From Amphiura filiformis (Eukaryota > Echinodermata > Ophiuroidea > Amphilepidida > Amphiuridae): a stretch of 64,000 nucleotides of DNA. Positions 1 through 64,000 of the stretch are shown here, piece by piece. How positions within the stretch are numbered: the first letter of the stretch is position 1; each line of letters opens with the position of its first letter. Made by a program: the position numbers and the translations under genes. Under the pieces are notes generated by a model. The model was given only the letters and a program-made list of their open reading frames with translations, ran no database searches and was not told where the DNA came from. Location: NCBI RefSeq assembly GCF_039555335.1, contig NC_092635.1, positions 47,636,052 to 47,700,051 on the forward strand. The letters run 5' to 3'.

Positions 1-9
1 CAATACAAT

Positions 10-375
10 AAATCTCATGACCAGTGGAACATTTTGCGGGGGTCAGGTCAAAGGTCATGCAGAGGTCAAATTTTAGAAACGCATTTCCTGGACATCTGTA
101 AGGGGTACGGGGCTCAATCTTGGTGACAACAAACTTAATGATCAGGGGAACATGTTGGAACACTTTGCAGCGGTCAGGTCAAAGGTTATCTGGGGTCAAA
201 TCATTATAACTTCATTTTCTGGATATCTGCAAGGGGTGTGGGGCTCAAACTCAGTGACAACAAATCTCATGACCAGGGGAACATTTTGCAGGGGTCAGGT
301 CAAAGGTCCTGTAGAGGTCAAATTTTCTAAATGCATTTTCTGGACATCTGTTAGGGGTACAGGGCTCAAACTCCA
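10..375. repeat. Tandem minisatellite, ~125-bp unit, three copies
   Basis: Three diverged copies begin near 10, 130 and 262. They share a phrase on the pattern 'aatctcatgaccag', then 'ggtcaggtcaaaggtc', then 'ctggacatctg', then 'ggggctcaaact'. Each unit carries several AGGTCA-type half sites. Copy 1 has a perfect AGGTCA-A-AGGTCA (DR1) at 45-57. No reading frame is conserved between the units, so I read it as non-coding. The array runs off the left edge, so its true size is unknown. Confidence 0.8.
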
Positions 376-505
376 CAACATTACATACAACATTACATAC
401 AAGGCATTTATAGGGCGCCATTTCATAAAGACCACGGCGCCAAGATGGAACACAAAATATTTGAAAGGCAAAATAAAACAGCAAAACTGAAACAAAGCCA
501 CCAGA

Positions 506-718
506 TTATTGTGGGAACAGGAAGGTTTTGAGGCCTTTCTTGAAACTTGGCAGAGAAGCAGCAGTACGAAGTTCAGATGGAAGTGAGTTCCAGAGTGCAG
601 GTGCGGTGAGAGAAAAACTCTTGTCGAAAGCTGATTGCAGGCCTTTAGGGTTGAATTTTGGTACAGAGAGACGTGGAGTGTCTGTTGCAGAACGCCATTG
701 TACTATGTAATATGTGGC
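506..718 (-). pseudogene. LINE (non-LTR) reverse-transcriptase C-terminal fragment, copy A
   Basis: The minus-strand frame ends in the typical tail of CR1/L2-like retrotransposon ORF2, with the stretches RSATDTPRLSVPKF, SFSLTAPALWNSLPSEL and SFKKGLKTFLF just before the stop. This is the last ~70 residues only. The catalytic domains are absent and no 5' part is present. Upstream on the minus strand the frame continues as unrelated sequence up to the mariner-type element at 828. It is a dead, 5'-truncated insertion, in the same orientation as a second fragment at 2449-2876. Confidence 0.75.
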
Positions 719-827
719 AGAAGAAGCATTTTGAAGATATTTGGTTATATACAGAAAATGCCCCTTTAATGACCTTTGATCCCAATTCTGTTTGCACCAT
801 ATGGGCACTGGATATAGGCGATACATA

Positions 828-2250
828 CAGGGTGTCCCAGAAAAAATTACCGAGTGAATAAAATTGAACGTAAGTCGAGAACTAGACATCAAAATCAAAT
901 AATTTAAAATGTAGCCCATAGCTTATTTTATTGTGCATCACATACGAAAATTTTGTTTGATTCGGTTGAATGGTTGCGAAGAAATTAACGATTACATAAT
1001 GCATGCATAAATGCAGTTCATTCCAAGTTTGATAAACAGCCGCTTTTTTCATGCTCACCGCTTCCTAAAGGTTGTATTTTTCATTAAATTGGTCCACGTT
1101 ATCTATTTTATAATCCGACGATGTTATGTTATTCACGTTTTCACTGAAGATGAATAGTTTGTCCGAGAAAACTTTGATTTCTGCAATTGGTAGCTTTCTA
1201 TTCAACTTTCATTCTTTAGGTTGTGCAAATATGTTATATTTTAACTTTCCAAAGAACATTTGAGCCAAGAATGACAATCAGAGGATGATTTTTAAAGCAC
1301 TTCCCAGCAAGTCTTGCGGTTAGCACAGCTGTGTGAGTGAACATGACACCACTGCCCGCCCACTACATACACACGTGCATGGTTAAATTTGAATTTGGAC
1401 AGATATATTTACAATAAAAACACCTTCTAAAGGTTGGTCGATTTCACATTTTATGTTATCTACAGAAGGTATGAATTATCCTTCGTGCATACATCACTTT
1501 AGATCTGAAATCGACCAAGTATTAATGACACACGGGCAATTCTAAAACAACATCTTTTGCACAGAGTTCAATGGGATTTGAAAAGTAAAGTGGCAGTTGA
1601 AACTCTAGTGATAACACTTTTACAGTGCATGATGGGGCTTCCTTAAATCATCCTCTGAATGACAATGAACAAGTGCTTACAGCTTTACGTGTGATTTTTG
1701 ATACCATGTAACATTAATGTTGAAGTTTAAAATATTCAAACTTTGCATTACAATTTCTTGGAAAAAAAAAAAAAACATAAATGTGTGTGAGAAAAAGCCA
1801 GATGGAATTCTTTATGCAACATTTATATCAACATTAACGAAAACGGATTTTTACAAGTACGGAGCATCATCTTACATGCAAGCTTTCATTTGCAATGTCG
1901 TGTAGGTTTTCAAATTTGAACAAAACCTAATTAAATGTTTTGTAAGAAACAGATTATAAAAGAATGAAAAGGATTTGACGTTACAAAATATGAAACCCAT
2001 TGACAGTTAACCACTATTGTGCATTTGTGTTGAATGATCTTTCTTTCAAACTTGGAATGAAGTGAATTGACGCATGCGTTATGTAATCGCTCATTTCTTC
2101 GCAATCAGTCGACCGATTCCAGTAAAATTAGCGTATAAGATGCAGAATAAGATGGGCTACACGCTGATTGTTAGATTTTTGGATTTTGATGTCTATTTCT
2201 CGACTTACGTCCAAATTCATTTGCCCGGTAATTTTATCTGGGACACCCTG
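828..2250. mobile_element. Non-autonomous mariner-type element with ~210-bp inverted repeats
   Basis: The ends are CAGGGTGTCCCAG and its exact complement CTGGGACACCCTG. Each is flanked by TA, the target duplicated by Tc1/mariner elements. Similarity between the two ends continues inward for about 210 bp (to ~1035 on the left and from ~2043 on the right) with scattered mismatches. The ~1-kb interior is AT-rich, has no transposase frame, and is interrupted by a second element (1279-1657). Superfamily assignment rests on the termini and the TA target alone. Confidence 0.75.
1279..1657. mobile_element. Miniature element nested in the mariner-type element, 9-bp TSD
   Basis: The termini CAGAGGATGATTT and AAATCATCCTCTG are inverted copies. 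A perfect 9-bp direct repeat, AATGACAAT, lies on both sides (1270-1278 and 1658-1666). An internal inverted pair (ggttggtcgatttca near 1431, tgaaatcgaccaa near 1508) adds secondary structure. There is no coding capacity. A 9-bp duplication is typical of Mutator-like elements, but no transposase is present to confirm this. Confidence 0.7.
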
Positions 2251-2357
2251 TATGTGCAAGTTACGTAATTGTAGGGTGTAACATGTAGGAGGAGAAGCAT
2301 TTTGAAATTACCTAGTTTTTGTTGCCAGAAGAAAGCAGAATCGGATAGCATTAGAAT

Positions 2358-2446
2358 ACCTAGCTGGGGGGTGTAAACCCCCCAGCTAGGTAAGAATCGG
2401 AGAGCATTACAGTACCTAGCTGGGGGTGTAAACCCCCCAGCTAGGT
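2358..2446. repeat. Two tandem perfect hairpins
   Basis: ACCTAGCTGGGGGG-TGTAA-ACCCCCCAGCTAGGT-type hairpins occupy 2358-2391 and 2414-2446. Each is preceded by the same ~20-nt phrase (agaatcggatagcatta / agaatcggagagcatta), so the whole ~56-bp module was duplicated. The arms are GC-rich and essentially perfect. They lie immediately beyond the C-terminal end of LINE copy B. Confidence 0.85.
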
Positions 2447-2448
2447 AA

Positions 2449-2876
2449 TTAATTGAACAAGAAAGTTTTGAGCTTGGTTTTGAATTGATCAGTGGAGACA
2501 GCAGAACGGATGGAAACGAAAGGGATATTGTTCTAGAGGAAGGTGCCACTACTGCAAAGGCCCGGTCGCCATAGGAAGATGTTTTGACAAGCGGTTCGGG
2601 TTTTAAAGCGAGCTGGTGAGCGAAACGGAGAGAGCTGTTTAGTGGATAATGGTATGAGGTTGCAGATGTAGTTGGGTGCATGTCCATTGTTAGCAGCAGG
2701 ATCTTGAAATGAATTCTTTTTTTAACAGTCAACCAATGAAGTTCGTCTAAAATAGGAGAGATATGTTCATAGGGCTTAGTACATGTAATGAGACTTGCGG
2801 CAGAATTTGGAATTCTCTGAAGTGATGACAGGAGATTGTTAGGTAAACCATACAAAAGAGAGTTGTTGCAGTCCAA
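2449..2876 (-). pseudogene. LINE reverse-transcriptase C-terminal fragment, copy B
   Basis: The minus-strand translation contains CNNSLLYGLPNNLLSSLQRI, NSAASLITCTKPYEHISPIL, LHWLTVKKRIHFKILLL and YGDRAFAVVAPSS. These are hallmarks of the thumb and C-terminal region of CR1/L2-type non-LTR reverse transcriptases. It begins after the catalytic YADD block, so it is 5'-truncated. The frame is open over ~140 codons, so decay is moderate. It differs enough from copy A (506-718) to be a separate insertion. Confidence 0.75.
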
Positions 2877-3318
2877 ATGAGATGTAACAAAAGCGTTCAG
2901 TACAGTAAATCACAAAAGGCTCAGAACGGGTTAAGGGATGGGGATGGCAAAGAGTACAGTGTCATACAAATGACTAAAATGGGACAAACAATTGACAAAT
3001 GGGAACGAAAACTTGCCCCCTTACACTAAAAGGCTGCTAGGCCACTGAAAAGCATTCCAAAATTTTATAGGGAATTAACCAGTCAGTCTTGAAAAGAGAT
3101 TTTGCAATTGCCATTATGTATTATTTGTGTTGTTGTTGTTATGTTGAGTGTTAATGCTGTTACTAATTATTTATTACTTCAATAACTGCATAAATCTCCC
3201 ATCTTCTACTCGAAAGCATGAAATTCACTTTAAATTTCATGTTATTGGATCAAATGTCAGCAGGGTTATAAATCCTGAAATTGGTACTTCTCGCACAAAG
3301 TAAGTAGGGCAGTGAAGA

Positions 3319-3535
3319 CAGTGGCGGCGCTACGGTGGGAGGCAAGGGGGGCATTTGCCCCATTTTTTTCTTGCCCACCAGTTTGCCCCCACTTTTGAGG
3401 CAAAAACCCTAAATGTACGTACATTTCCACTTTTTGTGGTAATTTTGCGCAAAATTGGTTGATTTTGCCCCTCTCCCTGAAATTCACTTTGCCTTACCAA
3501 TGCCCCCCCAAAAAAAATTCCTGGTGTCGCCACTG
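3319..3535. mobile_element. hAT-like miniature element with 8-bp TSD
   Basis: The termini CAGTGGCGGC and GTCGCCACTG are inverted repeats (one mismatch). They are flanked by AGTGAAGA (3311-3318) and AGTGAAGG (3536-3543), an 8-bp duplication with one change, as made by hAT transposases. The 217-bp body is G- and C-run rich ('gggggcatttgcccc') and encodes nothing. Confidence 0.75.
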
Positions 3536-3728
3536 AGTGAAGGCACTTAAATCATTGATCGCGTCTCTTTCAGGCTCCATTTCTAAACCAAGATAACAAT
3601 GAAATACCGCATCTGGACAGCAGCTTCCTATTATTCTATTTCAACTCTGCTAAGGATTTTTCATTTCAATTTAATTCAATTCGAAAAAAACACATGTCAG
3701 TTCTCACACAAAGTAATGAAGTCAAATA

Positions 3729-4130
3729 TACCGGGTCACCAAAAAAAGGTTAATATTAACAAAATAATATAAATGTAATTTTATAACATAATCTATGTAC
3801 ATCTTTCCAACTCGAGGCTCTATCTCCGTCACAGCAACCGTTCATTTGGCGGGGCATTCGAGTAGGCCGAGCCATAGCATGGCAGATGCAGTATTTTATT
3901 CCAATGATCAGAGAATAAAACTTGTTCAGTTTTATTTCAAGAATTCAGTCAGAAATAAACGATATTTTTACAGTATCTAACCATACCCCGGGAACCATAC
4001 ACGGTCCCTGATATAACACATTAGCGATTTCAACTCAACAACCCTAGACAAACTCTAACAGATTGCTATTAACTTCACTATGTTATGACAGGAGATACAG
4101 TGTGCAGAAATGCCTTCACCAAAACATATT
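3729..4130 (+). mobile_element. Truncated mariner-like transposon, copy 1
   Basis: It starts with the terminus CCGGGTCACCAAAAAAAGGTTA. After ~150 bp an ATG at 3879 opens a short frame beginning MADAVFYSNDQRIKLVQFYF, which looks like the N-terminal helix-turn-helix start of a mariner/Tc1-type transposase. The frame stops after 33 codons (3980). A related copy with terminus CCGGGTGTCCCCAAAAAAGG lies at 47441-47930 and shares the frame start, the 'catttggcggggca' leader and sequence downstream. The DDE domain is missing in both. Family assignment is moderate. Confidence 0.5.
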
Positions 4131-4640
4131 CGATCGGATGGAAAATTAAAAAAAAATCTCTATAAAAAGGAAAGGTCCATTTTCAATTTCTCAAAGATGG
4201 ACTAGGTAAAAGATATGACAATAGAGATGTCTTTTTCAATTTCTCAGAAAAGAGGGGGGACAGGTAGTCAGGTTTACTGTGGTATTAACACACCTTTATA
4301 TCCATCTCTTGGATAGATATAAAACCAATTCCGAACAATCCTATCCAATTCCGACGTGATTACAATCGCGTCCGCATAATGGCTCTTAGAATAAACACGC
4401 ATGTCGACACTGAAATTTTGGACGAACTGATGGAGAAAAAACTCGTTTTTTGCAATACTACCTTCAATTTGGAGTGAAAATCAAATGTGATAGTAATTGG
4501 CAGAATGTTGAAAAATAATGTGGATATTCAGATGTCTAAATTAATCAAGATATCGATAATTTTACAAACCAGTTTTTTCTCATGCAATTTCTCCAAAATT
4601 TTTCCCCAAACCGAGCTTCTAAAATTGAATCAATACTATA
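4131..4640. other. No recognisable feature
   Basis: AT-rich sequence with no supported gene. The 108-codon open frame that starts at 4487 runs into the palindrome at 4647 and shows no family signature. Confidence 0.5.
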
Positions 4641-4646
4641 TTATGC

Positions 4647-4828
4647 AAATATTTACTGCTCATGGGGGATCTGGTGGAATATATTGGTCCCCGAGGAGAA
4701 CTGGAGACCGTGAGCTTACTATTTCCCGAGACCGCCAGGTCGAGGGAAATAGTAGGCTCACGGTCTCCAGTTCACCGAGGGAACCAATAGATTCCACCAG
4801 ATCCAGAATTTAGAGCAGTAAATATTTG
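4647..4828. mobile_element. Palindromic foldback element (member 1)
   Basis: A ~182-bp inverted repeat. The outer ends are AAATATTTACTGCT and its complement; inner arms such as CTGGAGACCGTGAGC / GCTCACGGTCTCCAG pair around a centre near 4735. A few mismatches and small indels separate the arms. The termini match those of the element at 5340-5489, although the inner sequence differs, so the two share ends but not cores. Confidence 0.75.
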
Positions 4829-5955
4829 TTTTATATCCTTTATATATTATTTGTTCATTAATTGGTTAAAATATTAGAAAGGCCTTTATCATAGACATAG
4901 GCCTAGGCATAAATGTAGGCTTATAGGTTAAGCCCTAGCATTATCAAGGCTAGGCTAGGCTTGTCGTGCTTTGTTTTGATTGAATACATGTTAGGCCTAC
5001 ATGCACAAAGCACGCACACAGTTGAGTGGCTATAAAGCTTACCGGTGTAATGTTGTAACCTCTACAACACCGCCGTGAAACGATTAACCATGTTCTCTGT
5101 TATTTCGCCGTCAATATTAGGATATTGTTCCTGATGTAACTCAGCTTATGTCATGAAACTGCCGTATTTTAGCTGCACTTCTGTGCTGCTGCTTGTGTGC
5201 TTCGCAAAACAACATGACTTGCTACACATTAATACCCCAGAACCGGTTGCGATATCCCACGTATGTGGCGAGTTGCACCGACCACTGGGAACTGCGACGC
5301 GGCTATGAGGTCATACGCGCTCAGAGGGAGTATAGTATACAAATATTGACTGCTATGAGGGGCATGGTTAAAATTATAGGCCCAAGGTGATCTCAAAACC
5401 ATGCTATGACCCGAGGGTCATAGCATGGTTTTGAGATCACCGCGGGCCTATAATGTTAACCATGATCCGAATAAAGCAGTCAATATTTGTTTTATATACC
5501 TCATTAATATAGATTTTTGTCATCTGATTGGTTAAAAGGCCTATTGCCTATAAACCTGTCGCGTCACCGCAACTGGCAGGTAGCGCGTTGGCGCCGCGTG
5601 CGTAATGCGAACACACCATCGCGCGCGTAGAGTTTGATCGGGACGCACACCGATGATGTGAAAATGACTATGCCCGGGAAATAAGTCTTTTTAAAAGACT
5701 ATTGCCCGGGGAATAGTTCAGTTTTTACGTAATTCTTTAAAAGGAGGGCATAGCTAATTCAATGACTGCACTTTTAACCAATCAGATGACAGGAATCTAT
5801 ATATGAGGTATATAACAAAAAATATATCCCGGGGAGATAGTACTTTGAGTCGGCTTTTTGACTGCTTTGCAAAATAGCAAAACTATTTTTGGTCACATGA
5901 TACTCGTTTAACCAATTAATGAACGAGAATATATTAATGAAGGATATAATTAGTT
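4829..5955. repeat. Composite of nested inverted repeats
   Basis: Sequence near 4845-4870 (tgttcattaattggttaaa) recurs inverted at 5905-5930. Sequence at 5489-5545 (atttgttttatatacctca, then ttgtcatctgattggttaaa) recurs inverted at 5765-5820. A further hairpin, CCCGGGAAATAAGTCTTTT / AAAAGACTATTGCCCGGGG, sits at 5675-5720. The stretch at 5575-5650 is CpG-rich. I read this as several palindromic elements inserted into one another. Exact element borders cannot be fixed by eye. Confidence 0.55.
5340..5489. mobile_element. Palindromic foldback element (member 2)
   Basis: The ends are CAAATATTGACTGCT and AGCAGTCAATATTTG. Inside, GGTGATCTCAAAACCATGCT pairs with its complement around a centre near 5412 (GACCCGAGGGTC). 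It is nearly perfect over 150 bp, with small differences (cccaagg against ccgcggg). It has the same terminal sequence as the element at 4647-4828. Confidence 0.75.
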
Positions 5956-6419
5956 CTAATAAATGGTGGCATTATTTCTTTGATCGGTTTGTAGCACAAT
6001 ACAAAAAAGGAGAAAGCAATCACTCGGTGTGGTTTTATACGGGGCACACATTTGGAAAAAAAATAGCATGGAATGCGTTTTTGGTCTCATTTGCATGGTG
6101 TGTAAAAGGGATATAAACAAAGAATTTGCAAACGGACTCTAAAAAGTGTATAAACACACAAAAATAATGTAAATCTACATCCAACGCACCAACATTTCTT
6201 GCACTGCGATATTTAATTGCTGAGAAAACTTGGTTTTAGAGAACAACTTTATACGTCTTTTATTCGTTTTTCAAAATTGATAACCTGCCCAAAAGTGCCT
6301 CCTTTTGACATGACACGTCACATACGGTATATCAAGTGAATACAGGATTCACAAATTGACTGTTGCAGTCAAGCCAAATGAGCTGGGAAAAAAACATATT
6401 GTCGTGACAGTCTTCTATG

Positions 6420-7345
6420 CTGACAAAGGAGCGGGAAACAATACTATGATACAGATGCAACATTTAGTAACATTTAACCCATTAACTGGCAAATATAATT
6501 GAGTATCACAAAAAGCCATGCCGACGCAGAAAGAGATGGTAACATGTGCCTCATTAATTGGCAAACAATAGGTTTGGAAATATCGAGATTAAGTTTCCAA
6601 TGCTCACCGCATGCGGAATAGTATTTAGATGGTTCTCCAGATGTAAACTAATGAGATCGCATGCTAGACAATAAATCGGGAACCAGTTCCCGGTGCCGTA
6701 ACTTTATCGTCTAGTACCTTATCTTGCAATACTTTATATTGGAAGCCATCTAAATAATATTCCGCATAGCTCTGCGAATGGAAAACTTAATGTCGATAAT
6801 ACTTGAATCATGATAATAACTGTGTGTTCTGAACAAAGTCATGCTAATGGAAGCGAATAGAGACTTAGCAACATCTGTTGTTTTTACCTACACGTTTGTT
6901 TTTAAAGTGTGTCATGGTATAACCCTACTACTGAGCCATATTTGTTGCAACCCCTAGCTTGATTTTCAATTATAAACGTATTATGCTGTTATAAAGTCTG
7001 CACAAAAAGTAACGCAGCTGTTATAAATGCTGATACCAAAATAAGTACAAACTTTATCTTGCTATGACGTCATAATGTGAAAACGCCCATGCAAATTCTG
7101 GCTATATACAAAAGTATAGGCAAACTTGACTTTCGGCTATAAATTCTACCAACATGCGATATTCACCAAATTTTCTTTCTCTCCTAAATATAAAATGAAA
7201 TGACTATTTCAACCTAACTAACAAATAAAAAGTCAGTAGCTCTTGGAATAATTTTACAAGAGTGAAATGAATATCATGCATTTTACTGCATATACCAATG
7301 GCTTCCCCCTCTATGGTCATATTTGATAGCCTGCCTTACCCCGGG
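6420..7345. repeat. Long repeat copy, direct duplicate of 41940-43280
   Basis: It begins 'gcgggaaacaatactatgat' and continues, with indels, in parallel with the segment at 41950-43280, in the same orientation and about 35.5 kb away. Shared landmarks are 'cattaactggcaaatataat', 'gggaaccagttcccggt', 'tatgacgtcataatgt' and 'caacctaactaacaa'. In the other copy a 77-codon frame is open across the start; here it is broken by stops. Inside it (6578-6800) is an inverted-repeat unit with arms of ~50 bp around ATTAAGTTTCCAATGCTCACCG / gcagagctatgcggaat. Origin unknown; probably an old transposon. Confidence 0.7.
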
Positions 7346-7621
7346 TAAGGCGCTGGGCTAAATATTGTATCTGATCGCAGGGATAGGACAATAGGCTATT
7401 CCAGTTGAAAACGGAAGACAAAGACATGACCTTAATCTTATATTCAGGATTCCGAATTTCAAATGGGATTACCTGAAAGAGTGAATTCATTTAAAATCTG
7501 CACCCCATGGGTCGGAGATTAATGTCTTCCGGGATGTTTCAATTGGGGTAGCCCAATGCGAAGGGATGCTAGAGTTCAGAATGAATGCATATTTGCCAAC
7601 AAAAGATCTGTACCGTTGTAA
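7346..7621. other. No recognisable feature
   Basis: Nothing identifiable between the long repeat and the hAT-like element. Confidence 0.4.
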
Positions 7622-7629
7622 CAGCTATA

Positions 7630-8073
7630 CCCGGGGGTGCCACTCATATACCATTGCATGTTGTCATCACTGACCAGACACTTTTATTTTTCACCCAAAA
7701 CACTGACATGCCCAAGGGCTGAAAGGTAACCCTTACCACTGACCTGCTATGAAAAAAAGGATACCCAAATCACTGACCACAGCCATGGTGCAAACAAAGG
7801 TACCCATATCACTGACCTTACAGACCCGGTAAGAAGTTGTTTACAATCAGGAACGAAAACAGCGGCTGACGTCAAATGCTGGACTTTGATTTTTCATGAA
7901 CCCAAAACGCCGACATATCTATTGTAAAAAGGTACCCTTTTTCCAGAAAACACCAAAATTGAGACCCTTTTCGCGTCCCGCGCGGGACGTGGCCTATGCT
8001 TAAAAAGATACCCTTTTACCGCGAAATTTTGGTCGGTGATGACTTCATTGACGGTTCAACTGGCACCCCCGGG
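7630..8073. mobile_element. hAT-like miniature element with perfect 8-bp TSD
   Basis: The termini CCCGGGGGTGCCA and TGGCACCCCCGGG are perfect inverted repeats. CAGCTATA is duplicated at 7622-7629 and 8074-8081. The 444-bp interior has a repeated 'cactgacc' phrase (near 7669, 7737, 7770 and 7815) separated by 'aaaggtaccc'-type spacers, and no coding frame. The 8-bp TSD supports the hAT superfamily. A related terminus (CCCCGGGGCACTCAAC) is seen at 48887. Confidence 0.85.
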
Positions 8074-8081
8074 CAGCTATA

Positions 8082-9640
8082 ACGAACGTTTTGAATTATG
8101 GCAATTGACCGCCCCAGTTTTGAGTGATTTAATGATTACATTAAATTTAATAATTTCATTTATTACCCATTACTGGAGTTACACATAAACTATATTGAAC
8201 GATCATGATAATATTTGCACCATGGAACGAATATTAAATTTTTTTGTCAAATTCTTATATTTCAAGAAGGACACCGCCATTTAAAAAATTCAAACAGTAT
8301 TTCAAACATGCTAACAAATTCTGTCATTCTTAATTCAGGCATTACAAAACCCAAAATTAAATAATTGTCCGATGGTAAAATATTTCAGGGACATCAAAAT
8401 CTAAGGAAACTAGACAACAAAGAACAGCGAACATTGCGTATAACGTGAAATTTAATAAAATCCATAACCATGTTACAATGCTGACATTTAACAAAATGAT
8501 AAGAGATTAAAAGAAAAATAAGTTTCGAGGGTTCAGTACCACAAGCTGACAATATATTAGAGCTGCGGCCACAACAAAACAATGCAGGCCAAATTCGCCA
8601 TACCTCTATCTTGCAGAGGTAAAGTAGTTTTCGCCCTGGACGCACGGTGTTGTAGCAGCTGTTTCGTTCGCGTATCTTTGCAGCTTATACAGCGTGCATG
8701 TGAGTTAGCTAGCGCTTTAAGCGAACACAGGTGATTTGAAGCTGGGCCCAACGAAATACGCACTGACGTCACTGCCATATCAGGGTGAAAAATAGTATAG
8801 TGGCGACAAATCGCATGATGAAATTGGCCGACGTTTTGCTTGGTTTTCATGGTTTTTGCTATTTTTTTGCTTAATTTACAAAATAAATTCTGCCAAAAAA
8901 TAAAATAAATCTGGTTCTAAATATTTACATATAAGCTCGGAATGTTGCGTCTGACGACAAAACTTCGTGATTGGCCTGCGCAGTGCGGCGAATATCGTCT
9001 TATTGACTCGATTTCAGATTCTGTTACCTCTCTTCTGTCTCCATAACCTTGTTTTGAATTTTTGAGTATTTATTATGAGAATACCATGAATTAATCAATG
9101 TCAATCACTCATGATTCATTCATATCCTGGTCAATTCTTGCTCGTTTTTCACGAACAGGGTGTCAAATGAGAAAGCAAAGTCCAATTAACAAAATGTTTA
9201 TTTCAGAATAATCCAAAATTATCAGGTTGTAGAACAGCAAGGATGACTATAACTGACGAGTTTCTTTTTGTTTAACTTGCAAACGCAAAATCGGAATCAA
9301 CTGAAATTTTGGGAGTAAGCTTTTTTCGTAGATATCTACTGAAAAATGTCATAAAAAGAGGATACTAGGATCACGAAATCCTCCTTTAAGTACAGACATT
9401 ATCCACATAATGTCATTATGAAGTAATAATTTGAGTGCGCCTTAGCGAAACAGGAAAAGCCTAGAAAAATTATAAACAAAATAAAGACAAAAATAATAGT
9501 GCTTTCAAATCTTAGAAATATACGATTTCCACCGGATTTGTTTTCCTATTATATGACAGGCAATGAATATAATGTATGTCAAGTTTACAGTCCATATCCG
9601 CAGAAAAATAAGCAATTTCTGCAAAAAATCCTAAATCAAT
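8082..9640. other. No supported gene
   Basis: AT-rich, with a more GC-rich island at 8520-8850 whose minus-strand frame (97 codons) shows no family signature. At 8948-8995 'gcgtctgacgac', 'gtgattggcctgcgcagtgcgg' resembles the middle of the miniature element found at 31022, 59508 and 63640, so this is probably a relic of it. Confidence 0.45.
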
Positions 9641-10430
9641 GATGCATGAGTACTATGATTTATACGTATTTAAATCCGCATGCAAATTAAAAACGCAGCG
9701 GTTGGGACTTTTTGGATTTATCATAAAGTTAGTTATATCAATTATTGTTTTAGAAGATAAAAATACTATAAATTTATACATATTCTCTTCTATGATTATA
9801 CATTTCAAATTATTGATCATAAATGTTGCATAATTTTAGAAAGACCGATGGAATGGTACCAAGGTACAACATTTTCAAACTCTGTCCAATTATTTGCGAT
9901 ATAATGTACCTGCAGGACAAAAACAACCCAATAGTTGATGCTTTGGCTTTAGACAATCCCTCATTTCAAATATATAGTTTTGGTTTCTCTATTGTTCAGA
10001 AACCAAAAATCAAGGGATTAAAATGTGGAGATGAACTGGTATGCAATCATAACACTATTGTGCTGGGAGGACACAAGAGGGTATATATAATCAAAAGTAT
10101 AATGGCCTATAACCATACGTATATAATAGCCTATTGTGCTAACATTTTCATTATCGATATCTATCAACGCGGGCGACTTTTGCCGTAGGTGGCACACTTC
10201 CATGACACCATAAAATTACACCCGAGTTCCGAGATTCGTTTGATAAGTTATGCATAGACATGGTTGAGACATAAAGGATGGATTATACGAGACCTAGGCC
10301 TACATGTAGAAATCATGTCCATATATTGAGGGGGGGGGGTGTTTTGTTTATTTGTCTGAAATATAAACGATGCATGATGATGTAGATGATTTGATTATGA
10401 ATTAGATTATTCCCCGGAAAGCACAACCCA
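9641..10430. other. No supported gene
   Basis: A 121-codon plus-strand frame (9823-10188) and a 64-codon frame lie here. Neither shows a signal peptide, a domain motif or splice logic, and composition is the same as the surrounding AT-rich DNA. I do not call them genes. Confidence 0.4.
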
Positions 10431-10440
10431 TACCTCTTAC

Positions 10441-10690
10441 CTATGTTCCCTCCGCCACCTATATATAACCTCCTCCCTCCCCCTCCCCACACTCGATATC
10501 GACTCTTCCCTATTATTCCACTCCACTCTTGAGCCCCCCTCTCCCCCGCCTTCCCTTCCCACTTCCAATGCTCTCTCCCCTCTGTTTCTCTTTCTCCCTT
10601 ACCCTTACCCCCTCCCCCCTCACACACACACCCCCACACACATACCCTCTTTCCCTGGCGATCTCTTCTATCTCTCTCTCTATTCTCCAA
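10441..10690. repeat. Polypyrimidine tract (~250 bp)
   Basis: The plus strand is almost wholly C and T, with runs such as cctcctccctccccctcccc, ctctcccctctgtttctctt and a (CA)n/(CT)n end. The complementary strand reads as an Arg/Gly/Glu-rich frame, an artefact of purine richness. Strongly strand-asymmetric tracts of this kind can form triplex (H-DNA). Confidence 0.8.
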
Positions 10691-11337
10691 TAAATAAATT
10701 GAATAAAAGTTGGTTTAAACCAGCTTTCTATGATATTGATCTTCCGTCATGCGACATGCACATAAATAGAGTTGTGTATAATAGTGTTTATATCAATGAA
10801 GTCATAATCTGTCAAGTGGCTATTGTAATGTCTGTGGAAATATTTCGATGGTCTATATATTTTCACAGTGAAATCAGCTTAGGCTAATTCGTAGTCTCAA
10901 GTCAATGCTTTCAAACTAAATCAATGCTTTCAAATGTAGACTGCTTTGTTCGACTTCTCTGCTCGTGAATATTGCACTGCGAAATTTAAACATTTCTTTT
11001 GTATACTTAGATCAGGTAACTCGAAAATCCTGTAATTTTATTCGTCACACCACTTATAAGAAACTGAAACCAAAACCGAAACTACCTGTCACAAATGTTT
11101 AGTTTTAAACAAAAGGTAGAAACAATGAGTTCGATATCTTGTGATTCAAGTGGTTAGGCAGGACAATAGGAAACCACGTGACCAAAACCAAAACCAAAAC
11201 TAAAACTCAATATTTGAAATGAGGCAATCTCATCTCAGAAATTATTATTTTCACCAGACACTCTCGTACTCCTTATTTTTGTAGTTTTTGTGATACCGAG
11301 CCCTCAAAACAAAACGGTTATTTTACGTGATAGCAGA
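10691..11337. other. No recognisable feature
   Basis: AT-rich sequence. Short 'accaaaacc' direct repeats occur near 11066 and 11180. No gene is supported. Confidence 0.4.
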
Positions 11338-11382
11338 GCAGTTATGGTAATCGTTAATTCGATTAACGATTACCATAACTGC
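11338..11382. repeat. Perfect 21-bp-arm palindrome
   Basis: GCAGTTATGGTAATCGTTAAT (11338-11358) and its exact complement (11362-11382) are separated by TCG. It is 150 bp downstream of the C1q exon's stop codon on the minus strand, so it could sit in that gene's 3' region. Confidence 0.9.
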
Positions 11383-11531
11383 ACTCTGTTTTTGAAAGGG
11401 TTTGCAGAGAAAATAATTATACGTATTTTGATTAAGATATGGCTATTATTACATAATATCTATTTTCTTTTTCAATTCACCTTTTCGGCGTATTGACGCC
11501 TTTAATATTTCTGGTTTCAGACTTTCTATAT

Positions 11532-11852
11532 TTACAACATGAAGCCCGAGAAGCTGGAAAGCTCATGCTTGCCACGATCGCTATGAGGAATAGTGCCCTT
11601 ACGGCCTTTAAATTGCAACTTCACTTCCTCCCCAGCCTCACACTGCAGCAGTGAAGTGTTACTCGAAATACGGATTTTTTTAGAATTATATGTGGAAATA
11701 ACCACGCGATCATTTTTCGTCAATGAATAAACAGGGTTATTGTTTCCTTTGGGCTTCATGCTGATCTGAAAAGCAAAGAAGTAAAGGCCCGAGACCGGAC
11801 AGGTAAATGTGCTAGTTGTGGTGTCGAAAGCGTTGCCGATGTTGGTTTCTGT
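11532..11852 (-). CDS. C1q-domain exon (terminal exon of a C1q-like protein)
   Basis: Read on the minus strand this exon gives 106 residues and a TAA stop. Landmarks of the C1q/TNF-like jelly-roll domain are visible in order: TNIGNAFD, then STFTCPVSGLYFFAFQ (the conserved F-x-P-x-G-x-Y-x-F block), then an EAGEEVKLQ strand, then FSGFML at the very end. These match the second half and C-terminus of a C1q domain, whose usual length is ~130 residues. A splice acceptor (tgtgttcttgcag) lies directly before codon 1, giving a phase-0 junction. The first strand of the domain, any collagen stalk and the signal peptide must be in upstream exons, which I did not find between here and 19.6 kb. It lies on the same strand as, and 3' of, the C-type lectin gene. 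Secreted C1q-like proteins act in innate recognition. It could be a functional last exon or an orphaned fragment. Confidence 0.75.
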   Translation of the reverse strand, partial: TETNIGNAFDTTTSTFTCPVSGLYFFAFQISMKPKGNNNPVYSLTKNDRVVISTYNSKKIRISSNTSLLQCEAGEEVKLQFKGRKGTIPHSDRGKHELSSFSGFML

Positions 11853-12353
11853 CTGCAAGAACACAAACGAAAAAGGCATTGTTAAATGTAATCTAGGGCA
11901 CACGAAATACACTGTACGCTTACGTAAATACGTTATTTGTTTAGGGGTAAATATTAAAGAAACGGCCAGCTTGTATCTGATTATAATCAAACGCTTTCTT
12001 CTTTCTTCGGGAAATATTATCTGATGTTTATGGCATTTTTGCTTGCAGGGTGTAAAACAAAATCGTATACGGCATTTTGTTTAGAAATAGAAGGGGTCAA
12101 TTTATAAAGTGCCAGTTTCTGTGCTTGTCACAGACAATTTGCGTTTCGGTGTCATTTTAGCTGAAATGATTGGTCAGTCAATTGGATGTATTTCAAAATT
12201 GTTGGTATAGAGATAGTTAGCATCCGAAAGTCTGCGTGGCACATCCCCGTAATTTTTTTCGAAGACCCCTCGGGTTATAATATAGTTTGATGACAAAACA
12301 AATCCAAGGATTAATAGTTTATGGTAATTGTGATAAAACTATGCACGCATTGA

Positions 12354-12446
12354 ATGACAGAATGAATGAATGAATGAATGTGAATGAATGAATGAATGAA
12401 TGAATGAATGAATGAATGAATGAATGAACGAACGAATTAGTGAATG
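12354..12446. repeat. (GAAT)n microsatellite
   Basis: About twenty tetranucleotide repeats with one interruption (tgtgaatg) and a degenerating end (gaacgaacgaattag). Confidence 0.95.
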
Positions 12447-12508
12447 CATGGCTGAATGCAGAATAATATATAAATGAAACAATGACATTATTTGTTAAAT
12501 CTACATAC

Positions 12509-12579
12509 CAGGCTTTTGGTGTTGGTGGTTATGCGCTTGGCGTTGACGCAGTTAGGCCTATTAGCGAGAGAAAATTCAT
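12509..12579 (-). pseudogene. Decayed copy of the C-type lectin first exon
   Basis: On the minus strand an ATG at 12579 begins MNFLSLIGLT, closely matching MNSLSLICIIGLS of the lectin signal-peptide exon at 30722-30782. A stop codon appears after 16 codons. A donor-like GCCTG|GTATGT lies where the lectin has TCTG|GTAAAT. The splice acceptor just before the lectin ATG (ctttcag) is here ctttcat. The 5' flank is also paralogous (12583-13110 against 30783-30950). I read it as a duplicated and broken signal-peptide exon. Whether it once served the C1q exon downstream is unknown; the splice phases do not match directly. Confidence 0.6.
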
Positions 12580-12582
12580 ATG

Positions 12583-13110
12583 AAAGTAAAGTTAGATTGA
12601 ATAAGCCCAATCGCTATTGTAACTTCCGGGTGTTTTTTTTTTTTGACGCTTTGACCTATCGGGTGAAATTGCTGTAATTATTATTAAATTATTTATTATT
12701 GTCATAATATTATCTTTAAAAATATTTAATTAATTTATTCAATAATAATGTTTTTTTTTTTTGTTTTTATTCTTATAAAACATTTTAGATTATATTTTGT
12801 ATGCACAAAAAACCAAATTTTCTGAATTTTCCCGTTAGGTCAAAGGACAAAGTGTCCCAAAACTGCAAAAACTGCAAAAACTGTCCTACAATGATTTGCA
12901 AACTTCCAATGCTGATTGGGCTTATTGACATCTAAAGATTAACATTTTAATTGAGACCGTAAGCATGGTGAGTTAATGGATTTCTCCCTCACAACAGGGT
13001 TCAAATATTAGAACTTGCCCGGTGCAAATAGCAAGCAGTGTGACGTATATTGAGGTTATTTATTCGCATAGGGCACTACGCCAAACTAACAGGCCTCAAC
13101 TCACTTTTAC
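12583..13110. repeat. Paralogue of the lectin gene 5' flank
   Basis: Phrases such as 'ttgacatctaaagattaacattttaattg.gaccgt', 'ttatttattcgcatagggcacta' and 'aacaggcct' recur in the same order at 30800-30945. The copy here is split by an inserted element (12600-12926). It indicates a segmental duplication of the lectin upstream region. Confidence 0.65.
12600..12926. mobile_element. Small inverted-repeat element in the duplicated flank
   Basis: The ends are AATAAGCCCAATC and GATTGGGCTTATT. Imperfect similarity continues for ~27 bp (cgctattgtaacttcc against the complement of ggaagtttgcaaa). The interior is T-rich and non-coding, with poly-T tracts at ~12630 and ~12751. It interrupts the lectin-flank paralogy. 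Confidence 0.55.
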
Positions 13111-13128
13111 AGAAAATCGTTATCACTA

Positions 13129-13375
13129 CAGGGTGTCTCAATAAAAATAGGCCCTGTGGATCGGGGGACATAACTTAAAATATCAGCAGTAAAATTAAAA
13201 CTTTCTTGCAGGTTCAAAATCCGTGAAGTGTCTTCTACATATTGGTGCATAAATCATCAAAATCCGTTCACTGGTCACTGAGATAATTGGGAAACTACAA
13301 ATATACTAATTTTTGGACCTTTCCAATGGGACAATACACATTAACAATAATGTGCTGCATTGTAGTTTAGAATGG
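13129..13375. mobile_element. Half of a GGGTGTCTC-ended element
   Basis: It starts CAGGGTGTCTCAATAAAAATAGG, like the termini of mariner-type elements at 828 and 47441, but no matching right end was found. Possibly truncated by the repeat that begins near 13395. Confidence 0.35.
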
Positions 13376-13394
13376 AAGAAATTAATGAAGTTAA

Positions 13395-13805
13395 TGGTTG
13401 ACTAAGTATTGTTGGTCGAAGCAGACAGAAAGATCGATTTTCATTATCTAAATCAAAATATTATTGAAAAATAACACCTGGATGTTTTGCAAAACTTCAT
13501 ACTTTGAAAACTTGCTTGATTTATTGTCAATAAATATTAAGTCCAGTTGACTAGATTTTAATTTAAATCAACTTGATATTTTATATACCTTGATGACTGA
13601 GAATATACACAAATATAGTGATTTATTGTTGTTAAAGAGTTTTACAAAAGTGATGCTGTTTCATCCCTTTTTACAACGTAACTCGAAAACCACAGGACCT
13701 ACAAAAGTATATCTGTAACTATCAATGCAATTTTTAACAAAGGTCACTCCCATTTGCAATATGATGTGAACTACCAAATCGCAATAGTTTGAAATAGTGT
13801 CAAAC
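13395..13805. repeat. Dispersed repeat family R1, copy 1
   Basis: It shares 'attgttggtcgaagca', 'gatgttttgcaaaa', 'aaaacttgcttgattta', 'aaccaca.gacctacaaaagtat' and 'ctaccaaatcgcaa.agttt' with segments at 25125-25172/27570-27745 (one copy split by the Penelope-like element) and at 37490-37745. Nature unknown. Confidence 0.7.
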
Positions 13806-14089
13806 ATCAACTCACAGTGTTGCTAGGTAGGGGATAACTTGCCTGATCAGTAACTATGCCTCTTTTCTGTTATTTATGTTGTTTATAAATTTTTGTTTAT
13901 TTCACCATCAATACTATCACCTGGATATTTCATTTCGAGGGAACCAATTTCTTTTGAATCAAATATTTCAGCCACTTCAATATAAAGTTCAGCCCTACTC
14001 TTGCATGGTTGACAAAATATGTATGTATATCACCGGGCTGATTGCATTGTCACAAATCCTGAGGACAAGGAGGAGGAGAGGTCGCATAT

Positions 14090-14720
14090 CAACGCTGTGC
14101 TTGGACCTTTGACAGAGCTGTTAAGCCAAACAAAGACAAGAAAGACACAGAAAAAGTTAATCGTGAGACGAACACTGAGACAAAGGGACAAGTGGTTTTG
14201 CCGTATATAAAGGTACATCCGAGGCGCTTAGAAGAACTTTTGGCACCTACGGCATAAGAGCGAGCTTCAAGCCTACCCAAACGCTAAGACAACTGCTTGT
14301 CTCCCCAAAAGACAAAACCGAGAAGAAGGACATAGCGGGGCCGGTTTATTTCATTCCATGCCAAGGACAAACCCGTAAGGGTCAGTGTTCCGAATCTTAT
14401 ATCGGCGAGACGGAAAGATCCCTTCGCACCAGATTTTTGGAATACCGTCGACCCCAGCTCCACCTCGTGGGTTTCCCAACACATCCACATCGAGTCTCCC
14501 GGCCATCACATAGACTTGGACAAAGTTCAAATTCTGGACAAGAAACCCAGATATTTTGAGCGTGGTGTGAAGGAGGCCATCGATATCAGAGTGAACCAGT
14601 CTTCGCTGAACAGAGACGGGCCGATACAAGCTACGACCCGATTTTGGGGTCAAGTGTCCGAAAGGTCGCTGACCTCTGAATTGGGTTGCCAGTCTGCTGT
14701 TGAAAGTCGAAGTGACGACT
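14090..14720 (+). pseudogene. Penelope-like retroelement C-terminus (GIY-YIG nuclease), frameshifted
   Basis: In shifting plus-strand frames it reads SFKPTQTLRQLLVSPKDKT, then AGPVYFIPCQGQ, then ESYIGETERSLRTRF, then VKEAIDIRVNQSSLNRDG. This is the connector and GIY-YIG endonuclease typical of the end of Penelope-like retroelement proteins, with the CCHH-like cysteine between Y and YIG. At least three frame changes and stops make it non-functional. The reverse transcriptase part is not present upstream; family R1 sequence lies there instead. Confidence 0.75.
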
Positions 14721-15195
14721 GAAAATTCCAGGTACGCAAATGTTTATGTTGTGATCAAAGGTTTAAACCACTAAATTATGTATGTATAATAATAAGTACA
14801 TTAAGTACATACCATTACATTTATGAAGTTTACTGCGAGGATGGTTAAATATCAAAAATATAAAGTTTTAATAATTTGCCATAAAATGTGTGTTATATCT
14901 CGAATTTCAAAAAAATAATAAAATATTTGATATCAGAAGGATATTCCTCGTATTCAGAATGCAATTCGATATGTCTGATGTATTCTCAGGTCCCACACAA
15001 AATACTGTGCAAACGTTGCTATCCGAGCCCTTAACCCAAAGAGAAACGTGTGAAAAACATTCTTTGGGAGATTGATTGATTGATTTTGAACTCCTACTCA
15101 GCAACACTTGGCGTTTCCTTTTATTTCTTTTATAATAAACCACATATTATTGTTAATGTGTATTACCCCCATTGGAATGGTCCAAAAATGTGTCT
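14721..15195. other. No recognisable feature
   Basis: AT-rich sequence between a Penelope-like fragment and a miniature element. No gene is supported. Confidence 0.4.
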
Positions 15196-15199
15196 ATTT

Positions 15200-15606
15200 G
15201 TGACCCGTTACAGCGAAAGGTACCTTATGTCGGCTGCTACAAGTGTCTCTTTTTCCCAATGTTGGCAGAAAATATCAAACAATAATGACAATCTGAAGTG
15301 GCGGTCATTTCAAATCATCTACAAGTCAACGAGGTTCAGGAATGTCTTCTCATTGTTAGTGGGTGGCTACATACCTATACAAATACAATACAATGCTTTT
15401 GTAACCCACCACTCACGCCACTTGAACAGGGATTAGCCATATCAAATAAAGACTAGAGCTGTATAACAAACAGTTCTATAGACAGGTACAAGCTTATTAT
15501 CCTCTACAACAATAGGATTAATGATTGGTTTAGAATGCATTTGTTACTAGCAAAATAAGGCATATGTAGCTCCCGACTTAAGGTACCTTTTGCTGTAACG
15601 GGTCAC
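15200..15606. mobile_element. Miniature inverted-repeat element (GTGACCCGTTACAGC)
   Basis: Terminal inverted repeats of ~30 bp begin GTGACCCGTTACAGC and continue AAAGGTACCTTA with one or two mismatches. ATTT flanks both sides (15196-15199 and 15607-15610), a possible 4-bp TSD. The 407-bp body is non-coding. Confidence 0.75.
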
Positions 15607-15610
15607 ATTT

Positions 15611-16080
15611 GTACAAACTTAATGCAAATGAGCCAAATGAGCAGACCCTCTCAAGGGTCTGCTCTGTGATACCACACTGATCATACTGATCTTAATGTTA
15701 TTACAGCGAGGCCCACATACAATGTTCAACACAAAGTGAACGATGTTATAACTTGGAGTGCTAACAAACCAACACCGCCAAATTCGACTGACGTGTGTAC
15801 AACGTGGGATGCTATGAGGAAATTGAATACTCGTTGTATGATCATGCATGTGTGTTTATGGTTCGGATAGCGGTTACTTAGCAACTCTCGTTCCGCCTTG
15901 GGTTTATTGAATACACTCTATATAAAGTCATCAATATGTCGTTTCCAGTCCTTGGCTGAACCATTGGGTTCAGCTATTAATTTTTAAATAATTCTGTTAC
16001 CCCATAGCATAAAAAAACTAGTATTTTGATAATTAAAATAGCTGGATGCGGTATGCAGCTGACTGGGGTGGTTACGGGTC
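15611..16080. other. No recognisable feature
   Basis: A short palindrome, AGACCCTCTCAAGGGTCT, lies at 15644-15661. No gene is supported. Confidence 0.4.
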
Positions 16081-16084
16081 GTTA

Positions 16085-16310
16085 AAACCACTAGAACCAC
16101 AACAGCGTTGATGCCAGAAGGGCGGAGGGTGCGTAGCTTAGCTATCCAAAATGATTCGCGTCTGCGTATGATGTGTTCTTTGTGTGTGTGGATGGTTTCG
16201 ATACCCATGAGTGAGATGTCAGAAAGAGAGTGGTTAGTGGTGTTGAAGTGATCAACAATGGGGATATTTTTCTTCCTGTGTTTGATGTCTGACCCCTAAG
16301 TACCCATTCC
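16085..16310 (-). pseudogene. Penelope-like element C-terminal fragment
   Basis: Minus-strand reading in two frames gives TGRKISPL..HFNTTNHSLSD and MGIETIHTHKEHIIRRRESF, then WIAKLRTLRPSGIN. This is the conserved end of the nuclease domain of Penelope-like proteins (pattern HFN..H.., then R.E..WI..L.TL.P.G.N). One frameshift separates the halves. No reverse transcriptase is adjacent. Confidence 0.65.
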
Positions 16311-16647
16311 CTTGCTCCATTTTCCTTGGTTAGCACAGCCTCGTCAGTTCATTCATCTGTTGCATCTCACCGTTTTCATGGTTATTGTTATTCTGATTTC
16401 TTTTATCATTTCACGCATCATCGTGCACATCTTTTTGCTTCACTCCCAAACTCACAGACTCACATCAATACATGTAATCACATATACAGGCCAGCTTTTT
16501 GGTAAGTGGATATTTATATCCATTAATTAATATTTTTTCAGGCGTATAATTAAGGTTTGTTTCGTATAGTTTCTTTGTAAATTAATCTTATTAAATGGTA
16601 TCACTGTTTCTGGGCATGTTTTGTATTTTTTCTATTTTTTTCAGCAC

Positions 16648-16678
16648 CACCGATGAAGCCCTAGGGCGAAAGCTTTGG
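16648..16678 (+). ncRNA. Hammerhead-ribozyme-like motif (degenerate)
   Basis: CCGATGA-AGCCC-TA-GGGC-GAAA-GC resembles the hammerhead core CUGANGA, helix II, GAAA, with a GCCC/GGGC helix. The second core base is C instead of U. Penelope-like elements are known to carry minimal hammerheads in their terminal repeats, and a Penelope-like fragment lies 340 bp away on the opposite strand. Helices I and III are weak as seen. Likely a relic. Confidence 0.3.
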
Positions 16679-16744
16679 TAAATAAAATCAGTAATTTGTT
16701 GATGTAGTGCTACGCCAGACATAGACTTTAAGCATCATATTCCG

Positions 16745-17000
16745 AGGCGCGGAAGTACACCAAATTGGTGTCGTATGACCGTGAGGCTTTGACATTCTTT
16801 TGTGGCGAGTGACATGTCTTTCAATTCACGCCGAGTGTCCTTGACAGGGTTGACTATGCTTCAGTGGTCATGAAAGAATTCAAAAGATAACCTCTGCCCC
16901 TATAATCCCGAGCTATTGTCTGAAACTGCACCTCGGAAGATGTATGGTAACAACTCAGTCCTCAAATGATAGTCATATAACGACCAAAAGATAAGTGACT
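16745..17000. repeat. Dispersed repeat, inverted copy at 43545-43970
   Basis: 'gtgtccttgacagggttgactatgcttcagtggtcatgaaa' and 'gtctgaaactgcacc.cggaagatg' match the complement of 43550-43970, where a ~200-bp insertion separates the two parts. It also contains a hairpin with ~22-bp arms (AACTCAGTCCTCAAATGATAGTC at 16952-16974, complement ending at 17022). Confidence 0.65.
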
Positions 17001-17148
17001 GACTATCATTGAGGACTGAGTTCCGCAGTCTAGTGCTACGCACCAGACTTTTTCCAATTTCTTTCCAATATACATTATTCTTCACGAATGGGTCACCAGG
17101 AAAGTAAAAGCATCCCCACCCAAATATATATATATATGTGTGTGCTAT

Positions 17149-17223
17149 ATGCACGAATGGAAATACCCATCCGATCGTCTACCCAGGGTAACTTTACCCC
17201 GGGTAACCTTACCCTGGGTAGAC
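17149..17223. repeat. Inverted repeat partner of 19476-19566 (left)
   Basis: 'gcacgaatggaaatacccatc', then 'gtctacccagggtaac' and 'ccttaccctgggtagac'. The same sequence is present, inverted, at 19476-19566. The motif GTCTACCCAGGGTAA is itself palindromic within each copy. An (AT)n tract adjoins both copies. Confidence 0.75.
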
Positions 17224-19440
17224 AATGTGATAGGGACTTTAATATAGAGTTACGATGTATGCACACCATACGGCTGTTCTTATACAGCTCTATAGAGCAT
17301 TCTAACTTGGGTGATCACAAAATACGTCGCCTATTGGATGTAACAAAACGAAAATCATAGTGTCAACATAGGGTGACCGTTGAAGATATTTTGTCAACTT
17401 CAGGTTGTTACTTCAGTGTGCGTGTCAACCTGGTGTAGTCGGGATGTATACTTTAATACACATGTAAGATGAATAGTTGAACATGTAAGATGAATATAAA
17501 TTTAGTTCAGTGAAGTGATGCTTATTGGGAAAGTTCTATATATGTAGATTAAGCGCTCAATAATGTAATATTGTCACCAAATGTATATTGTCAACAACCA
17601 GAAATTTATGTCTTTTCCTTGATTGAAACAAAACCAAAATCGCAGTATCTACCCGGGGTTATCGTTAAGGACCTTTTATTAACTTCTGATTGTTATTTTA
17701 CATCTACATGGCCACGCTATTTGGATTAAACAATAAGAAATGAACTTCGAATCTTGCAGCAGTTGCATTCAACCATTCGGCGAATCACATAAACACGTGC
17801 GCGCTGTTGTATTTACAGTGTTCCCTCCCTTCGATAATTCTGATGCTATGTAATAGCAGTGGATTCATTTCACTGTGCACATAGCGTTAAACGTACAAAA
17901 GATGTGTAATGTTCATAGGCGAATAATTTTCATAGACATTACACGTTGGCAAGAAGTCATACGTCATATACCTTGTCTGTTATAGTAGGCATGTCACAGT
18001 GGCTGCACAATACTTCTGCCACACTGTGCATGCAAGCATAACAGTAAATTGAAAAGCGCGCGCATGAAAGTTGTTCAATTTTGGCAAACATCGATGCCGA
18101 AAAATTAATTTCCTCATATGTGCTATTTATCACAATTGTTTGAATTTTTGATATATGGTGTGTGAAACCTTTCTGTGACTACCATCGGTTTAAAAAAATA
18201 AATATTGCTTCGTTTAAGAGCTACTACCTGTTTTTATGGATTTTGAAGATCCCTCATAAATCAATAAATATAGGCCTTTTGAAAAATCAAGATCTACCAC
18301 CATTTAGCTGAAATACTAATCTTTCTAAGCATGTAAATTATTTCCGTCGACAACGAATGGCACACTTGAGGAAAACGATTTGAAACAAAACATTTTTAAG
18401 TGAGTTTAAAGGGAGTAATATTCCAAACCACAATAGCTCTAAGCCATTGTGTGTGTCCGAGGCCACACCATTTTTGTATACGCGCTATAATAGAGGGGCT
18501 GTTCCTTTTACCGTTTCTCTTCCCATGTTAATCCAGATAACAAAATGTTAATTTAAAGTCTCATTGCAAATAAATTTTTATTTTTACTTTTCGGATTTGG
18601 CTTTGAGCAATGGTGACACATACCATATTTACAGAAAAAACGAAAATATTATTCCAGACACCGTCAAAATGTCAAAGTTTGTATTTTTTGTATTATATTA
18701 AAGTAATTAACTGCAGATTCTTTACTCAACATCATAACAGGTTCATACTTGACAAATTCATGATAAATGCAAAGACTTTCATTAAATATCGAAAAAAACC
18801 AAAATTACTCATGCCTAATTTACATAATAATATCATGAATAGGGCCTACATAATTAGCTGTAATAAGCTAATTTGCATAATTGATTACTTTTTGTGTATT
18901 TTTTTGTTATCAATTGAAAGAGCTTTGTATACATATGTTTGTGAAAAAAACCGCACTCTGATATCATGTACGGTTTTCTTTTGGCATCAATTTTGCATAT
19001 TAATTAGCTGAACTTAGTCATTTTTTCAACTTTTATTTGTCTGCAGATTGGCCGGAATTGCTAAAATAGTAAATTTGGTTAATTTATTATAATTATTCAA
19101 TGATAGATTTTTTAATTTTGTTTTCTTTGACGAAGTTAAAAAAGATAGGCAATTAACCTGTGATACTTAAATTAACGTTGCTTTTTCAAGCAAGTGTCCA
19201 AATAAACCTTCAAAATCTCGAAATGTGCCAATTTTGTCATTATAGCAATTTGTGGCAGATTTGCATCCCATTTATGAGCATCTTAAAATTGACACTACGT
19301 CACAATGCATTGACCGATTTCAATTCGGTTTTTTGATTTTTGATGTTTCAATAAAGGTCATTCATGTAGAAACATTAAATAACGTGTTTCTGCTGCCCTT
19401 ATTTTTGAGGTGATATACCTAGTTATAGTAACAGCACACG
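17224..19440. other. No supported gene (downstream of the lectin gene)
   Basis: A 2.2-kb AT-rich region bracketed by the inverted repeats at 17149 and 19476. A 133-codon plus-strand frame (18610-19011) is low-complexity AT-driven and has no domain signature. Confidence 0.45.
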
Positions 19441-19475
19441 GATATATATCCAGATTTTACCAAAGTAATATAGAG

Positions 19476-19556
19476 TCTACCCAGGGTAAGGTTACCCTGG
19501 GTAACCTTACCCTGGGTAGACGATGGGATGGGTATTTCCATTCGTGCATATATATA

Positions 19557-19566
<10 letters not shown>
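19476..19566. repeat. Inverted repeat partner of 17149-17223 (right)
   Basis: It contains three nested copies of the CCCAGGGTAA / TTACCCTGGG pair followed by 'gatgggtatttccattcgtgc', complementary to the left copy. Just beyond is a (TA)n microsatellite. Confidence 0.75.

Positions 19567-19590
<24 letters not shown>
19553..19590. repeat. (TA)n microsatellite
   Basis: Alternating TA over ~36 bp, ending two bases before the lectin stop codon on the minus strand. Confidence 0.9.
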
Positions 19591-19591
<1 letters not shown>

Positions 19592-19765
19592 TAGTTTTTG
19601 GCGGGGAATTCAGTAAAGGTATAAGATAAAGTCAATAAATTACTTGTTTTTTCACAGATATAACCATTATCTGAAGTGGAACAATCTTCATCATTCCATC
19701 CCCCTGTACTCATTGTGATGCAATCTTCTTCGCCCAACTGGTTCGGCTCGCCGTCTTGCCAATTA
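19591..19765 (-). CDS. C-type lectin exon 4 (calcium and sugar site)
   Basis: Acceptor tttgtttcag. It encodes NWQDGEPNQLGEEDC, GGWNDEDC and GYICEK, then an 18-residue tail and TAG at 19591-19593. EPN and WND are intact. Confidence 0.85.
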
Positions 19766-22700
19766 CTGAAACAAAGAAAATATAATATAAATTATGTAGA
19801 TAACCCAATGAGCCGATTTCTGATTACTGTCTAGTCCAACTTAACAGCACACGGTCTATACAGATATGGTATTTGTACTTATTATTTATTTACTTATTAT
19901 TATTCATTTATTTTGGTGTCACTTTTGCTTACAAAAACAAAATCTCCGATTGACCCTTTAACCCTTGCCAAAAGTGTTGCAAAAGATATAGCAAAAACAC
20001 CTAATTATGCAAGAATCAAGAGAAGCAGCTTAACTCAATGCGTTTTTAATAAGAATGAACTTTGATTTTTATTGTCTCAAATAAATGTATGAGAACCGTT
20101 ATGAGAATCGATTTGTTGTCTCTCCTAATGCGCAAACCTATGTCGTTATGGTAATTACCAAGAATAGGCCTATTGTGTTAGGCCTAGAAGCACTTATAAA
20201 TCATTTCATTTCTTTTAATTTCTCTTATGGTGTTAAATTAAATTGGTGATGGAAATTTGATTTGTGAGTACTGTTAGTGGGTTTACTTAAAGGGAAATAA
20301 TACCGTGATTTTCATCAGTTCCCTTCTTTTTTTTTCTTGCAAATTTATGAAGTACATAAATATGTTCATCACCTCATGTCCTGAACTTATAAAATATCTC
20401 TACATACAAAGTGCTTTTAAACCATTTTAGTAAGTCATTTTAGCCCTATATATTTTTTGTTTACTGTATCCTAGTAACTCAGATGTGTGTTCCATAACAA
20501 ACCATAATTTATTCTATTCAACATGTTCAAGTAGAGTACATGAATAGAATACATTAAATCCTTTGTTATACTCTCTATAGAAAATCTAGTGGTGCATGCA
20601 AAATAACAGTTAATATTAACACTGAATAAATTAAATAAACAGTCACACAATGGATGCATAGTCATTAGTCAATTTAATACTATAATGTGTTGTTAGGAGA
20701 AGAAAAGGCTATTAGGTCACCGTATGTCAGGTTATAGGTCAATTGGTTCAGGTCAAATTTAAGCATCCATTTTAAATACACATGTGAGAGTCTGTGATAT
20801 CATAATGAGGCATAATTTTGATATTCTGTCTTTAACTGGATATATATCGAGAAGTGCAAGGTGGATATATTAATATACCTTGGGATGTAAATGGTGAGTA
20901 TAATTTAGAAGCCTAGTTGAGATGGATTTCACAAATAAATATAAAATCACAAAAGTTAAGCTTACGGAAAACTACCCAATATGGTGGTATAGGTGACAAG
21001 AAATACAATTTTTTCAACATTGCTGTAGTATGGTTGTGGTAACCTGTTACCTATGGCTTAATTAAGTTTCAGTGAAATAATGTCGCAATTTAAAAATACA
21101 AAATATAGCTCAACATTGAAAATAGAAGCATTTTAACCAGTTCCTTTTTTGATAGGTGTGGAGCACCAAGTTCATTAAGTCATAAAAGAAATCAGGAACC
21201 ACTTCTTCCCATTTTACATATCAACTTTGTTTCCCTAATGTGTTAGCAACACTTATCCAAAATTTTAACGAAATCCGTTGATAGTAAGCTTTCCAAAATG
21301 AAGTGAATTTAAAACATCAGTGATGTACCACCTTTTGGCTTCTACCTTTAAAAGCATGTAAGCTACTACATTGATACCGACGCCACCAATAAAACGAGAA
21401 GATTTGCCCTTCATTTTGCATACCACTTTGTCCAATTTTTTTTGTAATTTCTTCACAAAATGCAAAAAAAAAAATGCAAAAAAATTCAATGGGTGTAGTA
21501 CCCCTTAAGTTGAATAATAAGTGCAGAACACAAGATATCGCTATGGCGTAATTATATCAGAGCGCCGTCGCAAAATTGGGAAATCACAGGAAGTTATACA
21601 CAATATAGGCCAATATTATTATTTCTACTCTAAAATCATTGATTTCAACCGGAGTTTTCACTAAATATTACGGGGATGACTAATTATAACTTATATTCCA
21701 AGTTTAGAATCTATAGCCTTAGGACAACCAGTTACTTTTACTTAAGGGTACTTGCCCATCAGTTTCATTCAGGGGCGTGTTTGAAAAACGGCACAGCGCA
21801 TTAGTAAAAAGAATAAAAAATGCTAAAATTTTCACCGGGGTTCGAACCACCGCCAATTGCACTATGAATGCTGAAGATGCCTACTGTGCCACGGTGACTG
21901 TGGTTAACATTCGGCGATTTTCAAAGATATACATATCAACACGTTTCTAGTGTATTGAAAATCAGATTTTGGTAGGAATACGGTCATAGAAAGACATATG
22001 ACTCTACTTGTCTGTTTGTTTTTCATTTAATACAAATTAATTTTGATGAATTGAACTGGTACGACTCTTAGCACTCGTGATAAACGACGATTAATTTAGT
22101 AATAATAAAATGAAAACGCTGGGTCATTCACGACGTCATTTGTAATTCATGTCAAAACCTGGGAGGACCACACACATCCGTGTTGCATGTATACGTGCGC
22201 AATCGATACTCAATGATCCAGACAATAGCGTTTGAATATACCGCCCTGCTTGACACATCTTGTCACTTGCGGGAAGATATAAATTTACTATAGGCCTACC
22301 CTAATAGCTTACAATAGATACCCCACCGTAAATAGCTCTCTTGATTACCTCGCTGTGCTAGTTTATACACGTAGTGTACGCACTTTTAAACCATATTTTG
22401 TTCAAAAATGATAGGAAGGGACTGTTTTCAGCTAAAATGTTGGTTATCAGCAGATTCTTAATGATACCGGAAGTGTTGCAGAAAGGTAAGCGTACTCTTT
22501 ATTTATTCAAAATATCACATATCAATGAATTTAAATTGGAAATCCAAAAAGGAAATGTCAGGTCAAAATTCTCACCTTAGAATTATTGTGAAATAAAATC
22601 AAACCAAATTTAGGCTCCGCAAACAACGTCCAATTATTCCCATTGGTGTTTGCTACACGTGCATATAATAAATTATGATTTGGGGCTAATTTGAGAAGAG

Positions 22701-25700
22701 TTAATGCCTCGAGTTTCAAAATACACCGAGTGATGTGTTTTGATCAAAAACATCGACAATTGAAGACTATGTAAAAACAAATCAAGAATTTTCTGGGATA
22801 ATTGCAACTAAGTATAATGAAAGTTATGATCTAAGCTACCAGATGCATCATTAATTTCCTGACTATGATATTTAGTTGTGGGAAAAGATTACTTTAATGT
22901 TTTGGCGGGATTATTTCCCGCCAAAAAGTTCAACCAAAAAGAGCATGTAGCCTTAAAAGCCCCAAATCAAGGATGAGTGCTATAGTTTACATGTTGAATG
23001 CGGATTCGTCCCCGCATACAACTCCTTTAGCAGCGGTGGACACTTTTGGGATTTAGCATAAAGCCGAATAGCTGTTTTGAGGGATATATCGATTGTTTCA
23101 GAACATGAAATAACTGGTACACATTCACTTCTATAATATACATTTCAAACAAGTGCTCACGAATGTTCTAAATTTTTAAGAACAGCAATATTCGGCACTC
23201 TGCCGTGTTCATAACGATATTAATGCCCCGTAAACTGGGTATTGATTATCGGATTATCATGAGACTTGAGTGCCAAAATATTCAGGGTTATGTCAAGGTC
23301 ATCTAAGTTCAACTGAGTATAGATTGTTGGCCTGTAATCAAACGTGGTGGATGTAATAACCATTGAAAGCTACAAATGTCCGAGGTCATGCCAAGGTCAA
23401 CTGAGTATAGACTGTTGGATTGTCGTAAAACTTGATGGATTGAGCATTTTGGTGCAATGAATTTCATGTATTTAGCACACATTTTGAAGTAAATTTACAA
23501 CTTTAACATGAAACATCTTGAGTATTTTACGGTATTCCCCTTGAAAATATTTCCAACCCGGTAAATAATTACATACACACAACAAGTTAGCACACAGTGA
23601 TAGAATGATCCACTCACGTATAAAGAAGGTCTTTTCCACCAGTGCGGGCAAATGTAGTGTCTACCCAAACGAACGTCCCTTCACTCTCAGCATCCGTTAG
23701 ACCAATCCAGTGTCCTCCCGAAGAAATGAGTTTCCGGCGAAGAAAATCCTTTCATAACAACAAACGCAGAAAACCAATATATTATTTTTCAGTCAAAAAA
23801 GTCGTTTGTAAACTCAGCATGAAGTTCATCTGTATTGGTCAATTCCATGTAGGAAATTCAATCTCTTGATCATACAATACAAAAATGCAGACCATACACG
23901 ATTAATTTGATTGATTGGGGACCCTAGATGCAGGGCTGAATACAAATAATATTTTTCTTCAATATTATTGAAGATATCTTGTGTACGGTGCACAATGGAA
24001 GATGATGGTTTGATATTGATCAATCAAAATGAACGTATATGGATCGCATTACCCCGGGGTGAAGAACTATAATATATCTACAGCGATGAGGCCACACATC
24101 ACCCTCAGAAAGCAACTGGTCCACCCAAAAGATAAGCGAGACCCTCTCAACACCACTCAGGCAGTGTATAAAATCCCCTGCAAGAACTGTAACTTGTCTT
24201 ATCGATAATTAGAGTCACGCGGTAGCCGTGACCAGCAAGTTTTTTTTTTTTAAAGACTGTTAAAGAAGACTAATAAACAGATGCTCCCGCGAGACTATAT
24301 TTACACCTAACATTAAAACACTTGACTTCTATTGTTCTATGATATTTTTCGCTGCAGCAAGTTTTAAAAAAAAGACTGTTAAAGAAGACTAATAAACAGA
24401 TGCTCCCGCGAGACTATATTTACACCTAACATTAAAACACTTGACTTCTATTGTTCTATGATATTTTCGCTGGATACAAAGTGTATCTAAAACCATGTTT
24501 AATGTTATTTAGAGTCCCAAATGTAATATCTTGACAACTCATTAATTCAAAAAGGACACCAATCCTTCAGTCAACCATTGTTTGATAATAAAAAAACACT
24601 TTTGCTTCATTTCACGCGGTATTTCATAGCGAAAATTAGTGGAAAATAATTTCGGGGCGCGCATTTATTCCACTTTTACACCATACTTCATCAGTTTATC
24701 TTCAAAATAGCAACATTTTCGTGCGCTTCGCGCGCATTTGTACCATAAACTTATTATGTCGCCAAAAGGGGCTGGATTCAATATAGTTAAAGAATTTTTC
24801 CAACCCCATCCCCCAATGTCAAAAAGAAATCTACTCCACTGGATATAATGCAATTATGTCTAGCCCCTTTTCGATCTAACTCGAAACCCGAATGACTCCA
24901 TGGAAAACGTCAAATTTGTTCTTTCATTCGAATAAGCCATGGACGAAGAAAAATGTCTATTATTGACCGGGATTTGAACGTGGGACCAACCCCAGGGTAT
25001 CTAGACCAGCACTCTTACCACCTAAACCAATAAATCGAAGCGTCATAGCACTTCCCTGGTTATATATGCGCAAAGTTCCAAATTTTATCGCTCGCGCTTC
25101 TCTAGCAACAAGCATTAAGGGTAGACGAGGTATTGTTGGTCGAAGCAACCCAAAAATCTATTTTCATTATATAAATCAATATATTATTCATCAGGATCGG
25201 TAGAGTAAACTAGTAAACCAGAGTTCGTAGTATCTGATCCAAGAAAATGCACTTACTTTCAACAACCACTGTTGTCTTTGTCAACACTTGATGAGAGTGA
25301 CTGCAATCTACTGACAACCAACGCTAGAGGGATTTCCAGCGTGATTTGTTGGGTTGCCAGTTGGTTTTCCTTTTGGGGATTTTTTAGATCCCTGTTGCAG
25401 GATCTCCTCAAAGACGAAGTAAACAATGAAATTCCCGCGGAAACTGAGTTGGGACAAAGAACGTACGTAAATACTAAACAACGTCACCTACAGAAGTTAA
25501 AGATCTTGACTGAAAAATCCGCCGCGAGCAACAAAAATTCCGTCGATTCTACCATTGATTTGTCAGGTACACAGCTCAAGAAATGGGTAATAAATCTTTC
25601 AAAGTACAAATTAAACACAGCCGAAACCAGTGTTTTGTCTAAGGGACTTAATTATGCCATATCGCCACCAGAAATATGCGCGGAGGAATTTGTACTAGCA

Positions 25701-28700
25701 ACAGAACTGGCATGTAAACACCTACCGCTGGCCGATGGAATCCAACTGCGAGCAAAAATAGCGAGCACGTTAAAGTCATCTAAAGTGCCTGAACAAAATA
25801 TCACAAAAGATGAACGCAAACCTATCAAAGATCTGGAAAAAGCGGAAGATATCACCATCGTTCCAGCAGATAAAGGGAAATCCACGATGGTTTTAGGATA
25901 AGGTAGAATATGAAGAAAAGGTTACGACTCAAAAGTACAAGCGAAAACTCGTCTCCGTGTTATCCAGCCTAAAGAAGGAAGGTAAGATCAGTGAACTAAA
26001 GTACAAACAACTGTATCCTACGGCTGAAAATGTACCTAGGTTATACTGTACGCCCAAAATTCACAAACCAAACACTCCGTTGCGCCCCATTGTTGATTAC
26101 ACGGCGACGATTGGATACAGTACTTCAAGATGGCTGGCGGACATTTTGGGTGGTTTAGTCGGTAAAACGCAACACCATGAATTCGCAGCATCTATCGGAG
26201 GAGCTTGGAAAGGTTATTATCGAAGAAGAGGATATTCTCAACTCTCATGATGTGGTCAGTCTTTTCACCAACACTCCTATTGACCAAGTTTTAGACATCG
26301 TAAAAAACAGACTTGAGAAAGAGAATGTACTTCGGGTGTATAACAAAGAGACAGGGTTCAAGTTGACCAGTGATGATGTTGTCCAACTGCTTGATTTCAT
26401 CTTAACGACCACGTATTTTACATTCAGAGGAAAATCTATCGCTAGCTTTTTGGTACAGCCATGGGCAGTCCTGTTTCGCCGATAGCAGCTAACATATTTA
26501 TGGAAGCGTTGGAGCAACAGGCGATTGCCACGGCTCCTCTCGATTGTAGACCAAAGTTGTGGCTTCGTTATGTGGATGATGTGTTGGAGGTAATAAACAA
26601 AGGCAACGTTCAGCAGTTGACTGACCACATCAATCAGGTCGACAAGTCTGGTTCTATCAAATTTACAAGAAACGCAAGGTTCTCTACCATTTCTGGATAC
26701 TCTGATTGTTAGGAAGGATGACGGTACTGTCAAGCTTATGGTCTATCACAAACCAACGCACACCGACCAATATTTGAATTACCAGTCTTACCACCCTCTG
26801 CATCAAAAACTAGGGGTCATACGATCTTTGTACTACAGAAAGGACACCATAGTGACAGAAGAGGCGGATAAAGAGGAAGAAGAAAAGAAAGTTCAGAAAG
26901 CCCTCCAAACGTGTGGCTATTGGACATTTGAAAAGGTGAAAGATCAAATGCAAAGTGTTAAACCAAAGAAGGTGACAAAAAAGACAGCTGAAAACAGCAA
27001 GAGTAAAGGTATGGTTGTTCTAATCTAGGCAGTGTACAAAATCCCCTGCAAGAACTGTAGCCTATCGTACATTGGAGAAACGGGTTGAAAATTCGGTACG
27101 CGGTTAAAGGAACACAAAAGTGAAGTGGAGAAAGTCAGCAGCACCGTGGTCACTAGAGCAGAGAGGAAAGAGTCCTTAACTACTACGCACAAGTGTCATT
27201 GGGTGGGGGGAAGCTGAGGTCATTGGCACAGAGCAAGATAGATATAAGCGCTGGATCAAAGGAGCTGTGGAAATTAGAAAGAGGGGGCGTACAACTATGA
27301 AAGAGACCAGGGGCAGTACCAGCTTACTCACATTTTTGACGAGTTCCTGCAACAGGGATCTAAAAAATCCCCAAAAGGAAAACCAACTGGCAACCCAACA
27401 AATCACGCTGGAAATCCGTCTAGCGTTGGTTGTCAGTAGATTGCAGTCACTCCTCATCAAGTGTTGACAAAGACAACAGTGGTTGTTGAAACGTACACAG
27501 TAAGTGCATTTTATAAGTGCATGATCAGATACTACGAACTCTGGTTTACTAGTAAATCAATATATTATTAAGAAATAACACTTTGATGTTTTGCAAAAGT
27601 TCGTTCTACAAATCATTTGCTTTAAAACTTGCTTGATTTATTTGTTGTTAGCGACAAAAGTGTTGTTGTTTCAGCCCTCTTCTACACATTCGTCACTCGC
27701 TATGAAATGATCAATGCAATTTTTGTCAAAGCTCACTAACATTTGAGTATATGAATACAAAACCCACCCAAGTCCATACGTTGGCCAAATTGAGTTAAGC
27801 ATGGGAAATAGTTGCTATACATAGGCCTGTCATATACTGCGCCAATAAAGTATCCTTACACTTGGAAAAATAATCACAATTTCAAAACTGAACAATATTG
27901 GCGTAAATTTCTTATTTTAATAGATGCACTATCTAATCCTGCACATTGTGACACCACATTGAATCCAATGTGACATCAAGAAGTAAAGTTACAAGCAATT
28001 GAATAGACGAAGGTCCAGTTTTAAAAGTGACAAACTGGCCTATATAAGGCAAGAAAAGATTCCAACAAGCGCAACAAAGAGACAACACAGTTTCTTCAAT
28101 GAAGCGTTATTTAAAACAGTTTTTATTTCAGTTTTTACTTCTCTGTACTTTTCATAACTTTCATTTTATTTGTCAGTTCTTTTGTTTCAGTTTTCTTTTG
28201 TACCTTTTGTTTTAAATTAAAGCCAAACGCATAAATTAGTCATTCACCACTCTCAAACCAGATTTGTGGTCTGTGGAGTTTTGAATAGGCCAGTACGCAG
28301 TTTGTCACTTTTGAAACTGGACCTTCGTCTAATCAAATGCTTGTAACTTTTCTTCTTGAAGCCACATTGGATTCAATGTGGTGTCATAATGTGCAGGATT
28401 AGATAGTGCATCTATTAAAAAAACAAATTTACTCCAATATTGTTCAGTTTGGAAATTGTGATTATTTTTCCAAGTGTAAGGATACTTTATTGGCACGGTA
28501 TATGTATTAAAGAACAACTCAAATCCATCATCTGTGTCTATTGAGCATGTGAGAAATAGCATGTATGAAAGAACCACCCAATTCCGTGATTTGAGTCTTG
28601 TAACACATTGATTGAAATCCAGTAGGTATAAAAGTCCACTTGTAACACATTCATTGCTGGAGAGTGACTTTTGAAAAAAAAATGGGTTTAATAAAGGAAC

Positions 28701-30782
28701 GTGTGTGGTTTATATTACATGGCAAAATGCTTATCAACATTATATATACCCGTGTGCTTTATTTTGTATTATCTTACTAGTGGTAATCTCATTCCAAAGT
28801 TTTCAGTTTCGCCAATATAGGCTTCTTTGCACTGTCCGGTACCGGTGACAGTTTTGCCCTGGCAAGGATGTAGTATACCGGACCTGTAATGTCCTTCTTA
28901 TCTGTCTTGTCCTTGGGTGACACGAGGATTTGTCTAAGTGTGCGGGTCGGTTTGAAGAAAACGCTAACACCGTAGTTGCTAAAAGTCCTTCTAATGGCTT
29001 CAGAAGTGCCTTTGATATAGGGGAGAACTACGTGACCTTTATTGGCGAAACTGAACGCTCTCTGAAAACACGTTTCAATGAACACAGGAGACCCAGTAGT
29101 ACAGCATCAGAGGTCTCAAACCACATTCATTCCAAAGTTGTTGTCTTTGTATAATGATTCAAAAAACCACCCAAGTCCAAAATTTAACATGAACACTACA
29201 AAGTCCCTGAAATGCTAATCGTCATACTTTATACAGTTAAATCCACTCAAACTTACCATATTGACCAGGTAAATCTAACTTAAAAAATTCAAATGATACA
29301 CAGGTTTTTCTCTCAAAATCACTTCCCATGGACTTGGGTGGGTTTTGTATTCATGTATTCATTTGCAAGATGCTGTCAGAGCAGGCTTACTGGCTACTAC
29401 ATTTTTTGGAGGAGGGACTTTGAACTTGTAAACCCTTTATTAACTTTCATCTTACAAGGTTTAATAAAGGCTCTGCAATAATTCGAGCCCATAGGGAGGG
29501 TAAAATTGGGGATTGTTTAACAAGTAAAGGGGGGGGACAAATACCTTTTGGCAGGACGAAATGAAGGGGAGTTTTTTCGGCACACATTTTGAAGCACCTT
29601 TTTAAATAAAACGCTTTAAAAAGGCTTAAAAAAACAGTACAGAAACTTTCCAATATGAAAAATGTTCTGCTCGCTGCGCTCGCATATCTAAGCAAAAAAA
29701 ATTGATGGTTTACAAATTGAGGTCCAAAAAAAAAAAAAAAAAAAAAACGGGGGCGGGGCCAAATTTTTAGATAGGTCAAGAGGGCAAGCAATGTTTAGCA
29801 GGCCAAGAGGGGGCAAGCTATTTTGGCACGCCGTTTTGAAATTTTACCCCTAACACCTCCTCCGGGCGTATAATTATTACACAGCCTTAGAGTACATAAA
29901 TTGCGAAGCCACGAAATGGTCTTGACTATTAAAGCTAGCGTTTTATGGGTGGGTCCCTACCAATATACTTTCTCACATAATCTTCTTCTATTTAAGCAGG
30001 TATTTAGATATATTCTTACATTTTCTGCTTGGTTATTTATAACGACAAGATCGCCTCCCTTTGCCTGACACGTCGTCCTTGCATAATCCCAAGACTGGAC
30101 AGATGGTGCTTGTATATAATAACATTTCCCATTATATTCCTTCCATCCCCAATCACAGGCTAATGAAATTAAGAAAAAAAAACCAATATTGTCAAGGGTA
30201 GTACAATCTTTTTTCATCGTATTTATGAAATTGGATTTACTACACACTCAGTACAAAGTTCCGAACAATCGCATTGATCTCTAGGCCTCAACGAAGAACA
30301 GGTGATTAATTGTGTTTTCAACTGATTGAGAGTCCCAGGTCAAAGAATAAACAAAGCAAGCAAACAAAATAACTATAACGCCGTTTAATTTGGGAGATAT
30401 TGCTTTACTGCTATCATGCAGGGGGCAACAGTTGTTATTTCAATCATTGTCACGAAGTGGCACTTATGAGGAGCTCTTGGGTGTTATGTGGGTGTATTGT
30501 AATTCGTGTTCTAAGGGAATGCCACCTCGTCCAGTATGTTATAATGCAACCACAGGCCCAAAACAGATTTTAAATAGTCCATTTTAATATGATATGAGCA
30601 TAATCTAGCAATTTATTTGTTGTTACAAACTGTATACGCAGTAAAAAAACATTTTTTAAATATTTTTGTTTATCTGATGAGTTGAAGTAAATTGATAAAC
30701 TGAAATAAAAGGGATATTTACCAGATTGGACTATAGCGATCCCTGATAAGCCAATGATGCATATAAGCGAGAGAGAATTCAT
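19591..30782 (-). CDS. Secreted single-domain C-type lectin, four exons
   Basis: Exons 30722-30782, 30020-30159, 23618-23748 and 19591-19765 join with compatible phases (1, 0, 2) into 507 nt, 168 residues plus stop. Residues 1-20 are a hydrophobic signal peptide. The C-type lectin domain follows: an extra N-terminal pair C22/C33, C51 with C148, WIGL at 81-84, EPN at 117-119, C126 with C139, and WND at 134-136. EPN plus WND is the arrangement that binds calcium and mannose-type sugars in this family. After YICEK at 146-150 there is an 18-residue tail. All introns have GT/AG ends. A ctttcag acceptor lies right before the ATG, so a 5' UTR exon probably exists upstream. Expected role: secreted, calcium-dependent glycan recognition, probably innate defence (inference). 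Introns are packed with Penelope-like and other elements. Alternative: the last exon may splice onward, since a weak donor (CAA|GTAATT) follows EKT. Confidence 0.85.
19766..23617. other. Lectin intron 3
   Basis: About 3.85 kb, AT-rich. A tRNA-like segment lies at 21832-21905. Two related phrases, 'aaggtca', then 'aactgagtatagattgttgg', occur near 23295 and 23393, suggesting a degenerate ~100-bp tandem repeat. No other gene is seen. Confidence 0.6.
21832..21905 (-). repeat. tRNA-related SINE head or tRNA relic
   Basis: Read on the minus strand it ends with GGTTCGAACCCCGGTG, a perfect Pol III B box (GGTTCGANNCC) and T-arm. The 5' part (ACCGTGGCACAGTAGG) is an A-box-like segment. The anticodon arm does not fold convincingly, so I call it SINE-derived and not a tRNA gene. 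Confidence 0.45.
23618..23748 (-). CDS. C-type lectin exon 3
   Basis: Acceptor ttatgaaag, donor TAC|GTGAGT. It encodes residues 68-110, with GGHWIGLTDAESEGTFVWVD holding the conserved WIGL core strand. Confidence 0.85.
24060..24205 (+). pseudogene. Penelope-like element connector fragment
   Basis: The plus strand reads PHITLRKQLVHPKDKRDPLN, then QAVYKIPCKNCNLSY, the connector and start of the GIY-YIG domain. It ends abruptly in TAA. Nearly identical to the corresponding part of the element at 25189-27553. It sits in lectin intron 2. Confidence 0.7.
24233..24472. repeat. Tandem duplication of a 122-bp unit
   Basis: Copies 24233-24354 and 24355-24472 both begin CAGCAAGTTTT and are nearly identical, differing mainly in homopolymer length (T-run against A-run before 'gactgttaaagaag'). 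Confidence 0.9.
24964..25048 (-). repeat. tRNA-related SINE relic
   Basis: The minus strand has an A-box-like TGGTTTAGGTGGTAAGAGTG and a B-box-like GTTCAAATCCCGG. A loop TCTAGAT flanked by CTGG/CC(C)TGG mimics an anticodon arm, but the spacing to the T-arm is wrong for a working tRNA. Confidence 0.4.
25125..25172. repeat. Family R1, copy 2, left part (interrupted)
   Basis: 'tattgttggtcgaagca' and the following 'ttttcattat' match 13410-13460. The copy resumes at 27570 after the Penelope-like insertion. Confidence 0.7.
25189..27553 (+). mobile_element. Nearly full-length Penelope-like retroelement with inverted terminal repeats
   Basis: It is flanked by a perfect 16-bp duplication AAATCAATATATTATT (25173-25188 and 27554-27569). 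The ends carry ~205-bp inverted repeats (25209-25411 and 27337-27553) that begin ACTAGTAAACCAGAGTTCGT. About 20 extra bases lie outside the left repeat, as is common for the asymmetric terminal repeats of Penelope-like elements. It encodes a broken reverse transcriptase plus GIY-YIG nuclease on the plus strand. It is inserted in a copy of repeat family R1 within lectin intron 2. The matching TSD and closely similar repeats suggest a fairly recent insertion. Confidence 0.85.
25395..27240 (+). pseudogene. Penelope-like reverse transcriptase / GIY-YIG protein, frameshifted
   Basis: Reverse-transcriptase blocks appear in order: ITIVPADKGKSTMVL (~25850), YCTPKIHKPNTPLRPIVDYT (~26045), SHDVVSLFTNTPIDQV (~26245), MGSPVSPIAANIFMEALEQQ (26461) and LRYVDDVLEV (~26563, catalytic YVDD). 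A linker of ~100 residues follows, then AVYKIPCKNCSLSYIGETG (~27030), the GIY-YIG motif, and TRLKEHKSEVE. At least four frameshifts (near 25895, 26180, 26455 and 26700) and stops at ~27026 and ~27086 break it. The N-terminal part before 25411 overlaps the terminal repeat. The protein would have copied the element's RNA primed at a nick; this copy cannot. Confidence 0.8.
27570..27745. repeat. Family R1, copy 2, right part
   Basis: 'aacactttgatgttttgcaaaa', 'aaaacttgcttgattta', 'atcaatgcaatttttgtcaaagctcacta' continue the copy begun at 25125. Confidence 0.7.
27831..28504. mobile_element. Inverted-repeat element with ~200-bp arms
   Basis: The left arm from CATATACTGCGCCAATAAAG (27831) to ~28035 is matched by the inverted right arm (~28285-28504). 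Examples are 'cacaatttc.aaactgaacaatattgg', 'ctatctaatcctgcaca.t', and 'acgaaggtccagtttt.aaaagtgacaaactg'. The ~250-bp centre is T-rich. No coding frame. Arms are ~90 percent alike by eye. Confidence 0.8.
28872..29142. pseudogene. Rearranged Penelope-like fragment (halves on opposite strands)
   Basis: Minus-strand 29035-28872 reads IKGTSEAIRRTFSNYG, FKPTRTLRQILVSPKDKTDK and ITGPVYYI. Plus-strand 29028-29142 reads FIGETERSLKTRFNEHRRPS and EVSNHIHSK, the next part of the same nuclease. The domain has therefore been split by an inversion with a breakpoint near 29030. Confidence 0.7.
29469..29886. mobile_element. Miniature element with TGCAATAATT ends, copy 1
   Basis: GGCTCTGCAATAATTCGAGCCC at the left and GGGCGTATAATTATTACACAGCC at the right are imperfect inverted repeats. 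Inside are 'gggcaagcaat' / 'ggcaagctattttggca' phrases and an A-run at ~29727. Relatives: 54934-55350 and 44400-44755. Confidence 0.65.
30020..30159 (-). CDS. C-type lectin exon 2
   Basis: Acceptor ttaatttcattag, donor GAAAAT|GTAAGA. It encodes residues 22-67, beginning CDWGWKEYNGKCYYI and including TTCQAKGGDLVVI, the usual first half of the lectin fold. Confidence 0.85.
30722..30782 (-). CDS. C-type lectin exon 1 (signal peptide)
   Basis: It encodes MNSLSLICIIGLSGIAIVQS plus one base, with donor TCTG|GTAAAT. The codon is completed by CC from exon 2 to give Ala21, directly before the first cysteine. It matches a broken copy at 12509-12579. Confidence 0.8.
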
Positions 30783-30950
30783 CTGAAAGAAACATTAAAT
30801 TGAATTATGAATTGACATCTTATAAAGACTAACATCTTAATTTGTGACCGTGATTTATCTGGATATCCGATTTATCACCACATGATTAATTATTCATATA
30901 GAGCACTAACAGGCCCAGTTCCATTTTTCAGAAGACACACTATAATTTTT
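30783..30950 (-). promoter_or_regulatory. Lectin gene 5' flank (duplicated at 12583-13110)
   Basis: Upstream of the lectin ATG on the minus strand is a tract ending tgtttctttcag, a plausible 3' splice site, so the real transcription start may be farther upstream. The flank shares order and phrases with 12583-13110. No TATA box stands out. Confidence 0.4.
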
Positions 30951-31021
30951 AGATTCCATATTATATTGAAACGTTGGGGAAAGGTTAAAGATTTGTCAAC
31001 CATTGTCTGAAATATGTCTAA

Positions 31022-31138
31022 TTGAAGAACGAATTAAAAAAGACTACTTTGCGTCTGGGGTCAGGGCAACGGCCCGGCGTGATTGGTTGCTGGCCTGCGC
31101 AGAACGGCATTTTTGGTCTTTTTTAATTCGGTCCTCAA
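31022..31138. mobile_element. TTGAAGACCGAATTAAA miniature element, copy 1 (deleted)
   Basis: The left end TTGAAGAACGAATTAAAAAA and right end TTTTTTAATTCGGTCCTCAA are inverted. The interior has 'tttgcgtctg', 'gtgattggttgctggcctgcgcag' and 'acggcatttttggtc'. Compared with copies at 59508 and 63640, the right-hand 'cgtcagacgcaaact' part of the arm is missing. Confidence 0.8.
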
Positions 31139-31209
31139 TTATAACAATATTAAGATTGTGATGAAATTTCCCCGTCGAGCCATGATTAAAGAAGGAAATA
31201 GGGAAAGTG

Positions 31210-31279
31210 ATCCCACCCGGGAATTAAACCCAGGACCTCTGTTTACGAGACCAGCGCCTTAACCACTTGGCCACGGGAC
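31210..31279 (-). repeat. tRNA-Thr-like pseudogene or SINE head
   Basis: On the minus strand it reads TCCCGTGGCCAAGTGGTTAAGGCG, a loop CTCGTAA (anticodon CGT) and T-arm CTGGGTTTAATTCCCGG. The acceptor pairs TCCCGT/GTGGGA. The anticodon stem has two mismatches (CTGGT against ACAGA) and the B box is GGTTTAATTCC, so it is unlikely to be a working tRNA. Confidence 0.5.
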
Positions 31280-31796
31280 TGAGCTTCATGATTAGGCAGA
31301 CTGTGAATTCAACCTATAAGCAGTCACTCAACCTAGCCTTCTTCGTGCAAGTCATCCCATAGTGCTTGAACAAGCGTAGATAGAGACGTCCACACTAGAG
31401 AGGAACTAGAGAGCGCCGCATCCTCGTGAGAAAGTGGAACAAAATTGATCAAGAAGAAATAAAACACCTCGTCAGAAGCATGCGACATCGCATATAACAG
31501 CGTTTTCGAACAGTGATGAAGGACACACTAAGTATTGAAGGATAAACTGATGCGTTTGACGTGACTGAGAGCAAAGAATGAATCCATGAAAATAAGAGTA
31601 GCATGAGATTGAAATAAACAAATGAGTGACGAAAATGTTTCTGTTTCTGTTCATAGTGTAAATCTTTCCTGGAAATATGCTGTTTATTTATTAATTCAAA
31701 TTTATTGTCCCCAAATATTTTTAACATCACCAATCATCATCTTTTATTAGATTTAGAATGGATGCTAGATTTTTTTACGTCAGAAGTTCATAAAAG

Positions 31797-31807
31797 TGTC
31801 TTTATTA
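31797..31807. repeat. Direct repeat bordering the tRNA array, left
   Basis: TGTCTTTATTA here recurs at 36513-36523, immediately outside the array. Possible target-site duplication; the last few bases on the right overlap the unit end (cctgt), so the certain part is CTTTATTA. Confidence 0.6.
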
Positions 31808-31964
31808 AGTAAGCCTCTTCCTCTGTTTGTATGATTATATTAGGCTGGCGGGTAAGCATCATTAATTGATCTCGTACACTGGTGTGTAATGTGTTGTTTG
31901 TACTGTTCACCCTTGACTGCTCATATCCATAAGTACCAGACTTGAGTCCTGTTTATCAGGGACA

Positions 31965-32036
31965 GTCTGTGTAGCTCAGTGGTTAGAGCGCTCGCCCGAC
32001 AAGCGAGAGGTCTGGGGTTCAAGTCCCCGCACAGGC
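31965..32036 (+). tRNA. tRNA-like gene, anticodon GAC, array copy 1
   Basis: The 72-nt cloverleaf: acceptor GTCTGTG/CACAGGC (one U-G pair), D stem GCTC/GAGC, anticodon stem CTCGC/GCGAG with loop CCGACAA, variable AGGTC, T stem TGGGG/CCCCG with TTCAAGT. Position 33 is C, not the near-universal U, and the anticodon GAC would read valine GUC/GUU, which eukaryotes normally read with an AAC tRNA. The B box GGTTCAAGTCC and A box TAGCTCAGTGG fit Pol III. A T6 terminator lies at 32051-32056. The discriminator is A and CCA is not encoded. The body (GCGCTCGC...GCGAGAGG) resembles eukaryotic tRNA-Ala, but there is no G3:U70. Could be a functional odd tRNA, a tRNA-derived small RNA source, or a SINE-like element. 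Confidence 0.75.
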
Positions 32037-32401
32037 AGGTATGTCCGGAGTTTTTTCTCTGATGTATCTGCCTATGCATGTTATGTTTCCATTTGTAAAT
32101 TCATGTTTAAATGTGCTAGTGTGCGATGCGTAATTCTTCTTTCCCCTGTATATTGATATATTAAGAATAACGATTAAGCATCAATAATTTGATCTCGTGC
32201 GCTAGTTGTAATGTTTGAATGTTTCCATGTTCCAGTGTATGATGCGTAAGCCTCTTCCTCTGTTTGTATGATTATATTAGGCTGGCGGGTAAGCATCATT
32301 AATTGATCTCGTACACTGGTGTGTAATGTGTTGTTTGTACTGTTCACCCTTGACTGCTCATATCCATAAGTACCAGACTTGAGTCCTGTTTATCAGGGAC
32401 A

Positions 32402-32473
32402 GTCTGTGTAGCTCAGTGGTTAGAGCGCTCGCCCGACAAGCGAGAGGTCTGGGGTTCAAGTCCCCGCACAGGC
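32402..32473 (+). tRNA. tRNA-like gene, GAC, array copy 2
   Basis: Identical to copy 1 over all 72 nt. T6 terminator 14 nt downstream. The 3' spacer of this unit carries a variant 'ttgttctttgtcttgta' in place of 'ttcttctttcccctgta'. Confidence 0.75.
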
Positions 32474-32838
32474 AGGTATGTCCGGAGTTTTTTCTCTGAT
32501 GTATCTGCCTATGCATGTTATGTTTCCATTTGTAAATTCATGTTTAAATGTGCTAGTGTGCGATGCGTAATTGTTCTTTGTCTTGTATATTGATATATTA
32601 AGAATAACGATTAAGCATCAATAATTTGATCTCGTGCGCTAGTTGTAATGTTTGAATGTTTCCATGTTCCAGTGTATGATGCGTAAGCCTCTTCCTCTGT
32701 TTGTATGATTATATTAGGCTGGCGGGTAAGCATCATTAATTGATCTCGTACACTGGTGTGTAATGTGTTGTTTGTACTGTTCACCCTTGACTGCTCATAT
32801 CCATAAGTACCAGACTTGAGTCCTGTTTATCAGGGACA

Positions 32839-32910
32839 GTCTGTGTAGCTCAGTGGTTAGAGCGCTCGCCCGACAAGCGAGAGGTCTGGGGTTCAAGTCC
32901 CCGCACAGGC
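32839..32910 (+). tRNA. tRNA-like gene, GAC, array copy 3
   Basis: Identical to copy 1. T6 terminator. The spacer has 'ctttccctg' (one C fewer). Confidence 0.75.
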
Positions 32911-33274
32911 AGGTATGTCCGGAGTTTTTTCTCTGATGTATCTGCCTATGCATGTTATGTTTCCATTTGTAAATTCATGTTTAAATGTGCTAGTGTGCGA
33001 TGCGTAATTCTTCTTTCCCTGTATATTGATATATTAAGAATAACGATTAAGCATCAATAATTTGATCTCGTGCGCTAGTTGTAATGTTTGAATGTTTCCA
33101 TGTTCCAGTGTATGATGCGTAAGCCTCTTCCTCTGTTTGTATGATTATATTAGGCTGGCGGGTAAGCATCATTAATTGATCTCGTACACTGGTGTGTAAT
33201 GTGTTGTTTGTACTGTTCACCCTTGACTGCTCATATCCATAAGTACCAGACTTGAGTCCTGTTTATCAGGGACA

Positions 33275-33346
33275 GTCTGTGTAGCTCAGTGGTTAGAGCG
33301 CTCGCCCGACAAGCGAGAGGTCTGGGGTTCAAGTCCCCGCACAGGC
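33275..33346 (+). tRNA. tRNA-like gene, GAC, array copy 4
   Basis: Identical to copy 1. T6 terminator. Confidence 0.75.
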
Positions 33347-33711
33347 AGGTATGTCCGGAGTTTTTTCTCTGATGTATCTGCCTATGCATGTTATGTTTCC
33401 ATTTGTAAATTCATGTTTAAATGTGCTAGTGTGCGATGCGTAATTCTTCTTTCCCCTGTATATTGATATATTAAGAATAACGATTAAGCATCAATAATTT
33501 GATCTCGTGCGCTAGTTGTAATGTTTGAATGTTTCCATGTTCCAGTGTATGATGCGTAAGCCTCTTCCTCTGTTTGTATGATTATATTAGGCTGGCGGGT
33601 AAGCATCATTAATTGATCTCGTACACTGGTGTGTAATGTGTTGTTTGTACTGTTCACCCTTGACTGCTCATATCCATAAGTACCAGACTTGAGTCCTGTT
33701 TATCAGGGACA

Positions 33712-33783
33712 GTCTGTGTAGCTCAGTGGTTAGAGCGCTCGCCCGACAAGCGAGAGGTCTGGGGTTCAAGTCCCCGCACAGGC
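33712..33783 (+). tRNA. tRNA-like gene, GAC, array copy 5
   Basis: Identical to copy 1. The terminator is T5 (33798-33802), the shortest in the array. Confidence 0.75.
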
Positions 33784-34147
33784 AGGTATGTCCGGAGTTT
33801 TTCTCTGATGTATCTGCCTATGCATGTTATGTTTCCATTTGTAAATTCATGTTTAAATGTGCTAGTGTGCGATGCGTAATTCTTCTTTCCTCTGTATATT
33901 GATATATTAAGAATAACGATTAAGCATCAATAATTTGATCTCGTGCGCTAGTTGTAATGTTTGAATGTTTCCATGTTCCAGTGTATGATGCGTAAGCCTC
34001 TTCCTCTGTTTGTATGATTATATTAGGCTGGCGGGTAAGCATCATTAATTGATCTCGTACACTGGTGTGTAATGTGTTGTTTGTACTGTTCACCCTTGAC
34101 TGCTCATATCCATAAGTACCAGACTTGAGTCCTGTTTATCAGGGACA

Positions 34148-34219
34148 GTCTGTGTAGCTCAGTGGTTAGAGCGCTCGCCCGACAAGCGAGAGGTCTGGGG
34201 TTCAAGTCCCCGCACAGGC
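34148..34219 (+). tRNA. tRNA-like gene, GAC, array copy 6
   Basis: Identical to copy 1. T6 terminator. Confidence 0.75.
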
Positions 34220-34583
34220 AGGTATGTCCGGAGTTTTTTCTCTGATGTATCTGCCTATGCATGTTATGTTTCCATTTGTAAATTCATGTTTAAATGTGCT
34301 AGTGTGCGATGCGTAATTCTTCTTTCCCTGTATATTGATATATTAAGAATAACGATTAAGCATCAATAATTTGATCTCGTGCGCTAGTTGTAATGTTTGA
34401 ATGTTTCCATGTTCCAGTGTATGATGCGTAAGCCTCTTCCTCTGTTTGTATGATTATATTAGGCTGGCGGGTAAGCATCATTAATTGATCTCGTACACTG
34501 GTGTGTAATGTGTTGTTTGTACTGTTCACCCTTGACTGCTCATATCCATAAGTACCAGACTTGAGTCCTGTTTATCAGGGACA

Positions 34584-34655
34584 GTCTGTGTAGCTCAGTG
34601 GTTAGAGCGCTCGCCCGACAAGCGAGAGGTCTGGGGTTCAAGTCCCCGCACAGGC
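34584..34655 (+). tRNA. tRNA-like gene, GAC, array copy 7
   Basis: Identical to copy 1. T6 terminator. Confidence 0.75.
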
Positions 34656-35019
34656 AGGTATGTCCGGAGTTTTTTCTCTGATGTATCTGCCTATGCATGT
34701 TATGTTTCCATTTGTAAATTCATGTTTAAATGTGCTAGTGTGCGATGCGTAATTCTTCTTTCCCTGTATATTGATATATTAAGAATAACGATTAAGCATC
34801 AATAATTTGATCTCGTGCGCTAGTTGTAATGTTTGAATGTTTCCATGTTCCAGTGTATGATGCGTAAGCCTCTTCCTCTGTTTGTATGATTATATTAGGC
34901 TGGCGGGTAAGCATCATTAATTGATCTCGTACACTGGTGTGTAATGTGTTGTTTGTACTGTTCACCCTTGACTGCTCATATCCATAAGTACCAGACTTGA
35001 GTCCTGTTTATCAGGGACA

Positions 35020-35091
35020 GTCTGTGTAGCTCAGTGGTTAGAGCGCTCGCCCGACAAGCGAGAGGTCTGGGGTTCAAGTCCCCGCACAGGC
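35020..35091 (+). tRNA. tRNA-like gene, GAC, array copy 8
   Basis: Identical to copy 1. T6 terminator. The spacer has 'cttcttgcccctg'. Confidence 0.75.
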
Positions 35092-35456
35092 AGGTATGTC
35101 CGGAGTTTTTTCTCTGATGTATCTGCCTATGCATGTTATGTTTCCATTTGTAAATTCATGTTTAAATGTGCTAGTGTGCGATGCGTAATTCTTCTTGCCC
35201 CTGTATATTGATATATTAAGAATAACGATTAAGCATCAATAATTTGATCTCGTGCGCTAGTTGTAATGTTTGAATGTTTCCATGTTCCAGTGTATGATGC
35301 GTAAGCCTCTTCCTCTGTTTGTATGATTATATTAGGCTGGCGGGTAAGCATCATTAATTGATCTCGTACACTGGTGTGTAATGTGTTGTTTGTACTGTTC
35401 ACCCTTGACTGCTCATATCCATAAGTACCAGACTTGAGTCCTGTTTATCAGGGACA

Positions 35457-35528
35457 GTCTGTGTAGCTCAGTGGTTAGAGCGCTCGCCCGACAAGCGAGA
35501 GGTCTGGGGTTCAAGTCCCCGCACAGGC
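35457..35528 (+). tRNA. tRNA-like gene, GAC, array copy 9
   Basis: Identical to copy 1. T6 terminator. Confidence 0.75.
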
Positions 35529-35892
35529 AGGTATGTCCGGAGTTTTTTCTCTGATGTATCTGCCTATGCATGTTATGTTTCCATTTGTAAATTCATGTTT
35601 AAATGTGCTAGTGTGCGATGCGTAATTCTTCTTTCCCTGTATATTGATATATTAAGAATAACGATTAAGCATCAATAATTTGATCTCGTGCGCTAGTTGT
35701 AATGTTTGAATGTTTCCATGTTCCAGTGTATGATGCGTAAGCCTCTTCCTCTGTTTGTATGATTATATTAGGCTGGCGGGTAAGCATCATTAATTGATCT
35801 CGTACACTGGTGTGTAATGTGTTGTTTGTACTGTTCACCCTTGACTGCTCATATCCATAAGTACCAGACTTGAGTCCTGTTTATCAGGGACA

Positions 35893-35964
35893 GTCTGTGT
35901 AGCTCAGTGGTTAGAGCGCTCGCCCGACAAGCGAGAGGTCTGGGGTTCAAGTCCCCGCACAGGC
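35893..35964 (+). tRNA. tRNA-like gene, GAC, array copy 10
   Basis: Identical to copy 1. The terminator is T7 (35979-35985), and the following text is 'ctctggtatatctg' instead of 'ctctgatgtatctg'. Confidence 0.75.
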
Positions 35965-36330
35965 AGGTATGTCCGGAGTTTTTTTCTCTGGTATATCTGC
36001 CTATGCATGTTATGTTTCCATTTGTAAATTCATGTTTAAATGTGCTAGTGTGCGATGCGTAATTCTTCTTTCCCCTGTATATTGATATATTAAGAATAAC
36101 GATTAAGCATCAATAATTTGATCTCGTGCGCTAGTTGTAATGTTTGAATGTTTCCATGTTCCAGTGTATGATGCGTAAGCCTCTTCCTCTGTTTGTATGA
36201 TTATATTAGGCTGGCGGGTAAGCATCATTAATTGATCTCGTACACTGGTGTGTAATGTGTTGTTTGTACTGTCCACCCTTGACTGCTCATATCCATAAGT
36301 ACCAGACTTGAGTCCTGTTTATCAGGGACA

Positions 36331-36402
36331 GTCTGTGTAGCTCAGTGGTTAGAGCGCTCGCCCGACAAGCGAGAGGTCTGGGGTTCAAGTCCCCGCACAG
36401 GC
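36331..36402 (+). tRNA. tRNA-like gene, GAC, array copy 11
   Basis: Identical to copy 1. T6 terminator. Last copy; the unit is cut off at 36515 after 'ttcccctgt'. Its upstream spacer has 'tgtccaccc' instead of 'tgttcaccc'. Confidence 0.75.
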
Positions 36403-36512
36403 AGGTATGTCCGGAGTTTTTTCTCTGATGTATCTGCCTATGCATGTTATGTTTCCATTTGTAAATTCATGTTTAAATGTGCTAGTGTGCGATGCGTAAT
36501 TCTTCTTTCCCC

Positions 36513-36523
36513 TGTCTTTATTA
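36513..36523. repeat. Direct repeat bordering the tRNA array, right
   Basis: TGTCTTTATTA, matching 31797-31807. Confidence 0.6.
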
Positions 36524-37489
36524 TATAAAACACAATGCTTTCATATTTAAAATTTACAACTGAAAAGAACTGAAATGAAAAAAAAGTTTAAGAGGTTTCT
36601 GAGTATCAAGATATCTTTGATTTTTTTTTTTTTTGCTATTTTTGTTAAAAAAAAAGAGCCAGAAAAACAAACCAGAAACAATTTACAATCAGCAGTTCAG
36701 GCTAATGATTTTCCCCTAACCCGTCTGCGTTTAGATTTTCGGCCGCGTTTGAGATGCCAAAATCCCTATCTACTAGGGAGGGTTATGCGATGGCTATTTA
36801 ACAAGCACATTCAAAGCCTGATTTTATGGAAACGTAATATTAATAGTTTTCACTTTTCTTTTTTACTACTTCACATCCTGATGACTTTCCAAGCCTTTTC
36901 AAAGCTTAAGTGAAATACATTTAAAAAAAAAGAAAGAAAACAAATCTTCCAAAAAATATTGCAAACGGAAATAAATTGTTTTAAAAATCCTTCACCTCTG
37001 CTCCAATTTTGAAACTTGGTCCCACTTTAAAAATCGACATCAAATGACATTAAATTCAAACAACCAATATAGGGTAGTTTGAATTTTAAAAATTTTGGAT
37101 TTGCTGTATTATCAAGAAAAAACAATGCTTATAGGCATACTTGTTATACATTTTCAATTATTAATCATCAAATTAATATTATCATAGGCGCTATAAAATA
37201 AAACATGAAAGAACAAGCAAATGAAAGAATTAAACGAATAAACGAGTTGAATGTTATCAGCATCTCCTCTGCAAACTCTGGCCCGCATTCTCCACAAATT
37301 AGATTGAATGTTTATACATGACACTTCTGGATACAGAATGCAAATGTTTTCAGCGGATAATGATAAATATCAGTAATTACCTTTTCCGAATTGCGCCAAG
37401 TTCCAAAAAGGGAGAAGAAAGATTGATTTCACATGTACAAGTACGTATATTCTATGTTCGTTTATATTTCATCAAGTTTAAGGACACGG
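36524..37489. other. No supported gene
   Basis: AT-rich. A 112-codon plus-strand frame (36575-36913) is lysine/phenylalanine-rich because of A and T runs and has no recognisable domain. Confidence 0.45.
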
Positions 37490-37745
37490 TACACACGATG
37501 TAATGTTGGTCGAAACAGCCAAAAATAGTTCATTCCACAAATTATATACCTTAAAAACTTGCTTTCAGCCCTCTTTGCAACATAACTCAAGAACCACATG
37601 ACCTACAAAAGTATAACTGTGATATTTGAATTCTTCTACACACTCGCTATGAACTGATCAATCCAATTTTTGTCAAAGCTCACTACCATTCGCAAGATGC
37701 TGTTAACTACCAAATCGCAACAGTTTAAAATAGTTGCTAACCTTA
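37490..37745. repeat. Dispersed repeat family R1, copy 3
   Basis: It shares 'aatgttggtcgaaacagcc', 'aaccacatgacctacaaaagtat', 'gatcaatccaatttttgtcaaagctcacta' and 'ctaccaaatcgcaacagttt' with 13395-13805 and 27570-27745. Confidence 0.7.
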
Positions 37746-39000
37746 ATTCGTGCAAAGCAGCAAATGCACATGCCATAGTTCAAATTTCATCACCATGATC
37801 ACAAATTTTAAAACGAACATTTGATGGATATGAATAACACTTAAATTGCAAATGAATATTAAACATTTCAAAATAATGCAATTTGCACTTACCGTAACCA
37901 AGGGTTGAGTCGATTCAATGCTTCGTCGAAACCAAAAACGTTTGATCTGTTATAGCTGGTTGTGTTGATAGCTTCAAGTGACTGATTTTACTGAAATGCA
38001 GTGATATTTATGCAGAAATGAAGCCGACAATTATAATCACATTTTCGACAGCACTTCATTTTTGACCAATAAGATTGGTCGTTCTTTCCCAACAAAAAGT
38101 CTACAAGGAACAAATCACAGTATTGGTCGGGGTTCCACCATTTATTTGGAGAGACGCACACTGCAATCTACGTGGCACACTTCGGACGAGTTCATTTTTC
38201 TTACGGGTTGATGCATGATTTGCTTGTATTTGCAACATTTTGAGGAACAATGTTCATGTTATAAAAATAGCAAATGGAATTTTGTTCTCGTGTATGAAAT
38301 ATGATAATAAATGCGTATCACTTGTTGCCCGAAAAATTGTACTGAGATTTGTCGAATGATCGTACTTGATGCGCACTCCCCTCCGCGGGGGCTCGTGCAT
38401 TAGACGCATCTCACTACGCGTGCATTATTTTGTACACTTTCAAATCCAAAAAGTGAAACTCATTAACTAAACTCACGAATAAACAAGAAACAAAATATTA
38501 TATTAAACAGAAAAAAGAAGAAGTGTATTCCTGCTTAAAGCCCTATTGTAACATTTGGTGAGGAGGACGCCCTCATATTTGTCAAATTCTGTTTTTGACA
38601 CGATTGTAATGTACTTTATTATACTAACATACCCTGCAACAATCAAGACTTTAGGTGTCTAAATTTTGTCTAAATTAAATAGGGCGCAGGAACCGTCGTT
38701 TAATTAATACACAATAATTAATAATTATTCGAACGTATACGCGATGTTCATAACACGTACGTGGCATGTGGGACGGTCATAGACACATCAAAGGACCGTG
38801 CCGTATCACGACTGACGGATTGGCACGCATTGGCGACATTGGCGCTGATAGTAAATTCCAATTTTCCTTGTTTTACCTCACTTGTTCGGCTCAATATAAA
38901 AAGGGGATAAATATATCTGACAGTAAAAGCTATGATTTTATGGCAAAGAAAAACTAATCCGTTTTTTTAAGGAAAATAACAATAAAATTATGGCTTTTTT
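37746..39000. other. No supported gene
   Basis: A minus-strand stretch at ~37898-37990 between a possible acceptor and a strong donor (CG|GTAAGT) is open in one frame but has no family signature and an in-frame stop at its start. A short hairpin, CTCCCCTCCGCGGGGGCTC, lies near 38379. Confidence 0.4.
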
Positions 39001-39004
39001 AATT

Positions 39005-39560
39005 AAGGTCAAACTCAAACAGTACCAGCTGACCAGCAGGGGAGCTTAGGATGGATCTAAAAAGATTTAAAAATGTGTACACAACAAAGGAAAGTACATT
39101 TAAAAACAGTTTAATTAGGCAACAAAATGCAAACTCAAACAGTACCAACTGACCTAGTCATCGAAAGTCCCGTCGAAAGTATGAAAGTATGATCAATAAA
39201 ATGCTATTAAGATAAGTAAAACCAGATGGCACACTATTGTTTGAACTAAATAGAGCATAAAGTATGTCAGAAATGGCAAGGGTGAGGCAGAATAGTGATT
39301 TGTTTTCTGCAACACATGTCAACCAGCCAGTTCGTTTTCAAAACACATTTTAGAGCCCGACTAAAAAAAGTTACGGATTACTTACTTGGTATTTATGCCG
39401 AAGCTTTTAATTGAAAATTTGTTAGACGATAAAGTTACGGCACCGTGGACTGGTTCCCAATTTATCATCTGTTATGCGATCTCACTTGTTTACATCTGGA
39501 GAACCCTCTAAATACCTCTCCGCATAGCGGTGAGCATTGGAAACTTAAAGACCCCTTCAG
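39005..39560. repeat. Rearranged relatives of the 42-kb repeat
   Basis: 39213-39415 matches 42348-42556 in direct orientation ('accagatggcacactattgt', 'gtcaaccag.cagtt', 'acttacttggtatttatgc'). 39425-39555 matches the complement of 42118-42250. 'caaactcaaacagtacca' also recurs at 39010 and 39127. Confidence 0.65.
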
Positions 39561-39850
39561 TGATCTCAGCGCAAGTGTAAAAGTGTATTTTTGAAATGAA
39601 AAATTTGGCAAACAACGAAGAAAACAGCAGTATTGACGAAGTTGAAGTCCCATACATGTAGCTAATTTATATACTGACAGTATATAAATTACAGATTGCA
39701 TTTAAATGCCTTGTTCTGTTTTAAATACACGGCTTTCGGCCGAACCACTAGCAAGCTATGTTAGCACATCTATGACAATGACAAAGGTATCAAAATCTGA
39801 ATTTTGATGATTTCTAGGATCGTTTGGATGAGCAAATCATCAGTATACTA
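39561..39850. other. No recognisable feature
   Basis: Nothing identifiable. Confidence 0.4.
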
Positions 39851-39854
39851 TTTA

Positions 39855-40040
39855 GAGAATAAACGATAGGAATTTTTATTTTGCCTATCCTCTACCGTAT
39901 GATAGACGACAGGCAGGTCCAATATTTTGAGTAGTGGAAGCCGGCGCAGCCGGTATCCACTACGATAAAAATATTGGACCTGCCTGTCGTCTATCATAGG
40001 TAGAGGATAGGCAAAATAAAAATTCCTATCGTTTATTCTC
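39855..40040. mobile_element. Nearly perfect 186-bp palindrome
   Basis: The arms begin GAGAATAAACGATAGGAATT and match over ~76 bp with a single-base indel (ctaccgtatg against ctacctatg). The centre is 'gtagtgg..gccggcgcagccgg..ccactac'. A further inverted pair, CATTCTTAGTCAGT (40040-40053) and ACTGACTAAGAATG (40363-40376), brackets the CpG-rich sequence to its right. Low divergence implies youth or gene conversion between arms. Confidence 0.9.
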
Positions 40041-40054
40041 ATTCTTAGTCAGTT

Positions 40055-40362
40055 AAATATTATTTTAATAACTGTAAACAATTTTTTTAAAGCAAAAACT
40101 AAGTTACCGTCATAAAAACTCCCTCATTATAAAATGAACGAAACTTGTTTACAACTTCACGTATTCTGTTGCGCGTACTGCTAGCGCGTCGCGTATTCCG
40201 CACTAGTCTACGCATTACAGCGCAATACATACGCGCACCTCTACAAGCGTGTAAGGCATTATCAAGACGCATGATGACGTGGGGTCGTCTACGGCCTGAT
40301 AAACGGCACCCGAAATCTTGCGATTGTCCAATCAAAAATGTGTCTACAAACTAGACCACTTC
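40055..40362. other. CpG-rich stretch inside an outer inverted repeat
   Basis: Frequent CG dinucleotides (gcgcgtcgcgtattccgc, atacgcgcacc). Shadow frames on both strands have no family signature. It resembles the CpG-rich stretch at 5575-5650 in context, next to palindromic elements. Confidence 0.4.
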
Positions 40363-40380
40363 CACTGACTAAGAATGATG

Positions 40381-41935
40381 TATCCGATGTTTCTTGCTAA
40401 TGTCTCGTTGATAACATTGCATCTGATTTGCCTAAAAAATGCCACATGACGAGCTGTTGACAGCACAGAACTGTCCAATTGCCCTGATTGCCTAATACCA
40501 AGATGTCCAAATGGATTTTATGTTGCATCGCCTGTCATTGATGGAAAAGACATATTTGAAGATAGCAAACAAATTCGTCAAAACAAGAACCTGGACACAA
40601 GAGCATTGAAACCTTTATTGTTATTAAGTAATTCTTAATTGAAATAGTTGCACCTGCTTGAACAATTTTTAACTTTCCTTAACAACTGGTACCATTTCAA
40701 ACAAATTTAATAATTGAAGGGGTGGGTGTAATATAGTCCTAACCCCACCTTTTTTTCAACTGACTTGTTACTGGTGTCAAAACAGTTGGTAAAGCTGGTG
40801 TTTAGTTAATTCTCAACAAAAATCATCTGATCATTGCGCTTATCAACACTATGTGTTATATAATCAGGAATATGAATGATTATCTAAGATATAGCATGTA
40901 CAATCAGGTTTCAGTGCAGTTTCCCAGATCATCTAGAAACACTGAAAGCTGGAATCACTGAGAACATGTTTTTTACATCCCAAACCTTTAGATTTGTCAT
41001 TTTCTTATAAGAAATATCCAATTTATTTAGGGTTTCCAGGGTCTAGAAAGAAGGTACAAAAACAACAATATTAGTACATGATCTATTGTGCAACATAGTG
41101 TTAACCCTCAAACTACAAGTGACTGGTTTCAAATTAATAATTACACAAATAATTCCAGCAACTCACATTATCTGTTGCAAAACTCATGTACTTTATGCTG
41201 CTGTACTTAATGCATCTGATTTCACAACCATGTGGTCCAAAACTGGGTTCTCTTAAAACCAGTAACATGTGTTTTTGGAGGGTTTGACTATTTTACACCA
41301 TCCCCTTCAATTTTCAAATGGAATTGTTTGTGAAGTGCAGTATGCCCCTCACCACACTTATGTATCCCCACTTTTTCTTCTTTATCACACATTTAATAAT
41401 CCCTGAAATCCACACTCCCTGTGTTCATGTCTTCTTCATTTGAAATTCACACTCAATGTGTGGAAGTTCATGTCTTATTTAAGTTCATGTCTTCTTTGGA
41501 GTGTGTCTGGATTTCAACTGTAATAGCCAGCCTGTTAAGGGCTCGGAGGCACACCTTTCAATGGCCTTCGCACAATATTTTTGGGGACCTCAGAGCACAT
41601 GCAGCCAAAAGCTAGTGCTTTATATTAACGGTTTTTTAGGACAGATGTTTCAAATGGAGAAATCAATATATCAAATGTTCAGTAGATCTGGAAAATATTT
41701 TCTGCCATGTTGGCAGAGTTGTAACCCGCACGTTCTGTTCCGTTTCCATGGCAACGGTTATGCTATCAAAGCACGGTCATGTTTTCCCCAAAAATGATAC
41801 CTTTTAACTAGCTATTCAAGTTCTTTTAAACTAAATGGAGTAGAAAAAAACTTCATATCTGGTGTGCAGATCACATGACACATGGATATTTAATATCTAT
41901 GAACAAAATCGTCATTAAAAATCATTTACATCGAA
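40381..41935. other. No supported gene
   Basis: AT-rich single-copy-looking DNA. 'aagttcatgtctt' occurs twice near 41466 and 41480. Frames at 41421-41797 show no family signature. Confidence 0.45.
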
Positions 41936-41939
41936 GTGT

Positions 41940-43280
41940 TTTTAAAAATATTAAAGTTATGCGGGAAACAATACTATGATACAGATGCAACATTTGTAAC
42001 AATTAACCCATTAACTGGCAAATATAATTGTGTGCCATACAAAGCCACAAAGACTCATGCCGACGCAGATAGAGATGGTAACATGTGCACTATTAATTGG
42101 AAAATAATATGTTTGGAAAGTAGCGAGATTAAGTTTCCAATGCTCACCGCTATGTGGAGTAGTATTTAGATGGTTCTCCAGATGTAAACTAGTGAGATCG
42201 CACGCTAGACAATAAATCGGGAACCAGTTCCCGGTGTCGTAACTTTATCGTCTAGTACCTTATCTTACTTTACTTTACATTGAAAGCCATCTAAATAATA
42301 TTCCGCATAGCTCTGCGAATGGAAAACTTAATGTCGATAATAATCATGATAAAACCAGATGGCACACTATTGTTTGAACTGAATAAAGCATAAAGTCAGA
42401 CATGGCAGAAGGGTGAGGCAGAATCATAGTTATGCATTGTGCAACACATGTCAACCAGACAGTTTTTTTCAAAATACATTTTAGAACCCCAACTAAAAAG
42501 GTTACGGATTATACTTACTTGGTATTTATGCTGAAGCTTTTAATTGAAAATTAGTTTTTATCCCTATTGTTACTATTAGTAGTATTGTTATTCATCTAAT
42601 TACTCTTCCAATTACCGTGTTGAAATATGAATATAATTCAGAATATATAGCTCTGTTTCACGGTATAAATGAATACCGACCCTAACTTGGAAAATTGCTG
42701 TTCTGGATAAACGACGTAAACTTGAACTCCAAATTGCTAAACTATCTCGACTAATAATAACTGTGTGTTATAAACAAAGTCATGCTAATAAAAGCAACAT
42801 GTGTTATTGTTACCTCCACGTTTTCTTTTAAGTGTTTCATGGTATAACCCTAGAACTACTGATTTATTTTGTAACACGGACTACGAAGAGGAGGGTTGTT
42901 GCACCCCCTAATTTTTAATTATAAACGTATTATGCTGATTTTGCTCTCCTCCATCCAGTGATATCAAAATGAGTACAAACATTCTCCACATAATCTTGCT
43001 ATGAGTATGACGTCATAATGTTCATGCAAATTTGGGAAATTTTGGCTATGTACAAAAGTACAGGCAAAACTAATTTTCGTCCAAAAATTCTACAAACATG
43101 CGATGTTCGCCGAATTTCTCCTAAATATAAAAAGAAATGACTATTTCAACCTAACTAACAAGCAAAAAGTCAGTAGCTATTGGAATAATTCTACAAGGGC
43201 GAAATGAAAATCATGTATTTTACAGCAGAAACCAATGGTGGGCCTCGCCAACCCCCCTCTATGTTCATATTTGATGGTAA
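41940..43280. repeat. Long repeat copy, direct duplicate of 6420-7345
   Basis: A 77-codon plus-strand frame (41936-42169), including YYDTDATFVTINPLTGKYNC and HADADRDGNMCTINWK, is open here but broken in the 6.4-kb copy. I do not recognise the protein. At 42118-42345 is the same inverted-repeat unit seen at 6578-6800 (gctcaccgctatg / catagctctgcgaatgg). Insertions (e.g. 42350-42740) distinguish the copies. Confidence 0.7.
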
Positions 43281-43310
43281 GGAGCTGGGTAAAAATTTTA
43301 TCACTAAAAT

Positions 43311-43420
43311 CAGGGCTGTCAACTTTTTGGAATTGCTTGGCGTGAGACAGAGGCGTACCGGGATTTGCCGACTACAATGTTAATTTTGACCCGTGATTAT
43401 TTGAGAGTTGACAGCCCTGG
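43311..43420. mobile_element. 110-bp miniature element (CAGGGCTGTCAACT)
   Basis: The termini CAGGGCTGTCAACT and AGTTGACAGCCCTG are perfect 14-bp inverted repeats. The interior 'cgtgagacagaggcgtaccggga' has no frame. No clear TSD. Confidence 0.8.
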
Positions 43421-43544
43421 GAAATGACTTGACAAATCCATCTGTGAGGCCAACTTTGGGCAAAAAATGTTTTGGAGAAAATCCCCTCAAACGGGTTCTT
43501 TGGCCCAAAAATTTCGGTCATCGTAACCATGGTAACTATTTATC

Positions 43545-43970
43545 TATTGGTCGTTATATGACTGTCATTTGAATACTGAGTTCTTATGATGCATCCTCCG
43601 GGGAGCAGTTTCAGACTATTCGCCGTAGAAGTGATGATGTAATATGATGGATTAACTACCATAGCAATCATAGATTGAATACAATACCGCTCTCTTCAAA
43701 GATACTAATTTTACAGGTGCGAGTGATCAGCATAATATAAATATTCTGTAGAACGAAGTGCGGTGCGATATATTCAAAAAATTGATTTAAGCTATTGCTA
43801 TGGTAATTAATCCTGTTACATCATCGCTTCTGTGGTTTGGGGTTATTTGGGGCATGGCAGAGGTTATCGTTTGAATCCTTTCATGACCACTGAAGCATAG
43901 TCAAGGACACTCGCGCGAATTGAAAGACTTGTCGCTCGCGACAAAAGAATATCAAAGGTCATAAAAGACA
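43545..43970. repeat. Inverted copy of 16745-17000 with an insertion
   Basis: 'gagcagtttcagactattcgcc' and 'tttcatgaccactgaagcatagtcaaggacac' are the complement of the 16.8-kb copy. The ~200 bp between them is extra. Confidence 0.65.
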
Positions 43971-44399
43971 AATTTTGTGTATTCTGCTCCCCCATAATAT
44001 TGGTCTTATGAACAACGACTGGTAAAATATAGTCTCACGGAACATATTATTGGTCTATAATGTACTAAGGTGGTTAAAAATTACTTCCTCACTATTTGAA
44101 GTGATGGATAATGTATCATGTTTAACATTAATATAATAAAATAAATATGCTACACAGTTTGCACTTTGTATTATAATAAATAGGTCAGTGTTTTGTTTTA
44201 ATATTTTAAATCTAAATTATAGCTATTTTATGCCTGCAATAGGATACACCAGGCATCTTCAATTATATAGGCTTACCCACCGCGCTGTCCGTAAAAGAGA
44301 GAAACATGTGATGCCTCCTCGATAGTCATGATGTAACGAACGAAATAAATCTACAGCGCGGAGGGTATTCCGTAGGCCCGCCCAATCCTAACCTTACGG

Positions 44400-44755
44400 A
44401 AATTTCCAAACAGCGTGCCACTTTGAATGCCCCTCTCAGCCTGACAAAAATTGCTTGCCCCTCTCGGCCTGCTAAAAATTGCATGTCTCGCCCCCCCCCC
44501 CTTGGCCTGCCAAAACTTTTGCGTCACACCGTGTCAAATTTGTGGGAACCCAATATGCAAATTCGAGCATATTGATCATGTGAAAAACGGAAAGAACGTT
44601 TTCATAGAGCGAGCGTTTTATTAAAAGGTGCCACATAAATGTGTGCAAAAATAGCTGGGTAAAACATGCTTGCTCTTCTTTTGGCTTGCCAAAACAACCC
44701 ACCCACCCCCCTATTTTATATTACCTTCCCCCAGGCTTCATAATTATTGCACCGG
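44400..44755. mobile_element. Miniature element with TGCAATAATT ends, copy 2 (left end unclear)
   Basis: The right end CAGGCTTCATAATTATTGCACCGG and inner 'ggcctg(c)caaaa' phrases match elements at 29469 and 54934. The left terminus is not preserved. Confidence 0.5.
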
Positions 44756-45334
44756 TATTTTAGAAAATACCATTTCGGCTTAATCACTGTTAGGCCTACA
44801 ATGATGCAACGTGAGTGTTGTTAAAAAAAACTTGGGGAAATCATAGTAAAATAAGACTGAACTTATACGTGGATTATAGATCTCCGTATTTGGTTTAAAA
44901 ATAAAACCATTTTCATCAATAAACTCAGAAACATGAAAAAGATAACAACTCTAGGCCCTACTACCTGCTGTTTATTCACAATTTCCCACGCAAATGCCTA
45001 TTATAGCCTTTTAAATAAATTGAAACATCATACCCATGCACAAAGTTCGGTGTAATATGCATAATAGTATACACCACAGTTAGTACTATGCGGCTACGAA
45101 ACCAGGTCTCAAGTTTAAACCTAGGTTTAAACCCAGGTCTAACTAGTCCGAGCTTTCGGAATCGTAAAATACCTTAAACCTAGGTTTAGGCTTAAGCCGG
45201 GACTAGTTAGACCCAGGTTTAAGTTAGCACCGGCTTAAGTTAAACCACCTTTCGGAATTCCAACCTATGCATCTTCATTTGGCACGATTTTAGTACCCAC
45301 AATTGTGTTCATTTTAGCATTGAAATTGCATTTT
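44756..45334. other. No gene; diverged inverted 'cctaggtttaaac' phrases
   Basis: At 45105-45250, 'cctaggtttaaacccaggtctaactag' and 'ctagttagacccaggtttaag' form an inverted repeat with further 'taaacctaggttta' palindromes between them. Confidence 0.5.
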
Positions 45335-46150
45335 TTGCGCGCTTAGCGCGCATTTGTCCCGGTAATGTTTTTTTAGTAGTAGACCATTGGGACAATTAGG
45401 AAATTTTTCCCCCTGGCTCGGTGACTCCGGTACGCCCCCCTTTGAATTTTAGCATTGAAATAGCAAATGTTTGCGCGCTACGCGCGCACTTTATCAAAAT
45501 TTCGAGCTTTTCCCGGTAAAGGAATTCTACGGACAGCTTGCAAAAACTTGAGTTACAGTGTAGAGGAGGAGCGTCATCAGTGCCGCCGAGAGCTATTACG
45601 GGCCCGGGGGCAATGTGAACGCACGGGCCCCTTTGATCAGTGATGACGGTGCAGGACTTCATAAGTGTGTGTGTGTGGGGGGGGGGGGGGCAACAGTGAC
45701 ATACATTTCTTTGTAACATGGGGGAGGGAGGTTGGTGTAAAATCCTTGAACATATGTTGCAGCGCAGCGAAAGTAGCATGTTTAGCTGCCAATAATCAAA
45801 TATAAACAAATAAGAGACAAATGCGCGAGAAGCGCGCACAAATTTGGAATTTGAACGGCATTTTGCTCCCAGATTAAGTTTCTCTTAACAACGTCCACGC
45901 GAAGTGCAAAGCAAAAAAATTGCCAATTGAAAGCTAAAATGATCCAAGTATGAATTGTATACTAATGCGCGCGAAGCGCGAGAAAATTTGTAATTCGAAT
46001 TAGCGACTTTTGCTCCCAGATTGGACTTATTGAAACAAAGTCCGTGCGAAGCGCGTAAAATTGCCAATTTTAAGGTAAATGATCAAATAACAAATGAAGG
46101 GCACAATGCTCGCGAAGCGCGCGAAAATTTGCAATTTGTGTTCCCACGAT
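45335..46150. repeat. Degenerate repeats with GCGCG-AAG-CGCGC palindromes
   Basis: CpG palindromes such as gcgcgcttagcgcgc (45338), gcgcgctacgcgcgc (45469), gcgcgagaagcgcgc (45822), gcgcgcgaagcgcg (45965), gtgcgaagcgcg (46043) and tcgcgaagcgcgcg (46109) recur. They are often followed by 'aaattgcaatt' and 'gctcccagatta' phrases. The same motif occurs alone at 24722. A C/G-run-rich segment lies at 45595-45730. Confidence 0.7.
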
Positions 46151-46284
46151 TAAGCTGCACTCCCCTGATTTCTCGAAGGTTTCATTATATCGAGGATGAT
46201 CATTTTGGAAAAAGTAAAGAATAAATTACAGTGAAATATTTATTAGAGTGTGTGTTTCAAAGGCTATCTTGTATTGTTTTATCA

Positions 46285-46740
46285 AATGCACGTCTCTTTT
46301 CTTTGTTTTTACGGGCCCGTTACTTTTGTTTGCTTTTTATGGGCCGTAAAAGAGCAAAGAAAACATACCTTATAATGGACCCGTAAAGGCAAAGAAAGGA
46401 GACCGTAGTGGGCCCGTAAAAAGCAAAGAAAAGATACCATAGGCCCGTAAAGGAAATAAAAGAGACCTTAGCATGCTTAGTGAGTATGTAAGCAAAGAAA
46501 AGATACCTTAATGGACAAATAAAAAAAAAAAGAGACCTCGGAAGGCCCGTGAAAAGCAAAGAAGAGATACCTTAGGCCTAAGAAAAGAGACCTTTGTCGG
46601 GCCGTATAGTAAAGTAAAGAAAATATGCCTTAATTGCAAGGTATCTTTTACCATGTTTACCGGCCACTGAAGTCCGTTTTCTTTGCTTTTACTGCCCCAT
46701 AGTAAAGTATCTTTTCTTCACTTTTTATGGGCCCCTAGTA
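46285..46740. repeat. Minisatellite, ~35-40-bp unit (gggcccgtaaaagcaaagaaa)
   Basis: About ten imperfect units of the type 'agaccttagtgggcccgtaaaaagcaaagaaaagatacctta', with an inverted tail at each end (ttctttgtttttacgggccc at 46301; ttctttgcttttactgcccc at 46680). Confidence 0.8.
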
Positions 46741-47390
46741 CCCCGGGCCCCGGGGTAACTCCCCCGGTTGCCCCCCCCCCCCCCCTTAAATTTTCGCTGT
46801 AGTGAGGAAAAAAAACCTATTAGGGCGATATCACAGTGGGCTCATGGTGGGCGATATGATATAAGGAACTTATTTAGCTTTATTTGAGATCAGTAGGAGT
46901 GGGAATGAATTTGCATGTAAGCACGTGGACTGCTATTGTTTAGTGCGGATATTGCGTGCAGTATGGATTTTAATACCAAATGTGATTGTCACAAGTCACA
47001 AAAGCTTTTTTATTTTTATTCAAGCAGCTGCCACTTTAATGATGTTCCTACCTTAAACATAAATCCCAGTCTTGCCACGTTTGACAAAACTTGAACAGTG
47101 TAATTTGGTTATAATCAAGTTGAATTGCGATCTTAAAACGATTTTTCAAAAGACTATGAATTCCAAGCGAAGTGCGCAAAAATTTTGATTTTCCACTGCT
47201 TCATGGGAGAGCAGAATCGATCTAGGGCCTAAAAAAGTAAAGGAGGCGAGCCTGTATATAAACAGTGAACGGAGTGCCCATCTCTCTTTCATTGGCGATT
47301 GGGCCAGACTCCTCCATGTAATGTTGCTGTAGGGGGATCGCTACACCTCCTCCACAGCGAGTCTGTTACCTTCCCAGCATTAAAGAATAC
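46741..47390. other. No supported gene
   Basis: A C-run at 46769-46786 follows 'ccccgggccccgggg'. The remainder has no recognisable feature. Confidence 0.4.
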
Positions 47391-47391
47391 A

Positions 47392-47440
47392 GGTACCCAT
47401 TTAAACACCTGGGTGGAGAGGAGTAATCGAGATAAAGTAC
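47392..47440. repeat. SINE-like fragment
   Basis: 'caggtacccatttaaacacctgggtggagaggagtaatcgagataaag' is a phrase I associate with tRNA-derived SINEs of marine invertebrates (from memory). It is cut off by the following mariner-like terminus. Confidence 0.4.
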
Positions 47441-47930
47441 CGGGTGTCCCCAAAAAAGGTTACATGTAGATTTTTGAAACTAATCTAATGTTCATAAATA
47501 TAAATATTCTTTTCATGACATAGTCTATGTACCCTCTACTAGTACCTCTGTGAATGTCAAGTTCACAACCTACGTACTTAGCCCGCATTCCAGGCATTCC
47601 TGACCAAGCTCTTTACGTGACATAATGCAACACGGGTCATTATACCACCGTCACAGCCACCGTGCATTTGGCGGGGCACTTGAGTAGGCCCAGCCATAGC
47701 ATGGCAGACGCAGTATTTTATACTGATAAACAAAGAATAAAACCTGTTCAGTTTTATTTCAAGAGTTCAGTCAGAAATGTAAAAACAAACATTAGCGATT
47801 TCAAGTAAACAAAATCCAAGCAATGCCTAAATGCAAAAGATTGTAATTCATTTCACTATGTTGATGACAGGAGATACAGCGTGCAGAACTGCTTTCACCA
47901 AAAACGTGTTCTTCTCTAATGACCATCTTC
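47441..47930 (+). mobile_element. Truncated mariner-like transposon, copy 2
   Basis: It begins CCGGGTGTCCCCAAAAAAGG. An ATG at 47701 opens MADAVFYTDKQRIKPVQFYF, then a stop at ~47808. It matches copy 1 (3729-4130) including sequence after the stop ('cattagcgatttcaa', 'atgacaggagatacag'). There is about 170 bp more leader here than in copy 1. No DDE domain. Confidence 0.5.
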
Positions 47931-48880
47931 CTTTATTTGTTACCACCAAGAGTCAAGAAGCTTTAAAACCGATTTATTTTCAGTGTACAATATTTAATTT
48001 TTCAATATGTTACTTTTGTGCAATAAGTTCAACAATGAAAAATAAGAGAAACATAAAAGTAATAAAGACAAATTCTCAAAACAAAGGTGTGCTTGTGTTT
48101 AACTTTCGTTGTGCGATATTTTGATGGTTAGCCACTCTTGACACCCCTGTCATCTTGCACTCATAAGTTAAGTTGCTTTAAGGGGTTGTTTGGAATGACA
48201 GGTGAGTCAGGGGTCAAAAACAAAATTTTTACCTTTTTGACCCCAGCACATGTGTATGTATGATCTGCCATACAAAAATTAAAAAAACAATACCTCAAAG
48301 TATCATTTTTTAATGTTTTTTGTTTTAATCACGCTTTTCTACAAATTTCATCTGTTTGTACCGGGGGCGTGTCTGTTGCCAGGTAGGCCTACATGACAGC
48401 ATAGACACACGTTACAACCTTGAATAATAATACAGAATGACGTTATATTCTTCTTAACCTATCTTAGAACTGCCTATTATTTCAATTGTTATACTGTTCT
48501 GGTTGGTTTATTGCATATACTGTATAGAAATTATGCAATATGACGTCGAGCATGACAGAGTCATCTTCATTCAAATAAAATTCAGGTACCCGTAAGGTAC
48601 CACGGAGCAATTCGCACGATAATACAATAAAACAGATGAAAGGTATGAATGGTTGTGGAATCGAATTGCAGACCTGTCCCTCTGTCACCTTAGAACTGCA
48701 TCTCGTAGGCAATGGTAGGTAATAAACCAACCGGAACGATATAACAGCATGTCTTGGTCTCAATTCAAGATGTGCAATTTGGACACACCTACTCGTTGGC
48801 TGATTTATACTTCAACAGTTCCTCAAAGTGATATCAGAAAAGCCACTATCTCATCTATCTCATTGTGGCCCGCAGTATGC
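47931..48880. other. No supported gene
   Basis: Short open frames only. 'gcaattcgattcc' near 48655 (minus strand) resembles a Pol III B box, but no tRNA folds around it. Confidence 0.4.
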
Positions 48881-48886
48881 GCTCGC

Positions 48887-49143
48887 CCCGGGGCACTCAA
48901 CTTTAGAATTGATGGGTATATGTGCCTACATTTTGTACAAGCGTCGCGAAGTAGGCGCATATCAGTACAAAACGTTGGGTTTTTTTATAAAAAAAGGGTC
49001 AATTATGTACAATCAAAATGAAAAAGGGGTCATTGGGTATAATATTTTGAAAACTGAAGGTGCCTGGTCATCGGGTATAGTCGGCTTCAAAAGAGGGGCA
49101 TATATTGACAGGCACATACCGTCACCTCTAAAGTTGATGCCCC
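48887..49143. mobile_element. Miniature element, CCCGGGGCA ends
   Basis: CCGGGGCACTCAACTTTAGA at the left and its imperfect complement (tctaaagttgatgcccctgg) at the right, with similarity over ~40 bp through 'tatgtgcct'. Flanking 'tgcgctcg' / 'tgctcg' may be a decayed TSD. Termini are like the hAT-type element at 7630. Confidence 0.65.
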
Positions 49144-50220
49144 TGGGTGCTCGCATTATATTTTGTTCATGGCTCGGCTTTTAAAACTCCCACACATCAC
49201 AATAAGGCTATTGAAAAGTGTATAGAATAGCTAATGATAGACTGGTCCCTGCGATTAGTCGCGGACCCGAGCGACAATATAGTAAACACATCGAGTTTAT
49301 AACACAAGTGACAGTAGTCGTGAATTATGGAGGGTTTCATTGAACTTCTACCAGCAAAATATGGAATAATACTAACACAAGACACCAATCGAGATGATGA
49401 TACCAGCCATAATGGAAGGCTTGTATTTGACCTTCTTATGAATCCAATTTCGTGGCGAGAAGTTAAAAGGTAATGTATATTTCAAGAAATTTGGGTTCAA
49501 AAATTCCGTATCAGCTCGTATCATCAATTCCGTAAATATGGCGTATAGAGGCACAACTTGACAATAAACTGAACTATTTAAACGTAAAGGACGCACTGGA
49601 TACACATAAATTTGTGTTTCCTTGCTGGCGGAATAGTTGTAAAACTCTTTTTTGTTAAAAAGTTGGACAATTTATGAATTATGATTGGCAAAATAGCGAA
49701 AGGAAATAGACTTTTCCAACCATGTAAAACTACACTGGGTTGTTGACATGGTCGACATACATTAAGACATACGCATGTTCCTAAAGTAGGAGGTAAGTAC
49801 TATAATTAATTGTTTAAAGTGCTCAACATACCAGCAAAAAGTCATAGGGTCATCAGAGTACAGGGACTTTGTGAAATACTGGTACAAAAATAAAGTGCGT
49901 GAGCCGATATGCAACATCAAATATAAAAGCCGATTTACATAATTTCCCATGACCTTACAGAAGTGATCGTGCTCAAATATAAAACTATAGAGTTTGGTCC
50001 TTGATATGCACCATCAATTGTGTACTTGTGATCAATATTGCTAGGCAAACAATCACAGCAAACATGCCAAAATCCTCCCATTTCTCCTCCATTTACACAC
50101 ATATAAACCCATCCCTTAAGATACGGAAATGAAACTTAGCAAACAGTTGCAAGAAGGATGGATAAATAAAATATCTGAAAAAATTATATTGTTTTGTTAT
50201 ACCATCACAAAATGCGTTTC
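49144..50220. other. No supported gene
   Basis: Several 60-77-codon frames, none with a family signature. Confidence 0.4.
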
Positions 50221-50221
50221 A

Positions 50222-50360
50222 TTTTCTACATGTAACCTTTATATGGGACACCTTGTACCTTACTCAAGGGCACAACACGATGGCGTCGCCGGGGCTCGAA
50301 CCCGCAACCTTCCGATTATGAGTCGGAGCCCGTTCCGCTCGGCCACCGTGCTCCCTAGGG
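50222..50360 (-). repeat. tRNA-derived SINE (Met-CAT-like head)
   Basis: The minus strand reads GGTGGCCGAGCGG (A box), an anticodon arm TCCGA-CTCATAA-TCGGA (anticodon CAT, perfect stem) and GCGGGTTCGAGCCCCGG (B box GGTTCGAGCCC). The acceptor ends do not pair (ggagcac against cgacgcc). 'cttgagtaaggtacaaggtg' follows, as in tRNA-derived SINEs. Not a functional tRNA. Confidence 0.6.
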
Positions 50361-51110
50361 CCTATGTCGCACTAATGTGGTCGATTCGGTGCCCCGGCCC
50401 AGACAGCGCCCAGAACACATTCACTCTCTTGCCCCCAGCTACGACACTGGGAAATAAACTTAAAAACACGAGTTCCCAATCCCTTCAGTTGTATGTTTAT
50501 GCCACATGTTACCCAATTAGACAGGTGTATAAGTAGGTTTTAGTACAGTGTGCTTATTATATCCAGCAATTTTGAGGTTTCTCTTCTCTTATCAACAGTG
50601 TAAAAATTCGAACAAATGTCATGTTAGTTGAAAAAGCTATTTGCTAATGGTTTCAGTCATGTCAATATAAATTCTACATAAAAGTGCATTAGGTTTACGT
50701 ATGTTACAGTTCACACGCACTTCAAAAGATACGCAAGACCATGGTTACTTTTTGTACCTGTGATTGTAAGTTAAAGTGGAAGTGTGTAACACTAAGTTAA
50801 AGGCCTATTCAGTGATTTGATCATCCAGAAGATCGTAAAATTCATTACAATTCAGATTTTTGCACCATTGTTAGTGTTATAGATGTGCTAGTAGTTAAGC
50901 CGAAAGCACTGTTAAAAGCCTGTTAAATAAGGTATTTTATATGCATCTGTAAGAAATTAGTTACATACATTTGAATGGGGCTTCAACTTTGTCAATACTG
51001 CTGTTTTCCTCGTTTTTTTGCTCAATTTTTCATTTCAAAAATACCTGACAATTTTAACGACTTTCCTTTACTTTTAGGAATTTTTTTACACTTTCGCTGG
51101 GATCACTGAA
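50361..51110. other. No recognisable feature
   Basis: Nothing identifiable before the foldback element. Confidence 0.45.
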
Positions 51111-51114
51111 TAAG

Positions 51115-53512
51115 TAGTTAGGGGAAAAAGTTCACTTTGGTGACCACTCTCTGGCTAGTAAGGTTTGACGATTGATTCGACTTCTATGGACCATTTAGAA
51201 AAAAATAGCCACCATGTCCCTCGCGAAAATCCCGGCATTTTTCGCTAGAGGCCAAAATCCAAAATGGCCGCCACCACCATTTTGAAAATTTAAGTTTTGA
51301 ACCAGAGCACCTATAATCATGCACAAAGACACTTTTTCGGATATGTCGAGTACAAGGATTCCGATTCTGACATTAGTTTGACATTACGGCATAATTTTCA
51401 CCCAGAAATCCAAGATGGTGGCCGGCACCATCTTGAAAAATTTAGTTTTGAACAAGAGGACCTTAAATCGTGTACAAAGACACTTTTTTGGATAAGTCGA
51501 CCACAAGGATTTCAAATTTGACATTACTTTGACATTACGAACTAATATTTACCCAGAAATCCAAGATGGTGGCCGCCGGCGCCATCTTGAAAAAAATAAG
51601 TTTTGAACCAGATTACCTAAAATCGTGTACAAAGACACCTTTTCCGGTAAGTCGACCCCAAGAAATCCGAATCTGACATTAAGTTGACGTTACAAAATAA
51701 TTTTTGCCCAGAAATCCAAGATGGCCCCATTTGGTAGAGCGTAAATGTGATTTTTGAATGAGAGCAGAAGCATAAGTGTGTCATTTCCGCCTTATCTGGG
51801 GTTCATGTCTCTTATATGGGGTTTCAACTGCCTTATCTTGGGTTTACATCCCTTATCTATGGATAAGGCGCCTTATCTGTGGTTTAGACGGCCTTATCAT
51901 GGGTTTACGTTCCTTACCTGTGGCTAAGATGCCTTAACCTTAGCATATCGCAGTCTAAACCCAGATAAGGCATATAAACCCCAGATAATGCGCCGTAACC
52001 CCAGATAAGCGACGTAGACCCCAGATAAAGCAGTCTAAACCCCAAATAAGGCGCCTTAACCCTAAATAAGGAACATAAACCCCAGAAAAGACATCTAAAC
52101 CCCACATAAGGTGCCTTAACTCTAGATAAGGGTTGTTAACCCCAGATAAGGGTCGTAAACCTCAGATAAGGCATCTAAACCCAAGATAAGGCGCCTTAAC
52201 CCCAGATAAGAGACGTACACTCAGATATGGCAGTTTAAACCCCAGATAAGGCGCCGTCTGGGTTTTACTTCTCTTATATTAGGTTTATGTTCCTTATTTA
52301 TGGTTAAGGCGCCTTATTTGGGGTTGGGACTGGTTTATCTGAGGTGTACGTCCCTTATCTGGGGTTACGGCGCCTTATCGGGGGTTTAAACTGTCATATC
52401 TGAGTTTACGTCTCTTATCTGGGGTTAAGGCGCCTTATCTTGGGTTTAGATGTCTTATCTGAGGTTTACGACCCTTATCTGGGGTTAACGACCCGTATCT
52501 AGAGTTTGGGCACCTTATGTGGGGTTTGGAGGCCTTATCTTAGGTTTATGTTCCTCATTTAGGGTTAAAGCGCCTTGTTTGGGGGGTTGGACTGCTTTAT
52601 CGGCGGTCTACGTCCCTTATCTGGGGTTACGACGCATTATCTGGGGTTTAGATGCCTTATCTGGGTTTAGACTGCGATATGCTAAGGTTAAGGCATCTTA
52701 GCCACAGGTAAGGAACGTAAATCCAGGATAAGGCCGTCTAAACCACAGGTAAGGCGCCTTATCCCTAGATAAGGGATGTAAACCCAAGATAAGGCAGTTT
52801 AAACCCCATATAAGGGACATGAACCCCAGATAAGGCGGAAATGACACATTTATGCTTCTGCTTTCATTCAAAAATCACATTTACGCTCTACCAAATGGGG
52901 GCCATCTTGGATTTCTGGGCAAAAATTATTTTGTAACGTCAAATTAATGTCAGATTCGGATTTCTTGGGGTCGACTTACCGGAAAAAGTGTCTTTGTACA
53001 CGATTTTAGGTAATCGGGTTCAAAACTTATTTTTTTCAAGATGGCGCCGGCGGCCACCATCTTGGATTTCTGGGTAAATATGAGTTCGTAATGTCAAAGT
53101 AATGTCAAATTTGAAATCCTCGTGGTCGACTTATCCAAAAAGTGTCTTTGTACACGATTTAAGGTCCTCTTGTTCTAAACTAAATTTTTCAAGATGGTGC
53201 CGGCCACCATCTTGGATTTCTGGGTGAAAATGATGCCGTAATGTCAAACTAATGTCAGAATCGGAATCCTTGTACTCGACATATCCGAAAAAGTGTCTTT
53301 GTGCATGATTATAGGTGCTCTGGTTCAAAACTTAAATTTTCAAAATGGTGGTGGCGGCCATTTTGGATTTTGGCCTCTAGCGAAAAATGCCGGGATTTTC
53401 GCGAGGGACATGGTGGCTATTTTTTTTTCTAAATGGTCCATAGAAGTCGAATCAATCGTCAAACCTTACTAGCCAGAGAGTGGTCACCAAAGTGAACTTT
53501 TTCCCCTAACTA
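51115..53512. mobile_element. 2.4-kb foldback element (giant palindrome with repeat-filled arms)
   Basis: The ends TAGTTAGGGGAAAAAGTTCA and its complement are inverted, and the whole interval folds back around ~52313. The outer ~670 bp of each arm holds three ~150-bp tandem units, each with 'aaatccaagatggtggccg', 'agttttgaac', 'gtacaaagacac' and 'gacatta'. The inner ~540 bp per arm is a ~21-26-bp repeat of 'cccagataaggc(gcc)ttaa' type. Matching frames at 51297 (plus) and 53328 (minus) differ at only about two of 65 codons, so the arms are ~97-98 percent alike there. Long inverted repeats built of short tandem repeats are the hallmark of foldback (FB/TU-type) elements. No transposase. Flanks: AAG on both sides or a TA target; ambiguous. 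Confidence 0.9.
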
Positions 53513-53789
53513 AAGCCAAAATAAATTACAGGTTTCTGAGAATAACTGTAGAATACCCCACCCCCAAAAGCTGGCAGCACCCTAGCACTAATTTCTAACC
53601 CTAGTCATAAACTTTAATCCTAATCATTCATAACAGTAATTCTAATCTCTAATTTTTACTCTAAACCACATATGTTGGTACTCCTTGTTTTGACCCACTT
53701 TCAAAGTAGGACACAATCATGACGACCTGTATTTTTTCAAAAGAAACATATGTCATGATTTTGCATTGGCGAACTACTATTGTGTTAAT
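53513..53789. other. No recognisable feature
   Basis: Short 'ctaatctctaattttta' A/T phrases only. Confidence 0.4.
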
Positions 53790-54230
53790 AATTCAACAAT
53801 GTTTAGCTTTTAATTTGCGCGCTAATTTCTGTATCATACTAGTAGCTTATGCCATTTTATCTTAAATGAACAAGACTCTTTTCTCGTGTTAATGGATTTT
53901 GATCATTCCATATGTTCTTGATTTTATGTTTTTCATAATATTTCAACAATGTTCGGCGTAACATATGTGCGCTAATTTCTGTATCATACTAGTAGCTTAT
54001 GCCATTTTATCTTAAATGAACAAGACTCTTGTCGTGTTAATGGATTTTGATCATTCCATATGTTCTTGATTTTATGTTTTTCATAATATTTCAACAATGT
54101 TCGGTTTAACATATGTGCGCTAATTTCTATATCATAGCTTATTTCATTTTTAATTGACAGAACTCTGTTGTCGCGTTAATGGATTTTGATCATTCCATAT
54201 GTTCTTGATTTTGTTTTTCACATATGTTTA
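53790..54230. repeat. Tandem repeat, ~150-bp unit, about three copies
   Basis: 'gcgctaatttctgtatcata' at 53819, 53969 and 54117 marks periods of 150 and 148 bp. Units share 'gttaatggattttgatcattccatatgttcttgattt'. Copies 1 and 2 are almost identical; copy 3 is shorter and more diverged. Confidence 0.9.
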
Positions 54231-54248
54231 AAAAACGTGTGATATTTT

Positions 54249-55735
54249 CGGTTCTTACATTATGCAGACTGGCAGACTGGAATTTTTTACAACAGTTGCT
54301 GTGTAAACAGGTCATACTTAATAATTGTATGTATTCAATTCAATTCAATTATTTAACAAAATACCCCTATTGTATTGAGCAATATATTTGGGTTGACCCT
54401 CATGCTAGGAATTCATCCTCTTGTGTTCCTAGTATTATAATGGATAATACACATAGTGTCACTAGGATCCGCAACATGCTCATCTATCAGGGGCACAGTT
54501 CTTTTTAATCCCAATACATTTGTACATTCATTGAATGACCTTTCAAAATATGGGGATAAAAACTCATACTCTGCAACTTCAGGTCAAATTTTGCACTATG
54601 ATTGTTTAATTCAGGTTATTGGGCTATGCCATTGGGATACGGTCATTGTGGTCCATAGTGTGTGGTGGCCTAGATTTATGATAAATAGGATGGAAAGTGG
54701 TTGTCAAATCTTCATAGTGTTAGTGACCCTATCACCCTACAGACTTTTTATTCGATGTAAAATATTTGATGTAACATATCTACCGTATTTTTTTAAATCT
54801 ATTCCCATTCTATTTTCAGTATTTAGGGGCTGTTTAGGGGCTGTGCAATAATTAGGGGCTGTGCAGGGGCTGTGCAATATGCCGAGAGCCCCTTAAGCTG
54901 TGGCTGTGGCACAGCCGAGGGACTGTGCAATGTTTAGGGGCTGTGCAATAATTATGAGCCCCAGTGTGTGTGTGTGTGGTGGGGGGGGGTAATTTCGAAA
55001 CGGCTCGCCAAAAATTGCTTGCCCCCACTCGGCCCGCCAAAATTCTTTGCCTCCCCTTGCACATCCCAATTTACAAACCTTAAATGGTCTTGATAAATGT
55101 TGCGAGCGCATCGAGCAGGAAAATTTGCATATTAAAGCGTTTCAGTACCGTACCGTTTTCCTAAGCCTTTTAGCACATTTTATTCAAAAGACGCCCCATG
55201 AATGTGTGCCAAAAATCGCTTGCCCCCTCTCGGCTAGCCAAAAATTGCTCCCCCCCTCTCGGCTTGCCAAAATTGCTCCCCCTTTCGGCTTGCCAAAATT
55301 CCCCTGAATTTTACCTCACCCAGGGCTCATAATTATTGCACAGCCCCTTAAGTTCTAAAGTATGTTTGATGACATATAAACGATAATATATTTTTACCAG
55401 ATATTATACGTATTCATATATCGATTTTACGTCAGACATTTGTTGTAGCTTGTTGTCTCGCTTTCCTTCACACCAATTTTTAAGAACCTGCAACAATCTG
55501 TGGCAATGCAATTTGAGCCTGTATGACCCTGACATGACCTTGATAATTTTTGTCCACCATTAGGGGTAGTTTTAACCTGACATTACTACCGCTAGTATAC
55601 CAAATGGTATATTTTGATACTAGTCTCATATTCTAACCCAGTCTGCCAGTCTGCCCCAGTCTGCCAGTCTGCCCCAGTCTGCCCCAGTCTGCCCCAGTCT
55701 GCCAGTCTGCCCCAGTCTGCATAATGTAAGAACCG
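54249..55735. mobile_element. Mutator-like element with 9-bp TSD
   Basis: The termini CGGTTCTTACATTATGCAGA and its complement are perfect inverted repeats that run on into tandem CAGACTGG / CCAGTCTGCC blocks (short at the left, nine or so units at 55637-55719). TGATATTTT is duplicated at 54240-54248 and 55736-55744. A 9-bp TSD suggests a Mutator-type transposase. Inside, 54555-54700 resembles 61970-62090 ('aaaactcatactctgcaa.tt', 'aggtcaaattttgcactatgattgttta'), and a second element (54934-55350) is nested. Two frames (to 131 codons) have no known domain. Confidence 0.85.
54934..55350. mobile_element. Miniature element with TGCAATAATT ends, copy 3 (best copy)
   Basis: TTAGGGGCTGTGCAATAATT and AATTATTGCACAGCCCCTTAA are inverted ends. 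Inside are repeated 'cggc(c/t)(c/t)gccaaaattgcttgccccc' phrases. Just outside, 54825-54930 has several broken copies of the terminus ('aggggctgtgcaat'), as if the end had been reiterated. Confidence 0.8.
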
Positions 55736-55744
55736 TGATATTTT

Positions 55745-56150
55745 GCTGACAAACTACTTTCGAAGTTTACTGTGAGTAAACATGTTTTGCCTCATAGCAC
55801 GAGGAAAAGTGCGGTAAGAAAATATTCAGACCATTTTCAAAACTAGTATTTAATGAAACCTTATCTAAAGGTCTAATAATAAATTGGAAGTATATTGATT
55901 TCACATAAGTTTCACCGAAAACAAATACTACTGAGCCATAACAAGATATTCATCTCGGCGTGTCATCATATTTTATTCGTTGCCGTATATATTTTGTCAC
56001 AAAAGTATTCGGCAACGAAAATTCGCCTTCGAATTTCGAATTTAAACACACTGAGTGTCTTTGTAACCATGCGGAACTGATTATATAGAGTGTTTGTGAG
56101 TCAAGCTTCAGTTGGAGATGGAAATGTTGTTACATCTAAATATAATGTAT
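55745..56150. other. No recognisable feature
   Basis: Nothing identifiable. Confidence 0.4.
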
Positions 56151-56152
56151 AA

Positions 56153-58578
56153 GGTCGAATCCAACGAAAAGTGTACACGGCATGTTCAGGGCCATAACTT
56201 AAAAGTATTAATCAATTGGCATTCATTTTTGTATTGTGTTTATTCGCCTTGATCATACGCTTCGCGCCATATATAATAAGACCCCCTTCTGTGAAAAACT
56301 TAGACACAGAGACCCCAAAACATGCTATTTTTACCCATTTTTTCAAAATATTTCTTAAAGTATTTTTAAAAACGTCTAAATCAGTTATGAAAAGAAGTCA
56401 TTGGATTGAATCTAAATTGATTTCCTGAAAGGCGTGTATTCAAAGATTGCCTGTTCAATTTTTCACATATTTGTACATAATTATGAATTTTTTGTGATCA
56501 TTTTTTGAGTGGTATTTTTTTACATTACCTACGAATACAGTTTTTCATAGCACTAGATATATCTTGAAAAAATGGAAATCACGAGTAGATGCGCAATTGA
56601 TACAAGCTTTGATATGTCCAATACTGAAATGCATTGCATTCGGGCATCTTTATTATTGTGTTTAGCTGCCAGAAATTCTAAATGGCACAAAGGTAGGTTT
56701 GGTAAAAAATATGCATTACCTCCGAATACATGTTAAAAGCTGTGTCATTTCCACAAAGTGAGAGAATAGTAAACAATAGTTAAGCAATAGGTGCGGGGTA
56801 ATACACTCTTTATTTCTACCAAGTTTCAATAGCCTGCGTTTAACTATTTCTGAGATGTCAACAATAAAAGCAAGTATTCGTAGGTAAAATTCGGTAACCG
56901 AATGTTACCTACGAATACAATATGACATCATGACAGTATTGTGAAACACCGCCATTCATGCCAATGCCCATATTGGTACATAACGAAGGCCTGTATGTTT
57001 GCTATCAAATCATATGTCAATGAAAGTTGCGAATTCACATACATGCCCACCATGCAAAACTGAACACGGCTTAATTGTTGAAAAATATGTACTGAAATAG
57101 ACGACGGTCTGCTCATTTGAAAGAAAAATCAGCTTCAAAGAAGATTAGAAGGGATAAATACTTGGATTTGTCAACTGTCATGTGTGCTTCATTTTAAATG
57201 TTTACCGACCTTCTGGTGTCTGAGTAATTTGTGTCCAAATTGATTTATTCGAAGGTAACTTTTGACGTTTTCGCTAAGGTTACCTACGAATACCATGGAA
57301 AAAACGACTGTTCTCATTGTCTCATGATCTAGACAACATAATGATGGACCCTGGTATAAAGCTAATTGTAGTTGCCCTCAAACGAAAGGCCACAAGACGT
57401 AACTGACTCCAAGATGGACTTCACAAGTCTGCAATAACTGTTTTAAGCGAGTTGTGTGCAATTAAGCAAATTAAAGTCACTTTAGTGCCTTTGTTTCTTA
57501 CTTCAATACTCTTTCAACCGCTGTGAACCGACATTATTAATACATGATAGGGTCTAAAGTATCAATAAACGCACATAAAGAAAATGATACATTCAAAGTG
57601 CTTTATAAAATGAAGTTTTGATTGGGATATCCACCAAAAGTCTAATTCTTACCTACAAATACTGAAATGTTACTTACGAATACAGCATAATACATGACAT
57701 GTGTAATGAAGTGTCGCTACCAATGGAAATTAATTGTCAAAACTTTAAGCGGTACCCCAGGACACTATTATTACCCATATACGGATTCATTCAACAATTA
57801 TTTATTATGTAAAATTGCTGATTAACTACTTGTATATCAAAATGAAGTGGTCAAAATCTTGCTAAAGCATCAAAAAATTTTGATCTAAGGTAATAGCATT
57901 TATTCATTTGGACGTACCATCTGAAAGAGATCTAAAACTACCATTTTATTAATTCATTACCATAATAGCAAACTTTAAACCTCTAAACTCAATATAGATA
58001 TTGTTAAATCGCTCATGTTACCTACGAATACCCGGGTTTGTTCACCTTTTCATTGTATAAAGCGTTAGGTGTATGCTTATAATTCCTAATATTCTTGAAA
58101 ACATATATCCTACTCGTTCTTATACAATGTGTAAATTGATTCATACTCATTTGATAAATAAAATACAGAAACTGACCTAAACTTCATTTTCAAAAATAAA
58201 CTAGCATAAATTGACTAAGATCATATTGATCGCGTTATAAAAATAAAACAAATATTTTCTGGTTGAGCTAGCATTTTCCTGACACCCTGTGGTCTACATT
58301 ACACGAAAAAAGCGTTAATGGGAATATTCCATTTGTTTTAGGTTGATTAGTATTGCGATAGTGAAAGCATCCTAGTGGTATTCGTAGGTAACATTGGGTT
58401 TTGATATCACATTTACTATCACACGTCCTGGATTTATTTTTCAAGATTAGTAATGGCACTTTTGGTCCCTATAAGGCCAATATGTCATCAATCAATGGGC
58501 AAAAGGAAAAAATTGTGGAGACATTTTTATTTCGGACTTTTATTTTTGGCCCGTGGACACTTTTGGTTGGATTCGACC
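56153..58578. mobile_element. 2.4-kb inverted-repeat element with dispersed TTACCTACGAATAC motifs
   Basis: The ends GGTCGAATCCAACGAAAAGT and its complement (ACTTTTGGTTGGATTCGACC) share ~32 bp with two or three mismatches. ATAA flanks both sides (56149-56152 and 58579-58582), a possible TSD. Inside, a 14-nt motif recurs at 56525, 56716, 56874 (minus), 56905, 57246 (minus, variant), 57280, 57649, 57670, 58018 and 58378 (minus). No transposase frame is present. Multiple copies of a short motif in a transposon can be transposase-binding sites, though here they are internal, not just subterminal. Confidence 0.75.
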
Positions 58579-58582
58579 ATAA

Positions 58583-59225
58583 GGTGATATGATCGGAATG
58601 GATTTCTCCAGAAAGTTAGCTTATTTTGGTTACCAAGAAAATTATTCATTTTTATGTGGCTATAAAAGTTGTTGTTTTTTTTGGTTGTTAGCAACAAAAC
58701 ACGTACATGACATAGTTCATAGTTCATTGAATTTACAATCGTTTGACAAAACAGGCAAAAATAGTCACTTTTAGCAAGAGATTTGCAATATAAATAGAAT
58801 TGGCCATTGCTCATTCTAGTGACGCTAGTATAATTATGGACAATAAGTGTGCTTTTCATTTAATGACATAAAATATTGTAAGGAACACTTGAGATTTTGA
58901 CTTTTAAAACCTACATTTTGGTCAAAAATGTGCTTGGATAGGATTTTCCACATTCGCCTTGCTATAACATTGAATAACCGTGTAATCAAAGACTATGCGG
59001 AGACAATTCACTGCTTGCTTGAGAGCTCTTGGACGAAAATGTGTTCTCAGGTGTTTAGAGGTGGAAACTGTGCGCATGATGGTTTAAAAGAGAGTCGGTT
59101 TTGTATAGAAACCTTTCCATATGAGCGTGGGGAAGTTGGCTCGAGATTAGAGATTAGAGATTAGACATTCGCAATTGAATAATTCTATACGTTTAATATA
59201 AAGTTTTTGAAATTCCTTATTTTTA
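58583..59225. other. No recognisable feature
   Basis: AT-rich sequence. 'cgagattagagattagagattagac' is a short tandem at 59140-59165. Confidence 0.4.
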
Positions 59226-59229
59226 TGAA

Positions 59230-59955
59230 AAAAAAACTAAAAACAACTTTTATGTATAGTTCAAGTATTCTATAGTTTTTTTTCACTATTTTTGGACATT
59301 TGAAAATTTTGGCCAAAATACTCAAAATTTTGTATCTTCGTTATCTGGCCAAATTTCGACCTAAAACAACTGTTATATATAGTTTAAGTCTTCGTAAGTC
59401 TTTTGACACCATTTTGGAGCATTTAAAAAATTTGGCCAAAAATTTCAAAATGTTGTATCTTCGTTACTTGGCCAAATTTCGACCTAAAACAACTGTTATG
59501 TATATTATTGAAGACCGAATTAAAAAGACTAGTTTGCGTCTGACGTCAGTGCAAAGGCGCGACGTGATTGGTCGCTGACTTGAGCAGTACGGCATTTTTG
59601 GTCTGGTTGACAGAACGTCATACGCAAACTGGTGTTTTTAATGCGGTCTTCAATTATAGTTCAAGTCTTCTTAAGTCTTTTGACACCATTTTGGAGCATT
59701 CAAAAAATATGGCCAAAAATTTCAAAATTTTGTATCTTCGTTATTTGGCCAAATTTGTACCTAAAAACAACTCTTATGTATAGTTTAAGTCTTCTACATT
59801 TTTTGACACCATTTTTGGACATCCGAAAATTTTGGCCAAAATACTCAAAATGTTGTATCTTCGTTATCAGGCCAAATTTCGACCTAAAATCAAACTCTTA
59901 TGTATACTTAAAGTCTTCTACAATCTTTTGACACTATTTTTGGACATCCGAAGAA
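59230..59955. repeat. 132-bp tandem satellite, about four to five units
   Basis: Units share 'ttggccaaaa', 'ttgtatcttcgtta', 'ggccaaatttcgacctaaa' and 'cttatgtatagtttaagtcttc'. The period is a multiple of three, so one frame stays open and reads as a ~44-residue repeat (LYLRYLAKFRPKTT...), but units contain frame-breaking indels and there is no start context. A miniature element interrupts it at 59508-59653. Confidence 0.85.
59508..59653. mobile_element. TTGAAGACCGAATTAAA miniature element, copy 2
   Basis: The ends TTGAAGACCGAATTAAAAAG and its imperfect complement. Inside are 'agtttgcgtctgacgtca', 'gtgattggtcgctga', 'cggcatttttggtctg' and 'gacagaacgtcatacgcaaact'. Because it sits in a satellite, the empty site 'ttatgtatag' can be read from neighbouring units, which fits insertion at TA. 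Confidence 0.85.
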
Positions 59956-62780
59956 TTTCTCACATGCCCATTTTGCTGCAGAATGTATCGACTGTACTAC
60001 ACTGTTGATCCATAAGGCCAAGAAAAAAATGTTTGCTTGCCCTCCAGTGGGAATTTTGGGGTGATTCGGTCGGTCGGAGTTTTATGACTCACTACTGTAT
60101 AGGCCTGTAGGTAATAAACATTGGTCGTGTGGAAAGATATCAATATCAAGATACCATCAAGATACACCATAGAAATTGATTCAATTAGAACGACTGCATA
60201 CTTTCAGGCATAAGACACCAAGTTTATTGGAAACATTGATGCATGAATGGATAATGTTATAATAAGTTTACAGTAATGATTTTTTTCTTAAGAAAATTTT
60301 GGTGGCCAAATTTATCTTTGAAATGAAATTTAGACACAGAAAAAGTAATAAAACCCGTTAAAATTATAAACTAACTAGAGCGGTTCTCGGGCTTCGCGGT
60401 AGACTTGTTTCAAGTCCTTTGGCGTCCATAGTTAGTGAACGAAAAATTCATGGAAGCTTTACCACATCTTCCAAAAATTTCTGTTTCAAAATTTTGAAGT
60501 TATTCTTTCGAAATAATTATTTTCCATCATAACTTTGTAAAAATCTATTTGACATTTGAATTGTTAGGCCAGATAGTGGACTTTCTTATCTTACTTTACT
60601 CCAGGCATACTGTGCACTGCAGGGGCAGTGTTTGAGCAGAATGCCCACCATGCCCACAAGGGGGTGTTTCCATAACCTGACCACCTCAGGGGGGGAAGGA
60701 GGATTATGGCCTGTTGACTAACTGAATACTACTATCGCGGATTCAGGGAAATGTGATTGCTCAAATACGCAAATTAACGTGGTGTAGGGATTTTTTGAGC
60801 ATCTTCGTTAGAAATATAATAAAAATTCCTTTAAAAAGGAATGGGGCGCCCAAATTATGTGAGCTTGGACGTGATATGGTGAATTCCATGGCATGGTGTT
60901 TAGATTTGGTCCCGGGGATTTGGTATCATAATGATTTTTTCTAGGGAAGAGTAGAAGATGATCAAATGCAAGACAAATGTGTTTGATTGGGGAAGGTGTA
61001 TCACAGGACCGTTTTGGATGAAATAAATTGAATTGGAATGAAGCTGTCGTGTCAATTTGCGATTATGTGGGGTGGGGGAGTTCAATTTTGGGGCATATTG
61101 TAGTGATGATATTGCTTTGGATATTGAATATTGTTGAATTTCGTTATGCAGGGGGTATAATGATGGATAGTATAGAAGAGGATCTACCCCTATGTTGACC
61201 AAAAGAAAAGTTTTTATGAATGTATAACGTCTGTGATACATATACATCATAACGTCTGTGATACATATACATCATCTACTTGCTAATACACTGAAAATCT
61301 AATAGAGATGAAGGATAAAAGACAATTACAGAACATTCATTCTTCAAAAGTAGCTATATGGGTATACAATGTTTACAAGATAAGAACGTTAATGTTTTGT
61401 ACATGAACGTAACATCTTTGATACATAGTTGTTAACACACTGAAAATCTGACTAGAGATTTACAATTTGATGATGTCCAAAAGAATACTTACTAACTTAG
61501 CATTGAAGAATTAAAATAATTACAGAACTTTCATTTGTTAACATACACGTAGCAATGATTAACAATGTTGAAAATACAAACGTAACGTTTTGTTCATAAA
61601 CATAACATCCTCGACACATCTAGGATCCGCATAATTTGTTGATTAATGTCATAAACAGTCACAAAAGATTTATGGTCTGATCATTTTATCATTTTAAGGG
61701 GAACCCGATATTGCATTTGGAAGAACCAGGCTTTTCAATTACTATCAAAACTGCTGGGTACCAAACTTTTTGATACAGCTTGTATAGTAATTTGTTCTAA
61801 TTTCCATGCAAAAGGAGCCAGTTGTTTCATCCTTAAAACAAATAGGCTACACCATAATTTCCAATTACCCCATGCAGATAGATAAGACCTTGGTAAGATA
61901 AGCGTGTTAATTGTTATGTCACTATCACTATCTTGATCTTGATAAGACGCCTGACTTTGAAACTTTGGGTACAAAAACTCATACTCTGCAAGTTAGGTCA
62001 AATTTTGCACTATGATTGTTTATTTGAGCTTATTGGACTATGCCATTCAGATTAGGCTATTGTAATCCATAGTGTTGGTCACCGTCTATCGGGTTCTAAG
62101 AGGCGGTAAACTGGTTACAAAGGTCAAAGTGGTTACAAAGGTCAAAGGTCTCGATTTATTTGGTGTTTTACAAATCCATTAATTTTGTCTTTTAAACAAA
62201 GAATATACGCACACCATTTTATCCTGTGCATAACAGAAAACAATAATAAAATCAAATCCAAGCATATTGTGGATTTATTTCTGAGCAAGGGCATAATTTT
62301 AGCAAAATAGCACAACAATTGCGGAGTAAATCTAGTAAGACTGAAATTAGAAGCTACTCACAAGTACATGCCAATATTGTGGGACGCCTCCGTAGAGGGC
62401 GCCCCAAAAACAAAGAGAAACATAGACATTCGTTTGATCTGTGCCATTTCATTACAGACTGAAATCACTCCAAATGAATACCATACGAAGAAAAACATAA
62501 AATCTAAATTTTAGCCATATATATTCCAGTATCCATGGGCCGTTTTTTTTTTATTTAGCTTTTATAATAACCTCATAGAGTCAAAGTTCAGTTACAGGTC
62601 CGTTTATGTTGGTATGTAAGCGATCGGTTAAGTCCGGGGTTGAGTCTGTTGAGACTGTGAATTTGCCGATACTTCGATTATTCAGGTGAAAATCCTGTGA
62701 AAATACGCAACGAACGGAGCCGCAGAGAGATCGAGACCGGCGGTCAGGACAGCTGCAGCAGACGACGTTTTGCACTCATA
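59956..62780. other. No supported gene; small repeats
   Basis: A 25-bp direct duplication (ataacgtctgtgatacatat...) at 61224-61275; 'ggttacaaaggtcaaag' twice at 62112-62148; 61970-62090 resembles 54555-54700. Frames up to 116 codons have no signature. Confidence 0.5.
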
Positions 62781-62848
62781 CTCATGCACTGATTAAGCTT
62801 AAAACGTTCCATCAGTCGGAGTTGATATTTATCCATTCTAGGCATCCA

Positions 62849-63065
62849 TTATATAAAACCCAGAGACCAAGGCACTCATATGATTCTGAAGTAAGAATAA
62901 CTTTCAGTGAATTGCATTGCATTGCCATTGCTGTACACACAGCATGCACAGCATCGTGATGGGCCCCTGCTTACTGCTTTTTTAGTGCTAGCCTTTATAT
63001 GTCATGGATTTGAATCTTCTAACGTCGAGCTTTCAAGAAAAGACCTAAATACTGCACTGACTGTG
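62849..63065 (+). other. Candidate promoter and first exon (weak)
   Basis: TATATAAAAC at 62851-62860 is a good TATA box. About 100 bp downstream an open frame encodes a hydrophobic run, GPLLTAFLVLAFICHGFES, like a signal peptide, then NVELSRKDLNTALTV, ending at a strong donor (CTGTG|GTAAGT, 63065). The nearest ATGs (62944, 62959) are in another frame and hit a stop, so either a frameshift, a sequencing error, or an upstream exon through the acceptor aactttcag (62899-62907) would be needed. Family unknown. Confidence 0.25.
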
Positions 63066-63117
63066 GTAAGTTTATTTAGGGTCATATGCTTATTATTTTA
63101 AATAGTAATTACTATTC

Positions 63118-63585
63118 AAATTAAGTATTTCTTGGCCAAACTGGAACACTCAGTCTCAGTCTCTGAACGCTAGTGCAAGTGGCTCCGCGATAAAACACAC
63201 ACGAATATAGCACGGTACGGTACAGAAGAAAGTATCACACCGCATTTGCGATGCGTTGCTTTGCTATGTCGATATATTGATTACTTTTTGCCCCAACTCG
63301 TCGCATTTCCAAGTTAAATACATGTATTTAACTTTAACTTTATTGCGATATTGCATGCCAATGCAGTACCGTACCAGTACTAGTAAGTTAGTAGTTTGCA
63401 GTAGGCCTACCATGGCATGGCAGCAGTGCGGCAACGCACCGCATCGCAAAGCAACGCATCGCAAATGCAGTGGTAGTATGAACGGACCTTTAATACACTG
63501 CTAGGCGGTCACTGCTGGCTGCGTACACGCTTCACTACATGGACGCAACGCGCATGTTCCAGTTTGGCCAAGAAATACTTAATTT
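63118..63585. mobile_element. Inverted-repeat element (AAATTAAGTATTTCTTGGCC)
   Basis: Perfect 30-bp terminal inverted repeats from AAATTAAGTATTTCTTGGCC to CTGGAAC. A second inverted pair lies inside: GCATTTGCGATGCGTTGCTT (63243) and its complement at 63446-63468. Non-coding. Confidence 0.85.
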
Positions 63586-63639
63586 TATTATTTTTTATAA
63601 TTGAATTGATACTACTACTACCAGCTGACTACAACTATT

Positions 63640-63785
63640 TTGAAGACAGAATTAAAACGACTAGTTTGCGTCTGACGTCAGGGCAGCGGCGCGGTGTGAT
63701 TGGTTGCTGATCTGCGCAGTACGGCATTTTTGGTCTGGTTAACAGGACGTCAGACGCAAACTAGACTTTTTAATTCGGTCTTCAA
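63640..63785. mobile_element. TTGAAGACCGAATTAAA miniature element, copy 3
   Basis: Long arms: TTGAAGACAGAATTAAAACG, 'actagtttgcgtctgacgtc', then the complement 'gacgtcagacgcaaactag' and TTTTTAATTCGGTCTTCAA. The centre is 'gtgattggttgctgatctgcgcagtacgg'. The best-preserved of the three copies; arms ~40 bp, nearly perfect. Confidence 0.85.
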
Positions 63786-63789
63786 TAAT

Positions 63790-64000
63790 ACAGCCAGGTA
63801 AGTAAAATTCCAATTAAATGAACGCAGCGGTCGCACATGCGCAGCCTGGCAGTGACATAGCGTGACGTTTTTTGCGTTCACTGCGAGATGTACGTCAGCG
63901 TGAGCTGTCATGTCATGATGTTAGTAACGAGGAAGTGAATCAAACCATGGCAACGCACTTGGTGTGATTGGTTTGTATCAAAGGTGTGTTTGCGTTGTAG
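63790..64000. other. No recognisable feature; GC-richer edge
   Basis: It has CGTCA/TGACG phrases ('gtgacgttttttgcg', 'tacgtcagcgtgag') and is cut by the window edge. Confidence 0.3.

Follow-up and report, generated by a model that had tools for sequence, protein, structure and literature searches.

What is a row of eleven identical tRNA-like genes, each with an anticodon that eukaryotes normally lack, doing in the genome of the ophiuroid Amphiura filiformis? The question is raised by a tandem array within a window of 64,000 nucleotides (the whole stretch of DNA analysed; contig NC_092635.1, positions 47,636,052 to 47,700,051, forward strand), and it touches on a wider one, as animal genomes differ by orders of magnitude in their tRNA gene counts and contain anticodons that are not supposed to exist. 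The array is probably a young mobile repeat carrying a tRNA-like gene and not a new decoding tRNA. More specifically, we propose, with a probability of roughly 0.5, that an old unit forms a young tandem array here, which entered the site as a head-to-tail multimer and in which every unit carries one self-contained Pol III tRNA-like gene that probably does not decode valine. If arrays are indeed inserted ready-made, this would be a direct route to sudden tRNA gene expansion and to forbidden anticodons, apart from SINEs and slow local duplication. If the array arose by ordinary local duplication, it still warns that high-scoring predicted tRNA genes need not decode.

The positions of the array, of its tRNA-like genes and of the repeats within and around it are collected in Table 1. 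The array has a period of 436 with 10.8 copies and 99% matches (TRF), and the 436-bp unit has a GC content of 42%. Compared with the consensus, the unit copies show 9 substitutions and 6 indels over 4707 bases; apart from the loss of 1 bp from a C run in units 3, 6, 7, and 9, no change is shared by several units. The differences among copies are few and mostly private to one unit, as expected for a burst from one template. At the substitution rate of 1.885e-9 given for A. filiformis (PMC11310086), the 9 substitutions correspond to an array age of ~1 My, a rough estimate because 10 of the 15 differences, all in a single pyrimidine tract (columns 325-341), could stem from misassembly. The unit itself contains a duplicated subrepeat, the two versions of which, A and B, are identical in 88 of 117 alignment columns and differ at 21 of 109 aligned bases (19% diverged), or ~59 My at the same rate. 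The unit is thus old and the array young, since the subrepeats have diverged this far and the copies differ by so few substitutions.

Table 1. Features of the array and its flanks (positions in the window).
Feature	Position	Strand	Remarks
Left copy of 11-bp direct repeat TGTCTTTATTA	31797..31807		CTTTATTA at 31800-31807
Tandem array	31809..36515	+	Ten full head-to-tail units (436-438 bp), then one of 341 bp
tRNA-like gene 1	31965..32037	+	Anticodon GAC, C33; ARAGORN, Rfam
Pol III-type terminator (T6) of gene 1	32051..32056	+	After 13-nt trailer
Subrepeat A, first unit	32104..32216	+	Unit positions 296-408
Subrepeat B, adjoins A	32220..32332	+	Unit positions 412-437 and 1-87
tRNA-like gene 2	32402..32474	+	ARAGORN, Rfam
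tRNA-like gene 3	32839..32911	+	ARAGORN, Rfam
tRNA-like gene 4	33275..33347	+	ARAGORN, Rfam
tRNA-like gene 5	33712..33784	+	Followed by T5; ARAGORN, Rfam
tRNA-like gene 6	34148..34220	+	ARAGORN, Rfam
tRNA-like gene 7	34584..34656	+	ARAGORN, Rfam
tRNA-like gene 8	35020..35092	+	ARAGORN, Rfam
tRNA-like gene 9	35457..35529	+	ARAGORN, Rfam
tRNA-like gene 10	35893..35965	+	Followed by T7; ARAGORN, Rfam
tRNA-like gene 11	36331..36403	+	ARAGORN, Rfam
Right copy of 11-bp direct repeat	36513..36523		CTTTATTA at 36516-36523

ARAGORN predicts 11 + strand genes for tRNA-Val(gac). The Rfam model RF00005 matches the same 11 places, scoring 65.1 bits at each (E 6.9e-12) against a gathering score of 29. The initial annotation described the copies as identical over 72 nt; they are identical in 11/11 cases, but the length is 73 nt. 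The canonical cloverleaf reported there is the minimum-energy fold (-30.2 kcal/mol, z -2.5; 6 of 200 shuffles fold as well or better), and the centroid fold is without the D arm. The A and B boxes (TAGCTCAGTGG and GGTTCAAGTCC) and the terminator of five to seven T were likewise found again in all copies, the T run standing behind a 13-nt trailer as T6 in nine of them, T5 in one, and T7 in one. By sequence, then, each of the 11 copies has the parts of a Pol III tRNA-type gene, and with a T run of its own 13 nt past each gene, a Pol III transcript stopping there would consist of the tRNA and a short trailer, not of the whole unit.

The anticodon loop CCGACAA (C32 C33 G34 A35 C36 A37 A38) gives GAC at positions 34-36, with the valine anticodon bases A35 and C36 present, and C33 in 11/11 copies where cytoplasmic tRNA-Val has U33; both features had been recognized before. 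The accompanying statement that U33 is nearly invariant in elongator tRNAs agrees with a survey which, in the section concerned, names the replacement of U33 by C33 for the initiator tRNA only (PMC9023262). As to the statement that eukaryotes lack GAC, it stands as a rule with exceptions. The eight GNN anticodons of inosine boxes are listed as missing in Eukarya, Val-GAC following from the rule without being named there (PMC8007984). However, large tRNAomes disregard the sparing of G34 (PMC5372738), Val-GAC has been predicted in Schistosoma mansoni (PMC2770079), and in Cronartium ribicola the Helenus element contains 126 of the 127 genes predicted as Val-GAC (PMC10886601 Table 2). In the literature searched, no tandem array of Val-GAC genes turned up for any animal, which is not proof of absence.

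The isotype of the body is less clear than the anticodon. When set against isotype stem motifs tabulated from human, mouse, and silkworm, not from echinoderms (PMC9023262 Table 1), the gene shows 9 or 10 mismatches in 21 places to Val (GUUUCCG / GUGU / UYYGC / CCCGG or CUGGG), 6 in 19 to Ala (the D and anticodon stems fit, the acceptor and T stems do not), and 6 in 21 to Asn, while four human controls show 0-1 mismatches to their own motifs (Val-AAC, 0 of 21). The loosely defined Arg row fits with 2 mismatches in 15; arginine identity, though conceivable, is not read from this because a Lys control scores alike there. The suggestion of a tRNA-Ala-like body is not supported as an identity: alanine identity needs G3-U70, and the gene has C3-G70 in addition to the mismatched Ala motifs, though human Ala-AGC, with 51 of 73 columns identical overall, ranks second among 16 tRNAs compared. 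Judged by these motifs, the body matches neither Val nor Ala and has no clear isotype. An initiator-like tRNA was considered as well and rejected; C33 is shared, but the acceptor pair G1-C72 and T54 misfit, and iMet is among the lowest of the 16 (42 of 73).

Could the genes nevertheless be functional and have been amplified for their usefulness, either as true decoders of valine GUC codons or, as the initial annotation suggested, as a Pol III RNA that has been neofunctionalised (decoy, fragment source)? The high covariance score, the pairing of every stem, and the boxes and terminators intact in 11/11 copies speak for it, as do A35, C36, and A73, which agree with valine identity, and a tRNA part unchanged over 11 copies. 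Moreover, isotype-discordant tRNAs can be expressed and CCA-matured, as seen for nematode nev-tRNAs, though nev-tRNA-Gly had no detectable level in ribosomes in vivo (PMC4300185). Like the nev-tRNAs and the G34 tRNAs of inosine boxes (PMC4300185, PMC8007984, PMC5372738), the gene combines an anticodon outside the usual eukaryotic set with a body that mismatches it; the nev-tRNAs differ in their long variable arm and Leu-type body, whereas the variable loop of this gene measures 5 nt, its body is of no clear isotype, and it has C33. Further evidence against a valine decoder comes from the missed Val motifs, from C33, and from the D stem, which has C13-G22 where Val tRNAs have U13-U22 (PMC9023262). 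Selection on the tRNA is also unsupported, as 0 of the 15 differences fall within it against 2.5 expected (chance 0.06, or 0.38 without the variable pyrimidine tract). A functional role of either kind is considered improbable.

How, then, did the array come to its place? Its two ends lie at different points of the unit, and on either side of it stands one copy of an 11-bp direct repeat, of which 8 bp are wholly outside the unit. Among random pairs, a flanking repeat of at least 11 bp was obtained in 0 of 200,000 and of at least 8 bp in 60 of 200,000 with tight slack, and in 1 and 90 of 100,000, respectively, with looser slack; 8 other arrays hand-picked from the window have flanking repeats of 2-4 bp. 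The repeat does not come from exchange between repeats, since it is outside the array and absent from the unit junctions. Together, the flanking repeat and the out-of-phase ends suggest that a ready-made multimer was inserted. These two features and the duplicated subrepeat are absent from the initial annotation and new here. Against insertion, it should be mentioned that the evidence comes from a single locus and that the flanking repeat is short, AT-rich, and partly common to the unit (TGT at 36513-36515 is also the unit's own sequence), with one spare A (31808) between its left copy and the unit.

It is proposed that the array, or a founder of at least ~1.8 units, arrived by an event that cut the target with a stagger of 8-11 bp. 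The multimer may have been copied round a circle, either as circular RNA reverse-transcribed several times round or as circular DNA excised from another array, and such copying would account for the near-identical copies and for array ends that fall anywhere in the unit. The number of units may have been altered afterwards by unequal crossing-over. The tRNA-like gene would serve as a landmark for Pol III and chromatin or be a passenger; given C33 and the lack of a clear isotype in its body, any transcript of it would probably play no normal part in decoding. Insertion predicts that this unit forms further arrays, with a short flanking duplication and end phases particular to each. Transposons of the hAT type make an 8-bp duplication, and one was considered here and rejected, as the array ends compared by eye have no terminal inverted repeat. 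No poly(A), terminal inverted repeats, or transposase were found for the array.

The leading rival to insertion is an ordinary tandem tRNA cluster that grew in situ by unequal crossing-over or replication slippage and is flanked by a repeat through chance. Unequal exchange yields homogeneous arrays. Clusters of tandem tRNA genes are frequent and show rapid turnover; in zebrafish 65% and in Nematostella 89% of the tRNA genes and pseudogenes lie in clusters (PMC2888827), and the tRNA-Cys cluster on Arabidopsis chromosome 5 also consists of tandem ~420-bp units with one tRNA gene each (PMC10701932). That cluster, however, has four units, 84-94% alike, with a standard anticodon, in contrast to 10.8 units, 99% alike, with a missing anticodon and a flanking duplication. 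In-situ growth alone also leaves unexplained the out-of-phase ends beside the duplication, and it has to accept as coincidence a flush 11-bp repeat which is rare by chance, is not matched in the 8 hand-picked arrays, and is located outside the array and not at unit junctions. We regard it as unlikely, though a reading to be reckoned with. A local pile-up of an ordinary tRNA-derived SINE is the least probable reading. The SINE/tRNA-Deu-L2 family is known in A. filiformis (PMC11310086), and a SINE-like degenerate tRNA sequence (31208-31280, - strand, 33.7 bits) is located 685 bp upstream of tRNA-like gene 1, but its match to the unit is weak (72% over 50 bases, E 0.89). Furthermore, a SINE would here start 156 bp upstream of the tRNA instead of at the tRNA 5' end, would have a terminator directly past the tRNA, and would lack an A-rich or short-repeat tail at the right array end.

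Known elements that travel as repeats offer closer parallels to the proposed multimer. The array could be read as a tandem Helenus-type element (a TRIM with a tRNA-like promoter in the LTR) with an LTR of 341 bp and an internal part of ~95 bp. As in LTR-internal-LTR chains, the same 341-bp stretch is present at both array ends, the tRNA-like sequence sits inside the would-be LTR, and Helenus/TRIMp3 repeats include predicted Val-GAC, as in C. ribicola (PMC10886601). A shared stretch of this kind would, however, also follow from any incomplete tandem array. Animal Helenus duplications are 4 bp, compared to 8-11 bp here, and echinoderms are absent from the phyla of Table 1 of that study (PMC10886601). 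The array has 11 copies in a row, its ends are not TG...CA, and the terminator directly past the tRNA would keep the promoter from copying the element. In the internal part (whose first 2 bases, left out here, would add AT only), TGG, the usual start of a primer-binding site, is absent from the + strand and first occurs 12 bases in on the - strand, and no purine run of at least 9 is found on the + strand, although the - strand has purine runs. A Helenus-type origin is thus very improbable. A metazoan retrozyme, a circular-RNA element, whose ribozyme diverged or was lost and which carries the tRNA-like gene as an extra part, is also improbable, if somewhat less so. Non-LTR retrozymes are described as tandem repeats of 150-450 bp with GC below 50%, without LTR, primer-binding site, or polypurine tract, and with target duplications, when present, longer than 4 bp (PMC7229834). 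The head-to-tail 436-bp monomers, their GC content, the 8-11 bp duplication, and the absence of a detected LTR or primer site fit this description, and a Penelope-like element, a possible helper class, is found in the same window. In contrast to metazoan non-LTR retrozymes with their type I hammerhead (PMC7229834), the array has a complete tRNA-like gene with its own terminator, and a search of the window for hammerheads of every Rfam class came up empty at the gathering score and also at E up to 1, as did one of 31700-32700 at E up to 10; the hammerhead core CTGANGA is absent from both strands of the circularised unit. Rfam found no ribozyme of another kind either, and retrozymes make their circles by ribozyme. 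This negative result also counts against the proposed multimer, while the existence of animal elements so similarly built counts for it.

A bolder version of the multimer hypothesis, which we consider doubtful, is that of a new animal mobile element spreading as circle-made travelling multimers, in which the hammerhead is replaced by a complete tRNA-like gene of Pol III type whose anticodon is normally missing, e.g., through RNase P and RNase Z cuts that free the inter-tRNA spacer for circularisation. Such an element would also explain the build-up of forbidden anticodons in large animal tRNA sets, as their genes would be carried along by mobile tandem units. A prokaryotic or organelle origin was considered and rejected: exact-pattern scans, which diverged relatives would escape, gave 0 matches in genome contigs and no relative in viral contigs. 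The sole viral match (L001) is a coincidence: ARAGORN finds no tRNA in the 13,413 bases scanned, and by eye the match lies in coding-like DNA. In the protein collection no translated copy of the unit was found with one + strand array frame of the six. Among 8 frames of the window compared with Pfam, the only domain found was C1q.

Eleven tRNA-like genes were found by both ARAGORN and Rfam (65.1 bits apiece) within a head-to-tail tandem array, which TRF called with a period of 436 bp, 10.8 copies, and 99% matches. The 73-nt gene body is the same in all of them, which bears out the initial annotation of eleven identical tandem tRNA-like genes. The cloverleaf proposed there was recovered as the minimum-energy fold, with the D arm absent from the centroid structure, and the A box, the B box, and a T5-T7 run, lying behind a 13-nt trailer, were confirmed in 11 of 11 genes. 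The anticodon loop CCGACAA likewise agrees with the claimed anticodon GAC and C33.

Features of the array and its surroundings (window positions)
Feature	Position	Strand
Hairpin with microRNA model matches	5373-5454	both
C1q-type exon	11861-11535	-
Penelope-like frame	25209-25901	
Penelope-like element pieces	25209-27556	
Inverted arms of the Penelope-like pieces	25295-25412, 27335-27452	
Inverted repeat	27831-28037, 28298-28504	
Degenerate tRNA-like sequence	31208-31280	-
Left flanking repeat, TGTCTTTATTA	31797-31807	
Single extra A	31808	
Tandem array	31809-36515	
tRNA-like genes (11)	31965-36403	+
Pyrimidine tract CTTCTTTCCCC, first unit	32133-32147	
Right flanking repeat, TGTCTTTATTA	36513-36523	
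Weak tRNA-like match	50281-50352	-
20-bp and 150-bp tandem repeat block	51265-53370	

At both ends of the array, 8 bases (CTTTATTA) of the flanking direct repeat lie outside the unit. The TGT of the right copy doubles as the unit's own sequence and a single extra A separates the left copy from the unit; thus, the duplication measures 8 to 11 bp. Among 200,000 random pairs at the array's end distance and with the same placement freedom, 8 bp were matched in 60 and 11 bp in none; with looser placement, the corresponding numbers were 90 and 1 in 100,000 pairs. For comparison, eight further tandem arrays were hand-picked from the window's 40 TRF rows; their flanking matches extend over 2 to 4 bp. 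The array starts and ends at different points of the unit, the final unit comprising 341 bp. The simple interpretation is insertion, via a staggered cut, of a multimer no shorter than ~1.8 units, and to the insertion reading as a whole, which rests on one locus, we assign about even odds. Another possibility considered was that the two flanking repeats exchanged with each other and so multiplied the unit. This would put the repeat at every unit junction, but the junctions do not contain it, and this explanation was rejected.

The template for the inserted multimer would be a circle of RNA or DNA. We infer such a circle no more than tentatively, at less than even odds, because no hammerhead was found: Rfam gave none in the whole window at gathering score or at E up to 1, nor, with the cut-off relaxed to E 10, in 31700-32700, and the CTGANGA core is absent from the circularised unit. 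PMC7229834 describes animal retrozymes as tandem monomers of comparable size, with duplications over 4 bp, tied to circular RNA; the array resembles them in monomer size, tandem form, and a duplication over 4 bp. In SINEs and in Helenus, a TRIM with a tRNA-like promoter, it is the tRNA-like sequence that drives the element's own copying, whereas in the array unit a terminator stands directly behind the tRNA. A Pol III transcript would thus comprise the tRNA and its trailer, and since the terminator imposes this limit, the tRNA-like gene is likely a passenger in a repeat spread by other means. As tRNA-Val, retrozyme, Helenus, and SINE each fail at least one tested feature, none was accepted as the class of the array, which in its workings comes closest to a retrozyme-type tandem insertion bearing a tRNA-like gene. 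Exact-pattern searches of prokaryote and virus collections, where brittle-star DNA is not expected, gave no relatives.

The identity of the tRNA-like body was assessed with the isotype stem motifs in Table 1 of PMC9023262. Against these it shows 9 or 10 mismatches of 21 for Val and 6 of 19 for Ala, while four human control tRNAs show 0 or 1 against their own rows. The Arg row, the loosest of the table, is mismatched at 2 of 15 positions, which says little because the Lys control scores alike. Overall identity to 16 human tRNAs ranges from 37/74 (Arg-ACG) to 53/76 (Ile-AAT), with 47/73 for Val-AAC; the body has no clear parent. According to section 4 of PMC8007984, the Val-GAC type of anticodon is by rule missing from eukaryotes, and PMC5372738 reports genes of this sort within large tRNA sets. 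Judging from its sequence, a working Val tRNA is unlikely, because of C33, the anticodon listed as missing from eukaryotes, and the lack of an isotype. The invariance of the gene over 11 copies is no evidence of selection; the chance of zero changes is 0.06, rising to 0.38 if the pyrimidine tract is excluded.

The copies differ from their consensus by 9 substitutions and 6 indels over 4707 bases. The pyrimidine tract, found at the equivalent place of each unit near unit position 325-341 and adjoining the array's right end, contains 10 of these 15 differences, reflecting a hot spot or assembly error. A one-base deletion in a C run is the only change common to several units. At the A. filiformis rate given in PMC11310086, the array would be about 1 My old, an upper-side guess if some differences are assembly errors. 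Within the unit, adjoining subrepeats (unit positions 296-408 and 412-87) share 88 identities over 117 alignment columns, scoring 110 versus 59 for the best of 500 shuffles. They differ at 21 of 109 aligned base pairs, about 59 My at the same rate. Since ~59 My separate the subrepeats and ~1 My the copies, the unit is old and the array young.

Elsewhere in the window, the C1q-type exon aligns with an Amphiura filiformis protein at 91.7% identity across 109 residues. For the Penelope-like frame, the top-scoring matches are environmental proteins (59-76%); A. filiformis proteins make up 7 of 32 matches, one of which covers 40% of the query at 92% identity. Judged by these protein matches, the window probably comes from A. 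filiformis or a related species. The Penelope-like pieces carry 118-nt inverted arms (97%), and a separate 207-nt inverted repeat is 94% complementary with 260 nt spacing. The degenerate tRNA-like sequence (33.7 bits, loop CTCGTAA) is SINE-head-like and has no ARAGORN call; the weak match scores 25.8 bits, under gathering score. The hairpin matches the mir-729 and mir-218 models under their gathering scores and is likely a palindromic repeat. The tandem repeat block has units such as CTTATCTGGGGTTTA, in opposite orientation on its two sides.
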